Below are positions 1 through 64,000 of a stretch of DNA of 64,000 nt, one piece after another; the first letter of the stretch is position 1, and each line of letters opens with the position of its first letter. Source of the stretch: Cytophagales bacterium (GTDB lineage: Bacteria; Bacteroidota; Bacteroidia; Cytophagales; Spirosomataceae); contig RDXN01000041.1 of the NCBI GenBank assembly GCA_004292855.1, forward strand, positions 1-64,000, written 5' to 3'. The notes below the pieces were generated by a model. That model worked only from the letters and a program-made list of their open reading frames with translations. It did not search any database and was not told where the DNA came from. A program made the position numbers and the translations under genes.

Positions 1-1
1 A

Positions 2-1285
2 GAGGTGATTAACGAGTTGACGCTTATTTTTGAAGATCGCATCAAACCCCATCGCTTCTACTAAACCAAAGCCTGACACAGTTTAAAAATCACTCCCAGC
101 CATTCTGATTCAATCGAGAAAATCTGTAGTTTTTTACAAGTAAACCCAAAAGCTGAAGTCAACCCGCCGAATTACAGAGAAACATTTGAGAAAGTTGTTG
201 AGAGAGCTTACGAGCGGTCTCACGATTTTAACGATTTCCTTTTCCTGTTAGATGAAAACAGCGTTAAGGAACTTCCCCTAATTAGCGAGGAAGTAAAAGA
301 GAAATTAATTCATGTGTATAGTCGTGATCGGGAGAGTAGCAATGATACAGGCCGGTTGATCTACCGAATGCATAGTTTAGGACTTTTGGAGGATTACAGG
401 ATCGACTTTAATAAGAACAATCTATATCATTGCACATTCAAGAAGTTCAAGACCATTGATCCATACATTGAGACTCTTGAAGCCTATCTGCGACGGTACG
501 TATCTGAGAATACAGCAACAGTCAGTATAGCCGCCCTGAAAGCACGCCTTACAAAACCAACGTTGGTTGATAATATTCTGGAATGTCTTTATTTCCTGGC
601 AGAGTTTTCTCACAAAGAAATTGCGAGCAAACGAAAGCGGGCAACTGACGAAATTGAAACTATCCTGAATACCAGTATAACTGAGCCAGATTACGTTAAT
701 GACTGGTTCAAGCAAAACCTGTACATCAAGGAGCAGATATTTTTTTACTTCAATGCCAAGTATGCCCGAAGAGGTTTTGAGATTGAGGGCAAACCCTTCT
801 CACTGTTAGACGATTATCAGCAGAAGATATTGGGTTCGTCGGAGATTCTAGATAAATATTTGGCTGTATTTGGGCTTGGTGGAGCGGAGCAGAATAATTA
901 CAAACACATGATTGGTTCATGCAAGCGAATTCTCAGATCGTTGAGTCCAACCGATTTAGAAAAAGAATGGCTGCTTCGCTTGCTCAAAGCCTTCTCGATG
1001 TATTCGGTTAATAATGTTTCATACATTTCGGAAGCGAATGAAGAACTTGAATCGGGTTTTGATAAATTGTACGGGGACGAAGCGTTTCACAAGAACGATT
1101 TTGAACGAATTGAACCCATCTTTGAAAGCTACTTTGCCCGACTACAAACTAACATTTTGGAAGACAATCCGTCATTTAGAGACATCAGGCTTATCCGGGC
1201 AAAACTTCTAGTAAAATTGCAGACTCTCGGTATCGAAAATCTGATTAATCGCAACCACCAGCTAACAACAACAGTATATGCCTAA
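2..1285 (+). pseudogene. C-terminal part of a large RecQ-like / DEAD-DEAH helicase, interrupted by stops
   Basis: One forward frame is coding-like from the window edge to 1285 but carries TAA at 62-64 and TGA at 74-76. After the second stop it stays open, and the text from 77 to 313 reads as ordinary protein with no ATG, so the GTG at 314 is unlikely to be a true start. The part with YSRDRESSNDTGRLIYRM, followed by EYLRRY-like and KEIASKRKRA-like stretches, resembles from memory the region C-terminal to the helicase core in large RecQ-like helicases of Bacteroidota. No Walker motifs lie in the window; they would be upstream. The 3' end overlaps the next gene by 8 nt, which suggests they were an operon. 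Function is an inference; the two in-frame stops are seen directly. Confidence 0.45.
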
Positions 1286-2138
1286 CTATGAGGAAGTAAT
1301 AAAGCAATCGCAGGCTAACGTAAGAGCGTTGAGTGAAAAACTTAAAGACCTTGATAAGTTGTATGCGGATATAGAAGGACGCGAAAAAAAGGCGAATGAA
1401 CTTCCTGAACTATACAACAGCAAGTTTCAGGAAATTGCAGCCTTGTCGGAAAACTATGCAACTACGCTCGGAGTTGCCACCAAACAGTACCTAGATGGTA
1501 ACAATACCTTGTTTACCAGTAAATTGAGCGACCTGACGATTAGAACAAAGGAACTTGAAAAGGAAATATCCCGACTGATTGATACAGACCTGACAAAGCT
1601 TTTTGTAGACCTGCAAAAAGCTTTTATGGACCGGACGAGAGCAGATTTAGCTATTGAACTCAAACGGTTTGAGAAGGAGTCAACTGGTCTGCAATCCAGA
1701 ACGGGTGAACTGAAAAAGGAGGTAGAACGATTAGAGCAAGTCGACTTAATAAAGCACTTTGACAAGCTTCAGCGCACACTTGCTGACATTTTTGGGGCCG
1801 TCAATGCAATCAACCTTACGTTAACAAACCTTGTTCAAACGCTAACCGGGATAGTTCAATCATTGGGGACCATCCAAACTACTATCGACGTAAATCATAA
1901 GGATGCACAACAACGGTTGAGTAGTTTCAGCGAAGCAACCGCTAAACATTTGGCCGATCAAGACAAACAAGCGGCAGAGGATACTGAATTCCTAAAGAGC
2001 AAAATGAATACTTTATCAGAAGAAAACGAGTTGATAAAGAAAGAATTAAAGTCAAACAGAACCATATTCCTAGTCGGAATAACTATAATTTTAGCTGCTC
2101 TTGTTTACATTGCTATGAAGCAAAATGGAATGGGGTAG
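1278..2138 (+). CDS. Coiled-coil protein with a C-terminal membrane anchor
   Basis: 286 residues, no recognised family. The protein is almost entirely charged heptad-like sequence (K/E/L/D-rich) from residue 5 to about 255, typical of a long coiled coil, and ends in one hydrophobic segment (about residues 263-280, TIFLVGITIILAALVYIA), so it is probably tail-anchored in the inner membrane with the coiled coil in the cytoplasm. The ATG at 1278 lies inside the last codons of the upstream helicase-like gene (8-nt overlap), which implies translational coupling and a shared job. The stop is TAG. It may be the partner subunit of a DNA-related accessory or defence system; that is inference from context only. 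Confidence 0.7.
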   Translation: MPNYEEVIKQSQANVRALSEKLKDLDKLYADIEGREKKANELPELYNSKFQEIAALSENYATTLGVATKQYLDGNNTLFTSKLSDLTIRTKELEKEISRLIDTDLTKLFVDLQKAFMDRTRADLAIELKRFEKESTGLQSRTGELKKEVERLEQVDLIKHFDKLQRTLADIFGAVNAINLTLTNLVQTLTGIVQSLGTIQTTIDVNHKDAQQRLSSFSEATAKHLADQDKQAAEDTEFLKSKMNTLSEENELIKKELKSNRTIFLVGITIILAALVYIAMKQNGMG

Positions 2139-2146
2139 AAGTAAAT

Positions 2147-2530
2147 TCAGGCAGGGTTGTGAAGTCGAATGCCCGGCAGGAAATCAAAATCCTGCCGGTT
2201 GTATGTCCAGAGAGTCAGGTTGTATTCTGTGGCCGTAGCACCGATGATGGCATCGGCTACAGACATCCGGTTGGTAAACTCGAATTGGTATGCCAGCATT
2301 CGTAAGGATATTGCCTTATCAAAATGAATCAGTTTAAAACTACGAATCAGTTCGAGCGTACGGCGTCTCTCCGTTTTTCGCATACCATAATAGATCTCTC
2401 CAGCCGTCATACTAGCAATAGCAAACCGCGCAAACCCCAGCCGATCAAACTCTGCCAATACATCGGGTACTTCGCGAAACGCATTGACCACAATGTTGGT
2501 GTCACACAAGATTAGCGGTTTCGTTTCCAA
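2147..2530 (-). CDS. PIN-domain ribonuclease toxin, VapC-like
   Basis: 127 residues with the PIN-domain layout: D10 and N12 in CDTN, E45 in TAGEIYYG, D93 in VADAIIGATA, and N111/D114 in TYNRQDF. These are the acidic residues that bind Mg2+ or Mn2+ in VapC toxins, which cleave tRNA or other RNA. The length is normal for the family. The gene begins inside the 3' end of the small upstream gene (2512-2772; 19-nt overlap), the usual antitoxin-toxin order. The RNA target cannot be read from sequence. The pair sits directly behind the exopolysaccharide genes on the same strand. Confidence 0.88.
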   Translation of the reverse strand: METKPLILCDTNIVVNAFREVPDVLAEFDRLGFARFAIASMTAGEIYYGMRKTERRRTLELIRSFKLIHFDKAISLRMLAYQFEFTNRMSVADAIIGATATEYNLTLWTYNRQDFDFLPGIRLHNPA

Positions 2531-2772
2531 GCTGATTCGCGAATTGTTTCAAACGTACGGGTTGGGTCTTTCTCCCAGGCTCCCTTGAATAAATCAGATG
2601 GTTTCTCGCCGGGTTTGGCGATGCTCTCTTCAAGGAAGGGGCCTTTTTTGTTTGCGTTGAATTTCTTTTCGCTGGGCGTTTTTGCGTTGGTTCTCACCTT
2701 CGCTTTCACGGCTTTGGCAACGGCCCGAAATAAGGGGGCGTATTCTTCGTCGGTTTCAATGATAAGCTGCAT
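2512..2772 (-). CDS. Probable antitoxin partner of the VapC-like toxin
   Basis: 86 residues from the ATG at 2772 (MQLIIETDEEYAPLF...). An upstream start at 2823 is open but would run into the end of the epimerase gene, so the internal Met is preferred. The sequence starts with a short beta-like segment, then a helix, then a charged Lys/Glu-rich tail that could wrap the toxin. No AbrB, RHH or Phd fold is obvious, although QLIIETD...LFRAVAKAVKAKV fits the general pattern of small proteins paired with PIN toxins in Bacteroidota. The role is inferred from position and the 19-nt overlap with the toxin gene. Confidence 0.7.
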   Translation of the reverse strand: MQLIIETDEEYAPLFRAVAKAVKAKVRTNAKTPSEKKFNANKKGPFLEESIAKPGEKPSDLFKGAWEKDPTRTFETIRESAWKRNR

Positions 2773-2791
2773 CGGGGTTGTGATTATATAG

Positions 2792-3778
2792 TCAAAGTTC
2801 GTCAAATTTTTGGCCGTTACCAAGCTGCCCGACAGTCACTGTCTGCCTACACAGAACTATACCTTCTTCAAAACCAATCATCGCTTTGTAGCCGAGCAAT
2901 TGCTCGGCTTTTTCGATGGTAGCAAGGCTGTGGCGAATGTCGCCGGGACGTTCGGGGGCGTAGTTGGGTGGGCCGATGTAGCCCGTTGTAGCCTGCACAT
3001 TGGCCCAGGCCGCGTTGAGCGAAACACATTGGCCGGTGGCTATGTTGAACACCTTGCCCAAAGCGGCTTGATTCTGTGTCGTCAGGGCAAGCAGATTGGC
3101 CTGCACCACGTTGGCGACGAAGGTAAAATCGCGCGATTGCTCACCATCGCCGAAGAGGGTAGGGGAGTGCCCAAGCCGGGCGGCTTCGAGCAGGCGCGGG
3201 ATCAGGGCCGCGTAGGGGCCGTCGGGTCGTTGGCGTGGCCCAAACACGTTGAAATAACGTAGCCCAATTGTTTCCAAGCCATACAGCCGACTCCAAAGCG
3301 CGGCTTGCTGTTCGTTGATCTGCTTGGTGAGCGCGTAGGGTGAGAGCGGTTGGCCAGCGCGGTCCTCGCGTTTGGGCAGGTGCGGCTCATCGCCGTAGAC
3401 TGAGCTTGACGAGGCAAATACCACACGCCGGATTCCCCTTTTTCGAGCCGCTTCCAACATGTTGCCAAAGCCCACCACGTTCACCTGCATGAACCGTTCG
3501 GGTTGGGCCAATGAACGAGGTACCGATCCCAGCGCGGCTTGGTGGCACACGTGCGTGATGCCCGCGCAGGCTCGGTCGCAAATAGTCGCGTCGGTAATGC
3601 AGCCCTCCAGAATTTCGAGTCGCGGGTTGTTGAGGTGATGAGTCAGATTCGCGCGTTGACCGTTGCTGAAATCATCCAACACGCGCACCAATCCGGCTCC
3701 ATTAGCCAACAGGGCATCCACCACGTGTGAGCCAATGAATCCCGCCCCACCCGTAACCAGAACCCTATAATTGTCCAT
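2792..3778 (-). CDS. NAD-dependent nucleotide-sugar epimerase (WbpP/TviC-like SDR)
   Basis: 328 residues from the Met four residues inside the longest frame (alternative start at 3790). It has the extended-SDR Rossmann motif TGGAGFIGSH near residue 9, the SSSSVYG active-site strand, and the catalytic Y148/K152 pair in SPYALTK. The overall pattern matches UDP-GlcNAc(A)/UDP-Gal(A) 4-epimerases of the WbpP/TviC group. The gene overlaps the end of the upstream UDP-sugar dehydrogenase, the WbpO-WbpP / TviB-TviC pairing that makes UDP-GalNAcA for surface polysaccharides. It is cytoplasmic. The exact sugar specificity is inferred from the pairing. Confidence 0.88.
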   Translation of the reverse strand: MDNYRVLVTGGAGFIGSHVVDALLANGAGLVRVLDDFSNGQRANLTHHLNNPRLEILEGCITDATICDRACAGITHVCHQAALGSVPRSLAQPERFMQVNVVGFGNMLEAARKRGIRRVVFASSSSVYGDEPHLPKREDRAGQPLSPYALTKQINEQQAALWSRLYGLETIGLRYFNVFGPRQRPDGPYAALIPRLLEAARLGHSPTLFGDGEQSRDFTFVANVVQANLLALTTQNQAALGKVFNIATGQCVSLNAAWANVQATTGYIGPPNYAPERPGDIRHSLATIEKAEQLLGYKAMIGFEEGIVLCRQTVTVGQLGNGQKFDEL

Positions 3779-5030
3779 CGGCCAAGCCATCGCGCAGACA
3801 GCCTTTTACGTCGTACACAATACCACCCAACGCTCGGATACTGCTCTGAAACGACTCATCCAAAAAAGAATCGTGGGCCACGGCCAACACAACCGCGTCG
3901 TAGGGGATTAATTTATCCAGCGAGGGCAACAAGGAAAGGCTGTACATGGCCTGCACCTCAGCGGCATCAGCCAAGGGGTCGTACACGTCGGTGGTCAGGC
4001 CGAACTCGTTTAGCTCCCGAATCACGTCGAGAACGCGGGAGTTGCGAATGTCGGCGCAGTTTTCTTTGAACGTCAGACCCAAAATCAAGGCCCGTGCGCC
4101 CGTGATAGCCCGCCCGCTGCGGGTGAGCAGTTTCACCACCTTACCCGCCACAAACGCGCCCATATTGTCGTTGATCCGCCGACCAGCCAAAATCACCTCC
4201 GGGTGGTAGCCCAGCGATTCGGCTTTGTAGGTCAGGTAATATGGGTCCACCCCAATGCAATGCCCTCCCACCAGACCGGGCCGAAATGGCAAGAAATTCC
4301 ACTTTGTACCGGCTGCTTCGAGTACGGCGTTGGTATCGAGATTCATCCGGTCGAAGATCAGGGCCAACTCATTCACGAAGGCGATGTTGATGTCGCGCTG
4401 GCAATTTTCGATCACCTTGGCGGCCTCGGCCACCCGAATGGAGGGGGCGCGATACGTGCCCGCCGGGATGATGGACGCGTAGAGTTGATCGACAAAATCG
4501 GCGGTTTCAGGTGTGGAGCCGGACGTTACCTTTCGGATGGTTTCGAGCGTGTGTTGCCGGTCGCCGGGGTTGATGCGTTCGGGCGAGTAGCCGCAGGAAA
4601 AATCGACATTGAACCGCAAACCCGACTCCCGCTCTAGAATCGGCACACATTCCTCCTCCGTGCAGCCCGGAAATACGGTTGATTCGTAAATGACCACATC
4701 GCCCGGTTTCAGCACCTGCCCTACGGTTCGGGTGGCGGTCAAAATGGGCGTCAGGTCAGGTTGGCGGTGGACGTCGATGGGCGAGGGGACCGTAACTACG
4801 TGAACCGTACAAGGTTGTAGATCAGCCAAATTAGAGCTGAACGTCAATAATTTAGCCTCTGTAAGTTGATCAGAACTAACGCTTTGTTTACGGTCATGAC
4901 CCTGTTGTAGTTCGGCGATGCGGGCGGGGTTTGTATCGAACCCTACTACCGGATACCGTCGCCCAAACGCGACAGCAAGCGGCAATCCAACGTAGCCCAA
5001 GCCGATAATGGCAATATGCGGATTATTCAT
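3765..5030 (-). CDS. UDP-N-acetyl-hexosamine 6-dehydrogenase (TviB/WbpO-like)
   Basis: 421 residues from the internal Met just before IAIIGLGYVGLPLA, the N-terminal NAD-binding motif; the upstream Met at 5060 adds a non-conserved tail. The catalytic Cys is C258 in GGHCIGVDPYY. The middle has ESTVFPGCTEEECVP and YSPERINPGD, which are characteristic of the TviB/WbpO/VipA branch rather than UDP-glucose dehydrogenase. It oxidises the C6 hydroxyl of a UDP-HexNAc to the uronic acid with two NAD+. It overlaps the epimerase gene and follows a Wzz-like gene, so it belongs to an exopolysaccharide operon. Confidence 0.93.
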   Translation of the reverse strand: MNNPHIAIIGLGYVGLPLAVAFGRRYPVVGFDTNPARIAELQQGHDRKQSVSSDQLTEAKLLTFSSNLADLQPCTVHVVTVPSPIDVHRQPDLTPILTATRTVGQVLKPGDVVIYESTVFPGCTEEECVPILERESGLRFNVDFSCGYSPERINPGDRQHTLETIRKVTSGSTPETADFVDQLYASIIPAGTYRAPSIRVAEAAKVIENCQRDINIAFVNELALIFDRMNLDTNAVLEAAGTKWNFLPFRPGLVGGHCIGVDPYYLTYKAESLGYHPEVILAGRRINDNMGAFVAGKVVKLLTRSGRAITGARALILGLTFKENCADIRNSRVLDVIRELNEFGLTTDVYDPLADAAEVQAMYSLSLLPSLDKLIPYDAVVLAVAHDSFLDESFQSSIRALGGIVYDVKGCLRDGLADGQL

Positions 5031-5073
5031 CAGGCTGCAAAGATGCAAACAAGATGTCATCTCGGGCAGGTGA

Positions 5074-6081
5074 TTATCGCCGGACTTCCTGCCCCCACAA
5101 AACTAAAGCCCCTACCACCAAACCCGAAATTGCCCCGGCAAGTACAATCAATGCGCGCCGGGGCGACGATTTGCGGTCGGGTACCTGCGCCGGTTCGAGC
5201 AGCTCGAAAACGGGCGTAACGGCTTGTGTGTTCAGTTTGGCTTTGGCATACTCATACTGCAATTCCTGAAACAGCCGGTCGTTTGCCTGAAAACGATTTG
5301 ATAGCCTGCGACTGGATAAACTGGCCGAGGGCAACGAGAAAAACCGGGTTTGGTCCTGCATCGCCAGCATCGACTCCTCCGACTGCCCTGCCTTCTGCCG
5401 GGCTTCAGCAAACTGCTGCGCAACGGCCTCTTCGTACTGTCGGGCTTTTCGGGTGCGGTAGTTCTGAACGTTTCGTTTCAGGTAATCGGCGGCAAACTGC
5501 GCCACTTGGGCGGCCACTTCTGGGTCGGGCATATCGGCGTTGATCATGAGAATGCCCGTTTTTGCATTCAATTCGGCCCGAATCAGTTTCTGCGTGTGTT
5601 CCACTAATTCACGTTGGGGTTTTGTCCAGCGAATGGGTCGGTCGGTGGGAAGAGGAAGCGCATTTATTGAAGCGGGTGCGAACAAGCCCGACTGCTGGGT
5701 CAATAACCGAAATAAAGGAATTTGGCGTTGCCCTGACTGCTGAACGGGCTTGTGCAACACCGTGAGTACAAACGGAACCGACGACAGCACCGACGGGTAC
5801 AAATCCGGACGAATGGCCTCGACCTGCGTTTGTCCGCCAAACTCCACGCCCAACGCTTCGGCCATTTCTTTTGCTGACTGTAGGTTGCCCGTTTGAGTAT
5901 CCTGATATTCGGGTAGTAGCTTGATCGTGGACGTGTATCGGATCGGCAACAAAAAGGCTGGAATTAAACTGATTATTGCCCCCACTAGAGCTAATCCGGC
6001 TAGTTGCCAGCGTTTAATGTAGAGAATTTGCCAAAGGGCAGGTGGTGCTACAAGTGGCTCTCTTTCAATAGTTAAGTTCAT
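5074..6081 (-). CDS. Wzz/GumC-type polysaccharide chain-length protein
   Basis: 335 residues with the classic two-helix topology: membrane segment at about residues 26-46, a long periplasmic part containing a predicted coiled coil (roughly 185-250, rich in Q/A/E/R), and a second membrane segment near 310-328 followed by a short basic tail. There is no tyrosine-kinase domain, so it is a stand-alone Wzz-like polysaccharide co-polymerase. It would sit in the inner membrane and set chain length or support export of the polymer whose precursor is made by the two downstream genes. Confidence 0.85.
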   Translation of the reverse strand: MNLTIEREPLVAPPALWQILYIKRWQLAGLALVGAIISLIPAFLLPIRYTSTIKLLPEYQDTQTGNLQSAKEMAEALGVEFGGQTQVEAIRPDLYPSVLSSVPFVLTVLHKPVQQSGQRQIPLFRLLTQQSGLFAPASINALPLPTDRPIRWTKPQRELVEHTQKLIRAELNAKTGILMINADMPDPEVAAQVAQFAADYLKRNVQNYRTRKARQYEEAVAQQFAEARQKAGQSEESMLAMQDQTRFFSLPSASLSSRRLSNRFQANDRLFQELQYEYAKAKLNTQAVTPVFELLEPAQVPDRKSSPRRALIVLAGAISGLVVGALVLWGQEVRR

Positions 6082-6121
6082 GGGTTACAGGTTTTCTGCA
6101 ACCTACTAAAAAAAGCGATAC

Positions 6122-7582
6122 CTACGGCACCAACTTCAACTCGACGCGCCGGTTGCGATTTTCGCCTGCTGCCGAGTTGTCGCCAATGGGTTTGAAGGCC
6201 CCAAAATAGTCGGTCATAATCCGGGCGGCATTGTCTAGTCCGGCTTTGATTAAATACTGCCGCACAGCCTCGACGCGTCGGCGAGATAGAGCCATGTTGT
6301 ATCGGTCCGACGACCGACGGTCGGCGTGCCCGGCTAATTGCAGGCGGCACTCGGTCTTATTCATTAAGGCCACCACACGGTTGAGGGTTTCGTGGTATTG
6401 CGATTTGACAACAGCGGCATCGGTATCGAACTGAATATTGGCAAAAATCTCGGCGCAGGCAATCTCGGCACCCGCCCCGGCTGAATTCACAAACTGCTCA
6501 AAATCAATCGACTCCCCCGATCCCGATACCACGCTCCCCGCCGGGGTGTTTGGTTGCCGGTCGAAAAAGTCCGAAACGCCGTCGTTGTCGGAGTCCATCA
6601 GCAATTTTGGGTCAATTTCTTTAGGCCGGTTAGCCTTCGCGACGGAGTCGATTTGGGCTATCGACAGCACTTGGGGCGGTTTTACCAACAATTTTGGGTC
6701 GGTCCAGCGCAGGTGATACCCGCTCGCACCCGACTCGTAGTTGTACTGCCCATCTGACTTACGAATCCGCTTGGCTCCCGACCCCAGTTTGTACGTAAGC
6801 ATCAAAGCCCCGTAGCCGTATTTGTCCTTCGCTGACTGCCCCCGTTTCACGTCGGTGCCGTCGAAGCTGCCCCGGCTGCCGGTGGGGTCGAATACGCTCG
6901 ACGTGACGCCCCCAATGGTAGCATCGAGCCGCTCGGTATTCACGTGGTTCACCCGAAAATCGAGACCCAGATCGAAGCGGGGCGACAGCTCGTAATGTAC
7001 GGCTACACCCATCGGGATCGACCAGTCGCGCTCGAATCGAGCAGCCCGCACAACACCATCGCCGGGGTTATCTTTGGTATACCGACGAACCCGGTTTGTG
7101 CCCAGCTCATAAGCCGTCGACCGGAAGAACGTCACACCAATGCCTGCGTAACCGTCTATTTTCCAGTGCTTCATCTTGTTTGGACCAAGCAACAGACTTT
7201 TTAGGTTAAGCGTGCCAATTAACTCGGTGTTGGCATAATCGGCCTTAAAATACGAGTTGTAAATCCGGCGTTTCATGCCCGACAACGTGCCGTAGCTACC
7301 GCCCAGTTGCAGCCCGAAGAGGTGCGATAACTGCTTGTTGATGGTTAGCCCACCAAAGTACGTATTGCGCTCACTGTAGCTGTCGCGGTTAGTGACGCCC
7401 ACGGGGTAAAAATCGTACTCGCGCAGGTCGCCAAAGAACTGTGTGGGGCCACCGTGCAGCGAAATCGACCAGGTATTCAGGCGCGTAGGGCCATCGTACG
7501 ACGCCGACGAGCGCGACAGGTTTTGCGCGAAAACTGTGACAGAAAACAGGAAAAAAGAGGCTGTAAGTGCAGAAAATTTCAT
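6122..7582 (-). CDS. Outer-membrane barrel protein with C-terminal OmpA domain
   Basis: 486 residues. Signal peptide at 1-19 (cleavage near VFAQ). Residues about 30-280 alternate polar and hydrophobic residues with many Gly/Tyr, typical of an outer-membrane beta-barrel. A calcium-binding thrombospondin-3-like motif (DSDNDGVSDFFD) sits near residue 330, followed by an OmpA/MotB peptidoglycan-binding domain (AGHADRRSSDRYNMALSRRR, ending NRRVELKL). It would tie the outer membrane to peptidoglycan. The gene starts 16 nt after tgt and ends 40 nt before the Wzz-like gene, so it is probably co-transcribed with them; a direct role in polysaccharide export is only suggested. Confidence 0.88.
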   Translation of the reverse strand: MKFSALTASFFLFSVTVFAQNLSRSSASYDGPTRLNTWSISLHGGPTQFFGDLREYDFYPVGVTNRDSYSERNTYFGGLTINKQLSHLFGLQLGGSYGTLSGMKRRIYNSYFKADYANTELIGTLNLKSLLLGPNKMKHWKIDGYAGIGVTFFRSTAYELGTNRVRRYTKDNPGDGVVRAARFERDWSIPMGVAVHYELSPRFDLGLDFRVNHVNTERLDATIGGVTSSVFDPTGSRGSFDGTDVKRGQSAKDKYGYGALMLTYKLGSGAKRIRKSDGQYNYESGASGYHLRWTDPKLLVKPPQVLSIAQIDSVAKANRPKEIDPKLLMDSDNDGVSDFFDRQPNTPAGSVVSGSGESIDFEQFVNSAGAGAEIACAEIFANIQFDTDAAVVKSQYHETLNRVVALMNKTECRLQLAGHADRRSSDRYNMALSRRRVEAVRQYLIKAGLDNAARIMTDYFGAFKPIGDNSAAGENRNRRVELKLVP

Positions 7583-7598
7583 GTCGGGGCGGTTTGAT

Positions 7599-8729
7599 CT
7601 ACAACCGATTCATTAGCCGCACGACCATCTCATTTTTCCAGGTTACGAAATCGCCTGCTTTAATGTGTGCCCGTGCCTGACGCACCAACCACAAATACAG
7701 GGCCAGATTTTGCAAACTCGCAATTTGTGCCCCCAAAATCTCCTCCGACCGAATTAAATGGCGTAAATAAGCCTTCGAGTAAAATTGGCTCGCATAGGTA
7801 TCGAGGCCGGGGTCGATGGAGCTGAAATCGCGGGTCCAGCGTTCGTTTTTGATGTTGATAATACCCTCCGTCGTAAAAATAAACCCGTGCCGGGCATTGC
7901 GCGTGGGCATTACGCAGTCGAACATGTCGACGCCCAACGCAATGGCTTCCAGAATATTAGCGGGTGTGCCAACGCCCATCAGGTAGCGTGGTTTCGAGCG
8001 GGGCAGAATCTCGTTGACCACCGCGATTGTTTCGTACATCTGCTCGGCGGGTTCGCCCACGGCAAGGCCACCAATGGCGTTTCCGGTACGCTCTTTACTC
8101 GCGATCACCTCTGCCGACTCCCGGCGCAGGTCTTTGTAGGTGCTGCCCTGCACAATCGGAAACAGGTATTGTTTATAGCCGTAGTTGCCCTCGGTGGCAT
8201 CGAAGCGGGCAATGCAACGGTCGAGCCACCGGTGGGTCATGTGCATCGACCGGCGGGCGTAATCATACTCGCAGGGGTAGGGCGTACACTCGTCGAAGGC
8301 CATCATAATGTCGGCCCCGATGGTCCGCTGAATGTCCATCACGCCCTCTGGCGAGAACATATGCTTTGAGCCGTCGATATGCGATTTAAACGTGACGCCC
8401 TCCTCTTTTATCTTGCGCGTGTTCGATAGCGAATACACCTGATATCCGCCCGAATCGGTCAAAATAGGCCGTTTCCAGCCATTGAACGCATGAAGGCCAC
8501 CAGCCCCCTCCAACACGTCGAGGCCGGGGCGCAGGTAAAGGTGGTACGTATTGCCCAGAATAATTTCGGCGTTTATGTCGGTTTCTAACTCCCGCTGATG
8601 CACCGCCTTCACGGTTCCGGCGGTGCCAACGGGCATAAAAATGGGCGTTTCGATGGCCCCGTGATCGGTTGTCAGCACCCCCGTTCGGGCTGCCGATGCC
8701 GGATCGGTACTGGTAATGTCAAATGTCAT
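7599..8729 (-). CDS. tgt: tRNA-guanine transglycosylase
   Basis: 376 residues, normal length. It exchanges G34 of tRNA(Asp, Asn, His, Tyr) for the queuosine precursor preQ1. Visible signatures: D92 in DSGGYQVYSLS, the substrate loop GGLAVGEP, and the nucleophile region DMFDCVMPTRNARHG. The usual C-terminal zinc site (CxCxxC plus a His) is not present: the aligned stretch reads LDTYAS and the later His position reads Gln in SLQNL, so all four ligands appear replaced. The surrounding SKAYLRHL motif is kept, so the fold is probably intact. First gene of a minus-strand run into the OmpA and polysaccharide genes; the window's tRNA-Asn (GUU) would be a substrate. Confidence 0.96.
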   Translation of the reverse strand: MTFDITSTDPASAARTGVLTTDHGAIETPIFMPVGTAGTVKAVHQRELETDINAEIILGNTYHLYLRPGLDVLEGAGGLHAFNGWKRPILTDSGGYQVYSLSNTRKIKEEGVTFKSHIDGSKHMFSPEGVMDIQRTIGADIMMAFDECTPYPCEYDYARRSMHMTHRWLDRCIARFDATEGNYGYKQYLFPIVQGSTYKDLRRESAEVIASKERTGNAIGGLAVGEPAEQMYETIAVVNEILPRSKPRYLMGVGTPANILEAIALGVDMFDCVMPTRNARHGFIFTTEGIINIKNERWTRDFSSIDPGLDTYASQFYSKAYLRHLIRSEEILGAQIASLQNLALYLWLVRQARAHIKAGDFVTWKNEMVVRLMNRL

Positions 8730-8782
8730 AAAAAGTCTAACGAGGGTTTGTGGTTTGAGGTTTCATTGGCTACGCCGTTTCA

Positions 8783-8811
8783 TTGCTACGCCACCGAAAC
8801 TTCTATCTTTG
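8783..8811 (+). promoter_or_regulatory. Bacteroidota-type promoter for the glycosyltransferase gene
   Basis: The -7 element TATCTTTG (8804-8811) matches TAnnTTTG exactly and is preceded, 18 bp upstream, by TTG (8783-8785) as a -33 element. It lies in the divergent gap between tgt (minus) and the glycosyltransferase (plus), and an ATG follows only 4 nt later at 8816. Confidence 0.6.
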
Positions 8812-8858
8812 CAGCATGGACCAACTTGTGCTCGTATTCACCATAGTATACCCATCTT

Positions 8859-10019
8859 GTGATTGCTATTGTTCTATTCGGCTGGCTGCTGGTTGTCGGT
8901 ATTCAGCTCGTTATCATCCTGTTTGTGTTTGGGCGGTTGGCATTTGGGCGTCGAGATTCGCCCACACTATCCGACAACCGTTTACCCGCCGTTACGATCA
9001 TTGTCTGCGCCCGCAACGAGCACATGAACCTACGCGATTTGGTGCCGTTTCTGGCGAGTCAGGACTATCCCGAATTTGAAGTGCTGGTTATGGACGACCG
9101 CTCTACCGACGACACCGACCGACTGCTAACGGAACTTGCGGTCGATTACCCGAATGTCCGTACGATCCGTGTCGATAAGGAGTATGACCATGTGACGCCC
9201 AAAAAGTATGCGTTGACCATCGCTCTTAAAAAAGCTCTTCACCCGGTGGTCCTGCTCACCGACGCCGACTGCCGACCCACTTCCCGAAACTGGCTTCGCT
9301 TGATGATCGCCACCGGGCAGGAAAAGCAAAGAGATGTAGTGCTTGGGTTCTCGCCCTACGTGCGGTATCCGAGCTTCCTCAATTTCATGATTCGTGCCGA
9401 AACGCTATCCACCGCCGTGCAATATTTGTCGTTGGCACTGGCGGGTAGGCCCTACATGGGCGTGGGGCGGAATCTCGCCTACAGCAAGGATTTATTCTTT
9501 GAAAACAAAGGTTTTTATACCCACATGAACGTGCTTGGGGGCGACGACGACCTGTTCATAAATCAGGTAGCCACGGCTCGCAACACCGCCGTTTCGTTGC
9601 ATCCTGATACCTTTGTATGGTCGGAACCTAAACATTCGTGGGGTGAGTGGCGCAGGCAGAAACGGCGGCATTTGAACGTTGGTAAGTTTTACAAATGGGG
9701 TGATAAAATCAGCTTAGGTGTGATTGCCAGTACGCATATTTTGTCGTGGGTGCTGGCGTTGGTCGTTGGGGCGTTTGTGTTGTGGCTAGCGTTGAGCGGA
9801 CAACAAAGTCGCCTGCTCAACGATTTACTGCTGGTGGCAACGGGCCTGTTTACGCTACGCTTATTGACGTATTGGCTAGTTGTGGGCCGGTCGAGTTACC
9901 GATTGGGACACACGATTCACTGGGCCTTAATGCCGGTTATGGATGTCGTGCTGGCTATTTATTACTCGTTTTCGGGATTACGAATGCTGTTCTCAAAGCG
10001 AAAGAAGCAAGTTTGGTAA
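8859..10019 (+). CDS. Family 2 glycosyltransferase, membrane-anchored
   Basis: 386 residues from a GTG. It has an N-terminal membrane segment (residues 2-26), then a GT-A fold: TIIVCARNE, VMDDRSTDDT, the DxD-like LTDADCRPT, the GGDDDLF acceptor motif and QKRRH (Q/RxxRW-like). Two or three hydrophobic segments follow at about 280-370. It probably transfers a sugar to a lipid or polysaccharide at the cytoplasmic face. Odd point: an ATG at 8816 next to a strong promoter opens another frame, and removing one C from the CCC at 8851-8853 would fuse that N-terminus to this protein, so the 5' end may carry a one-base error. The stop overlaps the rsmG start (TAATG). Confidence 0.85.
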   Translation: MIAIVLFGWLLVVGIQLVIILFVFGRLAFGRRDSPTLSDNRLPAVTIIVCARNEHMNLRDLVPFLASQDYPEFEVLVMDDRSTDDTDRLLTELAVDYPNVRTIRVDKEYDHVTPKKYALTIALKKALHPVVLLTDADCRPTSRNWLRLMIATGQEKQRDVVLGFSPYVRYPSFLNFMIRAETLSTAVQYLSLALAGRPYMGVGRNLAYSKDLFFENKGFYTHMNVLGGDDDLFINQVATARNTAVSLHPDTFVWSEPKHSWGEWRRQKRRHLNVGKFYKWGDKISLGVIASTHILSWVLALVVGAFVLWLALSGQQSRLLNDLLLVATGLFTLRLLTYWLVVGRSSYRLGHTIHWALMPVMDVVLAIYYSFSGLRMLFSKRKKQVW

Positions 10020-10648
10020 TGAACGTCGATCTAATTTATACATATTTCCCCAATCTAACTCCACAACAACGCGAGCAATTTGCGGCTTTAGGAGAATTGT
10101 ACAACCACTGGAATGCCCAAATCAATGTGATTTCGAGGCAGGACATGGACGGACTGTATGAGAAGCACGTGCTCCACTCGCTGGGTGTGGCGAAAGTGAT
10201 CCAATTTAAACCCGGTTCCGAGATTCTGGACGTGGGCACTGGGGGCGGTTTTCCGGGTATTCCGTTGGCTATCCTGTTCCCGCTGGTCGATTTCCATTTG
10301 GTCGACAGCATTGGGAAGAAAATTAAGGTGGTGCAAGAGGTAGCTACGGCGTTGGACCTCAAAAACGTGAAAGCTGAACAGGCCCGAGTAGAGCATCTGA
10401 ACACGACCTACGATTTTGTGGTGAGCCGGGCCGTTACGCGTTTGAGTCCTTTCATGGGCTGGGTGCGCTATAAAATCCGCAAAGCAGGTAACAACGACCT
10501 GCGCAACGGCGTTCTTTACCTCAAAGGGGGTGACCTAACCGAAGAACTCGCCGAAGTACCCGACAAGTACCAGATTTTCAACCTCTCCGACTATTTTGCC
10601 GGGGAGTTTTTTGAGACCAAAAAAGTGATCTTTGTACCTAAGAAATAA
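10019..10648 (+). CDS. rsmG: 16S rRNA (guanine-N7) methyltransferase RsmG
   Basis: 209 residues from the ATG at 10019-10021, which shares one base with the stop of the glycosyltransferase gene; a much longer open frame upstream lies inside that gene and is not used. RsmG/GidB methylates G527 (E. coli numbering) of 16S rRNA using S-adenosylmethionine. The SAM-binding motif LDVGTGGGFPGIPLA and the downstream VVSRAVTRL signature are clear, and EKHVLHSL at the N-terminus is typical of the family. The length is normal. It is translationally coupled to the glycosyltransferase, although the functions are unrelated. Confidence 0.96.
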   Translation: MNVDLIYTYFPNLTPQQREQFAALGELYNHWNAQINVISRQDMDGLYEKHVLHSLGVAKVIQFKPGSEILDVGTGGGFPGIPLAILFPLVDFHLVDSIGKKIKVVQEVATALDLKNVKAEQARVEHLNTTYDFVVSRAVTRLSPFMGWVRYKIRKAGNNDLRNGVLYLKGGDLTEELAEVPDKYQIFNLSDYFAGEFFETKKVIFVPKK

Positions 10649-10741
10649 TCTGAACTGTGATTACACTGATTGTGGGGATTAAGTATGATTGTATCATGCA
10701 CATCATAAAAATCAAAAGAATCAGCGTAATCACAGTTCAGA
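10649..10741. repeat. Inverted repeat, 23-nt arms
   Basis: Arms 10649-10671 and 10719-10741 (TCTGAACTGTGATTACACTG... and its complement, one mismatch) flank a 47-nt AT-rich spacer between rsmG and the next gene. The arms would form a long hairpin. It could be a transcription terminator or a mobile intergenic palindrome; there is no T-tract directly after it. Confidence 0.8.
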
Positions 10742-10750
10742 CAAGATAAC

Positions 10751-11065
10751 ATGAACGAACGATTCAGCAGCAGCACATTTAAAGATCCGATCCGGCAGGA
10801 CGTGATCGAGTTTAACGACAAAGGCGTTACCTTCAAGGTGAAGAAACTCATTGGGGGAACCGACAACTTTGTTTTCTACTCCGATATTTCGGGCGTCGAG
10901 ATCGACAACGGCTTGTTCTTCTCTACGATCCGCGTGATTCCGCGCGCCCGCCCCGAAATTATCATCAACAACTTCACCAAAGGCGACGCCCGGCGCGTGA
11001 AGGAATTGATTCTGGCCAACGTGCCTGCTAACCGGAATGATCCCTTCGGCGGACCAACGCGATAA
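10751..11065 (+). CDS. Small conserved hypothetical protein
   Basis: 104 residues, no signal peptide or membrane segment. Alternating beta-like segments (VIEFNDKGVTFKVKKL, NFVFYSDISGVEID, FFSTIRVIPRARPEI) followed by a helix (GDARRVKELILANV) resemble a bacterial PH-like domain, but this is a fold guess. It lies alone between the rsmG-side inverted repeat and the tRNA-Asn gene on the same strand. No function is assigned. Confidence 0.7.
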   Translation: MNERFSSSTFKDPIRQDVIEFNDKGVTFKVKKLIGGTDNFVFYSDISGVEIDNGLFFSTIRVIPRARPEIIINNFTKGDARRVKELILANVPANRNDPFGGPTR

Positions 11066-11081
11066 AAATTTAGAGAAAGAA

Positions 11082-11113
11082 TTTGCGTTACGTCGAATCT
11101 TGCCGTACTTTTG
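11082..11113 (+). promoter_or_regulatory. Promoter of the tRNA-Asn gene
   Basis: TTTG at 11082-11085, a 20-bp spacer, then TACTTTTG (11106-11113), an exact TAnnTTTG -7 element. The mature tRNA starts 35 nt downstream. This is the best match in the window to the Bacteroidota housekeeping promoter. Confidence 0.75.
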
Positions 11114-11147
11114 CACCACAATTCGACGGAAACGCCGATTGTAACAG

Positions 11148-11221
11148 TCCCGAATAGCTCAGTCGGTTAGAGCATCTGACTGTTAATCAGAGGGTCGCTG
11201 GTTCGAGCCCAGCTTCGGGAG
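11148..11221 (+). tRNA. tRNA-Asn (GUU)
   Basis: A 74-nt cloverleaf. Acceptor arm TCCCGAA (11148-11154) pairs with TTCGGGA (11214-11220), with G as discriminator base. The D-arm is GCTC...GAGC, the anticodon stem-loop is CTGACTGTTAATCAG with anticodon GTT, and the T-arm contains GGTTCGAGCCC. CCA is not encoded and must be added after transcription. It has its own promoter upstream and a terminator downstream, so it is a single-gene unit. Confidence 0.97.
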
Positions 11222-11231
11222 CCGTCAAGGT

Positions 11232-11267
11232 ATAGCACTTATCAGAAATGGTAAGTGCTTTTTTTAT
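11232..11267 (+). terminator. Intrinsic terminator after tRNA-Asn
   Basis: Stem AGCACTTA (11234-11241) pairs with TAAGTGCT (11252-11259) around a 10-nt loop, followed by a run of T. It begins 11 nt after the tRNA. Confidence 0.85.
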
Positions 11268-11437
11268 ATCCTGTTTAAGGTGATGTGCGGGCTGTCTTTT
11301 TCAATCATCATCATTGGCTGAGTTAGTGAACTCAATAAATCAGTTAACTGAGCCACAAATTGCTGATATATTTTTTCTATCTGGCACTCGTGCAGTCCTA
11401 AACTATAAACTGGTGAAACTCAAAGCACCTAAATAAC

Positions 11438-12853
11438 ATGAAAATACAACGACCCCTTATCCTATCATTGAATTGGTTATTAATGAGTTGGCTTTGGGTA
11501 AGCCACGCGGGTTTTGCCCAAACCAAGAAGCCGCTGAATGTGCTATTCATTGCCGTCGATGACCTCAACAACCGCATCGGCTGCTACGGTGATCCGCTGG
11601 TAAAGACGCCCAACATCGACCGGCTTGCCAAACGCGGTGTGCGTTTCGAGAGAGCCTACACCCAGTTTCCGCTGTGTAGTCCCAGCCGAACCTCCTTGCT
11701 CACCGGCCTGCGACCCGACTCGACCCGCGTTTTTGAACTCGTCACACACTTCCGCAATGTGATTCCGAACGTGGTGACGCTGCCGCAGCACTTCAAGCAA
11801 AATGGCTACTTTACGGCTCGCGTCGGCAAGATTTTCCATTATGGCGTTCCGAGCCAGATCGGAACGCCAGGGCTTGACGACCCGATTTCCTGGAACGAGA
11901 CCGTCAACCCCAAAGGGCGCGACAAAGCCGAGGAAGACAAGATCATCAAACTCACTCCCAACGCCGGACTCGGCAATGCGCTGGCTTATTGGCCTGCCGA
12001 GGGCACCGACGACGAGCAAACCGATGGGCTGGTGGCTCACGAAACCATCCAGTTACTCACCAAACATAAAGACGAGCCGTTCTTTCTGGCGATGGGCTTC
12101 TACCGGCCCCACTGCCCCTACGTGGCTCCCAAGAAGTATTTCGACCTGTACCCGCTCGACAAAATCGTGCTGCCGACCGAACCCGCCGATGATTCTACCG
12201 ACGTCTACCGCTATTCCTACAACATGACCCACCGGCCCTACCTCTGGGCCGACCAGCCCGACAAAAAACGCGAAGCCATCCGGGCCTACTACGCCAGCAT
12301 TACCTTCATGGATGCTCAGCTAGGCAAGGTTCTCGACGCTCTCGACCGGCTCAAACTCACCGACAACACCGTCATCGTGTTCTGGAGCGATCACGGCTAT
12401 CACCTCGCCGAACACGGGCAGTGGATGAAGCAGACCCTCTACGAACAAGCCACGCGGGTGCCGTTGCTGATTGCTCAACCGGGTAGCCGGGTGGCAGGAA
12501 AAAGCAGCCCCCGCACCGTCGAGTTGCTGGATTTGTACCCCACCCTGACCGAGTTGTGCGGCTTACCTACGCCGGGCCACGTGATGGGCGAGAGCCTGGT
12601 GCCGTTGCTCAACCAACCCACCCGACCTTGGAACCACGCGGCCTATTCGCAGGTGATGCGCCCCAAAGACAATGTAGTGGGTCGTAGCGTCCGCACAGAG
12701 CGATGGCGGTATACCGAATGGAACGGCGGGGCCAACGGGGCCGAACTCTACGACCACCAGCAGGACCCCGGCGAGTTCAAAAACCTGGCTAAACTGCTTG
12801 TTCATCAAGTCACTATGGCCGAATTGAAACAACTGCTTCGGCAACCGAAGTGA
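11438..12853 (+). CDS. Secreted sulfatase (iduronate-2-sulfatase-like)
   Basis: 471 residues with a signal peptide (1-28, cleavage near GFAQ), so it is exported to the periplasm. The sulfatase active-site motif is C80-S-P-S-R-TSLLTG; C80 would be converted to formylglycine by an anaerobic or aerobic sulfatase-maturing enzyme not seen here. Metal ligands are visible in AVDDLN near residue 40 and in WSDHGYHL near residue 315. The overall pattern matches the iduronate-2-sulfatase branch of S1 sulfatases, which remove sulfate esters from glycans. No glycoside hydrolase or SusCD genes lie nearby, so the substrate is unknown. Confidence 0.92.
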   Translation: MKIQRPLILSLNWLLMSWLWVSHAGFAQTKKPLNVLFIAVDDLNNRIGCYGDPLVKTPNIDRLAKRGVRFERAYTQFPLCSPSRTSLLTGLRPDSTRVFELVTHFRNVIPNVVTLPQHFKQNGYFTARVGKIFHYGVPSQIGTPGLDDPISWNETVNPKGRDKAEEDKIIKLTPNAGLGNALAYWPAEGTDDEQTDGLVAHETIQLLTKHKDEPFFLAMGFYRPHCPYVAPKKYFDLYPLDKIVLPTEPADDSTDVYRYSYNMTHRPYLWADQPDKKREAIRAYYASITFMDAQLGKVLDALDRLKLTDNTVIVFWSDHGYHLAEHGQWMKQTLYEQATRVPLLIAQPGSRVAGKSSPRTVELLDLYPTLTELCGLPTPGHVMGESLVPLLNQPTRPWNHAAYSQVMRPKDNVVGRSVRTERWRYTEWNGGANGAELYDHQQDPGEFKNLAKLLVHQVTMAELKQLLRQPK

Positions 12854-12876
12854 GTTATCTTGGAGTAAAAAAACCG

Positions 12877-12884
12877 TATTTTTG
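12877..12884 (+). promoter_or_regulatory. Candidate -7 element before the cysteine desulfurase
   Basis: TATTTTTG matches TAnnTTTG and ends 5 nt before the ATG at 12890, so the transcript would have almost no leader. A TTG lies at 12860-12862 but the spacing is short (14 bp), so the -33 part is weak. Confidence 0.45.
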
Positions 12885-12889
12885 CGCTC

Positions 12890-14089
12890 ATGATCCCATC
12901 AACTCCCGCTCTTGTTTACCTGGACAATGCCGCCACCACCCGGCTCGACCCCGAAGTGCTCGACGCCATGCTGCCGCTCATGACCGAGCAGTTTGGCAAT
13001 CCATCGTCTATTCACAGCCACGGGCGTAAGGTTCGGTCGGCTCTGGAGAGGGCGCGCAAAACGGTGGCCTCGCTGCTGAATACATCGCCCGCCGAAATCT
13101 TTTTCACATCAGGCGGGACCGAGGCCGACAACACGGCCATTCTGGGGAGTATCGAGACCTACGGCATCACCCATGCCATTAGCTCGCCCCTCGAACACCA
13201 CGCCGTATTGCACACCCTGCAACACGCAGCCACACGCGGGCAAATTAAACTTGATCTGGTGCAGGTTGGCCCCGATGGCGTGCTTGATCTTGCCCATTTG
13301 GAACACTTGCTGAACGATGCAAAAAAGGCCCACCCGGCAGGTTCACTTGTGTCGCTTATGCATGGCAATAACGAGATTGGCAACCTGTTGCCGCTTGAAA
13401 CGGTGGGGGCTATGTGCCGACAATACGGGGCTGTTTTTCACTCCGATACCGTGCAGACGATGGGCCATTACCGGCATGATCTGCAAAAGCTTCCCATTGA
13501 TTTTTTGGTGGGAGCCGCTCACAAATTTCACGGTCCCAAAGGCGTCGGATTTTTGTATGCCAACGCCGAAACAAAGGTTAGTCGTGGTGCTATCCACCCA
13601 TTTATCCACGGTGGCTCACAGGAGCGTAATCAGCGCGGGGGCACCGAAAACGTGTACGGGATTGTAGGCCTAGCTAAGGCCCTCGAAATCGCTTACCGTG
13701 AGATGGACGCTCACCGCCAACATATTGAAGGACTAAAACGCCGGATGATTGCGCAACTCCGTGAGAAGATAGAAGACCTTCGTTTCAACGGATCTTCTGC
13801 CGACGTAGACAATAGCTTGTACACGGTTCTGAACGTCAGCCTGCCCCCGTCCGACATCAGCGACATGCTGTTGTTCAACCTCGATATTGCCAAAATCTCG
13901 GCTTCGGGTGGTTCGGCGTGTTCGAGCGGGTCCGAAATTGGGTCGCACGTGCTGTCGGCGTTACCCGGTCTGGACGCTGGTCGGGGTTATGTTCGGTTCT
14001 CGTTTGGCAAATACAACACTGTCGAAGAGATTGACTATGCCGTAGAAACGTTGGCGGGACTGTACCAAAAAGAACCGCAGTTGCGCTAG
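12890..14089 (+). CDS. Cysteine desulfurase (NifS/IscS family)
   Basis: 399 residues. A PLP enzyme that takes sulfur from cysteine to give alanine plus a persulfide used in Fe-S cluster and thio-cofactor synthesis. Signatures: YLDNAATTRLD at the N-terminus, SGGTEADN, HGNNEIGN, the PLP-binding K212 in AAHKFHGPKG, and the persulfide-forming C344 in SASGGSACSSGSE. The ACSSGS loop is long, as in the IscS-type class I group. The gene stands alone, with no IscU, IscA or SufE neighbour, so the sulfur acceptor is not indicated. It ends with TAG. Confidence 0.94.
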   Translation: MIPSTPALVYLDNAATTRLDPEVLDAMLPLMTEQFGNPSSIHSHGRKVRSALERARKTVASLLNTSPAEIFFTSGGTEADNTAILGSIETYGITHAISSPLEHHAVLHTLQHAATRGQIKLDLVQVGPDGVLDLAHLEHLLNDAKKAHPAGSLVSLMHGNNEIGNLLPLETVGAMCRQYGAVFHSDTVQTMGHYRHDLQKLPIDFLVGAAHKFHGPKGVGFLYANAETKVSRGAIHPFIHGGSQERNQRGGTENVYGIVGLAKALEIAYREMDAHRQHIEGLKRRMIAQLREKIEDLRFNGSSADVDNSLYTVLNVSLPPSDISDMLLFNLDIAKISASGGSACSSGSEIGSHVLSALPGLDAGRGYVRFSFGKYNTVEEIDYAVETLAGLYQKEPQLR

Positions 14090-14106
14090 ATAAGGCAATC
14101 GAATCC

Positions 14107-14409
14107 CTAAAGTTTCACTCCTTGGATCAGGATAGACGCCCGAACTGACTGCTCTTTCAGGTGCAGGAATTGTTTACGGCTTTCGTCTTTGCTGAAGGCC
14201 AGGAAATCTTCTTCAGTGTCGAATTCTACCAAGTGAATCTCGTACGGTTTTTCGATCTGGCAGTCAATGTAAACCTCGTCGGTGGGTCGTATTCTAGCCA
14301 AAAGACGCCCGTTGTACCGACTGATTAGCGGGATGGCAACGTCCTCGAATTGATGAAAAACGGCCTCCTGCCCCTCGTTAACGTAAATCAGTTGCGTGAA
14401 ATAGATCAT
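14107..14409 (-). CDS. DUF1330-like small protein
   Basis: 100 residues from the ATG at 14409, directly after the signal peptidase gene; longer upstream reading would overlap lepB and is rejected. The pattern (YFTQLIYVNEGQEAVFHQFE, RYNGRLLARIRP, HLVEFDTEEDFLAF) resembles the DUF1330 / dimeric alpha-beta barrel (ferredoxin-like) family. It is cytoplasmic with no known reaction. The start is 11 nt from the lepB stop, so the two are probably co-transcribed. Confidence 0.75.
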   Translation of the reverse strand: MIYFTQLIYVNEGQEAVFHQFEDVAIPLISRYNGRLLARIRPTDEVYIDCQIEKPYEIHLVEFDTEEDFLAFSKDESRKQFLHLKEQSVRASILIQGVKL

Positions 14410-14419
14410 CTCATTAGCT

Positions 14420-15586
14420 TTATTCAATAACCCGAAATAACCGGCTCCAGCGGATTTTGTGCCAGATATCGGCAGGTACGGGGTCGAGCGACATCCAGAC
14501 AAACACGGCTTTGCCAACCACGTGATCTTCGGGTACGAAGCCCCAATAACGCGAGTCTTCGGAGTTGTGGCGGTTGTCGCCCATCATGAAGTAATAGTCC
14601 TGTTTAAAGGTGTATTCTGTCAGGGTTTTACCCCCAACCTGAACGGTTGTGGGCGTCAGAACCACCTGCTCATTGCCTTCATACTCCTTGATGATCGGAC
14701 CATAAACAGCGATTGTCTGCGCGTTTAGCGCAATTGTCATTCCTTTTTTGGGAATGGTAAGCGGTCCGAAATTATCCCGGTTCCAGGCGTTGGCAGGTGT
14801 GCCATAAACGCCCGCACCTGCTTGCCCAACCTGCTCCCGCATTGGCTCGACACTCTTGACCCAATCCAACTTCTTGAACTGAGCCAGCGTTTCGCGGGTC
14901 ATGTTGACCTGATAGCCCGCTAGCACGTTCGACTTAGTGACCTCATCGAACACCTCAACGGGCTGCCAATTGATAAATGGCCCCTCGGTCGAAACGAAGT
15001 CGTTGACGATGTCGTAGCGTCGGAAAAAGCGGTCGTCAAGCACCTCGGTCGTCTTCACGAAATAGAACGTTTGGGCGCGAGTAGGCAGCGGAAGGGCTTT
15101 TCCGTTCACCACAACGGCTTCGTCGCGAATCTGTAACACGTCGCCCGGAATACCCACGCACCGTTTGATGTAGTACGTTTTTAGGTCCGACGGGGGTGCC
15201 GTTTCGCCGGGTTTGAGGGGCGGGTAGTTGAACACCACCACGTCGCCATTTTTCACGTGCGTGAAACCCGGCAGTCGGTAGCTGGGTAGCTGAATAGCCG
15301 AACTATACGACGGAATATCGGTGCCCCAGATTTTCTGATGCGTTAACGGGACTTGTAAGGGCGTTTTGGGAGTCCGAATGCCATAGTGCAGCTTGCTCAC
15401 GAACAGGAAATCGCCCACCACCAAGCTGCTTTCCATCGAGGGCGTCGGAATAGCGAATGCTTCAAACGTGAAAAATCGAATGAGCGTGGCGGCCACAACA
15501 GCAAACGCAACGGAGTCGAACCACTCGCGAAGGGGCGATTTTTTGGGCTTGCCGGAGGTGGGAGCGGAGGTTTTTTTGTTAGACAT
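14420..15586 (-). CDS. lepB: Signal peptidase I
   Basis: 388 residues. An inner-membrane serine protease that removes signal peptides from secreted proteins. One N-terminal membrane segment (about 24-42) is followed by the catalytic Ser S50 in [13 protein letters not shown] and the general base K141 in [12 protein letters not shown]. The C-terminal box [17 protein letters not shown] is exact. There is a long insertion between the boxes, common in Bacteroidota signal peptidases. Many proteins in this window with signal peptides (sulfatase, barrels, adhesin) would be its substrates. Confidence 0.96.
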
Positions 15587-15733
15587 AGAGACGTCGACTA
15601 GAGGGGACGAAGCGAAACTAATAGTCGTGTGGATTAGGGGAAAGGCATTTTACAGGAACGGCGTTTTGCCTAAAGTAACAGGCGTCCTATGGAAACAGGC
15701 CCGGTGCCGCATCTGTCTAGAAACAAACGTCTT

Positions 15734-16510
15734 ATGCCTCGCATCACATGGTTTTTGGTAGCGTTGCTTTTTGTGCAAATCGTTAACGGACAGCATGTTT
15801 TGGTCGTTGGCGAAGACAGCCTACGCATCAAAACGAACCCATTCATCCTGCGAAATGTGCCTGATTCCGTGCAAAACAAGCTCCCCTGTTGGCTTGATTG
15901 TTATCCGAATGATTACGCCAGCCACTGGCTCGTAGACGGTGAGTGTCTTTATCTGACAGCCCTTACATCCTGCTCAGAGAAAAACCGGCAGCGTATGCCT
16001 CTTGCTCAGGCGTTCGGCGACCGCGTTGAGAACAACCGCGTGTTGGCCGACTGGTTTGCGGGCGAATTGGTCACGGCGACTGGCACACTCGTTCACGCGG
16101 TCTACGAGGAACCGGTTTACGATGTTGAAACGGCTTACCGGTTCGAGAAGGGCCGGTTTGTGGGTCAAACTGTTTACGACAACAGCAAAACCTGCGTGTC
16201 GGCTTATGAGAACCCCAAGCTACTTATACCGTTCATTCACAGCCAAATTCAATGGGAGCAATTGCCCGAATTGGACACTGAGCCACCTATACGAGTCATG
16301 TTGTCGATCACAACCAACAAGCAAGGCCAACGCATTCGCCTTTTTAACTACGAAGGAACCGTTTGGGGCAACGAGGCCATCCGGGTGGTTTCGCTGTTGT
16401 TGCCTTATTGGAGCGTGTACTATCGGCAAGGCGAAGTGCTGGGGCACGCTTACAATATTCCGGTGGTTTTTTCAGAAGAGAACCGGATTAAGTACGCTAC
16501 TGACCGGTGA
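15734..16510 (+). CDS. Secreted protein of unknown function
   Basis: 258 residues from the ATG at 15734, which places a signal peptide first (MPRITWFLVALLFVQIVNGQ, cleavage near residue 19). The mature part has four Cys residues in two pairs (CWLDC, and further along CLY..TSC), likely disulphide-bonded in the periplasm. No recognised domain. The frame is open 45 nt further upstream, but that would put a charged tail before the signal peptide. It converges on the FMN reductase gene with only 3 nt between the stops. Confidence 0.75.
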   Translation: MPRITWFLVALLFVQIVNGQHVLVVGEDSLRIKTNPFILRNVPDSVQNKLPCWLDCYPNDYASHWLVDGECLYLTALTSCSEKNRQRMPLAQAFGDRVENNRVLADWFAGELVTATGTLVHAVYEEPVYDVETAYRFEKGRFVGQTVYDNSKTCVSAYENPKLLIPFIHSQIQWEQLPELDTEPPIRVMLSITTNKQGQRIRLFNYEGTVWGNEAIRVVSLLLPYWSVYYRQGEVLGHAYNIPVVFSEENRIKYATDR

Positions 16511-16513
16511 ACT

Positions 16514-17110
16514 CTATTTAACTTCGACTAAGCTAGCCGCGTGCCAGCGTTGGGCCACATTCACCGAGTAATCGGCGAAAGCACGAGCGGTTTTGGCATA
16601 GATCTCGTGGCCCTGAAACTGGCCGTTTTCGTCCAGATTTTGCGCTGTTTCGTGCGACTCGAATAGCTTGGGAGACACCACCGAATACGAATTGGTGAAG
16701 CTAATGAGCTTGTTTACAATGGTTGTCGCGTCGAGCGCAGGCTGTCGCCCGCCCCGGCCCGACGATACGCCCGCAAACGCAAATACTTTGTTGTCGAACA
16801 AATGCTTAAACGCCGGGCCACCCAACTGGTGCATCGCGTTATCAAATTGGGGCGTGGTGGTCCAATTATATTCAGGGATGGCAAATATCAGCAGGTCTGA
16901 AGCCTCCCAGGCTGAAATAAACGCCTGCTGGAACGTCGTCAGATGGTCGGGGTGTACCGAACCCGTGCCCACAAACGGAATATCGTATTGAGCAAAATCG
17001 ACCAGATGAACGTCGTGGCCCTGGTCGGTCAATAGATGGTTGAGATAGGTTGCGAACCGTAACGAATTACTGTTTTTACGGGGTGAACTGGCAACTACGG
17101 TGATAGTCAT
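16514..17110 (-). CDS. NADPH-dependent FMN reductase-like flavoprotein
   Basis: 198 residues from the internal Met preceding ITVVASSPRKNSNSLRF, the FMN-phosphate-binding loop of the flavodoxin-like NADPH:FMN reductase / chromate-quinone reductase family. FAIPEYNWTTTPQFDNA is the matching second motif (PEYN) and GVSSGRGG the third. It is cytoplasmic and reduces flavins or quinones with NAD(P)H. It is a single gene, divergent from a small secreted protein gene. Confidence 0.88.
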   Translation of the reverse strand: MTITVVASSPRKNSNSLRFATYLNHLLTDQGHDVHLVDFAQYDIPFVGTGSVHPDHLTTFQQAFISAWEASDLLIFAIPEYNWTTTPQFDNAMHQLGGPAFKHLFDNKVFAFAGVSSGRGGRQPALDATTIVNKLISFTNSYSVVSPKLFESHETAQNLDENGQFQGHEIYAKTARAFADYSVNVAQRWHAASLVEVK

Positions 17111-17220
17111 GAATCGGTTTCTAAACGCTTTATTCATTAACCACTGGGCATAAGGTTAAGTTTCTACAAAAATGCAAGGCGTAGTTTGTGGAATTCGGGC
17201 ACATCACTCATCCAACAGAC

Positions 17221-17478
17221 ATGCACTATCTGTACATCCTCTGCTTTTTTTCGGTTACGACCTTCGCTCAGGTGCCCACGCACGCCCGGCGCGATTCAGT
17301 GCCGCCCCGCCCCGGTATGCCCACGGCCTACCCCCGGAACGATTTTTATCGCCGTCCCGGCGACAATCCCAACGTGGTCCGGGCCACCCTCGACAACATG
17401 CCCGTTTGGGGCAGCGATACCTCCTCCGTTCGGATGCCGACACTGGGTGATCAGAAACCCCGCCGGAAGCGCAACTGA
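17221..17478 (+). CDS. Small secreted protein, unknown
   Basis: 85 residues from the ATG at 17221; upstream reading to 17188 only adds residues before a clear signal peptide (MHYLYILCFFSVTTFAQ). The mature part is Pro/Arg-rich, with DSVPPRPGMP and PGDNPNVVRATLDNMPV, and ends in a basic tail. No family recognised. Expressed status is uncertain, but the signal peptide and normal codon use support a real gene. Confidence 0.6.
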   Translation: MHYLYILCFFSVTTFAQVPTHARRDSVPPRPGMPTAYPRNDFYRRPGDNPNVVRATLDNMPVWGSDTSSVRMPTLGDQKPRRKRN

Positions 17479-17479
17479 G

Positions 17480-17532
17480 GACGTTGGATCTTGGACGCTG
17501 GATATCGGATTTTTTGTCCAAGATCCAACGTC
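17480..17532. terminator. Perfect 17-nt inverted repeat between convergent genes
   Basis: Arms GACGTTGGATCTTGGAC (17480-17496) and its complement (17516-17532), 19-nt spacer ending in TTTTTT. A second partial copy of the arm follows (GATCTAACGTCC). It is placed as a shared terminator between the small secreted protein gene and the trans-sulfuration gene. Confidence 0.65.
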
Positions 17533-17538
17533 TTTGAT

Positions 17539-18672
17539 CTAACGTCCATATTTTAACGCCTGATCCAGATCGGCGATCAAATCCTCCGCATGTTCGAGGC
17601 CAACCGACATTCGGAGCGAGTTGGGTGGAGCCATTGTGTGAATACCCTCGATAGTAGGCCGGTGCTCAATCAGGCTCTCGGTGCCGCCCAAACTCGTGGC
17701 GCGGGTGAACAATTTCAAGTTACCACAGACCCGCAGAGCATCCTCGGCTTCGCCCTTCACATCGAACGAGAGCATGGCCCCCGGCCCGTTCATTTGTTGT
17801 TTGGCCAACGCGCGTTGGGGGTGGCTATCGAGACCGGGATAATACACGCGCTCCACCCTTGAGTGGCCTTCCAGGAATTCAGCAATGGCTTGTGCCGTAG
17901 CTTGTTGTGCCCGAACTCGCACACCCAGCGTGCGCAGTCCGCGCGACAATAACCAGCAATCGAACGGCGACGGAACGGCTCCACCGAGTTGTTGAATTTG
18001 CCGCACTCGTGTGGCTAGTTCGTTATTCGCATCCTTGAACACTAAGGCCCCGCCCAACACGTCGGAATGCCCGCCAATGTACTTGGTGGTCGAGTGCATG
18101 ACGATGTCGCAATTGAGGTCGAGGGGGCGTTGGAGTACGGGCGTGGGCCAGGTGTTGTCGGCCACAACGAGCGCACCGGCTTCGTGGGCCATTTGGGCAA
18201 TCAGCAATAAATCGGTGAGGGTAAGCAGCGGGTTCGAGGGGGTTTCGACCCAAACAAGCCGCGTGTTTTCGTGGATGGCAGCCTGCACGGCCTGCACGTC
18301 GCTCATCTCGACGCGGGTATACGTAAGGCCCCAAGGATGAAACACCTGTTCAAGCAACATGGGCGTACTGAAATAGCACTGACGCGGCATCACCACATGG
18401 TCGCCGGGGCGCAGGGCCTGCAACAGGCTCATCGTGGCGGCTTGCCCGGAGCCAAACGCCATGCCCACGGCCCCGCCTTCGAGCGTGGCTAACGCCCCCT
18501 CAAACGCGTCGCGGTTGGGGTTGCTGAAACGCGTGTAGCCGTACGGGCCAACGAGTTCGTACGTTTCGGGGTCGCGCTCAAACTTGGTCGAGAGGTGAAT
18601 GGGCGGAACAACGGCCCCCGTCGTCGGGTCGGTTTGGTGCGTGGCCTGAATGGCAAGGGTGTCGAAGTGCAT
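17539..18672 (-). CDS. Trans-sulfuration PLP enzyme (cystathionine gamma-synthase/lyase family)
   Basis: 377 residues. Family signatures: YTRFSNPNRDAFEGALATLEGG near residue 46, the phosphate loop GSGQAAT, WVETPSNPLL, and the PLP-binding K197 in HSTTKYIGGHSDVLGG. RATSLGGTESLIEHRP near the C-terminus is typical of the group that includes MetB, cystathionine gamma-lyase and methionine gamma-lyase. Sequence alone does not separate these activities. The gene stands alone, divergent from the crotonase gene with 136 nt between the starts. Confidence 0.9.
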   Translation of the reverse strand: MHFDTLAIQATHQTDPTTGAVVPPIHLSTKFERDPETYELVGPYGYTRFSNPNRDAFEGALATLEGGAVGMAFGSGQAATMSLLQALRPGDHVVMPRQCYFSTPMLLEQVFHPWGLTYTRVEMSDVQAVQAAIHENTRLVWVETPSNPLLTLTDLLLIAQMAHEAGALVVADNTWPTPVLQRPLDLNCDIVMHSTTKYIGGHSDVLGGALVFKDANNELATRVRQIQQLGGAVPSPFDCWLLSRGLRTLGVRVRAQQATAQAIAEFLEGHSRVERVYYPGLDSHPQRALAKQQMNGPGAMLSFDVKGEAEDALRVCGNLKLFTRATSLGGTESLIEHRPTIEGIHTMAPPNSLRMSVGLEHAEDLIADLDQALKYGR

Positions 18673-18808
18673 AATAGGTCATCTTTGCGGCAGAACCACC
18701 GAAAGGGCGCGTGGGTTCCGAAGCCAATTTTTTCGTCAATCTATCCAATCATCAACCGTTCTGTTTAGTTTTACGGCAGTTTGTATGCACGCATACTATT
18801 CAACCATT

Positions 18809-19648
18809 ATGGCTTCAACCTACCAATCGCTTTCGCTTGACCATATCGACGGTGTTATGACCGTTACGCTCCTCGGCCCCGGCAAGGGCAACGCGATGGG
18901 ACCGGAGTTCTGGGACGACCTGCCCACCGCAATGGACGAAATCTCGGCTATGCCCGACGTTCGTTGCATCGTGTTTCGGGGCAGTGGCGACCATTTCAGC
19001 TACGGTCTCGACGTGGCCCGGATGCTCCCGCGCATTGGCGCGATGGCAAGCGGAAATCCTCTTGCTGCCGAACGCCGTCGGCTCATGGCCCAAATCCGGT
19101 TTATGCAGTCGGGTTTTCTGAACATGCACCAATCACCCAAGCCCGTTATTGCGGCTATTCACGGGTGGTGCATTGGCGGGGGCGTCAACATGATTGCCGC
19201 TGCCGACATCCGCCTGTGCTCTGCCGACGCCCGGTTTAGTCTGCGCGAAGCCAAGCTCGCCATCACGCCCGACATTGGCGGTTTGCAGTTTCTGCCCCAC
19301 ATTATCGGGCAGGGCTACACCCGCGAATTGGCCCTGACCGCCCGTGATTTCGACGCGACGTTTGCCGAGAAAATAAACCTCGTGAATCACGTCTACGACA
19401 CGCCGGAGGCTCTTTTTGCCGCTGCCCACCAAATGGCCCGCGACATTGCCGACCTGCCCGCACCCGCCGTGCAGGGAGCCAAAGAGGTGCTTAACTACGG
19501 CGTGGGGAAAGACATCGAAGACGGCTTGCAATACGTGGCGGTCTGGAACTCCAGCCAAATGCAATCTGCCGATTTCGGCGAAGCCATGCAGGCCACCGTC
19601 GAACGACGCAAAGCAGCATTCAACAAAAAATCAGAACGAGGATATTAA
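18809..19648 (+). CDS. Crotonase: dienoyl-CoA isomerase / enoyl-CoA hydratase-like
   Basis: 279 residues from the ATG at 18809; reading from 18650 would begin inside the divergent gene and is rejected. Crotonase oxyanion-hole segments are clear: GSGDHFSYGLDVARM and AIHGWCIGGGVNMIAAADIRL. The Asp in TPDIGGLQFLP and the Glu/Asp pattern fit delta3,5-delta2,4-dienoyl-CoA isomerases (ECH1-like) better than classical hydratases, because the ETD-like catalytic region differs. The next gene is a 2,4-dienoyl-CoA reductase homologue, so the pair probably handles unsaturated fatty acids in beta-oxidation. Confidence 0.88.
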   Translation: MASTYQSLSLDHIDGVMTVTLLGPGKGNAMGPEFWDDLPTAMDEISAMPDVRCIVFRGSGDHFSYGLDVARMLPRIGAMASGNPLAAERRRLMAQIRFMQSGFLNMHQSPKPVIAAIHGWCIGGGVNMIAAADIRLCSADARFSLREAKLAITPDIGGLQFLPHIIGQGYTRELALTARDFDATFAEKINLVNHVYDTPEALFAAAHQMARDIADLPAPAVQGAKEVLNYGVGKDIEDGLQYVAVWNSSQMQSADFGEAMQATVERRKAAFNKKSERGY

Positions 19649-19652
19649 AATC

Positions 19653-19744
19653 ATTGAGTGAATGAGTGATTGAGCGATTGAGTGAAACGTCTTAGGCTGT
19701 CGTTTCGCTCGTCACTCAATCACTCATTCACTCATTCACTCAAT
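19653..19744. repeat. Tetra/octamer-like repeats forming an inverted repeat
   Basis: Left side is degenerate direct repeats of TGAGTGAATGAGTGAT (19653-19692); the right side (19711-19744) is the complementary CACTCAATCACTCATTCACT series. Together they fold into a long hairpin between the crotonase and dienoyl-CoA reductase genes, ending 5 nt before the ATG at 19750. Confidence 0.8.
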
Positions 19745-19749
19745 AAACT

Positions 19750-20637
19750 ATGACATCAGGCATGTTGCGCGAGGACGCGCTGAAAGGAAAAACCATTATT
19801 GTAACGGGCGGAGGCACGGGACTGGGTAAGTCGATGACCCGCTATTTTTTACAACTCGGTGCCAACGTCACAATTTGCTCGCGTCGGCAGGCCGTGATCG
19901 ACCAAACGGCTGAGGAACTCATGGCTGAGACCGGCGGGCAGGTATTGGCCGTGCAGTGCGACGTTCGGAATCCAATGGAAATCGAGAACGTGATTGCCCA
20001 AACGGTCGAGAAATTCGGGCGGGTCGATGGCTTACTAAATAACTCGGCGGGTAACTTCATCAGCCCCACCGAACGACTGTCGTACAAGGCATTCGATACG
20101 GTTGTCGACATTGTGTTGCGGGGCACGTATTATTTCACGCTCGCCATTGGCAAATACTGGATCGAGAACGGCATTAAAGGTACCGTGTTGAACATCTCAA
20201 CGACCTATGCCACAACGGGTTCTGGCTACGTAGTGCCGAGCGCGGTGGCTAAAGGCGGTGCCTTGATTATGACCAAATCGCTGGCGGCTGAGTGGGGTAA
20301 GTACGGCATCCGGCTTAACGCCATTGCCCCCGGCCCGTTCCCGACCAAAGGAGCCTGGGACCGGCTGTTTCCCGAACCATTGGCGAGCATGATGGACCCC
20401 ACGAGCCGTATTCCGCTCAAGCGCGTGGGCGAGCATCAGGAGTTAGCTAATCTTGCCGCTTACATGCTCTCCGATTTCTCTGGCTATATGACCGGCGAGT
20501 GCATCACCATCGACGGGGGCGAAGTCTTGAGTGCCGGTGAATTCAGCCACCTCGAAAAAGTTACGGACGAGCAGTGGGACATGATCGGCGAGACAATCAA
20601 ACAAGCCAACCGGGCGAGTAAGAAAGAGGGACAGTGA
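19750..20637 (+). CDS. 2,4-dienoyl-CoA reductase-like SDR
   Basis: 295 residues. Short-chain dehydrogenase with the NADPH motif TGGGTGLGKS at about residue 19, LLNNSAGNF, and the unusual catalytic region GSGYVVPSAVAKGG in place of the ordinary YxxxK. That pattern, followed by KSLAAEWGKYGIRLNAIAPGP, is shared with the mitochondrial-type 2,4-dienoyl-CoA reductase (DECR1), where Tyr, Ser and Lys act together. It reduces 2,4-dienoyl-CoA to 3-enoyl-CoA with NADPH. The upstream crotonase supports a role in unsaturated fatty-acid degradation. Confidence 0.9.
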   Translation: MTSGMLREDALKGKTIIVTGGGTGLGKSMTRYFLQLGANVTICSRRQAVIDQTAEELMAETGGQVLAVQCDVRNPMEIENVIAQTVEKFGRVDGLLNNSAGNFISPTERLSYKAFDTVVDIVLRGTYYFTLAIGKYWIENGIKGTVLNISTTYATTGSGYVVPSAVAKGGALIMTKSLAAEWGKYGIRLNAIAPGPFPTKGAWDRLFPEPLASMMDPTSRIPLKRVGEHQELANLAAYMLSDFSGYMTGECITIDGGEVLSAGEFSHLEKVTDEQWDMIGETIKQANRASKKEGQ

Positions 20638-20761
20638 ACAGTGAGCAGATAACAGTGAGCAGATAACAGTGAGGAGTAGATAGCAGTATACGTTAGAAAC
20701 TGCTGGCTGTTCACTGTTATCTGTTATCTGTTATCTGTTATCTGTTATCTGTTATCTGTTT
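20637..20761. repeat. Heptanucleotide tandem repeat and inverted copies
   Basis: From 20715 to about 20761 the heptamer CTGTTAT occurs six times in tandem plus a partial copy. The left part (20637-20672) holds ACAGTGAGCAGATA twice in the opposite sense, so the two sides are partly complementary. The repeat forms the last codons and stop of the DUF4126 gene (minus strand). Heptamers shift frame when they expand or contract, but every frame soon meets a TAA or TAG-like stop here, so the effect on the protein would be confined to its tail. Confidence 0.85.
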
Positions 20762-21337
20762 GGCTGGCCTTGTGAACGTCACGCGTCGGCGGTTGACGAG
20801 CTTGACGATGATGTAGAGCAACAACAGGCCGATGAGCACGACGCCAACGAGGGGCAGCAGCACGGCCAAAATGGAGAACCCAAACGAAGCCGCGTTTTCG
20901 CCCGTCGCGATAATGGGATTGCCTAAGCCCCCGGTTGTGGCAGTGGAGCCGAGCCGGAGCAGGCTCGTTCCTGCCTGAATGACCCCCGCTGAACCCCCGC
21001 CGAGCATGAGACCGAGGCCCCAGTCGAGCACGGGGTTGTCGATTTGAAGGAATGACGTACTCAACACCGTTCCGGCAATGATAGCCGCCGGGCTGGCGAT
21101 AGTGTCGAGCGCGTTGTCGAGCCAGGGGATGTAGTAGGCCCCCAACTCCACAAGCGTAGCCACGCCGAGCAACAGCAACGAGGGCCATGTGCTGACCCAC
21201 TCGAAGCCCGACAGTGTGCCGATAATGCCGAGTTTAGTGGCGATTCCTGCCACCAGCATCGGCACAAACACCCGGAAACCACAGCAGGCGGCTAACCCCA
21301 CGCCCAAACACGCGCTTACGATCCAATCCCAGTTCAT
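20738..21337 (-). CDS. DUF4126 membrane protein
   Basis: 199 residues with four or five hydrophobic segments (about 5-35, 50-70, 85-100, 105-125, 150-180) rich in Gly/Ala. GLAACCGFRVFVPML at the N-terminus and WLDNALDTIASPAAIIAGT are typical of DUF4126 inner-membrane proteins of unknown function. The last residues (ITDNR) are encoded by a heptamer tandem repeat, so the native C-terminus may differ between strains. It is convergent with the dienoyl-CoA reductase gene. Confidence 0.82.
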   Translation of the reverse strand: MNWDWIVSACLGVGLAACCGFRVFVPMLVAGIATKLGIIGTLSGFEWVSTWPSLLLLGVATLVELGAYYIPWLDNALDTIASPAAIIAGTVLSTSFLQIDNPVLDWGLGLMLGGGSAGVIQAGTSLLRLGSTATTGGLGNPIIATGENAASFGFSILAVLLPLVGVVLIGLLLLYIIVKLVNRRRVTFTRPAKQITDNR

Positions 21338-21487
21338 GCGTAATAAAGTTTAAAGTTCTTGTGTTGCTGAGCCTGTCGAAGGCCCTCGCGTCAGCAATCT
21401 ACATAGATGCTATCAAATCATAACTTGAATTTGTACCAGAAAGATGCACATTTCTACCGGTTAGGGTAGGAAAGAGGTTTTCTTTTC

Positions 21488-21500
21488 GGCTAAATTAGCC
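21488..21500. promoter_or_regulatory. 13-nt palindrome upstream of the GNAT gene
   Basis: GGCTAAATTAGCC is a perfect palindrome about an A, 92 nt before the GNAT start and 151 nt before the DUF4126 start. It could be an operator; there is no further evidence. Confidence 0.25.
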
Positions 21501-21591
21501 TGAATAAACCTAAACAGCCGCTTGCCAATATTTGCCAACAAATACCCGCAACGCCTGTTACTGAGTCAGAAACCTTAAACCCTACAGTCGA

Positions 21592-22167
21592 TTGGATTCG
21601 TTTGTACTTACAACGTGTCGGTTACGTCCCTGGCGCGAAGGCGACGAAGAATCACTGGCCCAACAGGCCAGCAATCGGCGTATTTGGAACAACGTCCGCG
21701 ATTTCTTCCCGTACCCCTACACCATTCGTGACGCCAGCTCGTGGGTGCGCTCCAATAAGTCGTATACGCAGCCTAACAACTTCGCCATCGAGGTGAATGG
21801 CAAAGCTATTGGCAATATCGGCTTCACGGTCAAAGACGACATATACCGGTACAACGCCGAGATCGGCTACTGGATTGGCGAGGACTACTGGGGCCGGGGC
21901 ATTACGTCGGAGATTCTGCCGGTGATGACACGCTATATTTTTGAGCGATTTCAGGTTAATCGACTGTTTGCCTGCGTGTTAGAGGGTAACGTGCCGTCGA
22001 TGCGCGTGCTCGAAAAAGCGGGTTTCCGGGCCGAGGCTATCCACCGCAAAGCCGCCGTGAAGAACAATCAACACCTCGACGAATACATTTACGCCCTGTT
22101 GCGCGAGGAGTTCGTGGCCTTGAACCGCCAACCCGTTCATGTTCAATCGCTGGCGGGTGGTGTCTGA
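21592..22167 (+). CDS. GNAT N-acetyltransferase, RimJ/RimL type
   Basis: 191 residues starting at a TTG (MDSFVLTTCRLRPWREGD). The fold is the RimJ/RimL-like GNAT: LRPWREGDEESL, GNIGFT, AEIGYWIGEDYWGRGITSE (acetyl-CoA-binding loop), and VLEGNVPSMRVLEKAGF. It transfers an acetyl group from acetyl-CoA to an amine, for example a protein N-terminus or small molecule; the target is not evident. The gene is separate from cmk by about 95 nt. Confidence 0.88.
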   Translation: MDSFVLTTCRLRPWREGDEESLAQQASNRRIWNNVRDFFPYPYTIRDASSWVRSNKSYTQPNNFAIEVNGKAIGNIGFTVKDDIYRYNAEIGYWIGEDYWGRGITSEILPVMTRYIFERFQVNRLFACVLEGNVPSMRVLEKAGFRAEAIHRKAAVKNNQHLDEYIYALLREEFVALNRQPVHVQSLAGGV

Positions 22168-22262
22168 ACCGCAGACTTGCTTCCGGCGTGCCCGCGTAGC
22201 CTGTTTCGGTTGGTTTTCCCCCCATTTTGCCGTTATTTTGCGGTTATATCACGTCGAGTTTC

Positions 22263-22976
22263 ATGCCGAAAATTATCATTGCCATTGATGGCTATTCGAG
22301 TTGCGGGAAAAGTACAACAGCCAAGGCCGTAGCCGCCCGAATGAAGTATGGTTATATCGATACAGGGGCCATGTACCGGGCTGTGAGTTTGTACTTTATT
22401 CAGAATCACGTGTCGTTCAGCAATTCCAAAGAGATCGCTGCCGCTCTCAACGATATTCATATCACGTTCAATTTCAACCCCAAAACGGGCCGCAACGAGA
22501 CTTGCCTGAACGGGTTGAATGTGGAAGAGGAAATTCGAAAAATGTACATTTCCAATTACGTCAGCGAAGTGAGTACCCTGGTAGAGGTTCGCCGGGCGAT
22601 GGTGGCGCAGCAACAAAAGATGGGCCGTCGGCGGGGGGTAGTTATGGATGGGCGCGACATTGGTACGAAGGTATTCCCCGATGCCGAGGTGAAGGTATTT
22701 ATGAGTGCCGATACGGGAATCCGGGCCGCCCGCCGACAGCGCGAACTGCTTGAAAAAGGCGAGATGGTGCCCGTTGAAGACATTAAGGCCAACCTCGAAA
22801 AGCGGGACCTCATCGACAGCACCCGCGCCGAAAGCCCCCTCTCGCAAGCCGCCGACGCGGTCCCGCTCGATACTACCCACATGACCATCGAGGAACAAGT
22901 GGAATGGGTAGTCGAACTCGCCGACCGGCGCATCGCCGAACTCTACCGCGAAGGGTATTTTGAAGGGAAACGATAA
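22263..22976 (+). CDS. cmk: Cytidylate kinase
   Basis: 237 residues from the ATG at 22263; an upstream TTG at 22227 is open but adds non-conserved residues. It phosphorylates CMP and dCMP with ATP. P-loop AIDGYSSCGKSTT at the N-terminus, then YIDTGAMYRA, VMDGRDIGTKVFPDA and the Arg-rich lid RAARRQRELLEKG, all diagnostic. The central segment is slightly longer than in E. coli Cmk, as is usual in Bacteroidota. Confidence 0.96.
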   Translation: MPKIIIAIDGYSSCGKSTTAKAVAARMKYGYIDTGAMYRAVSLYFIQNHVSFSNSKEIAAALNDIHITFNFNPKTGRNETCLNGLNVEEEIRKMYISNYVSEVSTLVEVRRAMVAQQQKMGRRRGVVMDGRDIGTKVFPDAEVKVFMSADTGIRAARRQRELLEKGEMVPVEDIKANLEKRDLIDSTRAESPLSQAADAVPLDTTHMTIEEQVEWVVELADRRIAELYREGYFEGKR

Positions 22977-22996
22977 CGGTTTTTTTTGTCATCCCG

Positions 22997-23089
22997 TTTT
23001 TGTCATCCCGAAGTATGAGGGATCTGCTTCCAATAGTCTCAATTTGAGAGTAGTCGGATTAGATCCCTCATGCTTCGGGATGACAAAAA
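22997..23089. terminator. Long inverted repeat between cmk and the protease gene
   Basis: Arms 22997-23025 and 23061-23089 (TTTTGTCATCCCGAAGTATG... and complement, one or two mismatches) with T/A runs outside each arm. It suits a bidirectional terminator between convergent genes; a third partial copy (TTTTTTGTCATCCCG) lies just before it, which suggests a repeated genomic element. Confidence 0.75.
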
Positions 23090-23091
23090 AA

Positions 23092-26000
23092 CTATTTCTG
23101 CAACACCACCTTACCCGTCAGGCGTTTGCTTCCTGCCTGTAAACTAAGCAGATACACCCCCGGTGTTTCGCGCTCCAGATTGAGCGTTTCGTCCTGCTCC
23201 GCGCCGGTGCCAACCACCGCCCGGCGACCTACCTCAACACCCCAGCTGTTGGTTACGCGTAACGTGGCGGCTTCTCCGGCCCCCAACCGGAACCGAACCG
23301 TAACTTTTCCTGTGGTTGGGTTGGGCAGCACCAATAAAGTTTGTTCGGGTTCTGTTTTGCTCACCGTAGCAAGCCGATACCCGGCGCACCCACTTGTGAA
23401 CGTGTACGGGTTGGCTTCGACACCCGACTGCCGGGCCTGAATCGTAAAATTAGTGCCGTTGCGTTGCCAGGTCGGAATAATCATCACGTTGTTGGTTGTC
23501 CAGCCCTGCAAGCCCGGAATCTGGTACTCAATAGTCGATCCATTGCCACCCGTTTTGTTGATTGTCAGATTACCTGAAGAACAATCTAGGCTGGGAGCAG
23601 TGAGAACCAGTGAGCCTCCAGTTGGTGGCGGTGGGGCGGTGGTGTACCTCCGCAACCCGTTGTGTATTGGTAGCTGGGTGCCTGAGTGCCTGATTGTCGG
23701 GCTTGCAGGGTAAACTGTGTACCGTTTAGCTGCCACGATGGAACCGTGAAGTTGGGGTTAGTTTCCCAACCGCGCAGACCCGGAATCTGGTACTCGATGC
23801 TAGAGCCGTTGCCTCCACTTGTTTGCATGGTCAAAGCCCCTGTTTGGCAATTGTAAGCGGGGGCGATCACCGCAAACCCACCCGATGGGGGAGGGGGTGG
23901 TGGGGGCGTACCCGTTGGGCAAGTGGCAGGTTGAAACTCAAATGACCGATAATCGAAAAACGACTCACCCGTGTTGCCATAAAGTTGGAGTTGCGGGCTG
24001 TTACCATAGTCTTTCACGTCCCACGTGCTACCGTTATCGCGGTACATACGGTAATGATTGCTGCCGTTGCATTGCGTGTGCCACTTTTGCCCCGTTGCTC
24101 CGTTGTACCCGCTCAAACTGAGCCACTCCCCAAAGTTGCCGCTGTTGCTGGTGATGACCCGATTGGTGCCATCCTGCGTGGTAAACTTAAACTGATTGCC
24201 GCCCGTATCTTCCACTTTCCAGATTTGATTATTCTGGTTATTGGCGTTTTGCTGTTGAATTGTACCATCGCCCATAACCTGCAACCGCAGTCCATTCTTC
24301 TGCACCTTCAGCGTATAGCAATTACCCGATGAAATGGTGTTGCAGGAGGATTGTCCGCAATTGACTTCGACAAGCGCAGCCCGGAAACTGCCTGGAATAC
24401 AACCGCTTTTTGTGCCGGAGACAAAATACAACTGACTGCCGCCAGACGAAGGTAAAGTGGCTGTGGCAGTAGTGCCACCATTAGAGACGATATTTGGCCC
24501 TGACCAGCTATAACTCACTCCGTTGCAACTCTCGCCGTAAGCTCCATTGCAATTGGTGGTAAGCGTAATTTGCCCATTACAATTTGTGCTACCCGTAACC
24601 GTGATAGTGTTGAGCGAATAATCGCAGCCCGGAGGACAATCAAGAATCTGTAGCCCCACCGCCCGCCAGGCGGCAGCTACTTTCCTTTGTACGTCTGAAC
24701 AGGTTCCGTAGGTCGAACCTGCCATTGCCCATGTGGCATCCCGAACATCATTGTAATTGGAGGTGCTGTGCAAATAATACCGCTGTGTTTTGTAAACGAG
24801 ATCGGCAGCTTCGTCGAATCCAATAAATGAGCTTGTAGAGGTTGGTTCCGCGATTCGATAGAACCAGTGATTCATAATGCCACTGTTGGTGTGTACCTCG
24901 CAAAAGTCATTCCCGCCGGGGGGGGCAGGGTGCCGACCACCAATACATGGAGGATTTATAGGCAGTCTATTGGTATAATTGTTAGGTTGCCCAAATAAGG
25001 TTGGATTTGATAAACTACGTTCAGTGCCAAAATCATCTCCCCAGTTCCAATTCCAGTTGTTGGGCAACACATAACGTTCTAGGGCTGTTCCCATAATATC
25101 GGCTATAGATTCATCAATAGCTCCTGGCTCACCTTCGTAAATGAGGTTTGATGTGTATTCATCAACAGCATGGGCATATTCATGGCCCAGAACATCCGCT
25201 GTTACTAGACTTGCACCTCGAAGATTACCAAACCGTATTGTACTATTTGGACTATCCCACTGAGCATTTGCTTCGCGCCAATTTACAAGAACCCGCGGAT
25301 ACCTTCCATTTCCATCAATGCCATTCCGACCATGTTTGGTTTGATAGTACTGATACATTCGTTGAGTAAGCCAATGAGCAGTTGTCGCATTAGGAACTTC
25401 GTTGCCCCATGCTAGTCCCGTGCGTTGCACATCAGGATTATTTGCCCACAATTCGGTATTAAATGCATCTATACGGGTATTCAGGGTTGTATTCTGTAAA
25501 GCTAGTATATTTACTGTGTTGCCCGGATCTTGGTTACCAACCTGTTGGGTTTCAAACGTGATGGCAGCCTGCCCGTTCAGGTAGCGAGCATAGTTGGGAA
25601 TGAACGTAGCCGCTATTAATGCTGATTTTGCCGCTGCAATCGACACAGAATTTGCCGCTGCTAACGCCGGCTTCACTGGGTGTGCGTGTGGTTTGTTATG
25701 CATCCCGAAGCAATTGGCAAACAGAGGAAGCCGTCGAACAATGGCCCCTGTTGTGGCATCGACGAAGATTCGATAACTCTCCGTTTTAGTTTCTGGCGCG
25801 ATGTTGAATGCATAGCAAAGCCTAAAATTTTCCTTCACGACATCAGTACTCATAGCAGCAATAACCAGATCACCTTTGGGTTTTTCATTGCCTTTGAAAG
25901 TATCAGCTGTAAGTTTCTAGTCGGCAAGCGCAAATTCCAGAGCATCTTTCTCCTTCATAGGCTTATCCACGTCGAGATCTAAATCCTCAACAATTCGCCC

Positions 26001-26378
26001 ATTGGCCGATTCCATACGGTTGCCTTTCGAGTGGAGTAAATACTCAACTCCTTCGACGGGAATGTTCTTGAAAAAAAGCTGGTACCGACGATGGCGAAGC
26101 TGTTTATCGTCGGTTTCGTCCTTCTCAGCCTTGAAGCGGTAATGCTTGTTTAGGCCCAGCGTGGTGCTGAATTGATCGAAGAACGTTTCGGGGTTTACAC
26201 CAGAGGTGTCCTGTCGGAAGAGAATCAGGCCGTGATCTGTGGTGAAGCGCGTGAGTTTGAGGAACGCCTTGTTCTGTTCCCGCAGGTACTTGGGCTTATA
26301 TTTTCCCTGTGCATGAGCGGATAGACTTGCCCCCCCCCATAACATACCTATCAAGTAGAATACTAAAATGTTTTTCAT
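23092..26378 (-). pseudogene. Secreted M4 (thermolysin-type) metalloprotease, broken by a stop and a frameshift
   Basis: Three pieces form one gene. 26378-25917: signal peptide (MKNILVFYLIGMLWGG, cleavage near AHAQ) and an FTP-like propeptide, ending at an in-frame TAG (25917-25919). 25853-23586, same frame: end of the propeptide, then the M4 domain with HEYAH (zinc and catalytic Glu), GAIDESIADIMG (third ligand) and HTNSGIMNHWFY, then a ricin-like/CBM13-like lectin region and a C-terminal repeat module. 23736-23092, another frame: a second copy of that module and a T9SS type A sorting domain (LLVLPNPTTGKVTV...GVYLLSLQ...GKVVLQK). The frame change falls at a C-rich Pro-codon run around 23625-23645. 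The intact protein would be exported by type IX secretion. Both lesions lie in an otherwise well-preserved gene. Confidence 0.88.
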
Positions 26379-26421
26379 GTGAATTCGATGTGAAAAGATG
26401 AAAAAGATACGTATATGTCAC

Positions 26422-26853
26422 CTAACGATTTTCCTCAATCTTGTCTATATAAATAGACATAGAGGGAATAAATGTGATCGTCTGCCAGCTTGCGTTGTTG
26501 AAGAGTTTCCCGGAAACCTTGTACTGATAAGAGTTGCGAGTGTAAACTCCTTTATCTAACTGTCTTAGATTTTGGACCTTTGAAAGACTGAGCTTGCAGA
26601 TTTGGGCTACAGGTGATTTGGCTTGCCAGATAGTAGGAACGTCTTTACTAAACGTAAGCACTTCCCCTCCATAGTTGATATTAACTGGCATGTCTCTGAT
26701 GTATTCAATGTAGTCGTACTGATACGAATCAGAGTTGCAGCAACTACCATCGTTGCATGAGATAGGTTTGGGCGGGTCTTTCTGGCAACTTGCCCCCATG
26801 CCCAGCCATAGCACTCCCACTATGAGCTGGCGAAATAGAGTGTACTTGTTCAT
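26422..26853 (-). CDS. Small lipoprotein, unknown
   Basis: 143 residues with a lipoprotein signal peptide: a hydrophobic stretch (QLIVGVLWLGMGAS) followed by the lipobox Cys at about residue 23 (GASC). The Cys-rich start of the mature part (SCNDGSCCNSD) is followed by a beta-rich domain with no family I recognise. It would be anchored in the outer membrane or periplasmic face. It lies 43 nt upstream of the protease gene on the same strand and may have been co-transcribed with it. Confidence 0.72.
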   Translation of the reverse strand: MNKYTLFRQLIVGVLWLGMGASCQKDPPKPISCNDGSCCNSDSYQYDYIEYIRDMPVNINYGGEVLTFSKDVPTIWQAKSPVAQICKLSLSKVQNLRQLDKGVYTRNSYQYKVSGKLFNNASWQTITFIPSMSIYIDKIEENR

Positions 26854-27183
26854 GATTTTTCATTGGTTTTTAATGAAAACTGCAACAAGAATATAGACTT
26901 GGTTATGATTTACAAAGAAAAAGTGTAAAATTTTTTATTTGCAATTACTTGTTGAGACTTTATATGTGGAAAATGTTTAATTACGCCTTACTTTTAGTCT
27001 ATTTATCTTGCTGATATATAGGGTATAAGAAAAATGACTTGAGTAGAAAAATACAAAACGAATGAAAAAGTATTGTTTCCAAAACAGCAACTAATACCAC
27101 CAACATTCCTCTATGGTTTCCCTCCGTTTTGTCCGTACTTTGCCCAACTATGATAAACCCCTTCACAACCCCCAAACCTGCCC
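26854..27183. other. AT-rich intergenic region, no gene seen
   Basis: 330 nt between divergent genes, markedly richer in A/T than its neighbours. It holds a near-consensus promoter core for the downstream gene (TACTTTG at about 27142-27148, one base short of TAnnTTTG). I see no RNA gene or strong hairpin. Confidence 0.5.
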
Positions 27184-28242
27184 ATGACCTCCGCTGATTA
27201 TCTCGTGGTGGGGGGCGGTATTGCCGGGTCGGTGTTGGCCTGGACATTGGACCAGGCGGGGTGCCGGGTGGTGTTGGCCAACGCGTCGGGGTTGCCGATG
27301 GCGTCGGGGGTGGCCGCCGGGATTGTGAACCCCCTCACCGGACGCAAACTCGTCCGTACCTGGCGTGCCGACGATCTGTTTCCCTTCCTGCATCAATTTT
27401 ACCAAAATCTGGAAACGAAGCTGGGGGCGTCGTTCTTCCACCCCATGCCTATCTACCGGCCTTACCGGTCGCTTGCCGAAAAAACCGACTACGAAACCTT
27501 CACGGCCCAACCCGAAGTAGCCCCGTATGTGCTGCAACAAGCTGATGAAGAAAGCCTTAGCCCGTACATCGAAAATTCGTTTGGTGGTCTTACTGTGGGG
27601 CAGGGGGGCTGGGTAAGCATTCCAGAGGCTATCAAATCAATAGGCCTTCATTTCTTAGAAAAAGAACAGTTTGTTGTTTCTGAAATTAAGTATAATGAGT
27701 TAACAGTCAGTGATAAATCTGTTTGCTGGCAGGATGTTACGTTTAAAAAAGTGCTATTTTGTGATGGACCTCATGCCCGCGAGAATCCGTTTTTTAGCTG
27801 GCTTCCGTACAATGTCGTGAAAGGGCAAATTCTGACGGCCCGCGTTGCCCATTATCCTATCCGTCAACTCGTGAATCAGGGCGCGTTTATCTTACCCATC
27901 AACGACACTACGATAAGAATTGGGGCCACCTACTCCTGGCACGACCTCGACTGGCAAACATCTGCCGACGGTCGGGCGTTTCTTGAAACAAAGGTGCGGG
28001 GGCTACTGAAAATTCCGTATGAGGTGATTGGTCAGTCGGCGGGGATTCGCCCGGCCACCAAAGATCGTCGACCGTTCATCGGCCTGCACCCGCATTACCC
28101 GGCAGTTGGTATCTTTGGGGGATTTGGGAGCAAAGGTGTGTCGCTCACGCCCTATCTGGCCCGGCAATTTGCCCGGTTTTTGATCCACAGGGAAGATTTA
28201 GACCCCGAAGTGAATATTCAACGATGCCTTTCGTTATTATAG
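27184..28242 (+). CDS. FAD-dependent oxidoreductase, DAO (DadA/GlyOx) family
   Basis: 352 residues. The N-terminal FAD-binding Rossmann motif YLVVGGGIAGSVLAWTL is clear, as is the typical DAO-family region GVAAGIVNPLTGRKLVRTW. The C-terminal ARGIRP-like motif (QSAGIRPATKDRRPFIG) and GIFGGFGSKGVSLTP contact FAD. The family oxidises secondary amines of amino acids (glycine oxidase, D-amino-acid dehydrogenase, MnmC C-domain). It resembles MnmC-type C-terminal domains but lacks the methyltransferase half. Substrate unknown. It ends with TAG inside the start of the next inverted repeat region. Confidence 0.82.
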   Translation: MTSADYLVVGGGIAGSVLAWTLDQAGCRVVLANASGLPMASGVAAGIVNPLTGRKLVRTWRADDLFPFLHQFYQNLETKLGASFFHPMPIYRPYRSLAEKTDYETFTAQPEVAPYVLQQADEESLSPYIENSFGGLTVGQGGWVSIPEAIKSIGLHFLEKEQFVVSEIKYNELTVSDKSVCWQDVTFKKVLFCDGPHARENPFFSWLPYNVVKGQILTARVAHYPIRQLVNQGAFILPINDTTIRIGATYSWHDLDWQTSADGRAFLETKVRGLLKIPYEVIGQSAGIRPATKDRRPFIGLHPHYPAVGIFGGFGSKGVSLTPYLARQFARFLIHREDLDPEVNIQRCLSLL

Positions 28243-28248
28243 CGCATC

Positions 28249-28319
28249 TGTAGCGCGGTTGTCCTCAACCGCGTCTGAGTGATACTATTTGACACGCGGT
28301 TGAGGACAACCGCGCTACA
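28249..28319. repeat. Perfect inverted repeat with self-complementary arms
   Basis: Arms 28249-28274 and 28294-28319 are exact complements (26 nt: TGTAGCGCGGTTGTCCTC...). Each arm also folds on itself (GCGGTTG TCCT CAACCGC). The element lies between the FAD oxidoreductase stop and the ATG at 28324, so it can act as a terminator or as a hairpin in the leader of the next gene. It is REP-like. Confidence 0.85.
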
Positions 28320-28323
28320 CCCT

Positions 28324-31300
28324 ATGTGCAAGCAGTACTTCGTTTTGTTGTGTCTGTGGGTTGGTATGATGTCTCATGCCGATGCCCAAAATTACCCTTC
28401 GCTCGAACAGTTCGGGAAAAACCGGATACAGTACCGGAATTTCAACTGGAAGATTATCCGCACGGCTAATTTCGAGATCTATTTTTATCAGGATGGCAAC
28501 CCCCTCGCCACCCTCACAGCGCAGTATGCCGAGTCGGAGTTCGACCGCATTACGGAGTTGCTGGGCTACACGCCCTACAACCGCATCAAAATATTTCTGT
28601 ACAACTCGCCACAGGAACTCGCGCAGAGCAACATCGGCATTAGTGTGACGGGCGAGCTGGACAGTCGGGAAATTGACCTGGCCAAGTCGCGGCTGGAGAT
28701 TGCGTTCACGGGCGATCAGGTCACGTTTAAAAAGCGGCTCATTCATGACGTGTCGATGCTGTTTATTTACGACATGCTCTACGGCGGTAGCCTGAAAGAT
28801 GCCCTCCAAAGCTCGTTGCTGCTCACGCTGCCCGACTGGTTTATGCCCGGCATTGCGTCGTACATTGCCGAGGGGTACAGCATTGACCTCGACGACTACA
28901 TGCGTGATGCCTCCCTCAGCCGAACCATGCGCAAACCCAACCTCTTGCAGGGCCGCGAGGCCGAGCGCGTGGGGCACTCGATCTGGAACTACATTGCCCA
29001 AAAATACGGTCGCGACAATATCTCTAACATTCTGAATCTCACGCGAATCATTCGCAACGAGCAAAGCAGTATTCAAAGCACACTGGGCGTTCCGTATGGC
29101 CGTTTCCTGCGCGAGTGGCGCGAATATTACGCCACGATGGCCAAGAATACGCCCTCGTCAGGTGGCACCGCCGACGATGCTGTTATTCCCGTCCGAGGAA
29201 CGGCCCGCGACCATATTCTGAACGACGTAAAAATCAGCCCCGACAAGCAATTGATTGCGTTTTCGTCGGTCAACGATGGCAAGTTTACCGTCGAGATTTA
29301 CAACACAGCGACCAAAAAACGGTTTTCTGTGTTGCAGGGTGGCTACCGGCTCGATGGGCACGCAACCGTGACGGCTACGCCCCTTGTGGCCTGGCAAAAA
29401 GATAATAATCTCGTGGTTGTGACCGACGAAAACGGGCGGTCGTTGCTCTACGTCTTCACCGATCTGGGCAGTCGTCGGCCCAAGCAACGGTCGCGGCAGG
29501 TAATCAACGGCCTCACACAGATCGTGAGCATCGACGCGTCGGACGATGGCGGGAGTTTGGTGATGAGTGCCGACCGGCGCGGCCAAAACGATTTGTTCCT
29601 GTACAGCATCAACCGGGGTAGCTACGCCCAACTTACCAACGACCTCTACGACGACCGTTATCCGACGTTTGTGGGGCGCGGTACAAGCAATATTGTGTTT
29701 GCCTCGAACCGCACTATCGACACGCTCGGGGTTGATAAAGGTTCCTACCGAACTGTCCGCGACCGATATGCCTTGTTCCGGCACACGGGCGGGGCACGAG
29801 CAACCTCTGTTACGCGCTTGACCGACACGCTCACCAACGCCACCAACCCGATTTCTGCCGGCGAAAATACGGTGTACTTTTTGGGAACAGCGAGCGGTAT
29901 TCAGAACCTTTATCGGCTTTCGGTGGGCGACAGCACCTCGGCCTCGACCATCAATCAGGTTACGGCGTTCCCAACCAGTATCCGGCAGTACGACCTTATT
30001 CCGGCCAACGGTGCCTTCGTGTACAGTGCCATCAAGAATGGGGAAATCTACATTGGCTATAAGTCGCAGTTGGCCTTGAATACCTCGCTTTCGATGGGGC
30101 CAACCGGACGTAACACGCTGCTTGGCCTGACAAACGTTGCCCCCAAACCCGTGCAGGCAACGTCGGCCACAACGGCAATCGACTCGACGCAGGCAGGGGC
30201 TACCGCACCCGCTACCTCGACCACGACCGCCCAACCGGGACGTTTGGTTTTGCAACCGGGCGAGGTCGATACGGATAATTATCAGTTTGATCCAGAGGTG
30301 GTTAAGGCGGCAGAGTTTCGCCAACGCCGGACCAACAGCACGGGCGTTCCGCTGGCTTCGGCCACATCGCCTATTCTGCGAAACCGTCGGCGGGAGAATA
30401 TCACCATTCGCGGACCGTTCGATTATCGGGGCTTGTTCATTGCCAACGATGCCAGCTCGTCGTGGCGAGTCGACCCGGTACGTAGCCCGGCGTTTGGTTT
30501 CTCGCAGAACATCACGATGAACGACCTGCTCGAAAACCACATCATCAAGGCGGGTATGTTTGTCACGACTAACCTGCGCAACAGCGACCTGTTTGCAGAG
30601 TATCAGAATCTGACCAATCGGATTGATTTTGGGGTTCGGGTCGACCGGCAAACCCTCTACTACGAGAGCAGTAGCTTCCTGAACCAGAAATACCGGTATA
30701 ACCGTATAGCCCTGTCGGCCTCTTACCCGATCTCGGTAACGTCGCGGTTTATGGTTTCGCCGTTTTACGCGCTTACCCGCCGGATCGAGCTGCTCAACGT
30801 GGGCGAACCCGACCGGACATCGGACTACGCGGGTCTGCGCGGGGAGTTTGTGTACGACAACTCGAAAATCAACGGCATGAACATGATCGAGGGCACCCGT
30901 GCCAAAGTTCGGTTCGAGAACTATGCGGGTATCCGGTCGTCGGCAGAGAGTTTCCGCCGGTTAACGGTTGATATCCGGCATTACCAGAAACTTCACCGCG
31001 ACCTGATGTTGGCCGTTCGGTTGTCGGTGAGTCAATCGGGTGGGCCTGCGCCCAAGCAGAGTACGCTGGGAGGTATGGAAAATTGGATTGGGTTGCGGAA
31101 GGAAGAAATCGTGACAAACCCGCTGTTGGTTCCTAACCCTCTCAGTACGAACCGCGATGATTATCGGGATTTGTTTTTTCTGGATGTTGCCACCAACCTG
31201 CGGGGTTTCAATCTGGGTAAACTAACGGGTAACAGCCATATGCTGCTCAACGCTGAGTTGCGCTTACCTTTGGTAAAATATCTCTACCGGGGCAACATAA

Positions 31301-31620
31301 CGTCGAACTTCCTGCGTAATCTGCAACTCGTGGCGTTCTCTGATATTGGCACGGCCTGGTCGGGGCGGGGGCCTTTTAATCGTCAGAACAATTTGAATAC
31401 AACCCGTATTGGTTTCGACCCATTGAACGATGGGTCAGGAAGGCTTCCATCGTTCGGGGCTGTTGTGACCAATTTCAAGAACCCATTTTTGATTGGTTAT
31501 GGGGTTGGTGCCCGCACCATGTTGCTGGGTTATTACGTGAAATTTGACTACGGTTGGGGCTTAGAAGACAAGGTTGTTAACCGGGCAATTCCGTATTTAA
31601 CGCTCGGTTACGACTTCTGA
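28324..31620 (+). CDS. Large outer-membrane protein: TolB-like propeller plus C-terminal barrel
   Basis: 1,098 residues from the ATG at 28324, just outside an inverted repeat; the upstream start at 28279 lies inside the repeat and would precede the signal peptide (MCKQYFVLLCLWVGMMSHADAQ). The first 280 residues have a peptidase-like helper fold with HSIWNYIAQKYGRD. Next come TolB/WD40-like propeller blades (ISPDKQLIAFSS, DASDDGGSLVMSADRRG, DLYDDRYPTFV). The last 450 residues are a beta-barrel resembling Omp85/surface-antigen proteins, ending in an aromatic (LTLGYDF). It probably sits in the outer membrane with the propeller in the periplasm. Function unknown. Confidence 0.82.
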   Translation: MCKQYFVLLCLWVGMMSHADAQNYPSLEQFGKNRIQYRNFNWKIIRTANFEIYFYQDGNPLATLTAQYAESEFDRITELLGYTPYNRIKIFLYNSPQELAQSNIGISVTGELDSREIDLAKSRLEIAFTGDQVTFKKRLIHDVSMLFIYDMLYGGSLKDALQSSLLLTLPDWFMPGIASYIAEGYSIDLDDYMRDASLSRTMRKPNLLQGREAERVGHSIWNYIAQKYGRDNISNILNLTRIIRNEQSSIQSTLGVPYGRFLREWREYYATMAKNTPSSGGTADDAVIPVRGTARDHILNDVKISPDKQLIAFSSVNDGKFTVEIYNTATKKRFSVLQGGYRLDGHATVTATPLVAWQKDNNLVVVTDENGRSLLYVFTDLGSRRPKQRSRQVINGLTQIVSIDASDDGGSLVMSADRRGQNDLFLYSINRGSYAQLTNDLYDDRYPTFVGRGTSNIVFASNRTIDTLGVDKGSYRTVRDRYALFRHTGGARATSVTRLTDTLTNATNPISAGENTVYFLGTASGIQNLYRLSVGDSTSASTINQVTAFPTSIRQYDLIPANGAFVYSAIKNGEIYIGYKSQLALNTSLSMGPTGRNTLLGLTNVAPKPVQATSATTAIDSTQAGATAPATSTTTAQPGRLVLQPGEVDTDNYQFDPEVVKAAEFRQRRTNSTGVPLASATSPILRNRRRENITIRGPFDYRGLFIANDASSSWRVDPVRSPAFGFSQNITMNDLLENHIIKAGMFVTTNLRNSDLFAEYQNLTNRIDFGVRVDRQTLYYESSSFLNQKYRYNRIALSASYPISVTSRFMVSPFYALTRRIELLNVGEPDRTSDYAGLRGEFVYDNSKINGMNMIEGTRAKVRFENYAGIRSSAESFRRLTVDIRHYQKLHRDLMLAVRLSVSQSGGPAPKQSTLGGMENWIGLRKEEIVTNPLLVPNPLSTNRDDYRDLFFLDVATNLRGFNLGKLTGNSHMLLNAELRLPLVKYLYRGNITSNFLRNLQLVAFSDIGTAWSGRGPFNRQNNLNTTRIGFDPLNDGSGRLPSFGAVVTNFKNPFLIGYGVGARTMLLGYYVKFDYGWGLEDKVVNRAIPYLTLGYDF

Positions 31621-31625
31621 TTTAG

Positions 31626-31845
31626 GAGGTGCATTTCAATCTTGTGTGCAGTAACGGGACTTGTGCAAAATGAGCCTTTACCCCCGCCCTAAAGGCGGTC
31701 GGCCGCTGCCGGGCCTGCTGGCGCGAGAAAGATCCCGCATCGGCGGTCCGAGCCGGAGGTCATTTTGCGCCAGCGGGCCCGGCAGCGGCCGACCGCCTTT
31801 AGGGCGGGGGATAGAGACTAGCCATACGAGACCGAAATGCACCCA
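31626..31845. repeat. MITE-like intergenic palindromic element
   Basis: Outer inverted ends GGTGCATTTC (31628-31637) and GAAATGCACC (31834-31843) enclose a large inverted repeat: arms 31681-31724 and 31767-31810 (CCCCCGCCCTAAAGGCGG...), 44 nt with one mismatch and a 42-nt spacer. It has no gene. A 19-nt piece of the left end, GGTGCATTTCAATCTTGTG, recurs in complement at 53680-53698, so the end sequence is repeated in the genome. Confidence 0.75.
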
Positions 31846-31872
31846 ATTTAAGTGTTAATTTAAGATAAAATA

Positions 31873-31906
31873 AAAACCCCTCTGTCGTTACAGAGGGGTT
31901 TTTTGT
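31873..31906. terminator. Strong intrinsic terminator
   Basis: Perfect 11-bp stem AACCCCTCTGT (31875-31885) / ACAGAGGGGTT (31890-31900) with a 4-nt loop, flanked by A-run on the left and T-run on the right. Works in either direction; probably ends transcription from the large barrel gene. Confidence 0.9.
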
Positions 31907-32783
31907 TTATAAAACGCCTACTGAAAAATTGGTTAAAAAAGGGCATTTTTAACGGGGGGATGCTATATTTGTTCCGTTAATTAGTTCATGTGTATGTGTG
32001 TATGAGCTACTGACAACTCCTTCGACATATTCTCTCTCTTTCGTAATTCGCTGTCCTGTAAGGTCGTTGACCATACTGTTTTTGTATTATTGTTTGTTCA
32101 GATAATCAAGTGTCTAGTTTGCGGGGGTCTATTTGGCATAGTTTTCGCTAAACAGGCGCAGTTCTAAACAAAACGTTTTTGATGTCGGAAACGCTCGCAA
32201 ACCACAGATTGCAGGAAATTATTGAGTAGGTAAATAGCAGTTAATCTGCTAATTATCAGGAATTTACGTCTGATATCCTTATTTTGAATGTTAAGGTATT
32301 GGTTTTGGCATAGTTTTAGATACTTCTGAGGAAGCGAAAAATGCCTTTACCAACGATTTTATCAGATCGAAACAGAACCCTGTTTTGGTCTGCGTGTGGT
32401 GGTATTGACGCGCTAATGTGTTCTGCCCCCAAATCAAGTTGCAGATGAACGTTTTATCTACCTTTAAGACCGAGCCTGACGGAGCCTCACGTCCTCAGTC
32501 TGTCCGTTGTGAACCGACTACTTTACCGGGCCGTATTGGTCAATGGGTTCTGGTGGTTGCTCAACTCATCCGAACCCTGGGCATGGTGGCCCGTTCGTGG
32601 GTCGATGCTGCTTCGCCCCCTGACCAATTTGCCAGTGGGGGACCGGCACCAACAAGGGGTCGGAGAACACATCTGCCAACCACCTCGCGCTACGCCTTTG
32701 GGATGCGCGTTGACCCCCCCGACCGAATTTCAAGTACGCTTACCAGTTTAATACCCATTTATCATAATTTATCAAGTTTTCCA
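31907..32783. other. Long leader region before the giant adhesin gene
   Basis: About 880 nt with no convincing gene. It holds a -7-like TATATTTG (31964-31971) without a good -33 element. The phrase TTGGCATAGTTTT occurs twice, at 32133-32145 and 32305-32317. The frame of the adhesin is open back to a GTG at 32418, but residues encoded before 32784 look non-conserved (Pro/Arg/Thr-rich, no signal peptide), so it is treated here as untranslated leader or a dubious extension. Confidence 0.5.
32133..32150 (+). promoter_or_regulatory. Possible sigma-54 type promoter
   Basis: TTGGCATAGTTTTCGCTA has GG and GC separated by 10 nt, the key spacing of -24/-12 promoters. A second copy of the first 13 nt at 32305 has GA instead of GC at the -12 position. 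The match is moderate, and no activator gene is nearby. Confidence 0.25.
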
Positions 32784-35700
32784 ATGAATGAGCAACCTTT
32801 ACTGAAGAACAGCCTCGCTCTGATCCGAATGCTCTGGCAGCATTGTGTTCAGGGGCTTCCGTTCGGCAGCAAGGCAGATTCGGTCTGTTGGGCTGAGGAC
32901 CGAGACAGGTTCGCCAGTAGCCCGCCCCCCCGACGATCTGCTGCGCAACGAAGCGGAAGCAGACCAAGGGAATGGGCACTGACGGGTGGCCTTCTGGCTT
33001 CCTTTACCCTGTCTTTGCTGTCATTTGGGGCCATAGCGCAGTCGGCTGACGTATCAGTCGACGCCCAGATCAGCAACCCCAATCCCGCCTTGAACGGCAC
33101 CGTTACGTACACCGTGACTGTGGTTAACAGTGCCACAACAGCGGCCTCGAACGTGCTCGTTAAGGTAGCACTGCCCGCAGGTTACGTGAACGCGACGGGC
33201 TATGTGGCATCTACTGGAGCACCCAGCTACTCGGCTTCGTCGGGCAACTGGGCCATTGCGTCGTTAGCAGCCAGCAGTTCGGCTACCCTGCAAATCACCG
33301 CTACCATACTGGAGCGGGGTGTTGCATTTATGACCGCCGAGGTCATAGCCTCCGGCACACCCGACGCCGACTCGAACCCGAACAACGGGAGCTATCTGGA
33401 GGACGATCTGGATAATGCCTGTTTCTCGGTTCCGCTGTTGTACTACTCGGGCGATGAATACACTGTGTCGGCACCTGCCGGCTTTTCGGGTGTTCAATAC
33501 TACAAGGATGGCAATTTAGTGGGTAGTGCCAGCGTACCCGCCACCGAGGCTTCACTCGATGGCAGTGGTAATCTGGTTATCAAAAGTGTAGGTACGTATT
33601 CGGTGCAGGCTTCGCTTAGCGGATGCCAGGCAACCAATTGCTGTAATATAATCGTCGTGCCAGGGCCATTGGCCAGTCTGGGCGACTATGTGTGGTTAGA
33701 CAATAACAAAGACGGTCAGCAAGGTACGGCAGCTCTTGAGCCACCCGTGCAGGGCGTGACCGTTCAACTGTATCAGCCAGGTAGCACGTCGGCTCTGTCG
33801 ACAACCGTTACCGGTTCTGATGGAAAGTATTTGTTTTCGAACCTGATTCCGGGTGAGTATTATGTGGTGTTCACGGCCCCTAACGGCATGACCTACACCT
33901 CGCCCAACTCAGGCACTGATGCGACAGATAGCGATGCCGACGCCGTAACAGGCCGGACGCAGACCTACACGCTCGCCGGTGGTGACCAGAACCTAACAGT
34001 CGACGCGGGTCTGATTCCGCTACCGGCTTCGCTGGGCGACTATGTTTGGTTAGACAATAATGGTAACGGCGTTCAGGACCCCGGCGAATCGGGTGTGCAG
34101 GGCGTAACTGTAACGCTATATAGTAATGGAAGTGCAGTAGCCACGACAACCACGTCGGCTTCGGGCTTATACTCGTTTACGGGCTTGGCACCGGGCGACT
34201 ATCAGGTGGTCTTTACGGCTCCTGTCGGTACAACCTTCACGCAGCCCAACGGCACGACTAACACGGCGCAGGACTCGAACGTGACCAGCACAACAGGTCA
34301 GTTGGGTGGCACAAGCATCGTAAGCCTGACGGCCGGTCAAAACAACCCGACGATTGACGCGGGCTTGATTCCGCTCAAGGCCAGCCTGGGTGACTATGTT
34401 TGGTACGACAACAACAGTGATGGTCAGCAAGGGCCAGCCGCTCAGGAGCCACCGGTTCCGGGCGTAGTGGCTCAGTTGTACCAGCCGGGTACGCCCACGC
34501 CGATTGCTTCGACCACGACCAACACCTCAGGCTTCTATAGCTTCACGGGTCTGGACCCAGGTCAGTACTATGTGGTCTTCACGGCTCCTAACGGTTCGAC
34601 CTTCACGACACCAAACTCAGGCACTGACACGAGCGATAGTGACGTGGCTAGCTTGACGGGCCAACTGGGATCGACAGGTATCTACTCGCTCACGGCAGGG
34701 GAGAACAACCCAACCGTCGACGCGGGCTTGATTCCGTTGAAGGCTTCACTGGGCAACTATGTGTGGTTGGATACGAACAAGAACGGCACACAGGACCCCA
34801 CCGAAACAGGTGTGGCCAACGTGACGGTGACTTTGTTCAGCAACGGCTCGGCCTTGGCAACGCAGACCACTTCGACTTCGGGTACGTATTTGTTTACGAA
34901 TCTGGATCCGGGTCAGTACTCGGTAGTCTTCACGGCACCGGGCGGTATGACCTTCACTACGCCAAACTCTTCGACTGTAAGCGACGCATTGGACTCAGAC
35001 GCAGCTAGCTTTACGGGCCAAAGCGGTTCGACGGGTGTGTACTCGTTGACGGCCGGTGAGCAAAACCTGACGGTTGACGCAGGCTTGATTCCTGTATCGG
35101 CTTCGTTGGGTGATTATGTGTGGCTCGACAACAACGGCAACGGCGTACAAGATCCGGGCGAACCGGGTGTACCTGCCGTAACTGTAACGCTATATAGTAA
35201 TGGAAGTGCAGTAGCTACGACAACGACTTCGGCATCGGGCTTGTACTCGTTTACGGGCTTGGCACCGGGCAACTACCAGGTGGTCTTCACGGCTCCTGTC
35301 GGTACAACCTTCACACAGCCCAACGGCACCACGAACACGGCTACCGACTCGAATGTGAATAGCTTCACGGGTCAGTTGGGTGGCACGAGCATCGTGAGCC
35401 TTTCGGCAGGAGAGAACAACCCCACGATTGACGCGGGCTTGATTCCGCTCAAGGCCAGCCTGGGTGACTATGTTTGGTACGACAACAACAGTGATGGTCA
35501 GCAAGGGCCAGCCGCCCAGGAGCCACCGGTTCCGGGTGTGGTAGCGCAGTTGTATCAGCCGGGTACACCAACCCCACTGGCGTCAACGACGACCAACTCA
35601 TCGGGCTTCTATAGTTTCACGGGTCTTGATCCGGGTCAGTACTATGTGGTCTTCACGGCTCCTAACGGCTCGACCTTCACGCAAGGCTTGCAGGGCAACA

Positions 35701-38700
35701 CGGGCACTGACTCGAACGTCAACAGTTTGACAGGACAGATGGGCAGCACGCCGGTTGTCAGCCTGACGGCAGGTCAGCATGATCCAACGATTGACGCGGG
35801 CTTGATTCCGTTGAAGGCTTCACTGGGCAACTATGTGTGGTTGGATACGAACAAGAACGGCACGCAGGACCCCACCGAAACAGGTGTGGCCAACGTGACG
35901 GTGACTTTGTTCAGCAACGGCTCGGCTCTGGCAACGCAGACAACCTCGGCTTCGGGTACGTATTTGTTTACGAACCTCGATCCGGGTCAGTACTCGGTAG
36001 TCTTCACGGCACCGGGCGGTATGACCTTCACCACGGGCAACGCACCTGGCGTGAGCGACGCACTGGATTCAGACGCGGCAAGCTTCACAGGTCAGAGCGG
36101 TTCGACGGGTGTGTACTCACTCACGGCGGGTGAGCAAAACCTGACGGTTGACGCAGGCTTGATTCCGCTACCAGCTTCACTGGGCGACTTTGTATGGTCG
36201 GACAACAATGGCAACGGCGTTCAGGACCCCGGCGAGTCGGGTGTACCGGGCGTTACAGTGAGCCTATATAATAACGGAACGCTGGTAGCAACTACTACTA
36301 CGAACGGTTCGGGTGGTTACAGCTTCACAGGCCTGACTCCAGGTGATTACCAGGTGGTCTTCACCGCTCCTGTGGGCATGACCTTCAGTCCGCCAAATGG
36401 TACGACCAACACGGCTAACGACTCGAACGTGACCAGCACAACAGGTCAGTTGGGTGGTACGAGCATTGTGAGCCTGACGGCTGGTCAGAATAACCCAACT
36501 ATCGACGCAGGTCTGATTCCGTTGAAAGCGTCACTGGGTAACTATGTGTGGTTGGATACGAATAAGAATGGTACGCAGGATACGGGTGAGGCACCAGTTG
36601 CGGGTGTGACGGTAACCTTGTTCAGCAACGGCTCGGCCATTGCCACGCAGGTAACGTCGGCTTCGGGCTTGTACTTGTTCACGAACCTCGATCCGGGTCA
36701 GTACTCGGTGGTGTTCACGGCTCCGAACGGACACACGTTCACAACACCAAACGCTTCGGGTGTAAGCGACGCACTGGACTCCGACGCGGCTAGCTTCACG
36801 GGCCAGAACGGTTCAACGGGTGTATACAGCCTCTCGGCAGGTGAGCAAAACCTGACAGTTGACGCGGGCTTGATTCCGCTGCCGGCTTCACTGGGCGACT
36901 ATGTATGGCTCGACCAGAATGGCAACGGTGTTCAAGATCCGGGCGAGAACGGAGTGTCGGGCATTGGTGTAACGTTGTATGATGCTGCCAGCGGAACCGT
37001 TGTGGGCACCATGACGACGAGCAGCACTGGTTTCTACAGCTTCACGGGTCTGAACCCAGGTAGCTACTACGTGGTGTTCACCGGACCAGCCGGCACAACT
37101 TACACGACGCCAAACGGTACGACCAACACCGCTCAGGATTCGAACGTAACCAGCACAACGGGTGGCACAGGCCGCACGGGCGTTGTTAGCCTGACAGCAG
37201 GTGAAAACAACCCAACTATCGACGCAGGTATCCTGCCAGTGGTTGCTTCTCTGGGCGACTATGTTTGGTTAGATATGAACCAGGACGGTCAGCAAGGGCC
37301 AGCCGCTCAGGAGCCACCGGTTCCGGGTGTGTTAGTTCAACTGTACGTGCCGGGTGGTGCTACGCCAATTGCATCGACAACAACAAATACGTCGGGCTTC
37401 TACAGCTTCACGGGCTTAGCTCCGGGCAGCTATCAGGTAGTCTTCACGGCTCCTCCGGGAACGACATTCACGCAGGGCTTGCAGGGTAACCCCGCAACCG
37501 ACTCGAACGTGAATAGCCTGACGGGTCAGCGTGGTGGCACAGCAGTGGTAAGCCTGTCTGCTAACGAGAACAACCCAACGATTGACGCGGGTCTGATTCC
37601 GCTCAAGGCGAGCCTGGGTAACTACGTATGGCAAGACACGAACGGCAACGGTCAGCAAGACCCAAGCGAAATGGGTGTGTCAGGTGTAACGGTAACCTTG
37701 TTTAGCAACGGCTCGGCCATCGCTACGCAAACAACCTCAACATCGGGTACATATCTGTTCACGAACCTCGATCCGGGTCAGTACTCGGTGGTGTTTACGA
37801 CGCCAAACGGCTACACGTTCACAACACCGAACGCTACGGGCGTAAACGACGCACAAGACTCAGACGCAGCTAGCTTCACAGGTCAGAGCGGTTCAACGGG
37901 TGTGTACTCGCTGACGGCGGGTGAGCAGAACCTGACGGTTGATGCCGGTCTGGTGCCACAGCCAGCTTCGTTGGGTAACTACGTATGGAATGATACGAAT
38001 GGAAACGGTATTCAGGACCCAACCGAAACGGGGGTTCCGAGCGTAACCGTAACCTTATATAGTAATGGTGTTGTTGTTGGCACGCAGGTGACCAATGCAA
38101 CGGGTGGCTACCTGTTCACGGGTCTGATGCCAGGCAACTACTCGGTGGTCTTCACGGCCCCGGCTGGTATGACGTTCACGCAGCCTAACGGCACAACGAA
38201 CACGGCTACTGACTCGAACGTGAATAGCACAACGGGTCAACTGGGTGGTACGAGCGTCGTTAGCCTGTCGGCTGGCGAAGTGAACACCACGATTGACGCT
38301 GGTCTGATTCCAGTTCAGGCTTCACTAGGCGACTACGTCTGGAGCGACACGAACGGAAACGGTATTCAGGACCCAACCGAAGTGGGTGTGCCGGGTGTGA
38401 CGGTAACGCTGTATAACGCAGTAACCAACGCACCACTCTCGGTAACGACAACGTCGGCAACGGGTGGTTACCTGTTCACGGGTCTGACACCAGGAAGCTA
38501 CTATGTGGTGTTCACGACACCAACTGGCTTCACGCTGACAGCTCAAAACGCGACAACCAATACCGCTACCGATAGCAATGCGAACCCAACAACGGGCCGT
38601 ACGAACACGGTAACGCTGGTGGGTGGCGAAAGCAACTTGACAATCGACGCGGGTCTGGTGCCAAACGCACCACCTGTAACGTGCCCTGGTGCTGCAACGC

Positions 38701-41700
38701 TCGTTGTGAGCAATGCGAACATCTGCGAAGGTGCCGTGGCAACGATCACCGCAACTGGTCCTGCCGGTTCAACCATCCGTATTTACCTGACTCCAACGGG
38801 AGCAAACGGGCTGGTTGGTACAATGGCAAGCGGAGCATCGCTGACGGTTCAGCCAAGCACAACAACGGTGTACTACGCCGAAGTAGTAGGTGCTGAGGTT
38901 GTGGCCAACTGCCCACGTACGCCAGTAGCGGTTGAGGTAACGCGCAAGCCGCCAACGCCAACGTGCCCGGAGCGTCTGACGGTATGTATTGGTCGCACAA
39001 CGATCAACCTGACAACGGTTTACTCCAGCACAACGACTGGCTCGAACACGTTCGAGTGGCGCACAGGCTTGCAGCCAACCTCTCCGCTGGTGTCTAACGT
39101 CACGGCGGCTGGTCAGGGCAAGTACTACCTGTTCGAGCGTTCGGCCAACGGCTGCTACAGCAACCCGGCTATTCTGACCATCGACGGTGAAAACTGCGAT
39201 TGCCGGAACCCAGCCACGATTGCACTCGGCCCAGGCCGGTCAGTTTGCGAAGGTGCGCCAGTTGTTCTGGTGGCAACCCTCGGTGGTGGCGCAACGAGCG
39301 TAACCTGGACCTCAACCGGATCGGGGACGTTTGTAACGGCTGGCCTGAGCGCGACCTATACGCCTTCAGCGGCTGATGCCAACAATGAATTTGTAACAAT
39401 TACAGGTACGACCAACGACCCCGACGGCGCGGGTGTTTGCACCACTGCGTCAAGCAACGTGGTTGTCGACATCAACGAGCGGCCTGAGGCTCCGGTGGGC
39501 GTTGCCTGCGACGATGAACTGGTTTGCCAGGGTCAGAGCACCAAGTTGATTGGTTTCTCGGCTCAGGGTGCCCGCATCAACTGGTATGGCCCGAACAACA
39601 CGTTCCTGGGTCAGACGGCAAGTGCTGGTAAACTGACGGTAACACCAACGGGTACGACAGTGTACTACGCCGAAGCTGTAAGTGAAGACGGTTGCGTAAG
39701 CGCGACTCGCTCATCAGTAACGGTAGTGGTAGGTCAGTGCAAAGCTGATCTGGCTGTAACGGCAGTTGTAACGCCGGGTGGTACGTACAGTGTCGGTCAA
39801 ACGGTAACGTACGTAATCACGGCCTGCAACAACGGCCCCGCAACGGGCGAGAATGTAGCGGTGAGCTTCCCGCTGCCATCGTCAGTCGAATACGTAAGCA
39901 ACACACCGGGCCAGGGTACGTATAACCCAGCCACGGGTTCGTGGAGCCTCGGCACCATGCCAAGCGGTACGTGTAAGAACCTGTTCGTTGAAGTAGTCAT
40001 TCGCGGCACGGGTACGATCTCAGCTACGGCAGTGATCACCGGCACGAACGACGACCCAACCAAGCCAGGTAACAACTCGGCGGTGGTTAGCTTCCCAGTT
40101 CCAGAAGCTCCTTGCAACGTTGCGCCACCGCACATTACCTGTGCTATTACAGACATCTGTGTAGGCGAGCGGACAACGCTCAACGCCGAAGGATGTGCGG
40201 GTAACGTGGTATGGTCGAACGGTCAATCGGGTACAGCGATCAGCGTGTCGCCACGGGTAACAACTACGTACACGGCTAGCTGTGTGGTAGGACGTTGCAC
40301 GAGCACAGCCTCGAACGCCATCACGATTCGTCTGAACAACCCAGTTAAGCCAACCATTATGGCCAGCACGAACAGCGTGTGTGCCGGTGGTGTGGTTAGC
40401 CTCACGGCTACGGGTTGCGAAGGCGGTGCGATCCTCTGGTCGACAGGGGCAACGGGTTCGGTTATCTCGACAACGATCAACGGTCGTACGACCATCACGG
40501 CGAACTGCCGCATTGGCAACTGCCTGAGCGAGCCAGCCGAGAAGATCATTGACCTGAGCAACGACATTCCGAAGCCAACCGTAACATGCAGCACAACGGT
40601 GATCTGCCCAGGCGAGAGCGTGGAGTTAAGCACGGTTTGCGCAGTTGGAACACCATTGTGGAGCACGGGGGCAACCACCGCTCGCATCACGGTGTACCCA
40701 ACCGACGGTAACAATAGCTACAATGTAAGCTGCGTAAACGGCTCATGCCGCAGTGCGCAGTCGGACAACTACGTGATTCGGATTATTCGGCCAACGGTGC
40801 CGGTTGTAACGGCAAGCAGCAGCACGATCTGTGCAGGCAGCAGCGTTACGCTCACCGCCAGCGGCTGCGCCGAGGGTACGATTCAGTGGAGCACCCGCAC
40901 AACGGGCAACACCCTGATCGTGAACCCAATAACGAACATCAGCTACTTCGCAACCTGCAAAGTGCGCGAGTGTATCAGCGAGGCATCAGCACCAGTAGCC
41001 CTGGTTGTTGTGAACCCAACGCCACCATCGGTACGTCGTCCGAGCAAGCCAATTGTTTGCTCAGGTGAAAGCGTAACGCTGACTGCCGATGGATGTGCCG
41101 CCGGAACGATTGTTTGGAACACGGGTCAGACCGGATCAAGCATCGTGATTATGCCAACCGAAACGAAGACCTACTCGGCCTCTTGCCAGATTGGCTCATG
41201 CCGCTCAGCAGGATCGAACGGTGAGGTTGTAACGGTGAACACAACGCCAGGTGCTGCGCCAATGGTAACAGCATCGAGCACGGTAACCTGCGGAACAGAG
41301 CCAATCACCCTGACAGCAACGGGCTGCGCAAGCGGCACGGTGATCTGGTCGGATGGTCAGACTGGCTCAGTCGTAACGGTAACGCCAACGGCCACAATGA
41401 ACGAGTTCTACGCTGTGTGCCGCTCAACAACGGCCTGCGGAACGGCTCGCTCAAACACGATTCGCGTACGGATCACAACGGTGCCAACACCAACCGTGAT
41501 TTGCAGTGAGTCGGTGATTTGCCCAGGCGAAGCGGTTGAACTGACCGCTCAGAATTGCACCGGCACGCCGATGTGGAGCACGGGCGAAAGCACCGCAACC
41601 ATCACGGTTCGGCCACAGGTAACAACCGGTTACTCGCTGACGTGCAAGAGTGGTGCTTGTGTAAGCGCAGGCTCGAACGTCTACACGATCACGGTGATCA

Positions 41701-44700
41701 AGCCAGCGGCTCCAACAGTAACGGCTTCGGCCACACTGGTTCAGCCCGGTCAGAGCGTAACGCTCACGGCCAACTGCTCGGTGGGTACGCCAGTTTGGAG
41801 TAACAACGCAACGACCAACTCGATTGTGGTGTCGGTAACGGGCACACAAAGCTTCCAGGCGTTCTGTAAGTATCGTACCTGCCTGAGCGAAGGCTCAACA
41901 GGCATCACGGTAACAACCGACGCTGGTTGCCAGGTAGCACCGGGCACACTCCGCACGGAGTCGGGCACGATCTGCGCCGGTGGCTCGAACACCGTAACCA
42001 TCACGGCCATCCCGAACGGTGGACAAGTGGTTCCGACCGGCTACTCAGTATTGTATGTCCTGACGAAGGGCACCGACCTGATTATCCAGAAGACAAGCAC
42101 AACGCCTGGCTTCGTAGTCAATGCCGAGAACGCAACGTATCGCGTTCACACGCTCGTCTACAACGCCAACGCGACAGACCCGAACTTCCTCGACCTGTCG
42201 GTGGTACAGCCGGGCACAACGCCAGCAAGCGCGGTACTGAGCCTGATCGCATCTCGCAAGATTTGCGCGGCTCTCGACGCAACGGGTGTACCAGTGCAGG
42301 TGAAAGTAGTGGCTCCGCCAACAATTGTTGGACCGTCGCTCACGATCTGTGCAGGCTCATCGGTAACGCTGACGGCCCAGGGTTGCGAAGGCGGAACCAT
42401 CCGCTGGATGAGCGGTCAAACGGGTAACATACTCGTACTGAACGCGGTGACAGAAATGGTTTGGCAGAATGCAACCTGCACGATTGACGGTTGCACCAGC
42501 AAACCATCGGAGAGCTACGACATCGACGTGATCGTGCCACGCGCTCCAACGGTAACTTGCGACAAGCCAACGATCTGTATCGGTGAGCAAACGACGCTAC
42601 AAGCTGTAGGTTGCGCTGGTGGTACGTTCCAGTGGGAGTCGGGCGAAACAACCGCTTCGATCACGGTAACGCCAACGGTAACGGCTAATACCTACCGCGT
42701 ACGTTGCCAGTACGGTGCGTGCTTCAGCGACTACTCGCCAGCCTGCAAGGTGAACGTGGGTGGTCCAAATGCACCAACGATCAGCATCCAGTCGTCGGGT
42801 TCAACAGTCGTGACCAACGCAACTAACTGCTTCGGTGCGCCGATCACGCTGGTTGCTACGGGTTGCCCCGCTGGTGCCTACGCAATCTGGTCGAACGGCG
42901 ACGCGGGCAACCGCATCACGGTAAGCCCATCGCGGAGCATTACCTACACGGCACAGTGCTGCACATCGAACAACTGCAAGAGTTCGCTCTCGAACATCGT
43001 GACGATCTCAGTAGGTCCGAAGATTGTGCCGCCAGTAACGCGTGACCTGACCAATACATGTCCGTTCCAGACGGTGAACCTGGCAGGCGGTGTAACCTCA
43101 ACCCCAACCACAACGGGTGGTGTGATTGAGTACTACACAAGCAGCACACCGAAAGCGGATGATCGGGTGTCGAACCCAGGAGCTGTTGGTCGCTCAGGTG
43201 CCTACTACGCATTCGAGAAAACAACGAGTGGTTGCTACAGCCTCGGCTCAGTAATCAACGTTCGGATCTCGGCTTGCGAAGGTCAGGCAGTACCATGCGA
43301 CAAGAACCCGCTGACGGCCAACGCCGGACGCGACGATAAGATTTGTGCTGCTAAAGCGTACAAACTGAGTGGCTCGACAACGGGCGAAGGTGTGAGCGTA
43401 CAATGGACGACCTCGGGAACGGGTAAGTTCGATGATCCGTTCGCAGCCAACGCTACGTACCTGCCATCGGAGGAGGACGTGAAAGCAGGTAAAGTAACGC
43501 TGACTTTAGCCGCCCGGGTGCCAAACAGCACCTGTGGCGACGCTAAAGACGGCATGGAGTTGACAATCGAAGGCGTGAAAGAAACACCAACCATCCGCAC
43601 CATTGGCTCAGTCAATGCGTGCGCCGGTGACTCGGTGATCCTAGAAGCCTCGGCAGGCGATAGCTACATGTGGAGCAACCGCGCAACAGGTAACCGTATC
43701 GTTGTAAAAACGAGCGGTACCTATAGTGTGCAGGCGTTCGACAAGGCAGGCTGTAGCTCACTCAAGTCTAACGAAGTAGTGGTAACGGTAGGTGAGTCGT
43801 CAAAGGCTCCCTACGTAACCAACCTGCGCAACACCTGCCCCGCCACAACGGTCGACCTGACAAAGGCGATCAGCGAGGCAGCCGCAGCCGGTACGACCTA
43901 CGCATTCCGTATGGGAACATCGCCAACCTCAGGGTTGGTGATGCGTCCCGACGCGGTGGGCGAGGGCACCTACTACGCCTTCCGTAGCAACGCTGCGGGT
44001 TGCGTAAGTGCCCCGGCTGCTATCGAAGTAAAGGTATTCAACTGCGCTACCGACACGGCTCGTGCTGACCTGGCGATCACCAAGACGGCCAGCAAAACAG
44101 CTCTGAACCGGGGTGAGGTAATTACCTACACGATTTCGGTACAGAACAAAGGACCAAAGGCTGCCTCGAACGTAAATGTTCGCGACATTCTGCCCGCTGG
44201 TCTGGAGTTGGTGCCGGGTGCCAATGGCAACTACAACGTGAGCAACGGAGCCGTAACGAAGTGGTGGGGTGTAGTGGCAGCGAATGCCACCGAGACCATC
44301 ACGTTCCAGGCCCGCGCTACCAAGAAGGGTGAGATTGTGAACACGGCAGAGATTACCTACGCCGATCAGCAGGACCCCGACATGACCAACAACAAGTCGA
44401 GCGTAACGGTAACCGATACCTCATCGGCCCGCCCCGGTCGCGTTGGTTTGGCAAAGGCGGTAACAAGCCAGAAAATGGTGGGTACCGACACGTTTGACGT
44501 AGAGTATGCGTTCCGCTTGACTAACTACGGCGACACCGACCTGACCAATGTTCAGGTAACGGACGACCTGAAGGCGGTATTCGGCTCGCACACAATCAGC
44601 GAAGTGGCCGTTGCAACGACCGACGCTGATAACTTCAAGCTGACGTTCAACCCGGCATTCCTGACGGGCGACTCGAAAATGTTCGACGGCAAGGGTACGC

Positions 44701-46673
44701 TGAAAGCTTCGGCAACAACGTACTTCTTCCTGAGCGCACGGGTGAAACTCGACGCAGCCAACGCAAACCGTACGTTCTCGAACTCGGCAACGGCTTCGGC
44801 AACTTCAGACGGTGTAACCACGGAAGATGCTTCGGTCAATGGTGCCGATGCTGACCCCGATGGCGACGGTAACCCGAACAACAACGCGGGTTCTACGGTC
44901 TTCACCCTCGAAGAGAAGCAGGCTCCGGTGAATCCGATTGGTGTGGCACTCGCTGTAACATCGACCGAGAAACAGCCCGACAATTCATACAACGTGGGCT
45001 TCCAGGTTGTGGTGAAGAACTTCGGTGAGAAAGGTCTGGAGAATGTATCGTTGATGGATAGCCTGTCGAAAGCCTTCCCGACCCCCGCTAGCTTCTCGCT
45101 GGTGAGCGGTCCAACGGCCAACGCCGGTAGCAGCTTGCAGGTGAACACGGGCTTCAACGGTACCACGAACACGAACATCCTCGCGCCCGGTAGCACACTC
45201 GCAACCGGCAAGAGCGACACGATTCGTTACGTGATCAACGTGACGCCAAACGGCAATAATGGTCCGTTCTACAGCTCGATCACGGGCACGGCAACGGTAG
45301 CCAGCACGAGCGTAACGGTAACCGACCGCTCGAACGTTGGTGTTGACCCGGCCCCGGCTGGCAACATGCAAACGCCCGTCCGGTTCGATTTGCCCGAAGC
45401 TCTGTTGGGTGTAGCCAAGTCGGTGGGAACGCCGGTGATGGTGGAGCCGGGTATCTACGACGTAGCCTACACGATCAAGCTGACCAACCTCGGTACGGCT
45501 GATCTGAAAAAGGTTCAGATTGTTGATAACCTGTCGAATACCTTCAACCGGGGTGCATTGATCGTCGACAACCGCGTGAAGGTAACCGCCGACGCCGGTC
45601 TGAAAGTCGACTCGCTGTACTCAGGTCAGGGTCTGATGACCAAGATTCTGGTCGACACGCTCAGCACACTGCCTAAAGGCGCAAGCCGGTCGGTGAGCTT
45701 CAAGGTTCGCGTAAACGTGAAGAATGCCGATTCGCTGACGTTCTATAACTCAGCCGTTGGTATGGCCTACACGCCGGGTGGTGTGATGGTTGCCGATACG
45801 TCGACAGCCGGTGCTAACCCCGACCCGAACAACAACCTCGATCCGCGTACGGCCAACAACCCGACGCCCGTGGTGCTGAACAGCGTAGGCAACAGCTACA
45901 TTGGTCTGGCATTGGCCGTGAAAGACACGCTCATGAAAGCCGATGGCAGCTACGATGTCTCGTTTATTGCGGTGGTGAAAAACTTCGGTACGGCTCCAAT
46001 GACCAACGTTTCGGTTACGGATACGCTCGCGAAAGTATTTACTGACGCTAATGGCTCTTCATTCCGCGTAGTTGGCACACCAATTGCTTCTCGTAATAGT
46101 GGACTCATGGCGAACACAGGGTTCGATGGTTCATCGGATGTTCGCCTGATTCTGCCACAGAGCAGTTCGCTGGCAGGAGGCCGCACCGACACGCTGACGT
46201 TCATGGTCAACGTCCGGTCGAATGGACTCACGTCAACGTTCCTTAACTCGGCGTACGCTACTGCCCTTGCTGATGGGGTAACGGTGCGGGACATTTCAAC
46301 GAATGGCCTCAACCCTGACCCAAGCGGCAACCGCAACCCAACCGACGCAGCCGAAAGCGAAGCAACCCCAGTGGTACTTGGCGCATCGGATCAGGCGGTG
46401 TTCATCCCCGAAGGCTTCTCGCCAAACGGTGACGGCATCAACGATGTGTTCACAATTCGGGGTGCGGAGAGTCAGGCAGTCAAATTGGAAGTCTTCAACC
46501 GTTGGGGCCACACGGTCTACAAGAGCGACGACTACAAGAACGACTGGAGCGGAACGTCGAACACGGGCGTCCTGAAGGGTAACACCGCAGGCCTACCCGA
46601 CGGAACGTACTTCTACCGCGTGCAACTGGAAAGTGGTCGGACCTACGTACGATTCATGACGATTAACCGATAA
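32784..46673 (+). CDS. Giant SdrD-B repeat adhesin with T9SS type B sorting domain
   Basis: About 4,629 residues from the ATG at 32784; a signal peptide core follows at residues 64-85 (GGLLASFTLSLLSFGAIAQ), unusually far from the start. Next are a DUF11-like domain, 14 SdrD-B/Cna-B-like repeats of about 118 residues from ~33,672 to ~38,670 (ASLGDYVW...GVTVTLY...YVVFTAP...NPTIDAGLIPL), about a dozen Cys-containing Ig-like units to ~43,790 (ICxGExVTLTAxGC...), and at least five DUF11-like domains. The end (46,400-46,673) is a CHU_C / gliding-motility type sorting domain (EGFSPNGDGINDVFTI...VFNRWGHTVYKS...GTYFYRV). It would be exported by type IX secretion and held at the cell surface. The next genes encode PorP/SprF partners. 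Confidence 0.93.
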   Translation: MNEQPLLKNSLALIRMLWQHCVQGLPFGSKADSVCWAEDRDRFASSPPPRRSAAQRSGSRPREWALTGGLLASFTLSLLSFGAIAQSADVSVDAQISNPNPALNGTVTYTVTVVNSATTAASNVLVKVALPAGYVNATGYVASTGAPSYSASSGNWAIASLAASSSATLQITATILERGVAFMTAEVIASGTPDADSNPNNGSYLEDDLDNACFSVPLLYYSGDEYTVSAPAGFSGVQYYKDGNLVGSASVPATEASLDGSGNLVIKSVGTYSVQASLSGCQATNCCNIIVVPGPLASLGDYVWLDNNKDGQQGTAALEPPVQGVTVQLYQPGSTSALSTTVTGSDGKYLFSNLIPGEYYVVFTAPNGMTYTSPNSGTDATDSDADAVTGRTQTYTLAGGDQNLTVDAGLIPLPASLGDYVWLDNNGNGVQDPGESGVQGVTVTLYSNGSAVATTTTSASGLYSFTGLAPGDYQVVFTAPVGTTFTQPNGTTNTAQDSNVTSTTGQLGGTSIVSLTAGQNNPTIDAGLIPLKASLGDYVWYDNNSDGQQGPAAQEPPVPGVVAQLYQPGTPTPIASTTTNTSGFYSFTGLDPGQYYVVFTAPNGSTFTTPNSGTDTSDSDVASLTGQLGSTGIYSLTAGENNPTVDAGLIPLKASLGNYVWLDTNKNGTQDPTETGVANVTVTLFSNGSALATQTTSTSGTYLFTNLDPGQYSVVFTAPGGMTFTTPNSSTVSDALDSDAASFTGQSGSTGVYSLTAGEQNLTVDAGLIPVSASLGDYVWLDNNGNGVQDPGEPGVPAVTVTLYSNGSAVATTTTSASGLYSFTGLAPGNYQVVFTAPVGTTFTQPNGTTNTATDSNVNSFTGQLGGTSIVSLSAGENNPTIDAGLIPLKASLGDYVWYDNNSDGQQGPAAQEPPVPGVVAQLYQPGTPTPLASTTTNSSGFYSFTGLDPGQYYVVFTAPNGSTFTQGLQGNTGTDSNVNSLTGQMGSTPVVSLTAGQHDPTIDAGLIPLKASLGNYVWLDTNKNGTQDPTETGVANVTVTLFSNGSALATQTTSASGTYLFTNLDPGQYSVVFTAPGGMTFTTGNAPGVSDALDSDAASFTGQSGSTGVYSLTAGEQNLTVDAGLIPLPASLGDFVWSDNNGNGVQDPGESGVPGVTVSLYNNGTLVATTTTNGSGGYSFTGLTPGDYQVVFTAPVGMTFSPPNGTTNTANDSNVTSTTGQLGGTSIVSLTAGQNNPTIDAGLIPLKASLGNYVWLDTNKNGTQDTGEAPVAGVTVTLFSNGSAIATQVTSASGLYLFTNLDPGQYSVVFTAPNGHTFTTPNASGVSDALDSDAASFTGQNGSTGVYSLSAGEQNLTVDAGLIPLPASLGDYVWLDQNGNGVQDPGENGVSGIGVTLYDAASGTVVGTMTTSSTGFYSFTGLNPGSYYVVFTGPAGTTYTTPNGTTNTAQDSNVTSTTGGTGRTGVVSLTAGENNPTIDAGILPVVASLGDYVWLDMNQDGQQGPAAQEPPVPGVLVQLYVPGGATPIASTTTNTSGFYSFTGLAPGSYQVVFTAPPGTTFTQGLQGNPATDSNVNSLTGQRGGTAVVSLSANENNPTIDAGLIPLKASLGNYVWQDTNGNGQQDPSEMGVSGVTVTLFSNGSAIATQTTSTSGTYLFTNLDPGQYSVVFTTPNGYTFTTPNATGVNDAQDSDAASFTGQSGSTGVYSLTAGEQNLTVDAGLVPQPASLGNYVWNDTNGNGIQDPTETGVPSVTVTLYSNGVVVGTQVTNATGGYLFTGLMPGNYSVVFTAPAGMTFTQPNGTTNTATDSNVNSTTGQLGGTSVVSLSAGEVNTTIDAGLIPVQASLGDYVWSDTNGNGIQDPTEVGVPGVTVTLYNAVTNAPLSVTTTSATGGYLFTGLTPGSYYVVFTTPTGFTLTAQNATTNTATDSNANPTTGRTNTVTLVGGESNLTIDAGLVPNAPPVTCPGAATLVVSNANICEGAVATITATGPAGSTIRIYLTPTGANGLVGTMASGASLTVQPSTTTVYYAEVVGAEVVANCPRTPVAVEVTRKPPTPTCPERLTVCIGRTTINLTTVYSSTTTGSNTFEWRTGLQPTSPLVSNVTAAGQGKYYLFERSANGCYSNPAILTIDGENCDCRNPATIALGPGRSVCEGAPVVLVATLGGGATSVTWTSTGSGTFVTAGLSATYTPSAADANNEFVTITGTTNDPDGAGVCTTASSNVVVDINERPEAPVGVACDDELVCQGQSTKLIGFSAQGARINWYGPNNTFLGQTASAGKLTVTPTGTTVYYAEAVSEDGCVSATRSSVTVVVGQCKADLAVTAVVTPGGTYSVGQTVTYVITACNNGPATGENVAVSFPLPSSVEYVSNTPGQGTYNPATGSWSLGTMPSGTCKNLFVEVVIRGTGTISATAVITGTNDDPTKPGNNSAVVSFPVPEAPCNVAPPHITCAITDICVGERTTLNAEGCAGNVVWSNGQSGTAISVSPRVTTTYTASCVVGRCTSTASNAITIRLNNPVKPTIMASTNSVCAGGVVSLTATGCEGGAILWSTGATGSVISTTINGRTTITANCRIGNCLSEPAEKIIDLSNDIPKPTVTCSTTVICPGESVELSTVCAVGTPLWSTGATTARITVYPTDGNNSYNVSCVNGSCRSAQSDNYVIRIIRPTVPVVTASSSTICAGSSVTLTASGCAEGTIQWSTRTTGNTLIVNPITNISYFATCKVRECISEASAPVALVVVNPTPPSVRRPSKPIVCSGESVTLTADGCAAGTIVWNTGQTGSSIVIMPTETKTYSASCQIGSCRSAGSNGEVVTVNTTPGAAPMVTASSTVTCGTEPITLTATGCASGTVIWSDGQTGSVVTVTPTATMNEFYAVCRSTTACGTARSNTIRVRITTVPTPTVICSESVICPGEAVELTAQNCTGTPMWSTGESTATITVRPQVTTGYSLTCKSGACVSAGSNVYTITVIKPAAPTVTASATLVQPGQSVTLTANCSVGTPVWSNNATTNSIVVSVTGTQSFQAFCKYRTCLSEGSTGITVTTDAGCQVAPGTLRTESGTICAGGSNTVTITAIPNGGQVVPTGYSVLYVLTKGTDLIIQKTSTTPGFVVNAENATYRVHTLVYNANATDPNFLDLSVVQPGTTPASAVLSLIASRKICAALDATGVPVQVKVVAPPTIVGPSLTICAGSSVTLTAQGCEGGTIRWMSGQTGNILVLNAVTEMVWQNATCTIDGCTSKPSESYDIDVIVPRAPTVTCDKPTICIGEQTTLQAVGCAGGTFQWESGETTASITVTPTVTANTYRVRCQYGACFSDYSPACKVNVGGPNAPTISIQSSGSTVVTNATNCFGAPITLVATGCPAGAYAIWSNGDAGNRITVSPSRSITYTAQCCTSNNCKSSLSNIVTISVGPKIVPPVTRDLTNTCPFQTVNLAGGVTSTPTTTGGVIEYYTSSTPKADDRVSNPGAVGRSGAYYAFEKTTSGCYSLGSVINVRISACEGQAVPCDKNPLTANAGRDDKICAAKAYKLSGSTTGEGVSVQWTTSGTGKFDDPFAANATYLPSEEDVKAGKVTLTLAARVPNSTCGDAKDGMELTIEGVKETPTIRTIGSVNACAGDSVILEASAGDSYMWSNRATGNRIVVKTSGTYSVQAFDKAGCSSLKSNEVVVTVGESSKAPYVTNLRNTCPATTVDLTKAISEAAAAGTTYAFRMGTSPTSGLVMRPDAVGEGTYYAFRSNAAGCVSAPAAIEVKVFNCATDTARADLAITKTASKTALNRGEVITYTISVQNKGPKAASNVNVRDILPAGLELVPGANGNYNVSNGAVTKWWGVVAANATETITFQARATKKGEIVNTAEITYADQQDPDMTNNKSSVTVTDTSSARPGRVGLAKAVTSQKMVGTDTFDVEYAFRLTNYGDTDLTNVQVTDDLKAVFGSHTISEVAVATTDADNFKLTFNPAFLTGDSKMFDGKGTLKASATTYFFLSARVKLDAANANRTFSNSATASATSDGVTTEDASVNGADADPDGDGNPNNNAGSTVFTLEEKQAPVNPIGVALAVTSTEKQPDNSYNVGFQVVVKNFGEKGLENVSLMDSLSKAFPTPASFSLVSGPTANAGSSLQVNTGFNGTTNTNILAPGSTLATGKSDTIRYVINVTPNGNNGPFYSSITGTATVASTSVTVTDRSNVGVDPAPAGNMQTPVRFDLPEALLGVAKSVGTPVMVEPGIYDVAYTIKLTNLGTADLKKVQIVDNLSNTFNRGALIVDNRVKVTADAGLKVDSLYSGQGLMTKILVDTLSTLPKGASRSVSFKVRVNVKNADSLTFYNSAVGMAYTPGGVMVADTSTAGANPDPNNNLDPRTANNPTPVVLNSVGNSYIGLALAVKDTLMKADGSYDVSFIAVVKNFGTAPMTNVSVTDTLAKVFTDANGSSFRVVGTPIASRNSGLMANTGFDGSSDVRLILPQSSSLAGGRTDTLTFMVNVRSNGLTSTFLNSAYATALADGVTVRDISTNGLNPDPSGNRNPTDAAESEATPVVLGASDQAVFIPEGFSPNGDGINDVFTIRGAESQAVKLEVFNRWGHTVYKSDDYKNDWSGTSNTGVLKGNTAGLPDGTYFYRVQLESGRTYVRFMTINR
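33672..38670 (+). repeat. Array of 14 SdrD-B-like domain repeats with 1,074-nt higher-order unit
   Basis: Each unit is about 350-363 nt. Three subtypes can be told apart by their first motif: A (DNNGNGVQDP), B (NNSDGQQGPAAQEPP) and C (DTNKNGTQDP). The order starts B A B C A B C, and the second A-B-C block (starting 35,100; 35,454; 35,817) repeats the first (34,026; 34,380; 34,743) at a constant distance of 1,074 nt with long identical DNA runs, evidence of recent block duplication. Confidence 0.9.
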
Positions 46674-46678
46674 TTCCA

Positions 46679-47656
46679 ATGTCGAACACGATTTCAACCA
46701 AACTTTGGGCAATCGTGCTGCTGCTAGCCTCCTGGGCTGGCGGCAGCCGGGCCTGGGCACAGCAGGACAAGCAGTTCTCCCAGTACATGTTCAACATGCT
46801 GGCTCTGAACCCTGCCTATGCCGGAAGCCGCGATGTGCTCAGTGCCACGGCCATGTACCGCAGTCAGTGGGTCGGTCTGGAAGGTGCCCCTCAAACCGGC
46901 ACGTTCACGATTGACATGCCGCTGAACCGCGAACGGGTTGGCATTGGTCTGCAACTCTACAACGACCGTATTGGTCTGTTCAACGAGACGGGTGCTGTGG
47001 CTTCCTATGCCTTTCGGATTAAGATGGGGCAGCGCACCACGCTCGCTCTGGGCTTACAGGGCGGTGTTACCAACTTGGCCGCTCGCCTGACCGAGGTGCA
47101 ACTGATTCCGGCGGGTGTTTCGGCCGACCCGGCTTTTGCCAACAACATCAACAAGATGTTGCCCAACTTCGGCACGGGTATTTACCTCAGCAACGATAAG
47201 TCGTATTTGAGCCTTTCGGTGCCGCGTCTGCTAAAGAACCGCCTGACTGACTTCGATTCGGGTATCAACCGGGCCGTAGTTCGTCGGCACGCCTACGCAG
47301 CCGCCGGGTTTGTACTCAATGTGAGTCCGGCTCTGAAACTGAAACCGTCTGTGTTGGTGAAGTATGCCGAAGGTGCCCCGCTGGGTTTCGACGGTAACAT
47401 GAACCTCTGGATCAACGACCGCGTGGCCCTGGGCGTTTCGCTCCGCAAGAACCAGTTCTACTCGTTCACTCAATACACCAACGATGCCGTTGTAGGCATG
47501 GTGGAGTTGCAGATGACCGATCAGTTCCGGTTGGGTTACGCCTACGACCGCACCGTGAGCCGCCTGGGACAGATTGCCCCAAGCTCGCACGAGATTATGT
47601 TGCGGTATGAATTCGGATTTGGTAAAAACAAGATCCTGACGCCCCGTTATTTCTAA
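46679..47656 (+). CDS. PorP/SprF family type IX secretion outer-membrane protein
   Basis: 325 residues. Signal peptide 1-27 (cleavage near AWAQ). The family hallmark follows: DKQFSQYMFNMLALNPAYAGSRD, then a beta-barrel pattern with RSQWVGLEGAPQT and YNDRIGLFNETG, ending in an aromatic residue. PorP/SprF proteins pair with giant substrates that carry type B sorting domains and are needed for their secretion or attachment. The gene starts 5 nt after the adhesin stop, which implies a shared mRNA and direct partnership. Confidence 0.94.
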   Translation: MSNTISTKLWAIVLLLASWAGGSRAWAQQDKQFSQYMFNMLALNPAYAGSRDVLSATAMYRSQWVGLEGAPQTGTFTIDMPLNRERVGIGLQLYNDRIGLFNETGAVASYAFRIKMGQRTTLALGLQGGVTNLAARLTEVQLIPAGVSADPAFANNINKMLPNFGTGIYLSNDKSYLSLSVPRLLKNRLTDFDSGINRAVVRRHAYAAAGFVLNVSPALKLKPSVLVKYAEGAPLGFDGNMNLWINDRVALGVSLRKNQFYSFTQYTNDAVVGMVELQMTDQFRLGYAYDRTVSRLGQIAPSSHEIMLRYEFGFGKNKILTPRYF

Positions 47657-47682
47657 TTTCGGCCCAGTTTTTGCAACACCGA

Positions 47683-47714
47683 GGGTATATTCTTTACTGA
47701 ATATACCCTTTTTT
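47683..47714 (+). terminator. Terminator-like hairpin ending at the next start codon
   Basis: GGGTATATTC (47683-47692) pairs with GAATATACCC (47699-47708) around 6 nt, followed by TTTTTT (47709-47714). The ATG of the OmpA-type gene starts at 47715, so the U-tract abuts the start codon. It can act as an attenuator between the two genes. Confidence 0.85.
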
Positions 47715-50141
47715 ATGATACGAACTATCTCACATTCTTTGTGCCTTTGGCTGGGCATTCTGGCGGCTCCGGCGTTTGGACAAACCCTTGTAAAACAGGC
47801 CGACCGGCAGTTCGATATGCTGGCCTACGCCAAAGCCGCCACGCTGTATGAGCAGGCTCTGCAAACGGGCGATGCCCCGTCGAAGGAAGAAGCCCGCGCA
47901 GCCCGCGCCAAACTGGGTTACAGCTACCGGCAGGTACGCGACATGCAGGGGGCCGAGCGCGTGTACCGCGAACTCATTGCCGACGGCGATCTTCCCACCG
48001 AGTATGCACAGTGCTACCTGTACTACGCGCAGGCCCTCGCCAGCAACGGAAAGTACCGCGAAGCGCAGGAGGCCTACGACAAATACAACGCTGTACAGAA
48101 AGACGATACGCGCAGCCCGATGTTCTCCAAACTCTACCGCGACGTGAGTGTATTGTCGCGCAATGCGGGTAGCTACAAGGTCGATTTTCTGAATATCAAC
48201 ACCAACAAAGCCGAGTTTAGCCCCATGTTGTACAAAGACGGGCTGGTGTTCGTGTCGTCGCAGGGCAACGAGGGCAACGCTACCAAGCGGGTGTTCAACT
48301 GGAACAACACACCCTTTCTGGACCTTTACTACATGCCCGAACGCAAAGGCGTAAAGGCCGTACGAACAGCTAGTTTGGGGGGTGCCAAAGCCGTGAAAGA
48401 ACCCCGTGGCCGCAAACCCGAACGCTCGCTCGGCAAAGACGACTACACCGCAAGCACCTCCAACGACTCGCGCACGGTGGGTTACTTCGGGAGTGTGAAC
48501 ATGAACGAGGGTCTGGGCTACGAAGACAAACCCCTGACCGAGTCGGACCGGTTTTCGCAGTCGCTCAATACCAAATACCACGAAGGCCCTGCCACCTTTA
48601 CCAAGGACGGTTCACGGGTAATTTTCACCCGCAACAACTACACCGATGGCAAATACCGGGTGTCGTCGGATGGGGTGAACAAACTGAAATTGTACACGGC
48701 TCAGCAGACCAGCGGTAACTGGGGCGAGCCGGAGGAGATGGTGTTCAACAGCAACGAATACTCGACCGGACACCCCGCGTTGGCCGCAGGCCGCAACGGC
48801 GAGGCCGATCAGTTGCTCTATTTTGCGTCGGATATGCCTGGTGGTTACGGTGGCACCGATATTTACGTGTCGCAGTGGGAGAAAGACAAATGGGGAAAAC
48901 CCGTTAATCTCGGCCCGGCGGTGAACACCAAAGGCAATGAGCTATTCCCGTTCATCGACGAGAAAAACAACCTGTACTTCTCGTCTGACGGACAGGCAGG
49001 CCTTGGCGACCTCGATATTTTCTACGCGGCCCTGAACGACGACATGCAGTCGGCCAAGGCGGTGCTGAACCTGGGCGAACCGATTAATTCGAACAAAGAT
49101 GATTTCGGGATTGTGACCGATGGCGAGCGCAAGGGCGGCTACTTCAGCAGCAACCGGCGCAACGGCGGTGCCGACGACGATATTTACCGATTCAAGCGTG
49201 AAGGACCTCTCTACCCTTGCCGCGAACTGACCGTTGTGGTGGTCGATGCGCAATCGAAAACCCCGTTGGCCAATGCCGTTTTGGCGGTCGAAAACGCCGA
49301 CAATGCCACCGACAGCCGCGAACTCAAAACCGATGCCGAGGGCAATGTGAAGATGTGCCTGGATGCCGAAAACGAGTTCCGGTTTCGGGCCAATACAGAC
49401 GGTTACCTCGAAAATAAAATTGGTTTCTCGACCCGTGGTTTGCAGGACGATTCGCCCTCGCGGCTCGAAATTCCACTCGTGAAACCACAGGTTGTTGAGG
49501 CACTCCCGGCGGCTCCCGTTCTGGGCACCAACCAACTCCGGGGCCGCGTAACGACCCAAACCGACAAGAAACCCATTGCGGGCGTAAAAGTGGTATTGCG
49601 CAACAACTGCGATAGTACGAAGCAGGAAGCTACTACGGGCGAAGACGGCTATTACACCTTTATGACCAAAGCGGGTTGCGACTACACTCTCGAAGCCGAA
49701 AAAGACAACCTCGGCACGATGGGCGGCAAAATAAACAAAGAGGGCATTGGCTCCCCCGATCTGGTGATGTTCAAGAAAGGCGACGTGATCAAAGTCGACA
49801 ATATTTATTACGACCTCAACAAGTTTGCGATCCGGCCCGATGCGGCTACTGAAATGAGCAAGTTGGTTGAGCTGATGAAGAAATATCCAAAGATGCGTAT
49901 CGAAATGCGGTCGCACACCGATAGCCGCGCCACCACGCTCTACAACCGGACCCTCTCCACATCCCGCGCAAAAGCTGCCGTGACCTACCTGAAATCGAAG
50001 GGCATCAAGCCTACGCGGTTGGTAGCCAAAGGATATGGCGAAGACATGCCCGTGAACAAGTGCAAAGACGGGGTGAAATGCACGGAAGAAGAGTATCAAC
50101 AAAACCGCCGAACCGAGATCAAGATTCTGGCGATTGAGTAA
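47715..50141 (+). CDS. TPR / propeller / OmpA-domain outer-membrane-associated protein (PorE-like)
   Basis: 808 residues. Signal peptide 1-22 (cleavage near AFGQ). TPR-like helices to about residue 140, then PD40/WD40-like propeller blades (FSPMLYKDGLVFVSSQG, GTDIYVSQWEKDKWGKPVNLG, FFSSDGQAGLGDLDIF), two carboxypeptidase-regulatory-like folds, and a C-terminal OmpA peptidoglycan-binding domain (IYYDLNKFAIRPDAATEM, MRSHTDSRATTLYNRTLSTSR, NRRTEIKI). This layout matches PorE-type proteins that link type IX components to peptidoglycan. Its neighbours on both sides are PorP/SprF genes. Confidence 0.9.
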   Translation: MIRTISHSLCLWLGILAAPAFGQTLVKQADRQFDMLAYAKAATLYEQALQTGDAPSKEEARAARAKLGYSYRQVRDMQGAERVYRELIADGDLPTEYAQCYLYYAQALASNGKYREAQEAYDKYNAVQKDDTRSPMFSKLYRDVSVLSRNAGSYKVDFLNINTNKAEFSPMLYKDGLVFVSSQGNEGNATKRVFNWNNTPFLDLYYMPERKGVKAVRTASLGGAKAVKEPRGRKPERSLGKDDYTASTSNDSRTVGYFGSVNMNEGLGYEDKPLTESDRFSQSLNTKYHEGPATFTKDGSRVIFTRNNYTDGKYRVSSDGVNKLKLYTAQQTSGNWGEPEEMVFNSNEYSTGHPALAAGRNGEADQLLYFASDMPGGYGGTDIYVSQWEKDKWGKPVNLGPAVNTKGNELFPFIDEKNNLYFSSDGQAGLGDLDIFYAALNDDMQSAKAVLNLGEPINSNKDDFGIVTDGERKGGYFSSNRRNGGADDDIYRFKREGPLYPCRELTVVVVDAQSKTPLANAVLAVENADNATDSRELKTDAEGNVKMCLDAENEFRFRANTDGYLENKIGFSTRGLQDDSPSRLEIPLVKPQVVEALPAAPVLGTNQLRGRVTTQTDKKPIAGVKVVLRNNCDSTKQEATTGEDGYYTFMTKAGCDYTLEAEKDNLGTMGGKINKEGIGSPDLVMFKKGDVIKVDNIYYDLNKFAIRPDAATEMSKLVELMKKYPKMRIEMRSHTDSRATTLYNRTLSTSRAKAAVTYLKSKGIKPTRLVAKGYGEDMPVNKCKDGVKCTEEEYQQNRRTEIKILAIE

Positions 50142-50155
50142 GGGTGCCATGCACG

Positions 50156-50210
50156 CAAAGGCACGAAGGGTTTAGGGCTGGTGTTCAGTCGTTGACGCTT
50201 CGTGCCTTTG
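50156..50210. repeat. 13-nt perfect inverted repeat
   Basis: CAAAGGCACGAAG (50156-50168) and its complement (50198-50210) with a 29-nt spacer, in the gap between the OmpA-type gene and the second PorP/SprF gene. There is no T-run, so terminator function is uncertain. Confidence 0.6.
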
Positions 50211-50277
50211 TCGTATACGTTAGTTTTTGCGTGAGAGACTTTTCATTCTTAATTTACGCCATCATTGGCCTGCTATC

Positions 50278-51228
50278 ATGCTCAAAACACACTGCCTCAC
50301 CGTTCTTCTACTGCTCAGTCTGCTGGCTTCCCTAACGAGAGTTCAGGCGCAGAAAGAGGTGTTGTACTATCAATACCAACTAAACCCAATGACCATTAAC
50401 CCGGCCTACACGGGTAACCGCGAGAGTTTTCACTTGACGGCCCTGTTCCGGCGGAGGATGTTCAACTTTGGGGGGGGACAAGGACAGGGTTTAGGGCAGG
50501 GTGGCTTACGTGGGGGGGGCGGCTCGCCCGTCACGCAGAGTTTGGCAATGGACGGGGCTGTAGCCAACGGCAAGCTCGGTATCGGTTTGCAGGCCCTGAA
50601 CGACCGCATGGGTATTAATTCTCCAACCAGTATATTGGTCAGTGCAGCGTACTGGACTGAGTTGCCCAACGAGGCCAGTGTGTCGATTGGTGTCGTAGGA
50701 GGTGCCTCTTTTATGAATATACCGGATGGAACGGGTCTTGTCAACAGAACGCTGCCGAGTGCAGGTGTGGGGTTATACTACCAGTCTGATACCTTTTTTG
50801 GGGGCGTGTCGATGCCCGAACTGTATAGCAAAGGCTATGAACTTTCAGGGCGTTTCTTATACACACCTCCTAAGCCATTGTTCGTTCAACTGGGCACCAA
50901 ACTCCAGCCGCTCGACGATCTTATGATCTACCCGTCGGTGCTGGTCACGCAGGCGAAAGGCCGCAAACTGGGTACTGATTTCAACGCGAAGGCCTGGTAT
51001 ATGGAAAAAATAGGTATTGGGTTGTCATACCGGCGAAACAGTTTGGGTTACCAACCGTTGAATTACCTACAAGTGTCGGCAGAATACCAGATTTCTGAAC
51101 CATTCCGGGTGGGACTAACCTACAATACCAAAACGCCGGAAGCGTTCGTCAACGTAGCGGGCACCGGGCAATCAGCAATTGAGCTTTTGTTCCGATACAC
51201 ACCAAACTTAGAAGGGTTTACGTTTTGA
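50278..51228 (+). CDS. Second PorP/SprF family protein
   Basis: 316 residues from the ATG at 50278, which places a signal peptide (MLKTHCLTVLLLLSLLASL...VQAQ) first; an earlier start at 50227 only adds a charged tail. YYQYQLNPMTINPAYTGNRESFHL is the family signature, followed by a barrel pattern. A Gly/Gln-rich insertion (GGGQGQGLGQGGLRGGGG) lies near residue 65. It is probably a paralogue of the PorP/SprF protein at 46679 and may serve the same adhesin. Confidence 0.92.
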   Translation: MLKTHCLTVLLLLSLLASLTRVQAQKEVLYYQYQLNPMTINPAYTGNRESFHLTALFRRRMFNFGGGQGQGLGQGGLRGGGGSPVTQSLAMDGAVANGKLGIGLQALNDRMGINSPTSILVSAAYWTELPNEASVSIGVVGGASFMNIPDGTGLVNRTLPSAGVGLYYQSDTFFGGVSMPELYSKGYELSGRFLYTPPKPLFVQLGTKLQPLDDLMIYPSVLVTQAKGRKLGTDFNAKAWYMEKIGIGLSYRRNSLGYQPLNYLQVSAEYQISEPFRVGLTYNTKTPEAFVNVAGTGQSAIELLFRYTPNLEGFTF

Positions 51229-51251
51229 AATCGCACCACGCTTTTCACTGG

Positions 51252-52319
51252 ATGAACGACGCACCGACGGCCCCCACCGCTACCATTCAAAACTTGTATA
51301 TTCCCAACGATCTGGAGCGGGAGTTTCCGTTGGCTCCGTATTTTGTTCAGCAATACGGCCAATACCCAAACTACGTTTATTTCAGCGACGATTTTCGGCC
51401 CACGGTCCGCGAACTGTTTGAATCGCGTGGGTTTGTGGGGGTAAACAATTCGTTTCGGCTCAACGAAACGGGCTGGCACCGAGCCGAGCAGATTTACCAT
51501 CACCCCGACGGTGTATTGCTCAAAATTGAAATTCTGGGTGACCGGTTCTGCCGCCTACAGGGCCTCTACCGCGACGAAACCACGATGCAGGCCCTGCTCG
51601 ATGGTATCTACGAACACAAATACGTTCACGAGGATAATCAGACCCATATTTACCTGATTCAAAGTGGTTTGGGAGGTTTGCATACGGAACGCGTGGAGAT
51701 TACCCCCCCCAATATCGACGTTGAACTGCACTACAACGACGATTTTCCGCCCGTACACGAGAAGTTGGTGACCCTGTTGCAAACGCCCAAATCGAAGGGG
51801 TTGGTGTTGCTGCACGGTGAGCCGGGTACGGGCAAAACCACGTACATCAAGCTGCTGAGTTCGCTGGTCAAGAAGGACATGCTCATTTTGCCGCCCTACA
51901 TGACCAACTTCCTCACCGCCCCGGAGTTTATCCCGTTTTTGATCGACCACCGCGAGTCGGTGTTGATTATCGAAGATGCCGAGCGGATTCTGCAATCGCG
52001 TGAGGCCGGGGGCGATACCAACAGCGTCTCGAACATCCTGAACCTGACCGATGGTCTCCTCGCCGACTGTATGCACATTCAGGTGATTGCCACCTTCAAC
52101 GCTAACAAGAGCCTGCTCGACAAGGCCCTGCTTCGGCGCGGTCGCCTGATGGTCGACTATGCGTTTGGCAAACTCGCCAGCCCCAAAGCCAACCGCCTGC
52201 TCGAATCGCTCGGCCACACCCACCGCACCGCCGAGGCCATGACCCTCGCGGACATTTTCAACCTCGAAGACCAAACCGTAGCCGGTGAGCGGGGTGATGG
52301 AGCGAAGGTTGGGTTTTAA
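51252..52319 (+). CDS. AAA+ ATPase
   Basis: 355 residues from the ATG at 51252; a TTG at 51225 overlapping the previous stop is an alternative. The N-terminal 180 residues are a domain I do not recognise. The AAA core has Walker A LLHGEPGTGKTTYIK near residue 195, Walker B SVLIIEDAERIL near 235, sensor-like VIATFNAN near 275, and an arginine-finger-like LLRRGRLM. It is cytoplasmic. The family includes BCS1-like and other solitary ATPases; its client is unknown. The 3' end abuts a gene remnant. Confidence 0.85.
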   Translation: MNDAPTAPTATIQNLYIPNDLEREFPLAPYFVQQYGQYPNYVYFSDDFRPTVRELFESRGFVGVNNSFRLNETGWHRAEQIYHHPDGVLLKIEILGDRFCRLQGLYRDETTMQALLDGIYEHKYVHEDNQTHIYLIQSGLGGLHTERVEITPPNIDVELHYNDDFPPVHEKLVTLLQTPKSKGLVLLHGEPGTGKTTYIKLLSSLVKKDMLILPPYMTNFLTAPEFIPFLIDHRESVLIIEDAERILQSREAGGDTNSVSNILNLTDGLLADCMHIQVIATFNANKSLLDKALLRRGRLMVDYAFGKLASPKANRLLESLGHTHRTAEAMTLADIFNLEDQTVAGERGDGAKVGF

Positions 52320-52329
52320 GCAAAGCTCA

Positions 52330-52740
52330 TCAAGAGAAACAGAGCAGGGATTCGACAAGGGGCTGGTGAAGCGGCACGGCTGCCCCAGTCACGGCATTGC
52401 CCTCACGCCCGACGAGCGAGAAATCTGGATTTGCGACGGGACCAATCACCGCCTGCACGTATTCGACAACACGGTGATGCCACCCATCCAACGCACCACC
52501 ATCCAAACCCGCGACATGCCCGGCTGGATCTCGTTCAGCTTCGAGGGTAAACACGCCTTTTCCGCCACCGGCGAAATCATCGACACACGCACCCGCCGAA
52601 TCATTGCCACCCTCGAAGATGCCAGCTTCAACAGCGTACAAAGCGAAAAAATGGTGGAGATTCACCTATCCGGCAACCGGCCCGTCCGGGCGGGAGATCA
52701 GTTCGGGCTGGGGCAAGTAGGGGCGGTGGCGGGGAAATAG
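52330..52740 (+). pseudogene. 3' remnant of a beta-propeller (YncE-like) gene
   Basis: The coding-like text begins near KRHGCPSHGIALTPDEREIW and runs to the stop at 52740 (HLSGNRPVRAGDQFGLGQ). It has the blade pattern of YVTN/YncE-type propellers (IWICDGTNHRLHVFDNT, WISFSFEGKHAF) but only the last one to two blades, and no start of its own: the only in-frame ATG, at 52285, lies inside the end of the AAA gene in another frame. It is best read as a truncated remnant. The remaining part may still be transcribed with the AAA gene. Confidence 0.65.
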
Positions 52741-52792
52741 ATAGTAACCTGAATCACCTCATGCTAAAGGTATCTAATCAGGCACCTTTATC

Positions 52793-52800
52793 TATATTTG
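52793..52800 (+). promoter_or_regulatory. -7 element upstream of the DUF4160 gene
   Basis: TATATTTG matches TAnnTTTG and ends 27 nt before the ATG at 52828. No clear TTTG element lies at the expected distance upstream. Confidence 0.45.
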
Positions 52801-52827
52801 CCTGTTCCCACTGTAACACTAAATCCG

Positions 52828-53076
52828 ATGCCCATTTTTGATGTTTTTGATGGAATCGCTATTCATGTTTTCCCCCGCGAACACTTGCCGCCCCATTGCC
52901 ATGTCTGGTATGCCGAGTACGAAGCGTTGATTAATATTCGAACTCTTGACGTTTTTGTGGGCTGGTTGCCAGCCAAACAGTTGAAGAAAGCAATTGCTTA
53001 CATAAGCGTAGCAGAGAATCAGCAAGACTTACTGGAGACGTTTTATACACTGAATCCTCACATCAAACGAATCTGA
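52828..53076 (+). CDS. DUF4160 protein
   Basis: 82 residues from the ATG at 52828 (MPIFDVFDGIAIHVFPREHLPPHCHVWYAEYEA...). The phrase HLPPHCHVWY is the family hallmark, with two His and one Cys that could bind metal. DUF4160 genes are usually followed by a DUF2442 gene, as here with a 6-nt gap, and the pair has been proposed as a toxin-antitoxin-like module. Which partner is toxic is not known from sequence. Confidence 0.88.
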   Translation: MPIFDVFDGIAIHVFPREHLPPHCHVWYAEYEALINIRTLDVFVGWLPAKQLKKAIAYISVAENQQDLLETFYTLNPHIKRI

Positions 53077-53082
53077 ACACGT

Positions 53083-53610
53083 ATGAGTAATCGACAGAAA
53101 CAACCCCTTCCCCGGATAGTCAAGATTCTGGCGATGGAACCCTACAAGATCACGCTTCTTTGGACGAATGAAGAGGTACGAGAGCTTGATTTTGAACCCC
53201 TGTTCGCGCTCTGGAAAGAACAAAACGATAGTCGTCTCTATCCGCTTTTCGACTATGCCGTATTTAAGGAAGTGGCTGTATCGTCTGTCCGCACACTTCA
53301 TTGGCCCTCCGTGCCTATCCAGCTAACGTTGCGAAACCGAATCATTGAAGGGCCACTGGACCTTGACCCGGACGAACTTTACCGCCAAAGTACCCTGCTA
53401 CGGAAGGCCGAACCGTTGGCCGTGGGTGATATTCTGCGGAAAGCTCGCCTGAAAGCGGGTTTGTCGCAAATTGAGGTAGCGGTGAAAAGCGGTACTTCGC
53501 GCAACTACATCTCCCGAATCGAAAACGGTAAGTCCGATATTCAACTCGAAACGCTGAACAAGATTGTGCAATTAGGTATCGGCAAGCAAATCAGGCTGGA
53601 GATTGGTTGA
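53083..53610 (+). CDS. DUF2442 protein fused to an XRE-type HTH
   Basis: 175 residues. Residues 10-100 are DUF2442 (ILAMEPYKITLLWTNEEVRELDFEPLF, then IEGPLDLDPDELY). Residues 112-170 are a Cro/C1-type helix-turn-helix (ILRKARLKAGLSQIEVA, SGTSRNYISRIENGKSD). The HTH could repress the DUF4160-DUF2442 pair itself, as antitoxins do. DUF2442 genes without this extension are common, so the fusion is notable though probably not unique. Confidence 0.88.
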   Translation: MSNRQKQPLPRIVKILAMEPYKITLLWTNEEVRELDFEPLFALWKEQNDSRLYPLFDYAVFKEVAVSSVRTLHWPSVPIQLTLRNRIIEGPLDLDPDELYRQSTLLRKAEPLAVGDILRKARLKAGLSQIEVAVKSGTSRNYISRIENGKSDIQLETLNKIVQLGIGKQIRLEIG

Positions 53611-53636
53611 GAATCGTTTTTCTACCAACGCGGTGG

Positions 53637-53698
53637 CTACCGACGCTACGCTGTTTAATCCCTCCGGGATGGCTTGCCGCACAAGATTGAAATGCACC
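53637..53698. repeat. Diverged REP unit plus copy of the 31.6-kb element end
   Basis: CTACCGACGCTACGCTGTTT followed by a decayed palindrome (53637-53672) matches the REP units around the RAYT gene at 57 kb. Directly after it, 53680-53698 repeats in complement the 19-nt end of the element at 31628-31646. Two repeat families therefore meet here, between the DUF2442 gene and the FRG gene. Confidence 0.65.
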
Positions 53699-53700
53699 CC

Positions 53701-54417
53701 TCATAAATTAGACAGTTTACTCGATAAGTGGCTGTAAATGAATGCTTCATCAAATCCTAGTGAATTGCGAATGTCTTGTTTTGCCTCTTTCGTTATGATG
53801 ATCTTGGAAATCAATCCTTCACAAATCGAGAGTTGTTCAATAGGGATGTGGCTGTACGAAATGGGAGCAACAAAAAACTTTCCCATTTGATGCGTCAAAT
53901 TTCTTAACCCCGGAAACTCCTTCCCAAGTGAACTTGACACAACAGGCGTAATCATCATTGGCTCTGGCAGGTTGTACGGATCAGTATCTTGCAATTCTTC
54001 CCATGTACGGTGATTCCAGAATACGGGTATGCTAAAGAGCGCACCATCTTTTTCAAAATTATTCGTGGCAAAATACATGGCTGTGAGGTTATCAATAGAC
54101 CAGTCAATCAGCCTTGTGGGGCAGCCTAAATGTTGCAATTGGATTAAACGATACCAGTCCTGCTGATGTCCTACTCGCGATAGCTTATGCAGCGGTTCTG
54201 TATGGGCGGCTTCAAATTTATTGATCCGATCCCGCTCAAATATCTCTCTGTCGGGACAGGTTTTGAAATCCGTTAATCGACTGAGGGACGAGATTATCTT
54301 CTAGGACGCATCCTCCTGCCTGCGAAACACAAGGGTGTTTCCGATAAAATTCCAGCGGAGTTGTCCGATCAACTCCACAAGCTCTTCGTGCGAGTTGACA
54401 GTGTATAAATTTGGCAT
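53701..54417 (-). pseudogene. FRG-domain protein interrupted by an in-frame TAG
   Basis: From the ATG at 54417 the frame reads NLYTVNSHEELVELI...LVFRRQEDAS, meets TAG at 54301-54303, and then continues in the same frame as KIISSLSRL...QHLGCPTRLIDWSIDNLTAMYFA to 53701. The FRG family consensus in this stretch is F-R-G-Q-x-D-A-S-(W/Y)-x-L-x-P-S-L, so TAG sits where an aromatic residue, usually Trp, is expected (TGG to TAG would be one change). Here the eponymous FRG also reads FRR. FRG domains are common in accessory and toxin-like genes and some analyses relate them to nucleic-acid or ADP-ribosyl processing. The gene starts 22 nt after the kinase stop. Confidence 0.8.
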
Positions 54418-54439
54418 TTTAGTTTTGAGAGTTGATTGG

Positions 54440-56605
54440 TCATTCTTCAAAATATTCTGTACCAGAAACATCGATAAAAAAGCCCATACTATTATTCTCC
54501 ACATAAGACAATCCTTTCTCGAAGCGAAATACCCGCTCATACTTACAGGGTATAATAACCTCTCCATTTATGTCAACATACCCCCATTTACCATTTTTAA
54601 CTATACTAGCTTTGTCTTCAGAAAACTGACTTTTGTCAAAATACTGGCTATCGTATTCAAAAGGAACAATAGTCCTTCCTGTCTTGTCAATTAATCCCCA
54701 TTTACCGTCCTTTTCCACTCTTGCCAATCCTGACAGTCCTTGTGAAAAAGGATAGGCAAGTCTATAGTCAAAGGGTATAACAACTGTCCCCTGCTTGTCA
54801 ATGAAACCGAATTTGTTATCTTTTTGCACAGCCGCTAATCCTTCAGAAAAAGGCTGTGTATAATCATATTGAAAAGGTATAATAACAACTCCTGCCTTGT
54901 TAATAAATCCCGATTTACCATTGATTTTCACGCCTGCTAACCCTTCCGAGAATTTTTTTGCACCATCGTAAACAAAGGGTATGACAACTTCTCCAAATTC
55001 ATCGATAAAGCCATATTTATCATCTCTTTTTAAACTCGCCATTTTATCCGAGATCCTATCTTCAGAAAACCTATCACGTTCATCTTCTAAAGAAGTAACA
55101 ACCGTCCCATTCTTGTCAATAAATTCCCAACTGTTGTTTCTTTTTGCAATCGCTAATCCATTCTTAAAGAAAGAGATATACTCATATTGAGGTTTAATGA
55201 CTATTTTCCCATTTGTATCAACACAACCCCATTTTCCATTCTCTTGTACATTTACTAAGCCTTCCGAAAACAGCCAAACCTGCTCATACTGAAAAGGTAT
55301 AACAAGCGTTCCGTGCCTGTTTATAAATCCCCATTTTTCATTCTTTTTTGCTATTGATAGCCCTTTGTCGAAGGGTTCCACGTCCTCATATTCAAGGGGT
55401 ATCACAACAACCCCGTATCTGTCAACAAAGCCCCATTTATCATCCTTCCTCACCCTTGCCAACCCTCCCTCCGAAAAAAGTTTTACATCGTCATATTCGA
55501 AGGGAATAACCGTTACCCCTTGTGCATTAAGGCATCCCCACTTACCATCCTTTTTCACACTCGCCCTTCCCTCTTGAAAAAACCAATCTAAGTCGTAGAC
55601 ACAATCAATTACAATCTTCTTGTTTCTGTCGCAAAAGCCCCATTTATTTCCTTTTCTGTAGGGTATTAGGTCAGGTGGCTCGTTATACTGGATTGTTTTC
55701 TGAACCTGTGGCTTTGCTAAATCGCGTATTGTGAAAATCAGCGGCTTCTTTAACGCACCCTCCAACTCTGCCAAGAGAGTTCGGTGAATGGGTTTACCCT
55801 TGTCGTATATGTCCGCAAAAAGTTTGCTTTGCCGGGGCGCGTTGATGTCATCAGGGCAGGCGAGGAGTGCGTCGGTTGGGGAATATACGGAAGGCCAATC
55901 AGGAAAACAGGCTAACGTTTGAAGTTCAAGTTGCAGCAGCAACAGACTAAAATCATCCAGATACAGATTGAAATCGCTTAATTGACGACGTGTGTGCCGG
56001 TAGGGAGGTGTTCCCGTTTCAGTGGCCTCCTCACCAGCGAATGCTGGTACATAGAAACCATCGTAATCAACCAGTGCCAGATGTCCATCAGCCCGAACCA
56101 TGATATTATCTGGTTTCAGGTCTCCGTGAGCCATATTCTGATTCAGCATCCACTCGGCCAATAGAACAAAACGAAAGGCCAGAAAACCGAGAGCAGAGCG
56201 GTCGGCGCGGGTGCAACAGTCCCGCACATACTCCCCCAGCGTTTGGCCTTCTACCCAGGGCATCATCACCACGTCGAATTCTTGGCGGGTGCAGTGGGCG
56301 CAGTCAACCCAGAGTTCGTCGGGGTGGTAGGTCATGGGGAGCAGGTAGGGTGAGGGATTGTCGGCAATCCACTCGCCAATGAGCCGGAGCCGCCGGGCGC
56401 GGTCGGGTACGTCGCGGAGGAAACATTTCAGGGCCATGTGGTTGCCGGTGCGGGTGTCTTCCATTTTGAAGACAACGGCAAAGTTGCCGCTGCTAAAAAA
56501 GGGGTGGCCGTTGGGTTTCCGCACGGGCCGGAGGTAGTTCAGGGTGGCGAGGGTGTCGGCGGCACCTTCAAGGGAGGAGATGTAGTCGGTAATGGAGGGG
56601 TACAT
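54440..56605 (-). CDS. Protein kinase-like domain with 12 WG repeats
   Basis: 721 residues, no signal peptide. Residues 40-260 are kinase-like: the ATP-binding Lys in MALKCFL, the catalytic loop HGDLKPDNIM, and LVDYDGF at the DFG position, with a TGTPPYRH activation segment; the Gly-rich loop is replaced by SSGNFAVVFK. After a linker (~300-330), residues 330-715 hold 12 WG-type repeats (KWGFCDRNKK, KWGCLNAQG, KWGFVDRYG, ... FFIDVSG), a likely ligand- or protein-sensing beta structure. It belongs with the vWA and PP2C genes upstream, separated from them only by the RAYT/REP block. Confidence 0.9.
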   Translation of the reverse strand: MYPSITDYISSLEGAADTLATLNYLRPVRKPNGHPFFSSGNFAVVFKMEDTRTGNHMALKCFLRDVPDRARRLRLIGEWIADNPSPYLLPMTYHPDELWVDCAHCTRQEFDVVMMPWVEGQTLGEYVRDCCTRADRSALGFLAFRFVLLAEWMLNQNMAHGDLKPDNIMVRADGHLALVDYDGFYVPAFAGEEATETGTPPYRHTRRQLSDFNLYLDDFSLLLLQLELQTLACFPDWPSVYSPTDALLACPDDINAPRQSKLFADIYDKGKPIHRTLLAELEGALKKPLIFTIRDLAKPQVQKTIQYNEPPDLIPYRKGNKWGFCDRNKKIVIDCVYDLDWFFQEGRASVKKDGKWGCLNAQGVTVIPFEYDDVKLFSEGGLARVRKDDKWGFVDRYGVVVIPLEYEDVEPFDKGLSIAKKNEKWGFINRHGTLVIPFQYEQVWLFSEGLVNVQENGKWGCVDTNGKIVIKPQYEYISFFKNGLAIAKRNNSWEFIDKNGTVVTSLEDERDRFSEDRISDKMASLKRDDKYGFIDEFGEVVIPFVYDGAKKFSEGLAGVKINGKSGFINKAGVVIIPFQYDYTQPFSEGLAAVQKDNKFGFIDKQGTVVIPFDYRLAYPFSQGLSGLARVEKDGKWGLIDKTGRTIVPFEYDSQYFDKSQFSEDKASIVKNGKWGYVDINGEVIIPCKYERVFRFEKGLSYVENNSMGFFIDVSGTEYFEE

Positions 56606-56664
56606 TATTCAGCAGCAGGTAGTTAACAGTAGGCAGTGAACAGTAGGATTTTGTAGTAGAAATT

Positions 56665-56985
56665 GTCCCGTAGGGGCATAACAATGCAATGTCGGTAGAA
56701 AAGGGCACATATCAACGTGTCGGTTGGTCGTCCCGTAGGTCGGACGGCCGCTGCCGACGGAACAATGCAATGTCGGTTGGTGAACGGGCATTTGGTGGCG
56801 GGGTCTCATTAACCGACACGTTGTTGTTTCGTCCCCTACGGGACGTTGCGAATGTGGGGATTACCACTTTATATCGACAGCTACCGACACGTTGTTGTTT
56901 CGTCCCCTACGGGACGATGTGTTTAACGGGGGGGACTACTGACGCAGTTGCTACTGACGCTACGCTGTTATGTCCCGATGGGACG
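56665..56985. repeat. REP/REPIN cluster on the kinase side of the RAYT gene
   Basis: Five units: 56665-56698 and 56729-56780 in one sense (palindrome GTCCCGTAGGGGAC then ...AATGCAATGTCGGT), and 56812-56845, 56881-56916, 56951-56985 in the other sense (ACCGACACGTTGTTG then palindrome). Units facing each other form nested hairpins. The second unit carries an extra piece (TCGGACGGCCGCTGCCGA) inside its head. The spacer between units 2 and 3 (GGGCATTTGGTGGCGGGG) recurs in the cluster beyond the RAYT gene. Confidence 0.9.
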
Positions 56986-57005
56986 AGGGGACGGTGAGAC
57001 GCGCT

Positions 57006-57482
57006 TTATTCGGGTTCTTTGAACAGGAAACGCTCGTCGTATTCTATCTCGAACGCGTCCAAGAACCGGCGGTATTCTTCCAGAAACGTGCTTCTGTGGT
57101 GATACTTCTCCTGATTTTCAATGTACGTAATGACGGCGGGCAATTGGCTTTTTCCGTAACTAAACCGAAGCGTCGGACCGTGCCCATACCCCTCTTGCCA
57201 ATTAAAATGAGCGGGGGTTTTCCGGTTTTCGTTAATCCATCTTGAAGAGTCCTGTTTAAGGTTTTTCATCAAGTCGGAGAGAGACTGCGTGGGACGCATC
57301 CCAATCAGAAGATGAACATGATCTGGCATTCCATTGATGACCAACAATTTATGGCCGTAATTGTGGATAATGCCAGTCATGTAGGCATAGAGTTCGTATT
57401 TCCAGATGGACGCGATGACCGCGTCGCGGTATTTGACCGCAAACACCAGTTGGAGGTGAATTTGGGTATAGGTGTTCGGCAT
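57006..57482 (-). CDS. REP-associated tyrosine transposase (RAYT, Y1/HUH family)
   Basis: 158 residues, normal length for the short RAYT group. HVHLLIG (His-X-His) near residue 55 is the metal-binding HUH motif, and the family start (TYTQIHLQLVFAVKYR) and QEGYGHGPTLRFSYGKSQ with a conserved Tyr downstream (Y in AVITYIENQEKYHHR) fit Y1 transposases of the IS200/IS605 superfamily. RAYTs nick and move REP palindromes. This gene lies between two clusters of such palindromes, its presumed substrates, with the same family of sequences on each side. It is not flanked by the ends of a conventional insertion sequence. Confidence 0.92.
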   Translation of the reverse strand: MPNTYTQIHLQLVFAVKYRDAVIASIWKYELYAYMTGIIHNYGHKLLVINGMPDHVHLLIGMRPTQSLSDLMKNLKQDSSRWINENRKTPAHFNWQEGYGHGPTLRFSYGKSQLPAVITYIENQEKYHHRSTFLEEYRRFLDAFEIEYDERFLFKEPE

Positions 57483-57538
57483 TCGGCAGGATTCAGTTTA
57501 GGTCTAGCAAGATAATAAAATCAGACACGTAAATCATT

Positions 57539-57769
57539 GTCCCATTGGGACATAACAGCACCGCGTCGGTAGAAGACGACAGATGTCACCATGCGCAATC
57601 ATCGTCCCGTAGGGGACGGAATAATGTAATGTCGGTTGGCGGTGGGCATTTGTTGACGGGGCGTAATTAACCGACACGTTGTTGTTCCGTCCCCTACGGG
57701 ACGGTGAAAACGCGGGATGGCATCTGCCGTTTTCTACCGACGCTGCGCTGTTCCGTCCCTACGGGACGG
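57539..57769. repeat. REP/REPIN cluster on the PP2C side of the RAYT gene
   Basis: Four units: 57539-57572 and 57603-57639 in one sense, 57670-57704 and 57734-57769 in the other, nested so that the outer pair (ending ACCGCGTCGGTAG / CTACCGACGCTG) encloses the inner pair. The palindrome core is GTCCCGTAGGGGAC. The last unit overlaps the end of the PP2C gene: the stop codon TAG (57759-57761) lies in the REP palindrome. Confidence 0.9.
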
Positions 57770-58583
57770 GTGGTAAACCATCAATCAGCACCATTGTGTA
57801 ATCGTCGGGGCCGAGGAGGTTTTGGGCAGCAAGGGCGCGGGTGTAGGCCATAAACGCCGGGCGGCTTCGGAGGGCGCGGGCGAGGGGTGCCCACACGTCG
57901 CGGCCAAAGCGGTGGTGGGGTTGCCAGTGCGCGAGGTGTGTGGCCGCCCGGTTGCCGAGGGCGGTGGGTTGGCTGGCAAGGCGTTGGAGCGTATCGGAGG
58001 GGCCGGTGAGGGCGTCGTAGGCCATCAGCACGTATTGGGCCAACGTGTCGGACAATAGAGCATACCGTTGCCCGTGTCGACCGGGCAATTGGCCGGTCTG
58101 AAAGCCGTTTGGGTTGGGCGCGTTGTTCCAGTTGAGCAGGTACGGGCCAGAGGTAAACACGTGTAAATCAGACAAAGACGAGCGTAGCCCGGTTCGTCTG
58201 TGCTATGCCAGGGCCACCGCATCGCCGTAGGTGGCCCAGTGGGCGCAGTCGCCGACAAGGTGCAGGGTCGCGAGCGTCGCGTAGGAACCCTCCGACAGGA
58301 ACTTGTTTAGTTTGAGCGGGTCCGAAGCCGCCTGTTGTTGGTAGGTCTCGTAGAACGGCTCCCAAATGCGGTCGAGCCAAGCCGAAAAATCGGGGAAGTC
58401 AGCGAAGGGTTCGGCAGGGACGTGGTTCACCAGATACGTAGCCCATTCGCCTGCGTAGATACCCCCGCCCCCGGCTCCGTCGGCAACGGCCCAAACGGGG
58501 ACGTCGGACGTGAGACGGAACGCGTCTTCGTTGTCGGGGTAGGTCGGCTCCTCTTTGCCGAGGGTTTGGTCCCGCGTTCTCAT
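57759..58583 (-). pseudogene. PP2C-type Ser/Thr phosphatase interrupted by an in-frame TAG
   Basis: From the ATG at 58583 (4-nt ATGA overlap with the vWA stop) the frame reads DNEDAFRL (metal-binding Asp), VWAVADGAGGGGIYAGEW (DGxG motif), then GDAVALA and TAG at 58203-58205. It continues in the same frame with HRRTGLRSS...DLHVFTSGPYLL, ending with GPDDYTMVLIDGLP and TAG. All PP2C landmarks are therefore present across the stop. An aromatic residue would be usual at the TAG position, but the consensus there is weak. The last three residues and the stop come from a REP palindrome, so the natural C-terminus has been replaced. The partners are the vWA gene and, past the repeats, the kinase. Confidence 0.8.
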
Positions 58584-59563
58584 GGTTCCGGTTGCAGCTT
58601 ACTGCCAACCCCGGCGGTAGCCGTTGTGGGCGTACCGATATTCATAAACTTTACCAGCGCGGCCACGTCAGCATTGAAGCTCATCCCCACGTAACGCCGG
58701 GCGAGGTCTTCCCGACGCAGGTCGGCAATGGCGAGGTGATAACTCGCGGGCATCTCGCTCGACAAATCGTAGAGCAGCCGGGCGTAGGCGTCGGGCGGCA
58801 GTTCGTCGGCGCGGCTTGGGAACAGGGTGGGCGAACCGGCAGCCCCTGATAAATGGACGTTGAGCAACAGCACATGCCCGTCGGTGGTGCAGCGTTGTTT
58901 GATGCGAGTCGTTATCGTAAGCAGGGCGTCGTCTTTGGCGTCGGTGGCCGCTCCGTCGGTGATGTTGATCACGGTGGGCGGGTAACAGTCAAGCCCCCGG
59001 TGTGTAGCCAGCCACGTGTCGAGCAGGGTTTCAGCGAGTTCAAATGCCTTTTTCATGGGCGTTCGACCCGCGCACACGGGTTCGAGCTAGTAGGGGCGTT
59101 GTTCGGTTCGTTTCACAATTTGCCCGCGAATACGGTTCTCAACCTCAACAGGGGTAAAGGCTTTCGGATTCGTATAGAGGTCGTCGGGCGAGACCCAGTT
59201 TTGGCCCGCGAGGTTGCCTTCCCAAAGCAAACTAGCCTCGTCGCCCCCATACCCAATCAGGGCAATGTCGTAGTATCGGCGCACCTCGTTGCCTTTCACG
59301 CAGCGGTTCACCAATTCATAAACCGTTTGGTTAACAACCCGTGCCACAGCATCGGCTTTGGTGCAGGTTACGCCGTCATACACAATCGGTTCGCCCATCG
59401 ACCCCGATTGGTCGATCAGGAATAAAAACGCGGTGGGCGACGACCGGGTGATCAAGGCCGTGTACGGATTCGCCTTGACGGTTGTCTGACGGGCTTCCTG
59501 TAGGTTTTGGTGCAGGATGTTGGCGGGGACTGTGTTTGTAGCGGTGGGTACTAGAGTTGTCAT
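58580..59563 (-). pseudogene. von Willebrand A (TerY-like) protein interrupted by an in-frame TAG
   Basis: From the ATG at 59563 (ATGA overlap with the PLD/J gene stop) the frame reads TAFLFLIDQSGSMGEP, the MIDAS DxSxS motif, goes on to IVKRTEQRPY, meets TAG at 59087-59089, and continues in the same frame LEPVCAGRTPMKKAF (MIDAS Thr) and INITDGAATD (MIDAS Asp) to 58580. In TerY-type vWA proteins the position before (I/L/F)EPV is commonly Trp, so TGG to TAG is the simplest origin. All three MIDAS elements are present only if the TAG is read through. vWA, PP2C and kinase together form the TerY-P triad described for Ter-associated stress systems. Confidence 0.82.
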
Positions 59564-60762
59564 AACGCGCAAGTTAACGCTTCTTTCTGTTTCGACAACT
59601 CTTCGCGCAAGGCCATGAGTCGCTCGTGAATATCGCCCTCGGCAGTCATCCACCCATAGGCTTCGTCTTGTTCGATGGTCTCGATTTGGGCCAGCAATTG
59701 GGCTTTTAGAGCCAGCAGACGAGCCAGCCGTTTTTCCAGAAGAGTCCGGTCCGTGATCGTTTCGAGAGCTGTATCGAACACGCGGCCCTCGTCCAGATCG
59801 GCCATCAATTGCCGGAGTGTGGTGAGATCTTTTTGGGCATAAGCCGTGTTCAGACGAGCCATAAACGCGGTGGCCTGTTGACAACGTGCCGGGTCGTTTA
59901 TGAATCGGTCGGGGTGGGCCTGAGCAGCGGCCTTGCGAAACAGTCGGCGGAGTTCGGTTTGATCGTCGTTATTTAGGTCGGGAAGAGGATTGGCAACGGC
60001 ATCAGCCACATGCCGGTACGTTTGTTCAGATGCAGAGCGAAGGTTTTCGGCTCGTTCGGCATCCGAGCGTCGGCCCGATTGCATGGCTTCACGCTCGGCT
60101 ATTCTGGCTTTCAAATCGGCAATGTCTGTGAGTAAATCACCGAGATGAACGCGGATTAGGTGCTGATACTGAGTCAATACGCCCTCGCGCTGCTGTTTTT
60201 GTTCTTCCAACACGGCAATTTCAACCTCCAGCGTTCGGATGCGAACGCGGAGCAGTCCCAGCGACGGGTTAAGGACAAGTGCCGTTGAAAGCGGTTCCGG
60301 TTGCGGGGGTTCGGGTTCACAAATAGGCCGGGACAGCCGCACAAGTTCGGCCAACTCCTGCCGGAATGGGGCCGTGTCGATCCCGTCTGTCTGAGTCAAC
60401 ACAATCAGGTTTTCGCGGTTCCGGTTGGCGGCCCGGTATGTCCAGTTGTACGACCCCAGCAACAGCGTTTCGCCATCGATCACGCAAAACTTGTGGTGCA
60501 TGGTCCCGCCCGTATCGTCTCTGAAGTAATAAGCCCGACCGCCCAGGCGGGTAAATTCGGGCCATTCGAACGGCGTTTGGTGGTTGATAAGGTCGTCGTT
60601 CAGTACCAGCGTTACGGTGGTTCCGGTACGAAGCCGTTGCAGCAGCAGGTCAAAAATAGCTTCGTCGGTAAACCAGGCAACGGCGGCTTCGATGCTCTGA
60701 GCCGCCTGTTGCAGGTTTTTAAGAAGAACCGGACGAATGTCGCGGAGGTGGGGTTGAGGCAC
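59560..60762 (-). CDS. Phospholipase D-like nuclease with J-domain region
   Basis: 400 residues. The N-terminal 170 residues are a PLD-fold domain with one HKD-type motif (HHKFCVIDGETLLLGSYNWT), as in Nuc-like nucleases that work as dimers. A coiled-coil linker follows (~175-270). Residues 285-340 are J-domain-like (LRRLFRKAAAQAHPDRF) with the HPD signature, which would recruit a DnaK. The C-terminus is another coiled coil. It starts 6 nt after the M42 peptidase stop and overlaps the vWA start by 4 nt. It could act on DNA or be an adaptor; the fusion of PLD and J modules is unusual. Confidence 0.85.
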   Translation of the reverse strand: MPQPHLRDIRPVLLKNLQQAAQSIEAAVAWFTDEAIFDLLLQRLRTGTTVTLVLNDDLINHQTPFEWPEFTRLGGRAYYFRDDTGGTMHHKFCVIDGETLLLGSYNWTYRAANRNRENLIVLTQTDGIDTAPFRQELAELVRLSRPICEPEPPQPEPLSTALVLNPSLGLLRVRIRTLEVEIAVLEEQKQQREGVLTQYQHLIRVHLGDLLTDIADLKARIAEREAMQSGRRSDAERAENLRSASEQTYRHVADAVANPLPDLNNDDQTELRRLFRKAAAQAHPDRFINDPARCQQATAFMARLNTAYAQKDLTTLRQLMADLDEGRVFDTALETITDRTLLEKRLARLLALKAQLLAQIETIEQDEAYGWMTAEGDIHERLMALREELSKQKEALTCAL

Positions 60763-60768
60763 TTGCGA

Positions 60769-61839
60769 TCACTTGATATACCGGAAATCCTCGTCTCCTT
60801 TCAAGTTCAACAACACGGCATACATCAGGTCGATTACACCCTGCACGTCGTCTTTGTGGACGGTCTCGACGGTCGTGTGCATGTACTTGAGCGGGAGCGA
60901 AATCAGCGCGGAAGCTACGCCCTCGGCGGCATACGCAAAGGCGTCGGTGTCGGTGCCGGTTGAGCGACTCACGGCCTGCCGCTGGAACTTAATCTCCTTT
61001 TGCTGGGCCACGTCGATCATAAAATCGAGCACGTTGTTCTGCACGGCGGGACCGTAGCACAGCACCGGCCCTTCGCCACATTTGAGGTCACCCTGTTCTT
61101 TTTTGTCGTATTTGGGCGATTGGGTGTCGTGCGTAACGTCGGTGCAGATGGCGAGGTCGGGTTTGAGCCGCCGGGCGATCATCTCGGCCCCGCGCAGGCC
61201 AATTTCCTCCTGCACCGCATTGACGATGTACAGCGTAAACGGCAACTCGACGTTGTTTTCTTTCAGCCGACGCGCTACCTCGGCAATCATGAAGCCGCCC
61301 ATCCGGTTGTCCAACGCCCGGCCCACGTAGAAGCGGTTGTTCATCTCGGTGAGGCCATCGACAAACGTACAGACGGTGCCCACGTGAATGCCCATCTCTT
61401 CAACTTCGGCTTTGGTGGCGGCCCCCACGTCGATAAACAAATCTTTCACCTGCGGGGCGGTGTCTTTGGCGAGGTCGCGCACGTGGATGGCGGGCCACCC
61501 AAACACCCCCTGCCGAACGCCCTGCTTCGTGTGCAGGTTCACCCGCATAGAGGGGGCAATGAGGGCATCGGAGCCACCGTTGCGCCGAACGTACAGGTAG
61601 CCATCGTCGGAGATGTAATTGACGAACCACGAGATCTCGTCGGAGTGGGCTTCGATCACCACGCTGTAGCCTTTTCCGGCCCCGATGATACCCACCGCCG
61701 TGCCGTAGGTATCGACCAAATATTCGTCGATGTAGGGTTTGAGATAGTTGAGCCAAATCTGCTGCCCCGACGACTCGAAGCCGGTTGGGGAGGCATTGTT
61801 AAGGTACTCGTACAGAAACTGGTTGCTTTGCTCGGTCAT
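60769..61839 (-). CDS. M42 family metallo-aminopeptidase
   Basis: 356 residues. Metal ligands and catalytic residues of the M42 (glutamyl aminopeptidase / FrvX) family are visible: EAHSDEISW near residue 63, ALDNRMGGF near 177, VQEEIGLRGAEM near 210, CTDVTHD near 235 and MHTTVE near 320. It removes N-terminal amino acids from peptides in the cytoplasm as a large self-compartment. The start overlaps the TOPRIM-like stop by 4 nt (ATGA), which ties it to the ATPase operon, although it could be a housekeeping gene captured in that operon. Confidence 0.93.
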   Translation of the reverse strand: MTEQSNQFLYEYLNNASPTGFESSGQQIWLNYLKPYIDEYLVDTYGTAVGIIGAGKGYSVVIEAHSDEISWFVNYISDDGYLYVRRNGGSDALIAPSMRVNLHTKQGVRQGVFGWPAIHVRDLAKDTAPQVKDLFIDVGAATKAEVEEMGIHVGTVCTFVDGLTEMNNRFYVGRALDNRMGGFMIAEVARRLKENNVELPFTLYIVNAVQEEIGLRGAEMIARRLKPDLAICTDVTHDTQSPKYDKKEQGDLKCGEGPVLCYGPAVQNNVLDFMIDVAQQKEIKFQRQAVSRSTGTDTDAFAYAAEGVASALISLPLKYMHTTVETVHKDDVQGVIDLMYAVLLNLKGDEDFRYIK

Positions 61840-62456
61840 TGTGGGGTACTGAAATAGGTGTCTAAAAATGTTTTGAGTGGTTGCAGGGTGGACTGCGTTG
61901 GGGTAAGGTTCCAGTGCTCTTCATTCAAGAAATCGCGCTCACGTACATGGCCAACTTTCTTGCGTTGGGTCTCTGAGTGCGCAAGCAGGGCCTCCATGTA
62001 GGCATAAATTTTGCCTTTCCGGTTAGGCAAATAGTACTTACCCGCCCCTTCGCCCGTCAGACAACGCTCGTACGCTTGCCAACAATCGAAAAAGGGTTGG
62101 TGCCTAGGGTTGTAAACCTGCTCCAGAATGCTCTCCAAATCACCGGACAGGTTGTTGTTCGGCCACAGGAAGAAGTCAAATTGATGAGTTTGGGCAAGCA
62201 AGGCTACGTCCTGATGTCGTTGGGCGGGGTTGTGGTCGGCATCCAGAATGACAACACTTTTAACCTCATCAATTTGATTGGCTATAAAACTGGGACCGTT
62301 CTTGTCAAGTGCTTCTGCAAAACGATTCTCAAGATTGTCTTTGCCATCCAGCACATCCACTAAGTCATCAGGAAGCACAGTATTGTACCAGCATTTAACA
62401 ATATCCTGTAGAAACTTACGGTCGCTTGGACCTTCAACGTAGAATCTTACTTCCAT
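61836..62456 (-). CDS. TOPRIM-like nuclease partner (DUF3226-like)
   Basis: 206 residues. FYVEGPSDRKFLQDIV gives the TOPRIM Glu, VVILDADHN the DxD motif, and LWPNNNLSGDLESIL a DUF3226-type pattern. The gene overlaps the end of the AAA ATPase gene by 10 nt. ATPase-TOPRIM pairs occur in OLD-family nucleases and in defence systems such as Gabija (fused) and PARIS (AriA/AriB, separate genes). This pair has the PARIS-like order with separate genes, though the TOPRIM belongs to a different subfamily. Nuclease activity is inferred. Confidence 0.82.
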   Translation of the reverse strand: MEVRFYVEGPSDRKFLQDIVKCWYNTVLPDDLVDVLDGKDNLENRFAEALDKNGPSFIANQIDEVKSVVILDADHNPAQRHQDVALLAQTHQFDFFLWPNNNLSGDLESILEQVYNPRHQPFFDCWQAYERCLTGEGAGKYYLPNRKGKIYAYMEALLAHSETQRKKVGHVRERDFLNEEHWNLTPTQSTLQPLKTFLDTYFSTPQ

Positions 62457-63583
62457 ACCTGAAAACCTTTCCGCTTGCCACCCCGCGTTTCGATACCATT
62501 CTCAAGAGAGAAATTTAACTGCTCAAAGTTGTAGGTAACAGCCTTTACCTCGCCTTCTTTATTCTCAATCAGCGAGATATTCCGGGCGTCTTTCTGGTAG
62601 TGTTGCATCTCTGGATCTTCAAGGGCTTCGACAAACGCCTGCTGGCATTCGAGACTGTGGGTCGTGGCAAAAAGCTGAACTTTGTATTGGTCACAAAGCC
62701 GGATAACGGTTTTCCAATAATCGACCAGCCGCGTAAAGTGAATGCCGGAACCAATTTCATCAACCATCAGGCGTTTGCCTTTGGCTAGAACGACTTCGAT
62801 TAGGAAGCGCACAAATTTTACAGTTCCGTCACCGTAACGATTGATGGGTATTATGTCATTGTTGTCCAGCAGGGTCACGCACAATGTTTCACGTGTCGGA
62901 CTAAATCGATGCACCCGTGTGTCTTCAAGATTTGGAATGAATTTCCGTAAGTTTTCGTCAAACTCCCTTCTAGCCAGCTTGTCTGAGTTAATGTACTGGT
63001 AAAAATTGTCAATTATGTCTTGTGAGAAACCTAAGTTGACTGGAAGGAAAGGAATGTTCAGCTTGAAAATATCAGAGCGTGAAGTCTCAAAGTAAGCACC
63101 TACGCCGTTTCCGTTTTTCGTTTGCTCATTCATTATCACTATCCAATCATCTGGATAGTTAGGTGGAGCATTCTTGCGAATAGTTTGCTGAGTAATGGGG
63201 TCCAAATGCTTAAAATCTGAAAGCCTTAGGGAATAAGATTTGAAGAGATTTTGAATTTGAAACTGAATTTTGAGTGGGCTGTCTAATACCTTAAAGATAT
63301 AAGACCAAAATTCAGTGTTTTTGCCTGTTTTCCCGTCTATTGCTTCGCCATGTTTGAAATCAAACACTTTACGGAAGCCAACTGAACCCAAAAAATTCAC
63401 CATCAACTGATCCAAATCCTCATCAAACAGCAACGCTTCCAGCACCGAGGTTTTGCCCACGTTGTTGTCGCCCACGATCAGGTTGAACTGCCCGAGGTTG
63501 CTCATCTCGAACGAGTCGAAGCGTTTGAAGTTCTCGATTTTAAAATAGGTCAGATGCGATCCGACGTTCGGCTGGGGTTCCAT
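62447..63583 (-). CDS. AAA (ABC-type/OLD-like) ATPase
   Basis: 378 residues. Walker A VGDNNVGKTSVLEALL near residue 37, a signature-like NRYGDGTVKFVRFL near 255, Walker B RLMVDEIGSGIH near 280 and an H-loop FATTHSLEC near 315. This is the AAA_15/AAA_21 type with ABC-like sequence elements found in OLD/RecF-like and PARIS ATPases. It is the first gene of the minus-strand operon. The gap upstream of the start (63584-63663) lacks a consensus promoter. Confidence 0.9.
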   Translation of the reverse strand: MEPQPNVGSHLTYFKIENFKRFDSFEMSNLGQFNLIVGDNNVGKTSVLEALLFDEDLDQLMVNFLGSVGFRKVFDFKHGEAIDGKTGKNTEFWSYIFKVLDSPLKIQFQIQNLFKSYSLRLSDFKHLDPITQQTIRKNAPPNYPDDWIVIMNEQTKNGNGVGAYFETSRSDIFKLNIPFLPVNLGFSQDIIDNFYQYINSDKLARREFDENLRKFIPNLEDTRVHRFSPTRETLCVTLLDNNDIIPINRYGDGTVKFVRFLIEVVLAKGKRLMVDEIGSGIHFTRLVDYWKTVIRLCDQYKVQLFATTHSLECQQAFVEALEDPEMQHYQKDARNISLIENKEGEVKAVTYNFEQLNFSLENGIETRGGKRKGFQVWK

Positions 63584-63663
63584 GTGCGTAGCGCGTTGGC
63601 GAGGAGCGGCCCACGTGGGTGCGTCTCGTGTTCAAATCAACGAAAAAAACGGGAAAACGTTAC

Positions 63664-63983
63664 GATGTAGTGCCGGCGGTCCGTCGCTACGGTAGTATCC
63701 GGCACAGCCGTAAGAAGCTGTTTGAGTTAGCGATTTGAGGCTGTAAGGAGTGGATTTTGGTTGGTAACGAGACGCTTTTTGCAGGTCGTAGCCATAGCTA
63801 CGGCCCAAAAAAGTGCCGATGTTAGCGGCCAAAAGCCGCCCTTGCAGCCTCAAATCGCTAACTCAAACAGCTTCTAAGGCTAATGCAACTAGCCCCTCAG
63901 AAAAGCTAGCTTGTCTAAAACTGGACCCGTTAGCCTTGCGGCTGTACCGGATACTATCCGGTACTACGGATCGCCGGTACAAC
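63664..63983. repeat. Nested inverted-repeat element (MITE-like)
   Basis: Inner arms 63713-63748 and 63839-63875 (AGAAGCTGTTTGAGTTAGCG...) are nearly exact complements. Outer arms 63664-63714 and 63935-63983 (TGCCGGCGGTCCGTCG... against GTACCGGCGATCCGTA...) match more loosely. The centre holds a small hairpin (GTAGCCATAGCTAC). There is no convincing gene; a 73-codon open frame at 63632-63853 is just the repeat read through. It could be a non-autonomous mobile element or a composite of repeats. Confidence 0.7.
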
Positions 63984-64000
63984 GTCAAAACTTTACCCCC

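What the first reader, a model, noticed from the sequence alone, without database searches (positions are those of the whole stretch)
56606..57770. RAYT transposase between nested REP palindromes, inserted in the middle of an operon
The RAYT gene is flanked by two clusters of nine units sharing a palindrome core and a GTCGGT-type tail, arranged in facing (REPIN-like) orders. Spacers are also shared between the clusters (GGGCATTTG...GGGG). It splits the run of the PP2C and kinase genes. RAYT/REPIN systems are best known in Gammaproteobacteria; a Bacteroidota example with both transposase and nested REPs together is useful. A tenth, diverged unit lies at 53637.
Basis: partly seen in the sequence, partly recalled or inferred. 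Interest (0 to 1): 0.62.

Follow-up and report, generated by a model that had tools for sequence, protein, structure and literature searches.

The report
IS200-type transposase with own REP arrays
A small single-strand-DNA transposase in a Bacteroidota genome sits among short DNA palindromes of its own, and the same pairing recurs in relatives across the phylum, in a branch of this enzyme family that had been listed as having no such repeats.

Summary
In detail: a 158-aa Y1 transposase gene (57006-57482, minus) lies between two clusters of nine related palindromes; a tenth is at 53638. 'RAYT' is only partly right. The protein has DHVH, WQ and Y---Q, the signature of TnpA-Y1 subclass 1.2 (IS200 side), not of class 2 RAYTs (Y---NP). 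The published table lists subclass 1.2 as having no REPs.

All five copies in this genome have palindromes of their own on one or both sides. In 80 relatives, repeated hairpins occur at 2.71 per kb beside the gene and 0.04 per kb farther off; 44 further loci agree. The common unit is hairpin, 6-8 nt, GGTA(G): GTAG lies 3' of the hairpin at a distance, whereas classical REPs carry it 5' at the foot. One sister family occupies 47 sites, many as four-hairpin elements of about 162 bp; the window's own family has only about four single copies elsewhere. In Flavobacterium the gene keeps its locus (median dN/dS 0.058) while arrays differ by whole units.

Best reading: a REP/REPIN system built on an IS200-type enzyme. 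Against: five unit-bearing genomes lack the enzyme, and cleavage is untested.

The parts
57006..57482 (-). Y1 (HUH-Tyr) transposase gene, 158 aa, DHVH / WQ / Y120-IEN-Q124-EK-Y-H; subclass 1.2-like
   Evidence: Pfam Y1_Tnp 93.3 bits; NCBIfam IS200 over cut-off; tree; predicted fold nearest IS608/ISDra2
56664..56698 (-). U1, outer unit, upstream cluster (strand as in model R1: tail, then hairpin)
56739..56778 (-). U2, inner unit whose hairpin is interrupted by about 16 nt (TCGGACGGCCGCTGCC)
   Evidence: E 0.0015
56811..56845 (+). U3, inner unit
56882..56916 (+). U4, extra unit
56952..56984 (+). U5, outer unit
57539..57572 (-). U6, outer unit, downstream cluster
57603..57638 (-). U7, inner unit
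57668..57702 (+). U8, inner unit
57735..57767 (+). U9, outer unit; overlaps the last codons of the PP2C frame (stop at 57759)
53638..53670 (+). U10, single unit after an HTH-domain gene
54440..56605 (-). kinase-like / WG-repeat gene on one side of the block
   Evidence: WG repeats 384 bits; Pkinase E 5.9e-7 but 29.6 bits, under the 31.7 cut-off
57759..58583 (-). PP2C-like frame on the other side, with one in-frame TAG
   Evidence: no Pfam family at 0.01

Best explanation
The block is a REPtron of a kind not described in the papers I could search: a TnpA of the IS200-related subclass 1.2 together with its own REP family. Shown here: the gene, its arrays, the gene-array link in relatives, the common unit (hairpin, 6-8 nt, GGTA(G)), the facing order, the four-hairpin dispersed elements of sister families, vertical inheritance of the gene under purifying selection in Flavobacterium, and whole-unit differences between near relatives. 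Inferred: the enzyme binds the hairpin in single-stranded DNA (probably the lagging-strand template), cuts at or beside the GTAG on one side of it, as IS200/IS605 TnpA cuts a tetranucleotide at a distance from its end hairpins, and rejoins strands, so that single units, facing pairs or whole REPINs are copied, lost or moved. The gene inside a facing pair resembles an element whose REPINs are its enzyme-less derivatives. In this window the family looks barely dispersed, or its copies have been lost.
For: All 5 gene copies in the genome have palindromes of their own (three on both sides, C30:62750 and C67 on one side). 80 relatives: 333 repeated hairpins in 122,786 nt beside tnpA against 16 in 411,200 nt elsewhere; 72 of 80 loci have at least two. 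GTAG on the 3' side: 143 times, 120 of them 7-9 nt from the hairpin; mirror CTAC 24 times, 4 of them at 7-9. GGTA at 5-9 nt in 54 of 80 loci against 6 of 80 for the mirror; in the 63 loci not used when I first saw the motif, 45 against 5; classical geometry 1 of 666 hairpin sides. Independent 44 loci: 3.34 against 0.49 per kb, 37 of 44, GTAG at 7-9 in 56 of 73. Six IS200 loci: no repeated hairpin. Nearest unit points its tail at tnpA in 45 of 58 upstream and 39 of 49 downstream cases (p about 3e-5 and 4e-5). Own genome: 92 pattern hits against 1 for the reversed pattern; 21 of 26 fetched facing-pair loci have exactly four hairpins. Nine syntenic Flavobacterium genes: median dN/dS 0.058 in 34 of 36 pairs. 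Fold: best PDB matches IS608/ISDra2 TnpA.
Against: No cleavage or movement was seen. Five genomes with these units (G040, G080, G113, G160, G247) have no such TnpA even at E 0.001, and G041 and G128 only weak matches. The genome-wide association of consensus unit and TnpA is modest: 25 of 43 unit-bearing genomes at one hit or more (p 0.037), 18 of 24 at two or more (p 0.0016), 8 of 13 at four or more (p 0.25). 8 of 80 and 7 of 44 loci show fewer than two repeated hairpins. TnpA-hairpin co-variation vanishes once near relatives are thinned (23 loci, r 0.215, 356 of 5000 permutations as high). The most dispersed family's own gene (C30:67643-68090) is frameshifted in this assembly. In the window the units nearest the gene point away from it, unlike most relatives, and the spacing to the tail is 12-13 nt.
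Confidence: 0.74

Rival explanations
1. Classical RAYT (class 2 TnpA-REP) with classical GTAG REPs.
For: REP-like arrays, facing pairs, a GTAG in the unit; NCBIfam REP_Tyr_transpos gives a sub-cut-off score.
Against: Y---Q not Y---NP; REP model far under cut-off; class 2 proteins, E. coli RayT among them, fall on the other side of a strongly supported branch (99, with long-branch warnings). GTAG within 0-2 nt of the 5' foot in 1 of 666 hairpin sides.
Confidence: 0.08
2. An ordinary IS200/IS605 insertion whose subterminal hairpins look like REPs.
For: Family model and fold are IS200.
Against: Arrays of many hairpins instead of one at each end; dispersed arrays without tnpA; copies in the genome only 48-61% identical to the window's; same locus kept across Flavobacterium species; six IS200 loci show no repeated hairpins.
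Confidence: 0.05
3. The palindromes are terminators or RNA elements that multiply by slippage or recombination, and the transposase gene merely tends to land in them.
For: Tandem whole-unit differences between near relatives could be slippage; unit-bearing genomes without TnpA.
Against: About 65-fold enrichment next to this gene against the rest of the same loci, a fixed 3' tail in genomes of many families, vertical inheritance of the gene inside its arrays, facing REPINs of constant length at unrelated sites.
Confidence: 0.1
4. The units are moved by another Y1 enzyme (a class 2 TnpA in the same genomes), subclass 1.2 being a passenger or a regulator.
For: Five unit-bearing genomes lack subclass 1.2; class 2 members exist in this genome (C70, C101).
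Against: Repeated hairpins beside two of three class 2 loci here are of other sequence and carry no TAG tail (0 of 6 and 0 of 3 hairpins), the third has none.
Confidence: 0.08

Closest known systems
TnpA-Y1 subclass 1.2 (Quentin et al. 2018, PMC6006769; sections 12, 13, 17, 18, 31, 38 and passages read)
   Same: DH[IV]H, WQ, Y---Q--HH type motif (72 of 80 relatives by my regular expression; the window itself reads Y-IEN-Q-EK-YH), about 150 aa, few and diverged copies per genome, Bacteroidetes
   Different: Table 1 lists REP 'no' and the text says generally no IS200-type end structures; here most members have REP-type arrays. Their automatic search asked for GTAG or GTGG 0-2 nt 5' of the hairpin, which would miss this geometry
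Class 2 RAYT / TnpA-REP with GTAG REPs and REPINs (E. coli RayT; PMC2817692, PMC3733652, PMC8266576, passages seen)
   Same: one private REP family per gene, REPtron, facing dimers dispersed in the genome, vertically kept gene
   Different: IS200-side enzyme; GTAG 3' of the hairpin at 7-9 nt instead of 5' at the foot; four-hairpin elements common here; gene evolves slowly in Flavobacterium, whereas rayt genes were reported to evolve fast (PMC2817692 abstract)
IS200/IS605 (IS608, ISDra2)
   Same: fold, HUH/Y---Q site, cut motif at a distance from a hairpin (from PMC8266576 and PMC6006769; exact IS608 distances recalled)
   Different: no whole-element copies, arrays of many hairpins, enzyme-less dispersed derivatives in facing pairs
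Subclass 2.6 (Bertels group 5) of Bacteroidetes with 'atypical secondary structures'
   Same: phylum; non-classical palindromes beside the gene
   Different: class 2 enzyme (NH[LIV]H, YIH[QN]NP); the class 2 locus of this genome at C70:96833 has other hairpins without this tail

Membership tests
TnpA-Y1 subclass 1.2 | DH[IV]H + WQ + Y---Q--HH, about 148 aa | tested here: met
   window DHVH, WQ, YIENQEKYH (second H of HH is Y/H shifted: Q..-YHH), 158 aa; 72 of 80 relatives match the strict form, the other 8 did not match my expression
TnpA-Y1 subclass 1.2 | sequence clade next to, not inside, subclass 1.1 | tested here: inconclusive
TnpA-Y1 subclass 1.2 | low copy number, diverged copies | tested here: met
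   5 copies, 48-61% identical to the window's; 86 of 198 phylum genomes have 1-8 at E 1e-30
TnpA-Y1 subclass 1.2 | no REPs (Table 1) | tested here: not met
   arrays beside 72 of 80 and 37 of 44 relatives. I read this as a revision of the published description, not as exclusion, since it is not used to define the sequence subclass
class 2 RAYT (TnpA-REP) | Y---NP motif (NP[LV][RK]xG) | tested here: not met
   Y---Q in window and relatives
class 2 RAYT (TnpA-REP) | GT[AG]G 0-2 nt 5' of the hairpin | tested here: not met
   1 of 666 hairpin sides for GTAG (GTGG not counted)
REPtron / REPIN (works like) | gene flanked by its own palindromes, copies dispersed as inverted doublets | tested here: met
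   for sister family A: 81 pattern units at 47 sites, 26 sites with a facing pair, gene at C30. For the window's family only flanking and single copies
REPtron / REPIN (works like) | TnpA cuts single-stranded cognate REP | not testable with these tools
   needs biochemistry
IS200/IS605 insertion sequence | near-identical whole copies, one hairpin at each end | tested here: not met

The most novel reading that the evidence does not exclude
REP/REPIN systems arose at least twice among Y1 transposases: beside the known class 2 RAYTs, an IS200-side lineage (subclass 1.2) spread through Bacteroidota runs its own REP economy with the tag on the other side of the hairpin and four-hairpin REPINs as its usual dispersed form, and is kept by selection as a single-locus gene.
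Probability: 0.62. Interest if true: 0.75.

Novelty: new variant of a known kind. Interest (0 to 1): 0.64.

Why it matters
If right, an enzyme subclass published as having neither insertion-sequence features nor REPs gains a substrate. It gives a second, IS200-derived case in which to ask how a transposase becomes a kept host gene with a population of tiny dependents, and a direct test of how the cut site is chosen: same GTAG, other side of the hairpin. It also supplies a DNA motif by which REPs can be annotated in Bacteroidota, where classical searches fail.

Tried and rejected
Tried without result or set aside: counting the window's family by a simple pattern (8 hits, 5 in the window, 2 for the reversed control), replaced by the covariance model. 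Co-variation of TnpA and hairpin sequence: r 0.32 in 51 of 80 loci, but not significant after thinning, so not used as support. A guide tetranucleotide 5' of the hairpin foot: no conserved letter beyond a preference for A next to the foot (51%). A target-site preference outside dispersed REPINs: an A next to the outer hairpin in 48 of 52 flanks (probably one more stem pair) and T before it in 29 of 52, too weak to call. First yafU/yafT and dinJ neighbourhoods of E. coli fetched by wrong coordinates before rayT. Considered and rejected: ordinary IS200 insertion, classical RAYT, passive terminator arrays (see rivals). The 80 relatives are the best 80 of 558 confirmed, so they lean to close kin; the 44 further loci are what remained of 58 after 7 without an intact frame and 7 near-duplicates were dropped.

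Full report
What is there. The minus-strand gene 57006-57482 encodes 158 aa with Pfam Y1_Tnp (93.3 bits). Nine palindromic units surround it, five upstream in window order (56664-56984) and four downstream (57539-57767); a tenth lies at 53638. A unit reads CTACCGAC, 12-13 nt ending in TGTT and two or three letters, then GTCCC...GGGAC; seen on the other strand, hairpin first and GTCGGTAG after it. Each cluster is an outer facing pair around an inner facing pair (U1/U5 around U2/U3; U6/U9 around U7/U8), with U4 extra. Both clusters fold better than shuffles. U2's hairpin is interrupted by about 16 nt.

The enzyme. NCBIfam names it IS200/IS605 (72.8 bits, cut-off 55); the REP-associated model stays far below its cut-off (30.9, cut-off 80). 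Its catalytic context is Y---Q, not the Y---NP of RAYTs. In a quick tree of 95 proteins, three class 2 proteins (two from this genome, and E. coli RayT) are cut off by a branch of support 99, and six IS200 transposases form one group of support 88 inside an unresolved fork; the program warns of long branches. A predicted model (mean pLDDT 83.9) matches IS608 and ISDra2 TnpA best (E about 1e-7), E. coli RayT later (rank 30, E 7.9e-5). Quentin et al. 2018 (PMC6006769, sections and passages read) define a subclass 1.2, closely related to IS200 but without its properties, 148 aa, DH[IV]H, WQ, Y---Q--HH, Cyanobacteria and Bacteroidetes, 'REP: no'. Of 80 relatives, 72 match DH[VIL]H, WQ and Y---Q--HH by my expression. 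I assign the window's protein to subclass 1.2 on these features; the paper's own sequences could not be compared.

The genome. Five genes of this type are present, 48-61% identical to the window's where compared. Each has palindromes of its own: the window, C108 and C30:67643 on both sides, C30:62750 and C67 on one. Four of the families share hairpin, 5 nt, GTYRRTAG. A pattern for that shape gives 92 hits in the genome and 1 for the reversed pattern. Of these, 81 are of family A (GCCCC/ACCCC; gene at C30:67643), at 47 sites, 26 of which show a facing pair. I fetched 26 facing-pair loci (24 of family A, 2 of family B): 21 have exactly four hairpins by my expression, outer and inner pairs with gaps near 40, 31 and 40 nt and a usual length of 155-169; one of the 21 (L119) has another order, and L137 an insert in its middle. 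Family A's own gene is frameshifted in this assembly. The C108 family has 15 of 20 pattern hits at its own locus, the other five at the three-mismatch limit. The window's family has, outside the window, three confident single units (C98, C29, C60), one weak one (C22) and a weak hit that belongs to family A (C52).

The relatives. One scan of genome contigs gave 558 confirmed relatives, of which the best 80 were kept; by their titles they come from Cytophagales, Flavobacteria, Chitinophagales, Bacteroidales and others, with two MAGs labelled as Proteobacteria and one Balneolaceae. Within 800 nt of tnpA there are 333 repeated hairpins in 122,786 nt, against 16 in 411,200 nt of the same loci farther off; 72 of 80 loci have at least two. 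A motif-free repeat measure beats every control window in 49 of 67 testable loci. GTAG stands 3' of the hairpin 143 times, 120 of them at 7-9 nt; the mirror CTAC 24 times, 4 at 7-9. A GGTA tail at 5-9 nt occurs in 54 of 80 loci, its mirror in 6; in the 63 loci I had not looked at when I saw the motif, 45 and 5. The classical position of GTAG occurs at 1 of 666 sides. From 155 such units the common form is a hairpin around CCGT(T)AGG, then AAATATYGGTAGAAA, with GGTAG in 71% and GGTAA in 26%. Six subclass 1.1 loci have no repeated hairpin. The nearest unit points its tail towards tnpA in 45 of 58 upstream and 39 of 49 downstream cases: the gene usually sits inside a facing pair. In the window it sits between two complete nested sets.

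Inheritance. Nine Flavobacterium loci share neighbours wherever their contigs reach, with median dN/dS 0.058 in 34 of 36 pairs; synonymous change is near saturation in many pairs (pN/pS median 0.127). In the two near pairs aligned, arrays differ by whole units: two units more in L033 and one more in L035, about 150 nt more in L013. This looks like a kept gene amid a changing array.

Across the phylum. In 198 genomes the consensus pattern gives 206 hits against 49 for the reversed pattern and the TnpA is found in 86 (E 1e-30). Genomes with at least two hits have the gene in 18 of 24 cases against 68 of 174 others (p 0.0016); at one hit or more the link is weak (25 of 43, p 0.037), at four or more not significant (8 of 13, p 0.25). 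Among 58 relatives other than the window's genome, the own-genome pattern gives 156 hits against 17 (my sum). Five unit-bearing genomes (G040, G080, G113, G160, G247) show no such TnpA even at E 0.001; G041 and G128 show weak ones. They may have lost the gene or use another enzyme; the fetched places in G040, G113, G128 and G247 show units but, by a motif scan, no convincing Y1 gene.

How it most likely works. By family knowledge (HUH/Y1 enzymes; PMC6006769 section 31, PMC8266576 passages), such enzymes cut single-stranded DNA beside a hairpin; in IS200/IS605 the cut tetranucleotide lies at a distance and is chosen by a guide 5' of the hairpin, in class 2 REPs GTAG itself sits in the guide's place. 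Here GTAG lies at a distance 3' of the hairpin (or CTAC at a distance 5' on the other strand), which looks more like an IS200 end than like a classical REP. I therefore infer cutting at or beside this motif and copying or moving of units and facing pairs. Which strand is read and what the host gains are not known.

Literature. No account of REPs for subclass 1.2 appeared in searches (open PMC library only; subscription papers, among them Bertels et al. 2017, were not searched as texts). PMC2817692, PMC3733652 and PMC8266576 were seen as passages.

Noticed in passing
window 58203-58205 and near 59087 (minus strand): The PP2C-like and the VWA-like frame each continue in frame past a single TAG; the relative L096 has uninterrupted frames over the compared parts. 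TAG is also a common stop in the window (13 of 37 long frames), so recoding is unlikely; decay or sequence error are likelier.
   Followed up: partly
window 31697-31710 and 31781-31794; 56742-56755; L120:216; L127:78 and 467: A short sequence GG[AT]CGGCCGCTGCC recurs inside or beside palindromes, at 31.7 kb as an inverted pair, and interrupts REP hairpins in U2 and in L120 (three window matches against 0.89 expected, 5 of 100 shuffles as many). Perhaps a smaller nested palindrome family.
   Followed up: partly
window 53638-53700; L141 about 776-840; L144 about 735-800: Three of the single units of the window's family are followed, some 15-30 nt past the hairpin, by a shared ACAAGATTG.
   Followed up: no
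L005/L146, G000:C30:67643-68090: The gene belonging to the most dispersed REPIN family of the genome is frameshifted near its start in this assembly.
   Followed up: partly
L137 (G000:C96): A four-hairpin REPIN carries, in its middle, another palindromic insert of about 160 nt with ends like AGCTGTTTGAGTTAGCG.
   Followed up: no
L092, L093, L094 (G000:C70, C101): Other Y1 transposase genes or fragments of this genome; the two with readable frames are of the Y---NP kind. Loci L092 and L093 have repeated hairpins of other sequence without a TAG tail.
   Followed up: partly
L233 (G225:C1): A tandem array of 24 units lies next to a subclass 1.2 gene, strands alternating over most of its length.
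   Followed up: no
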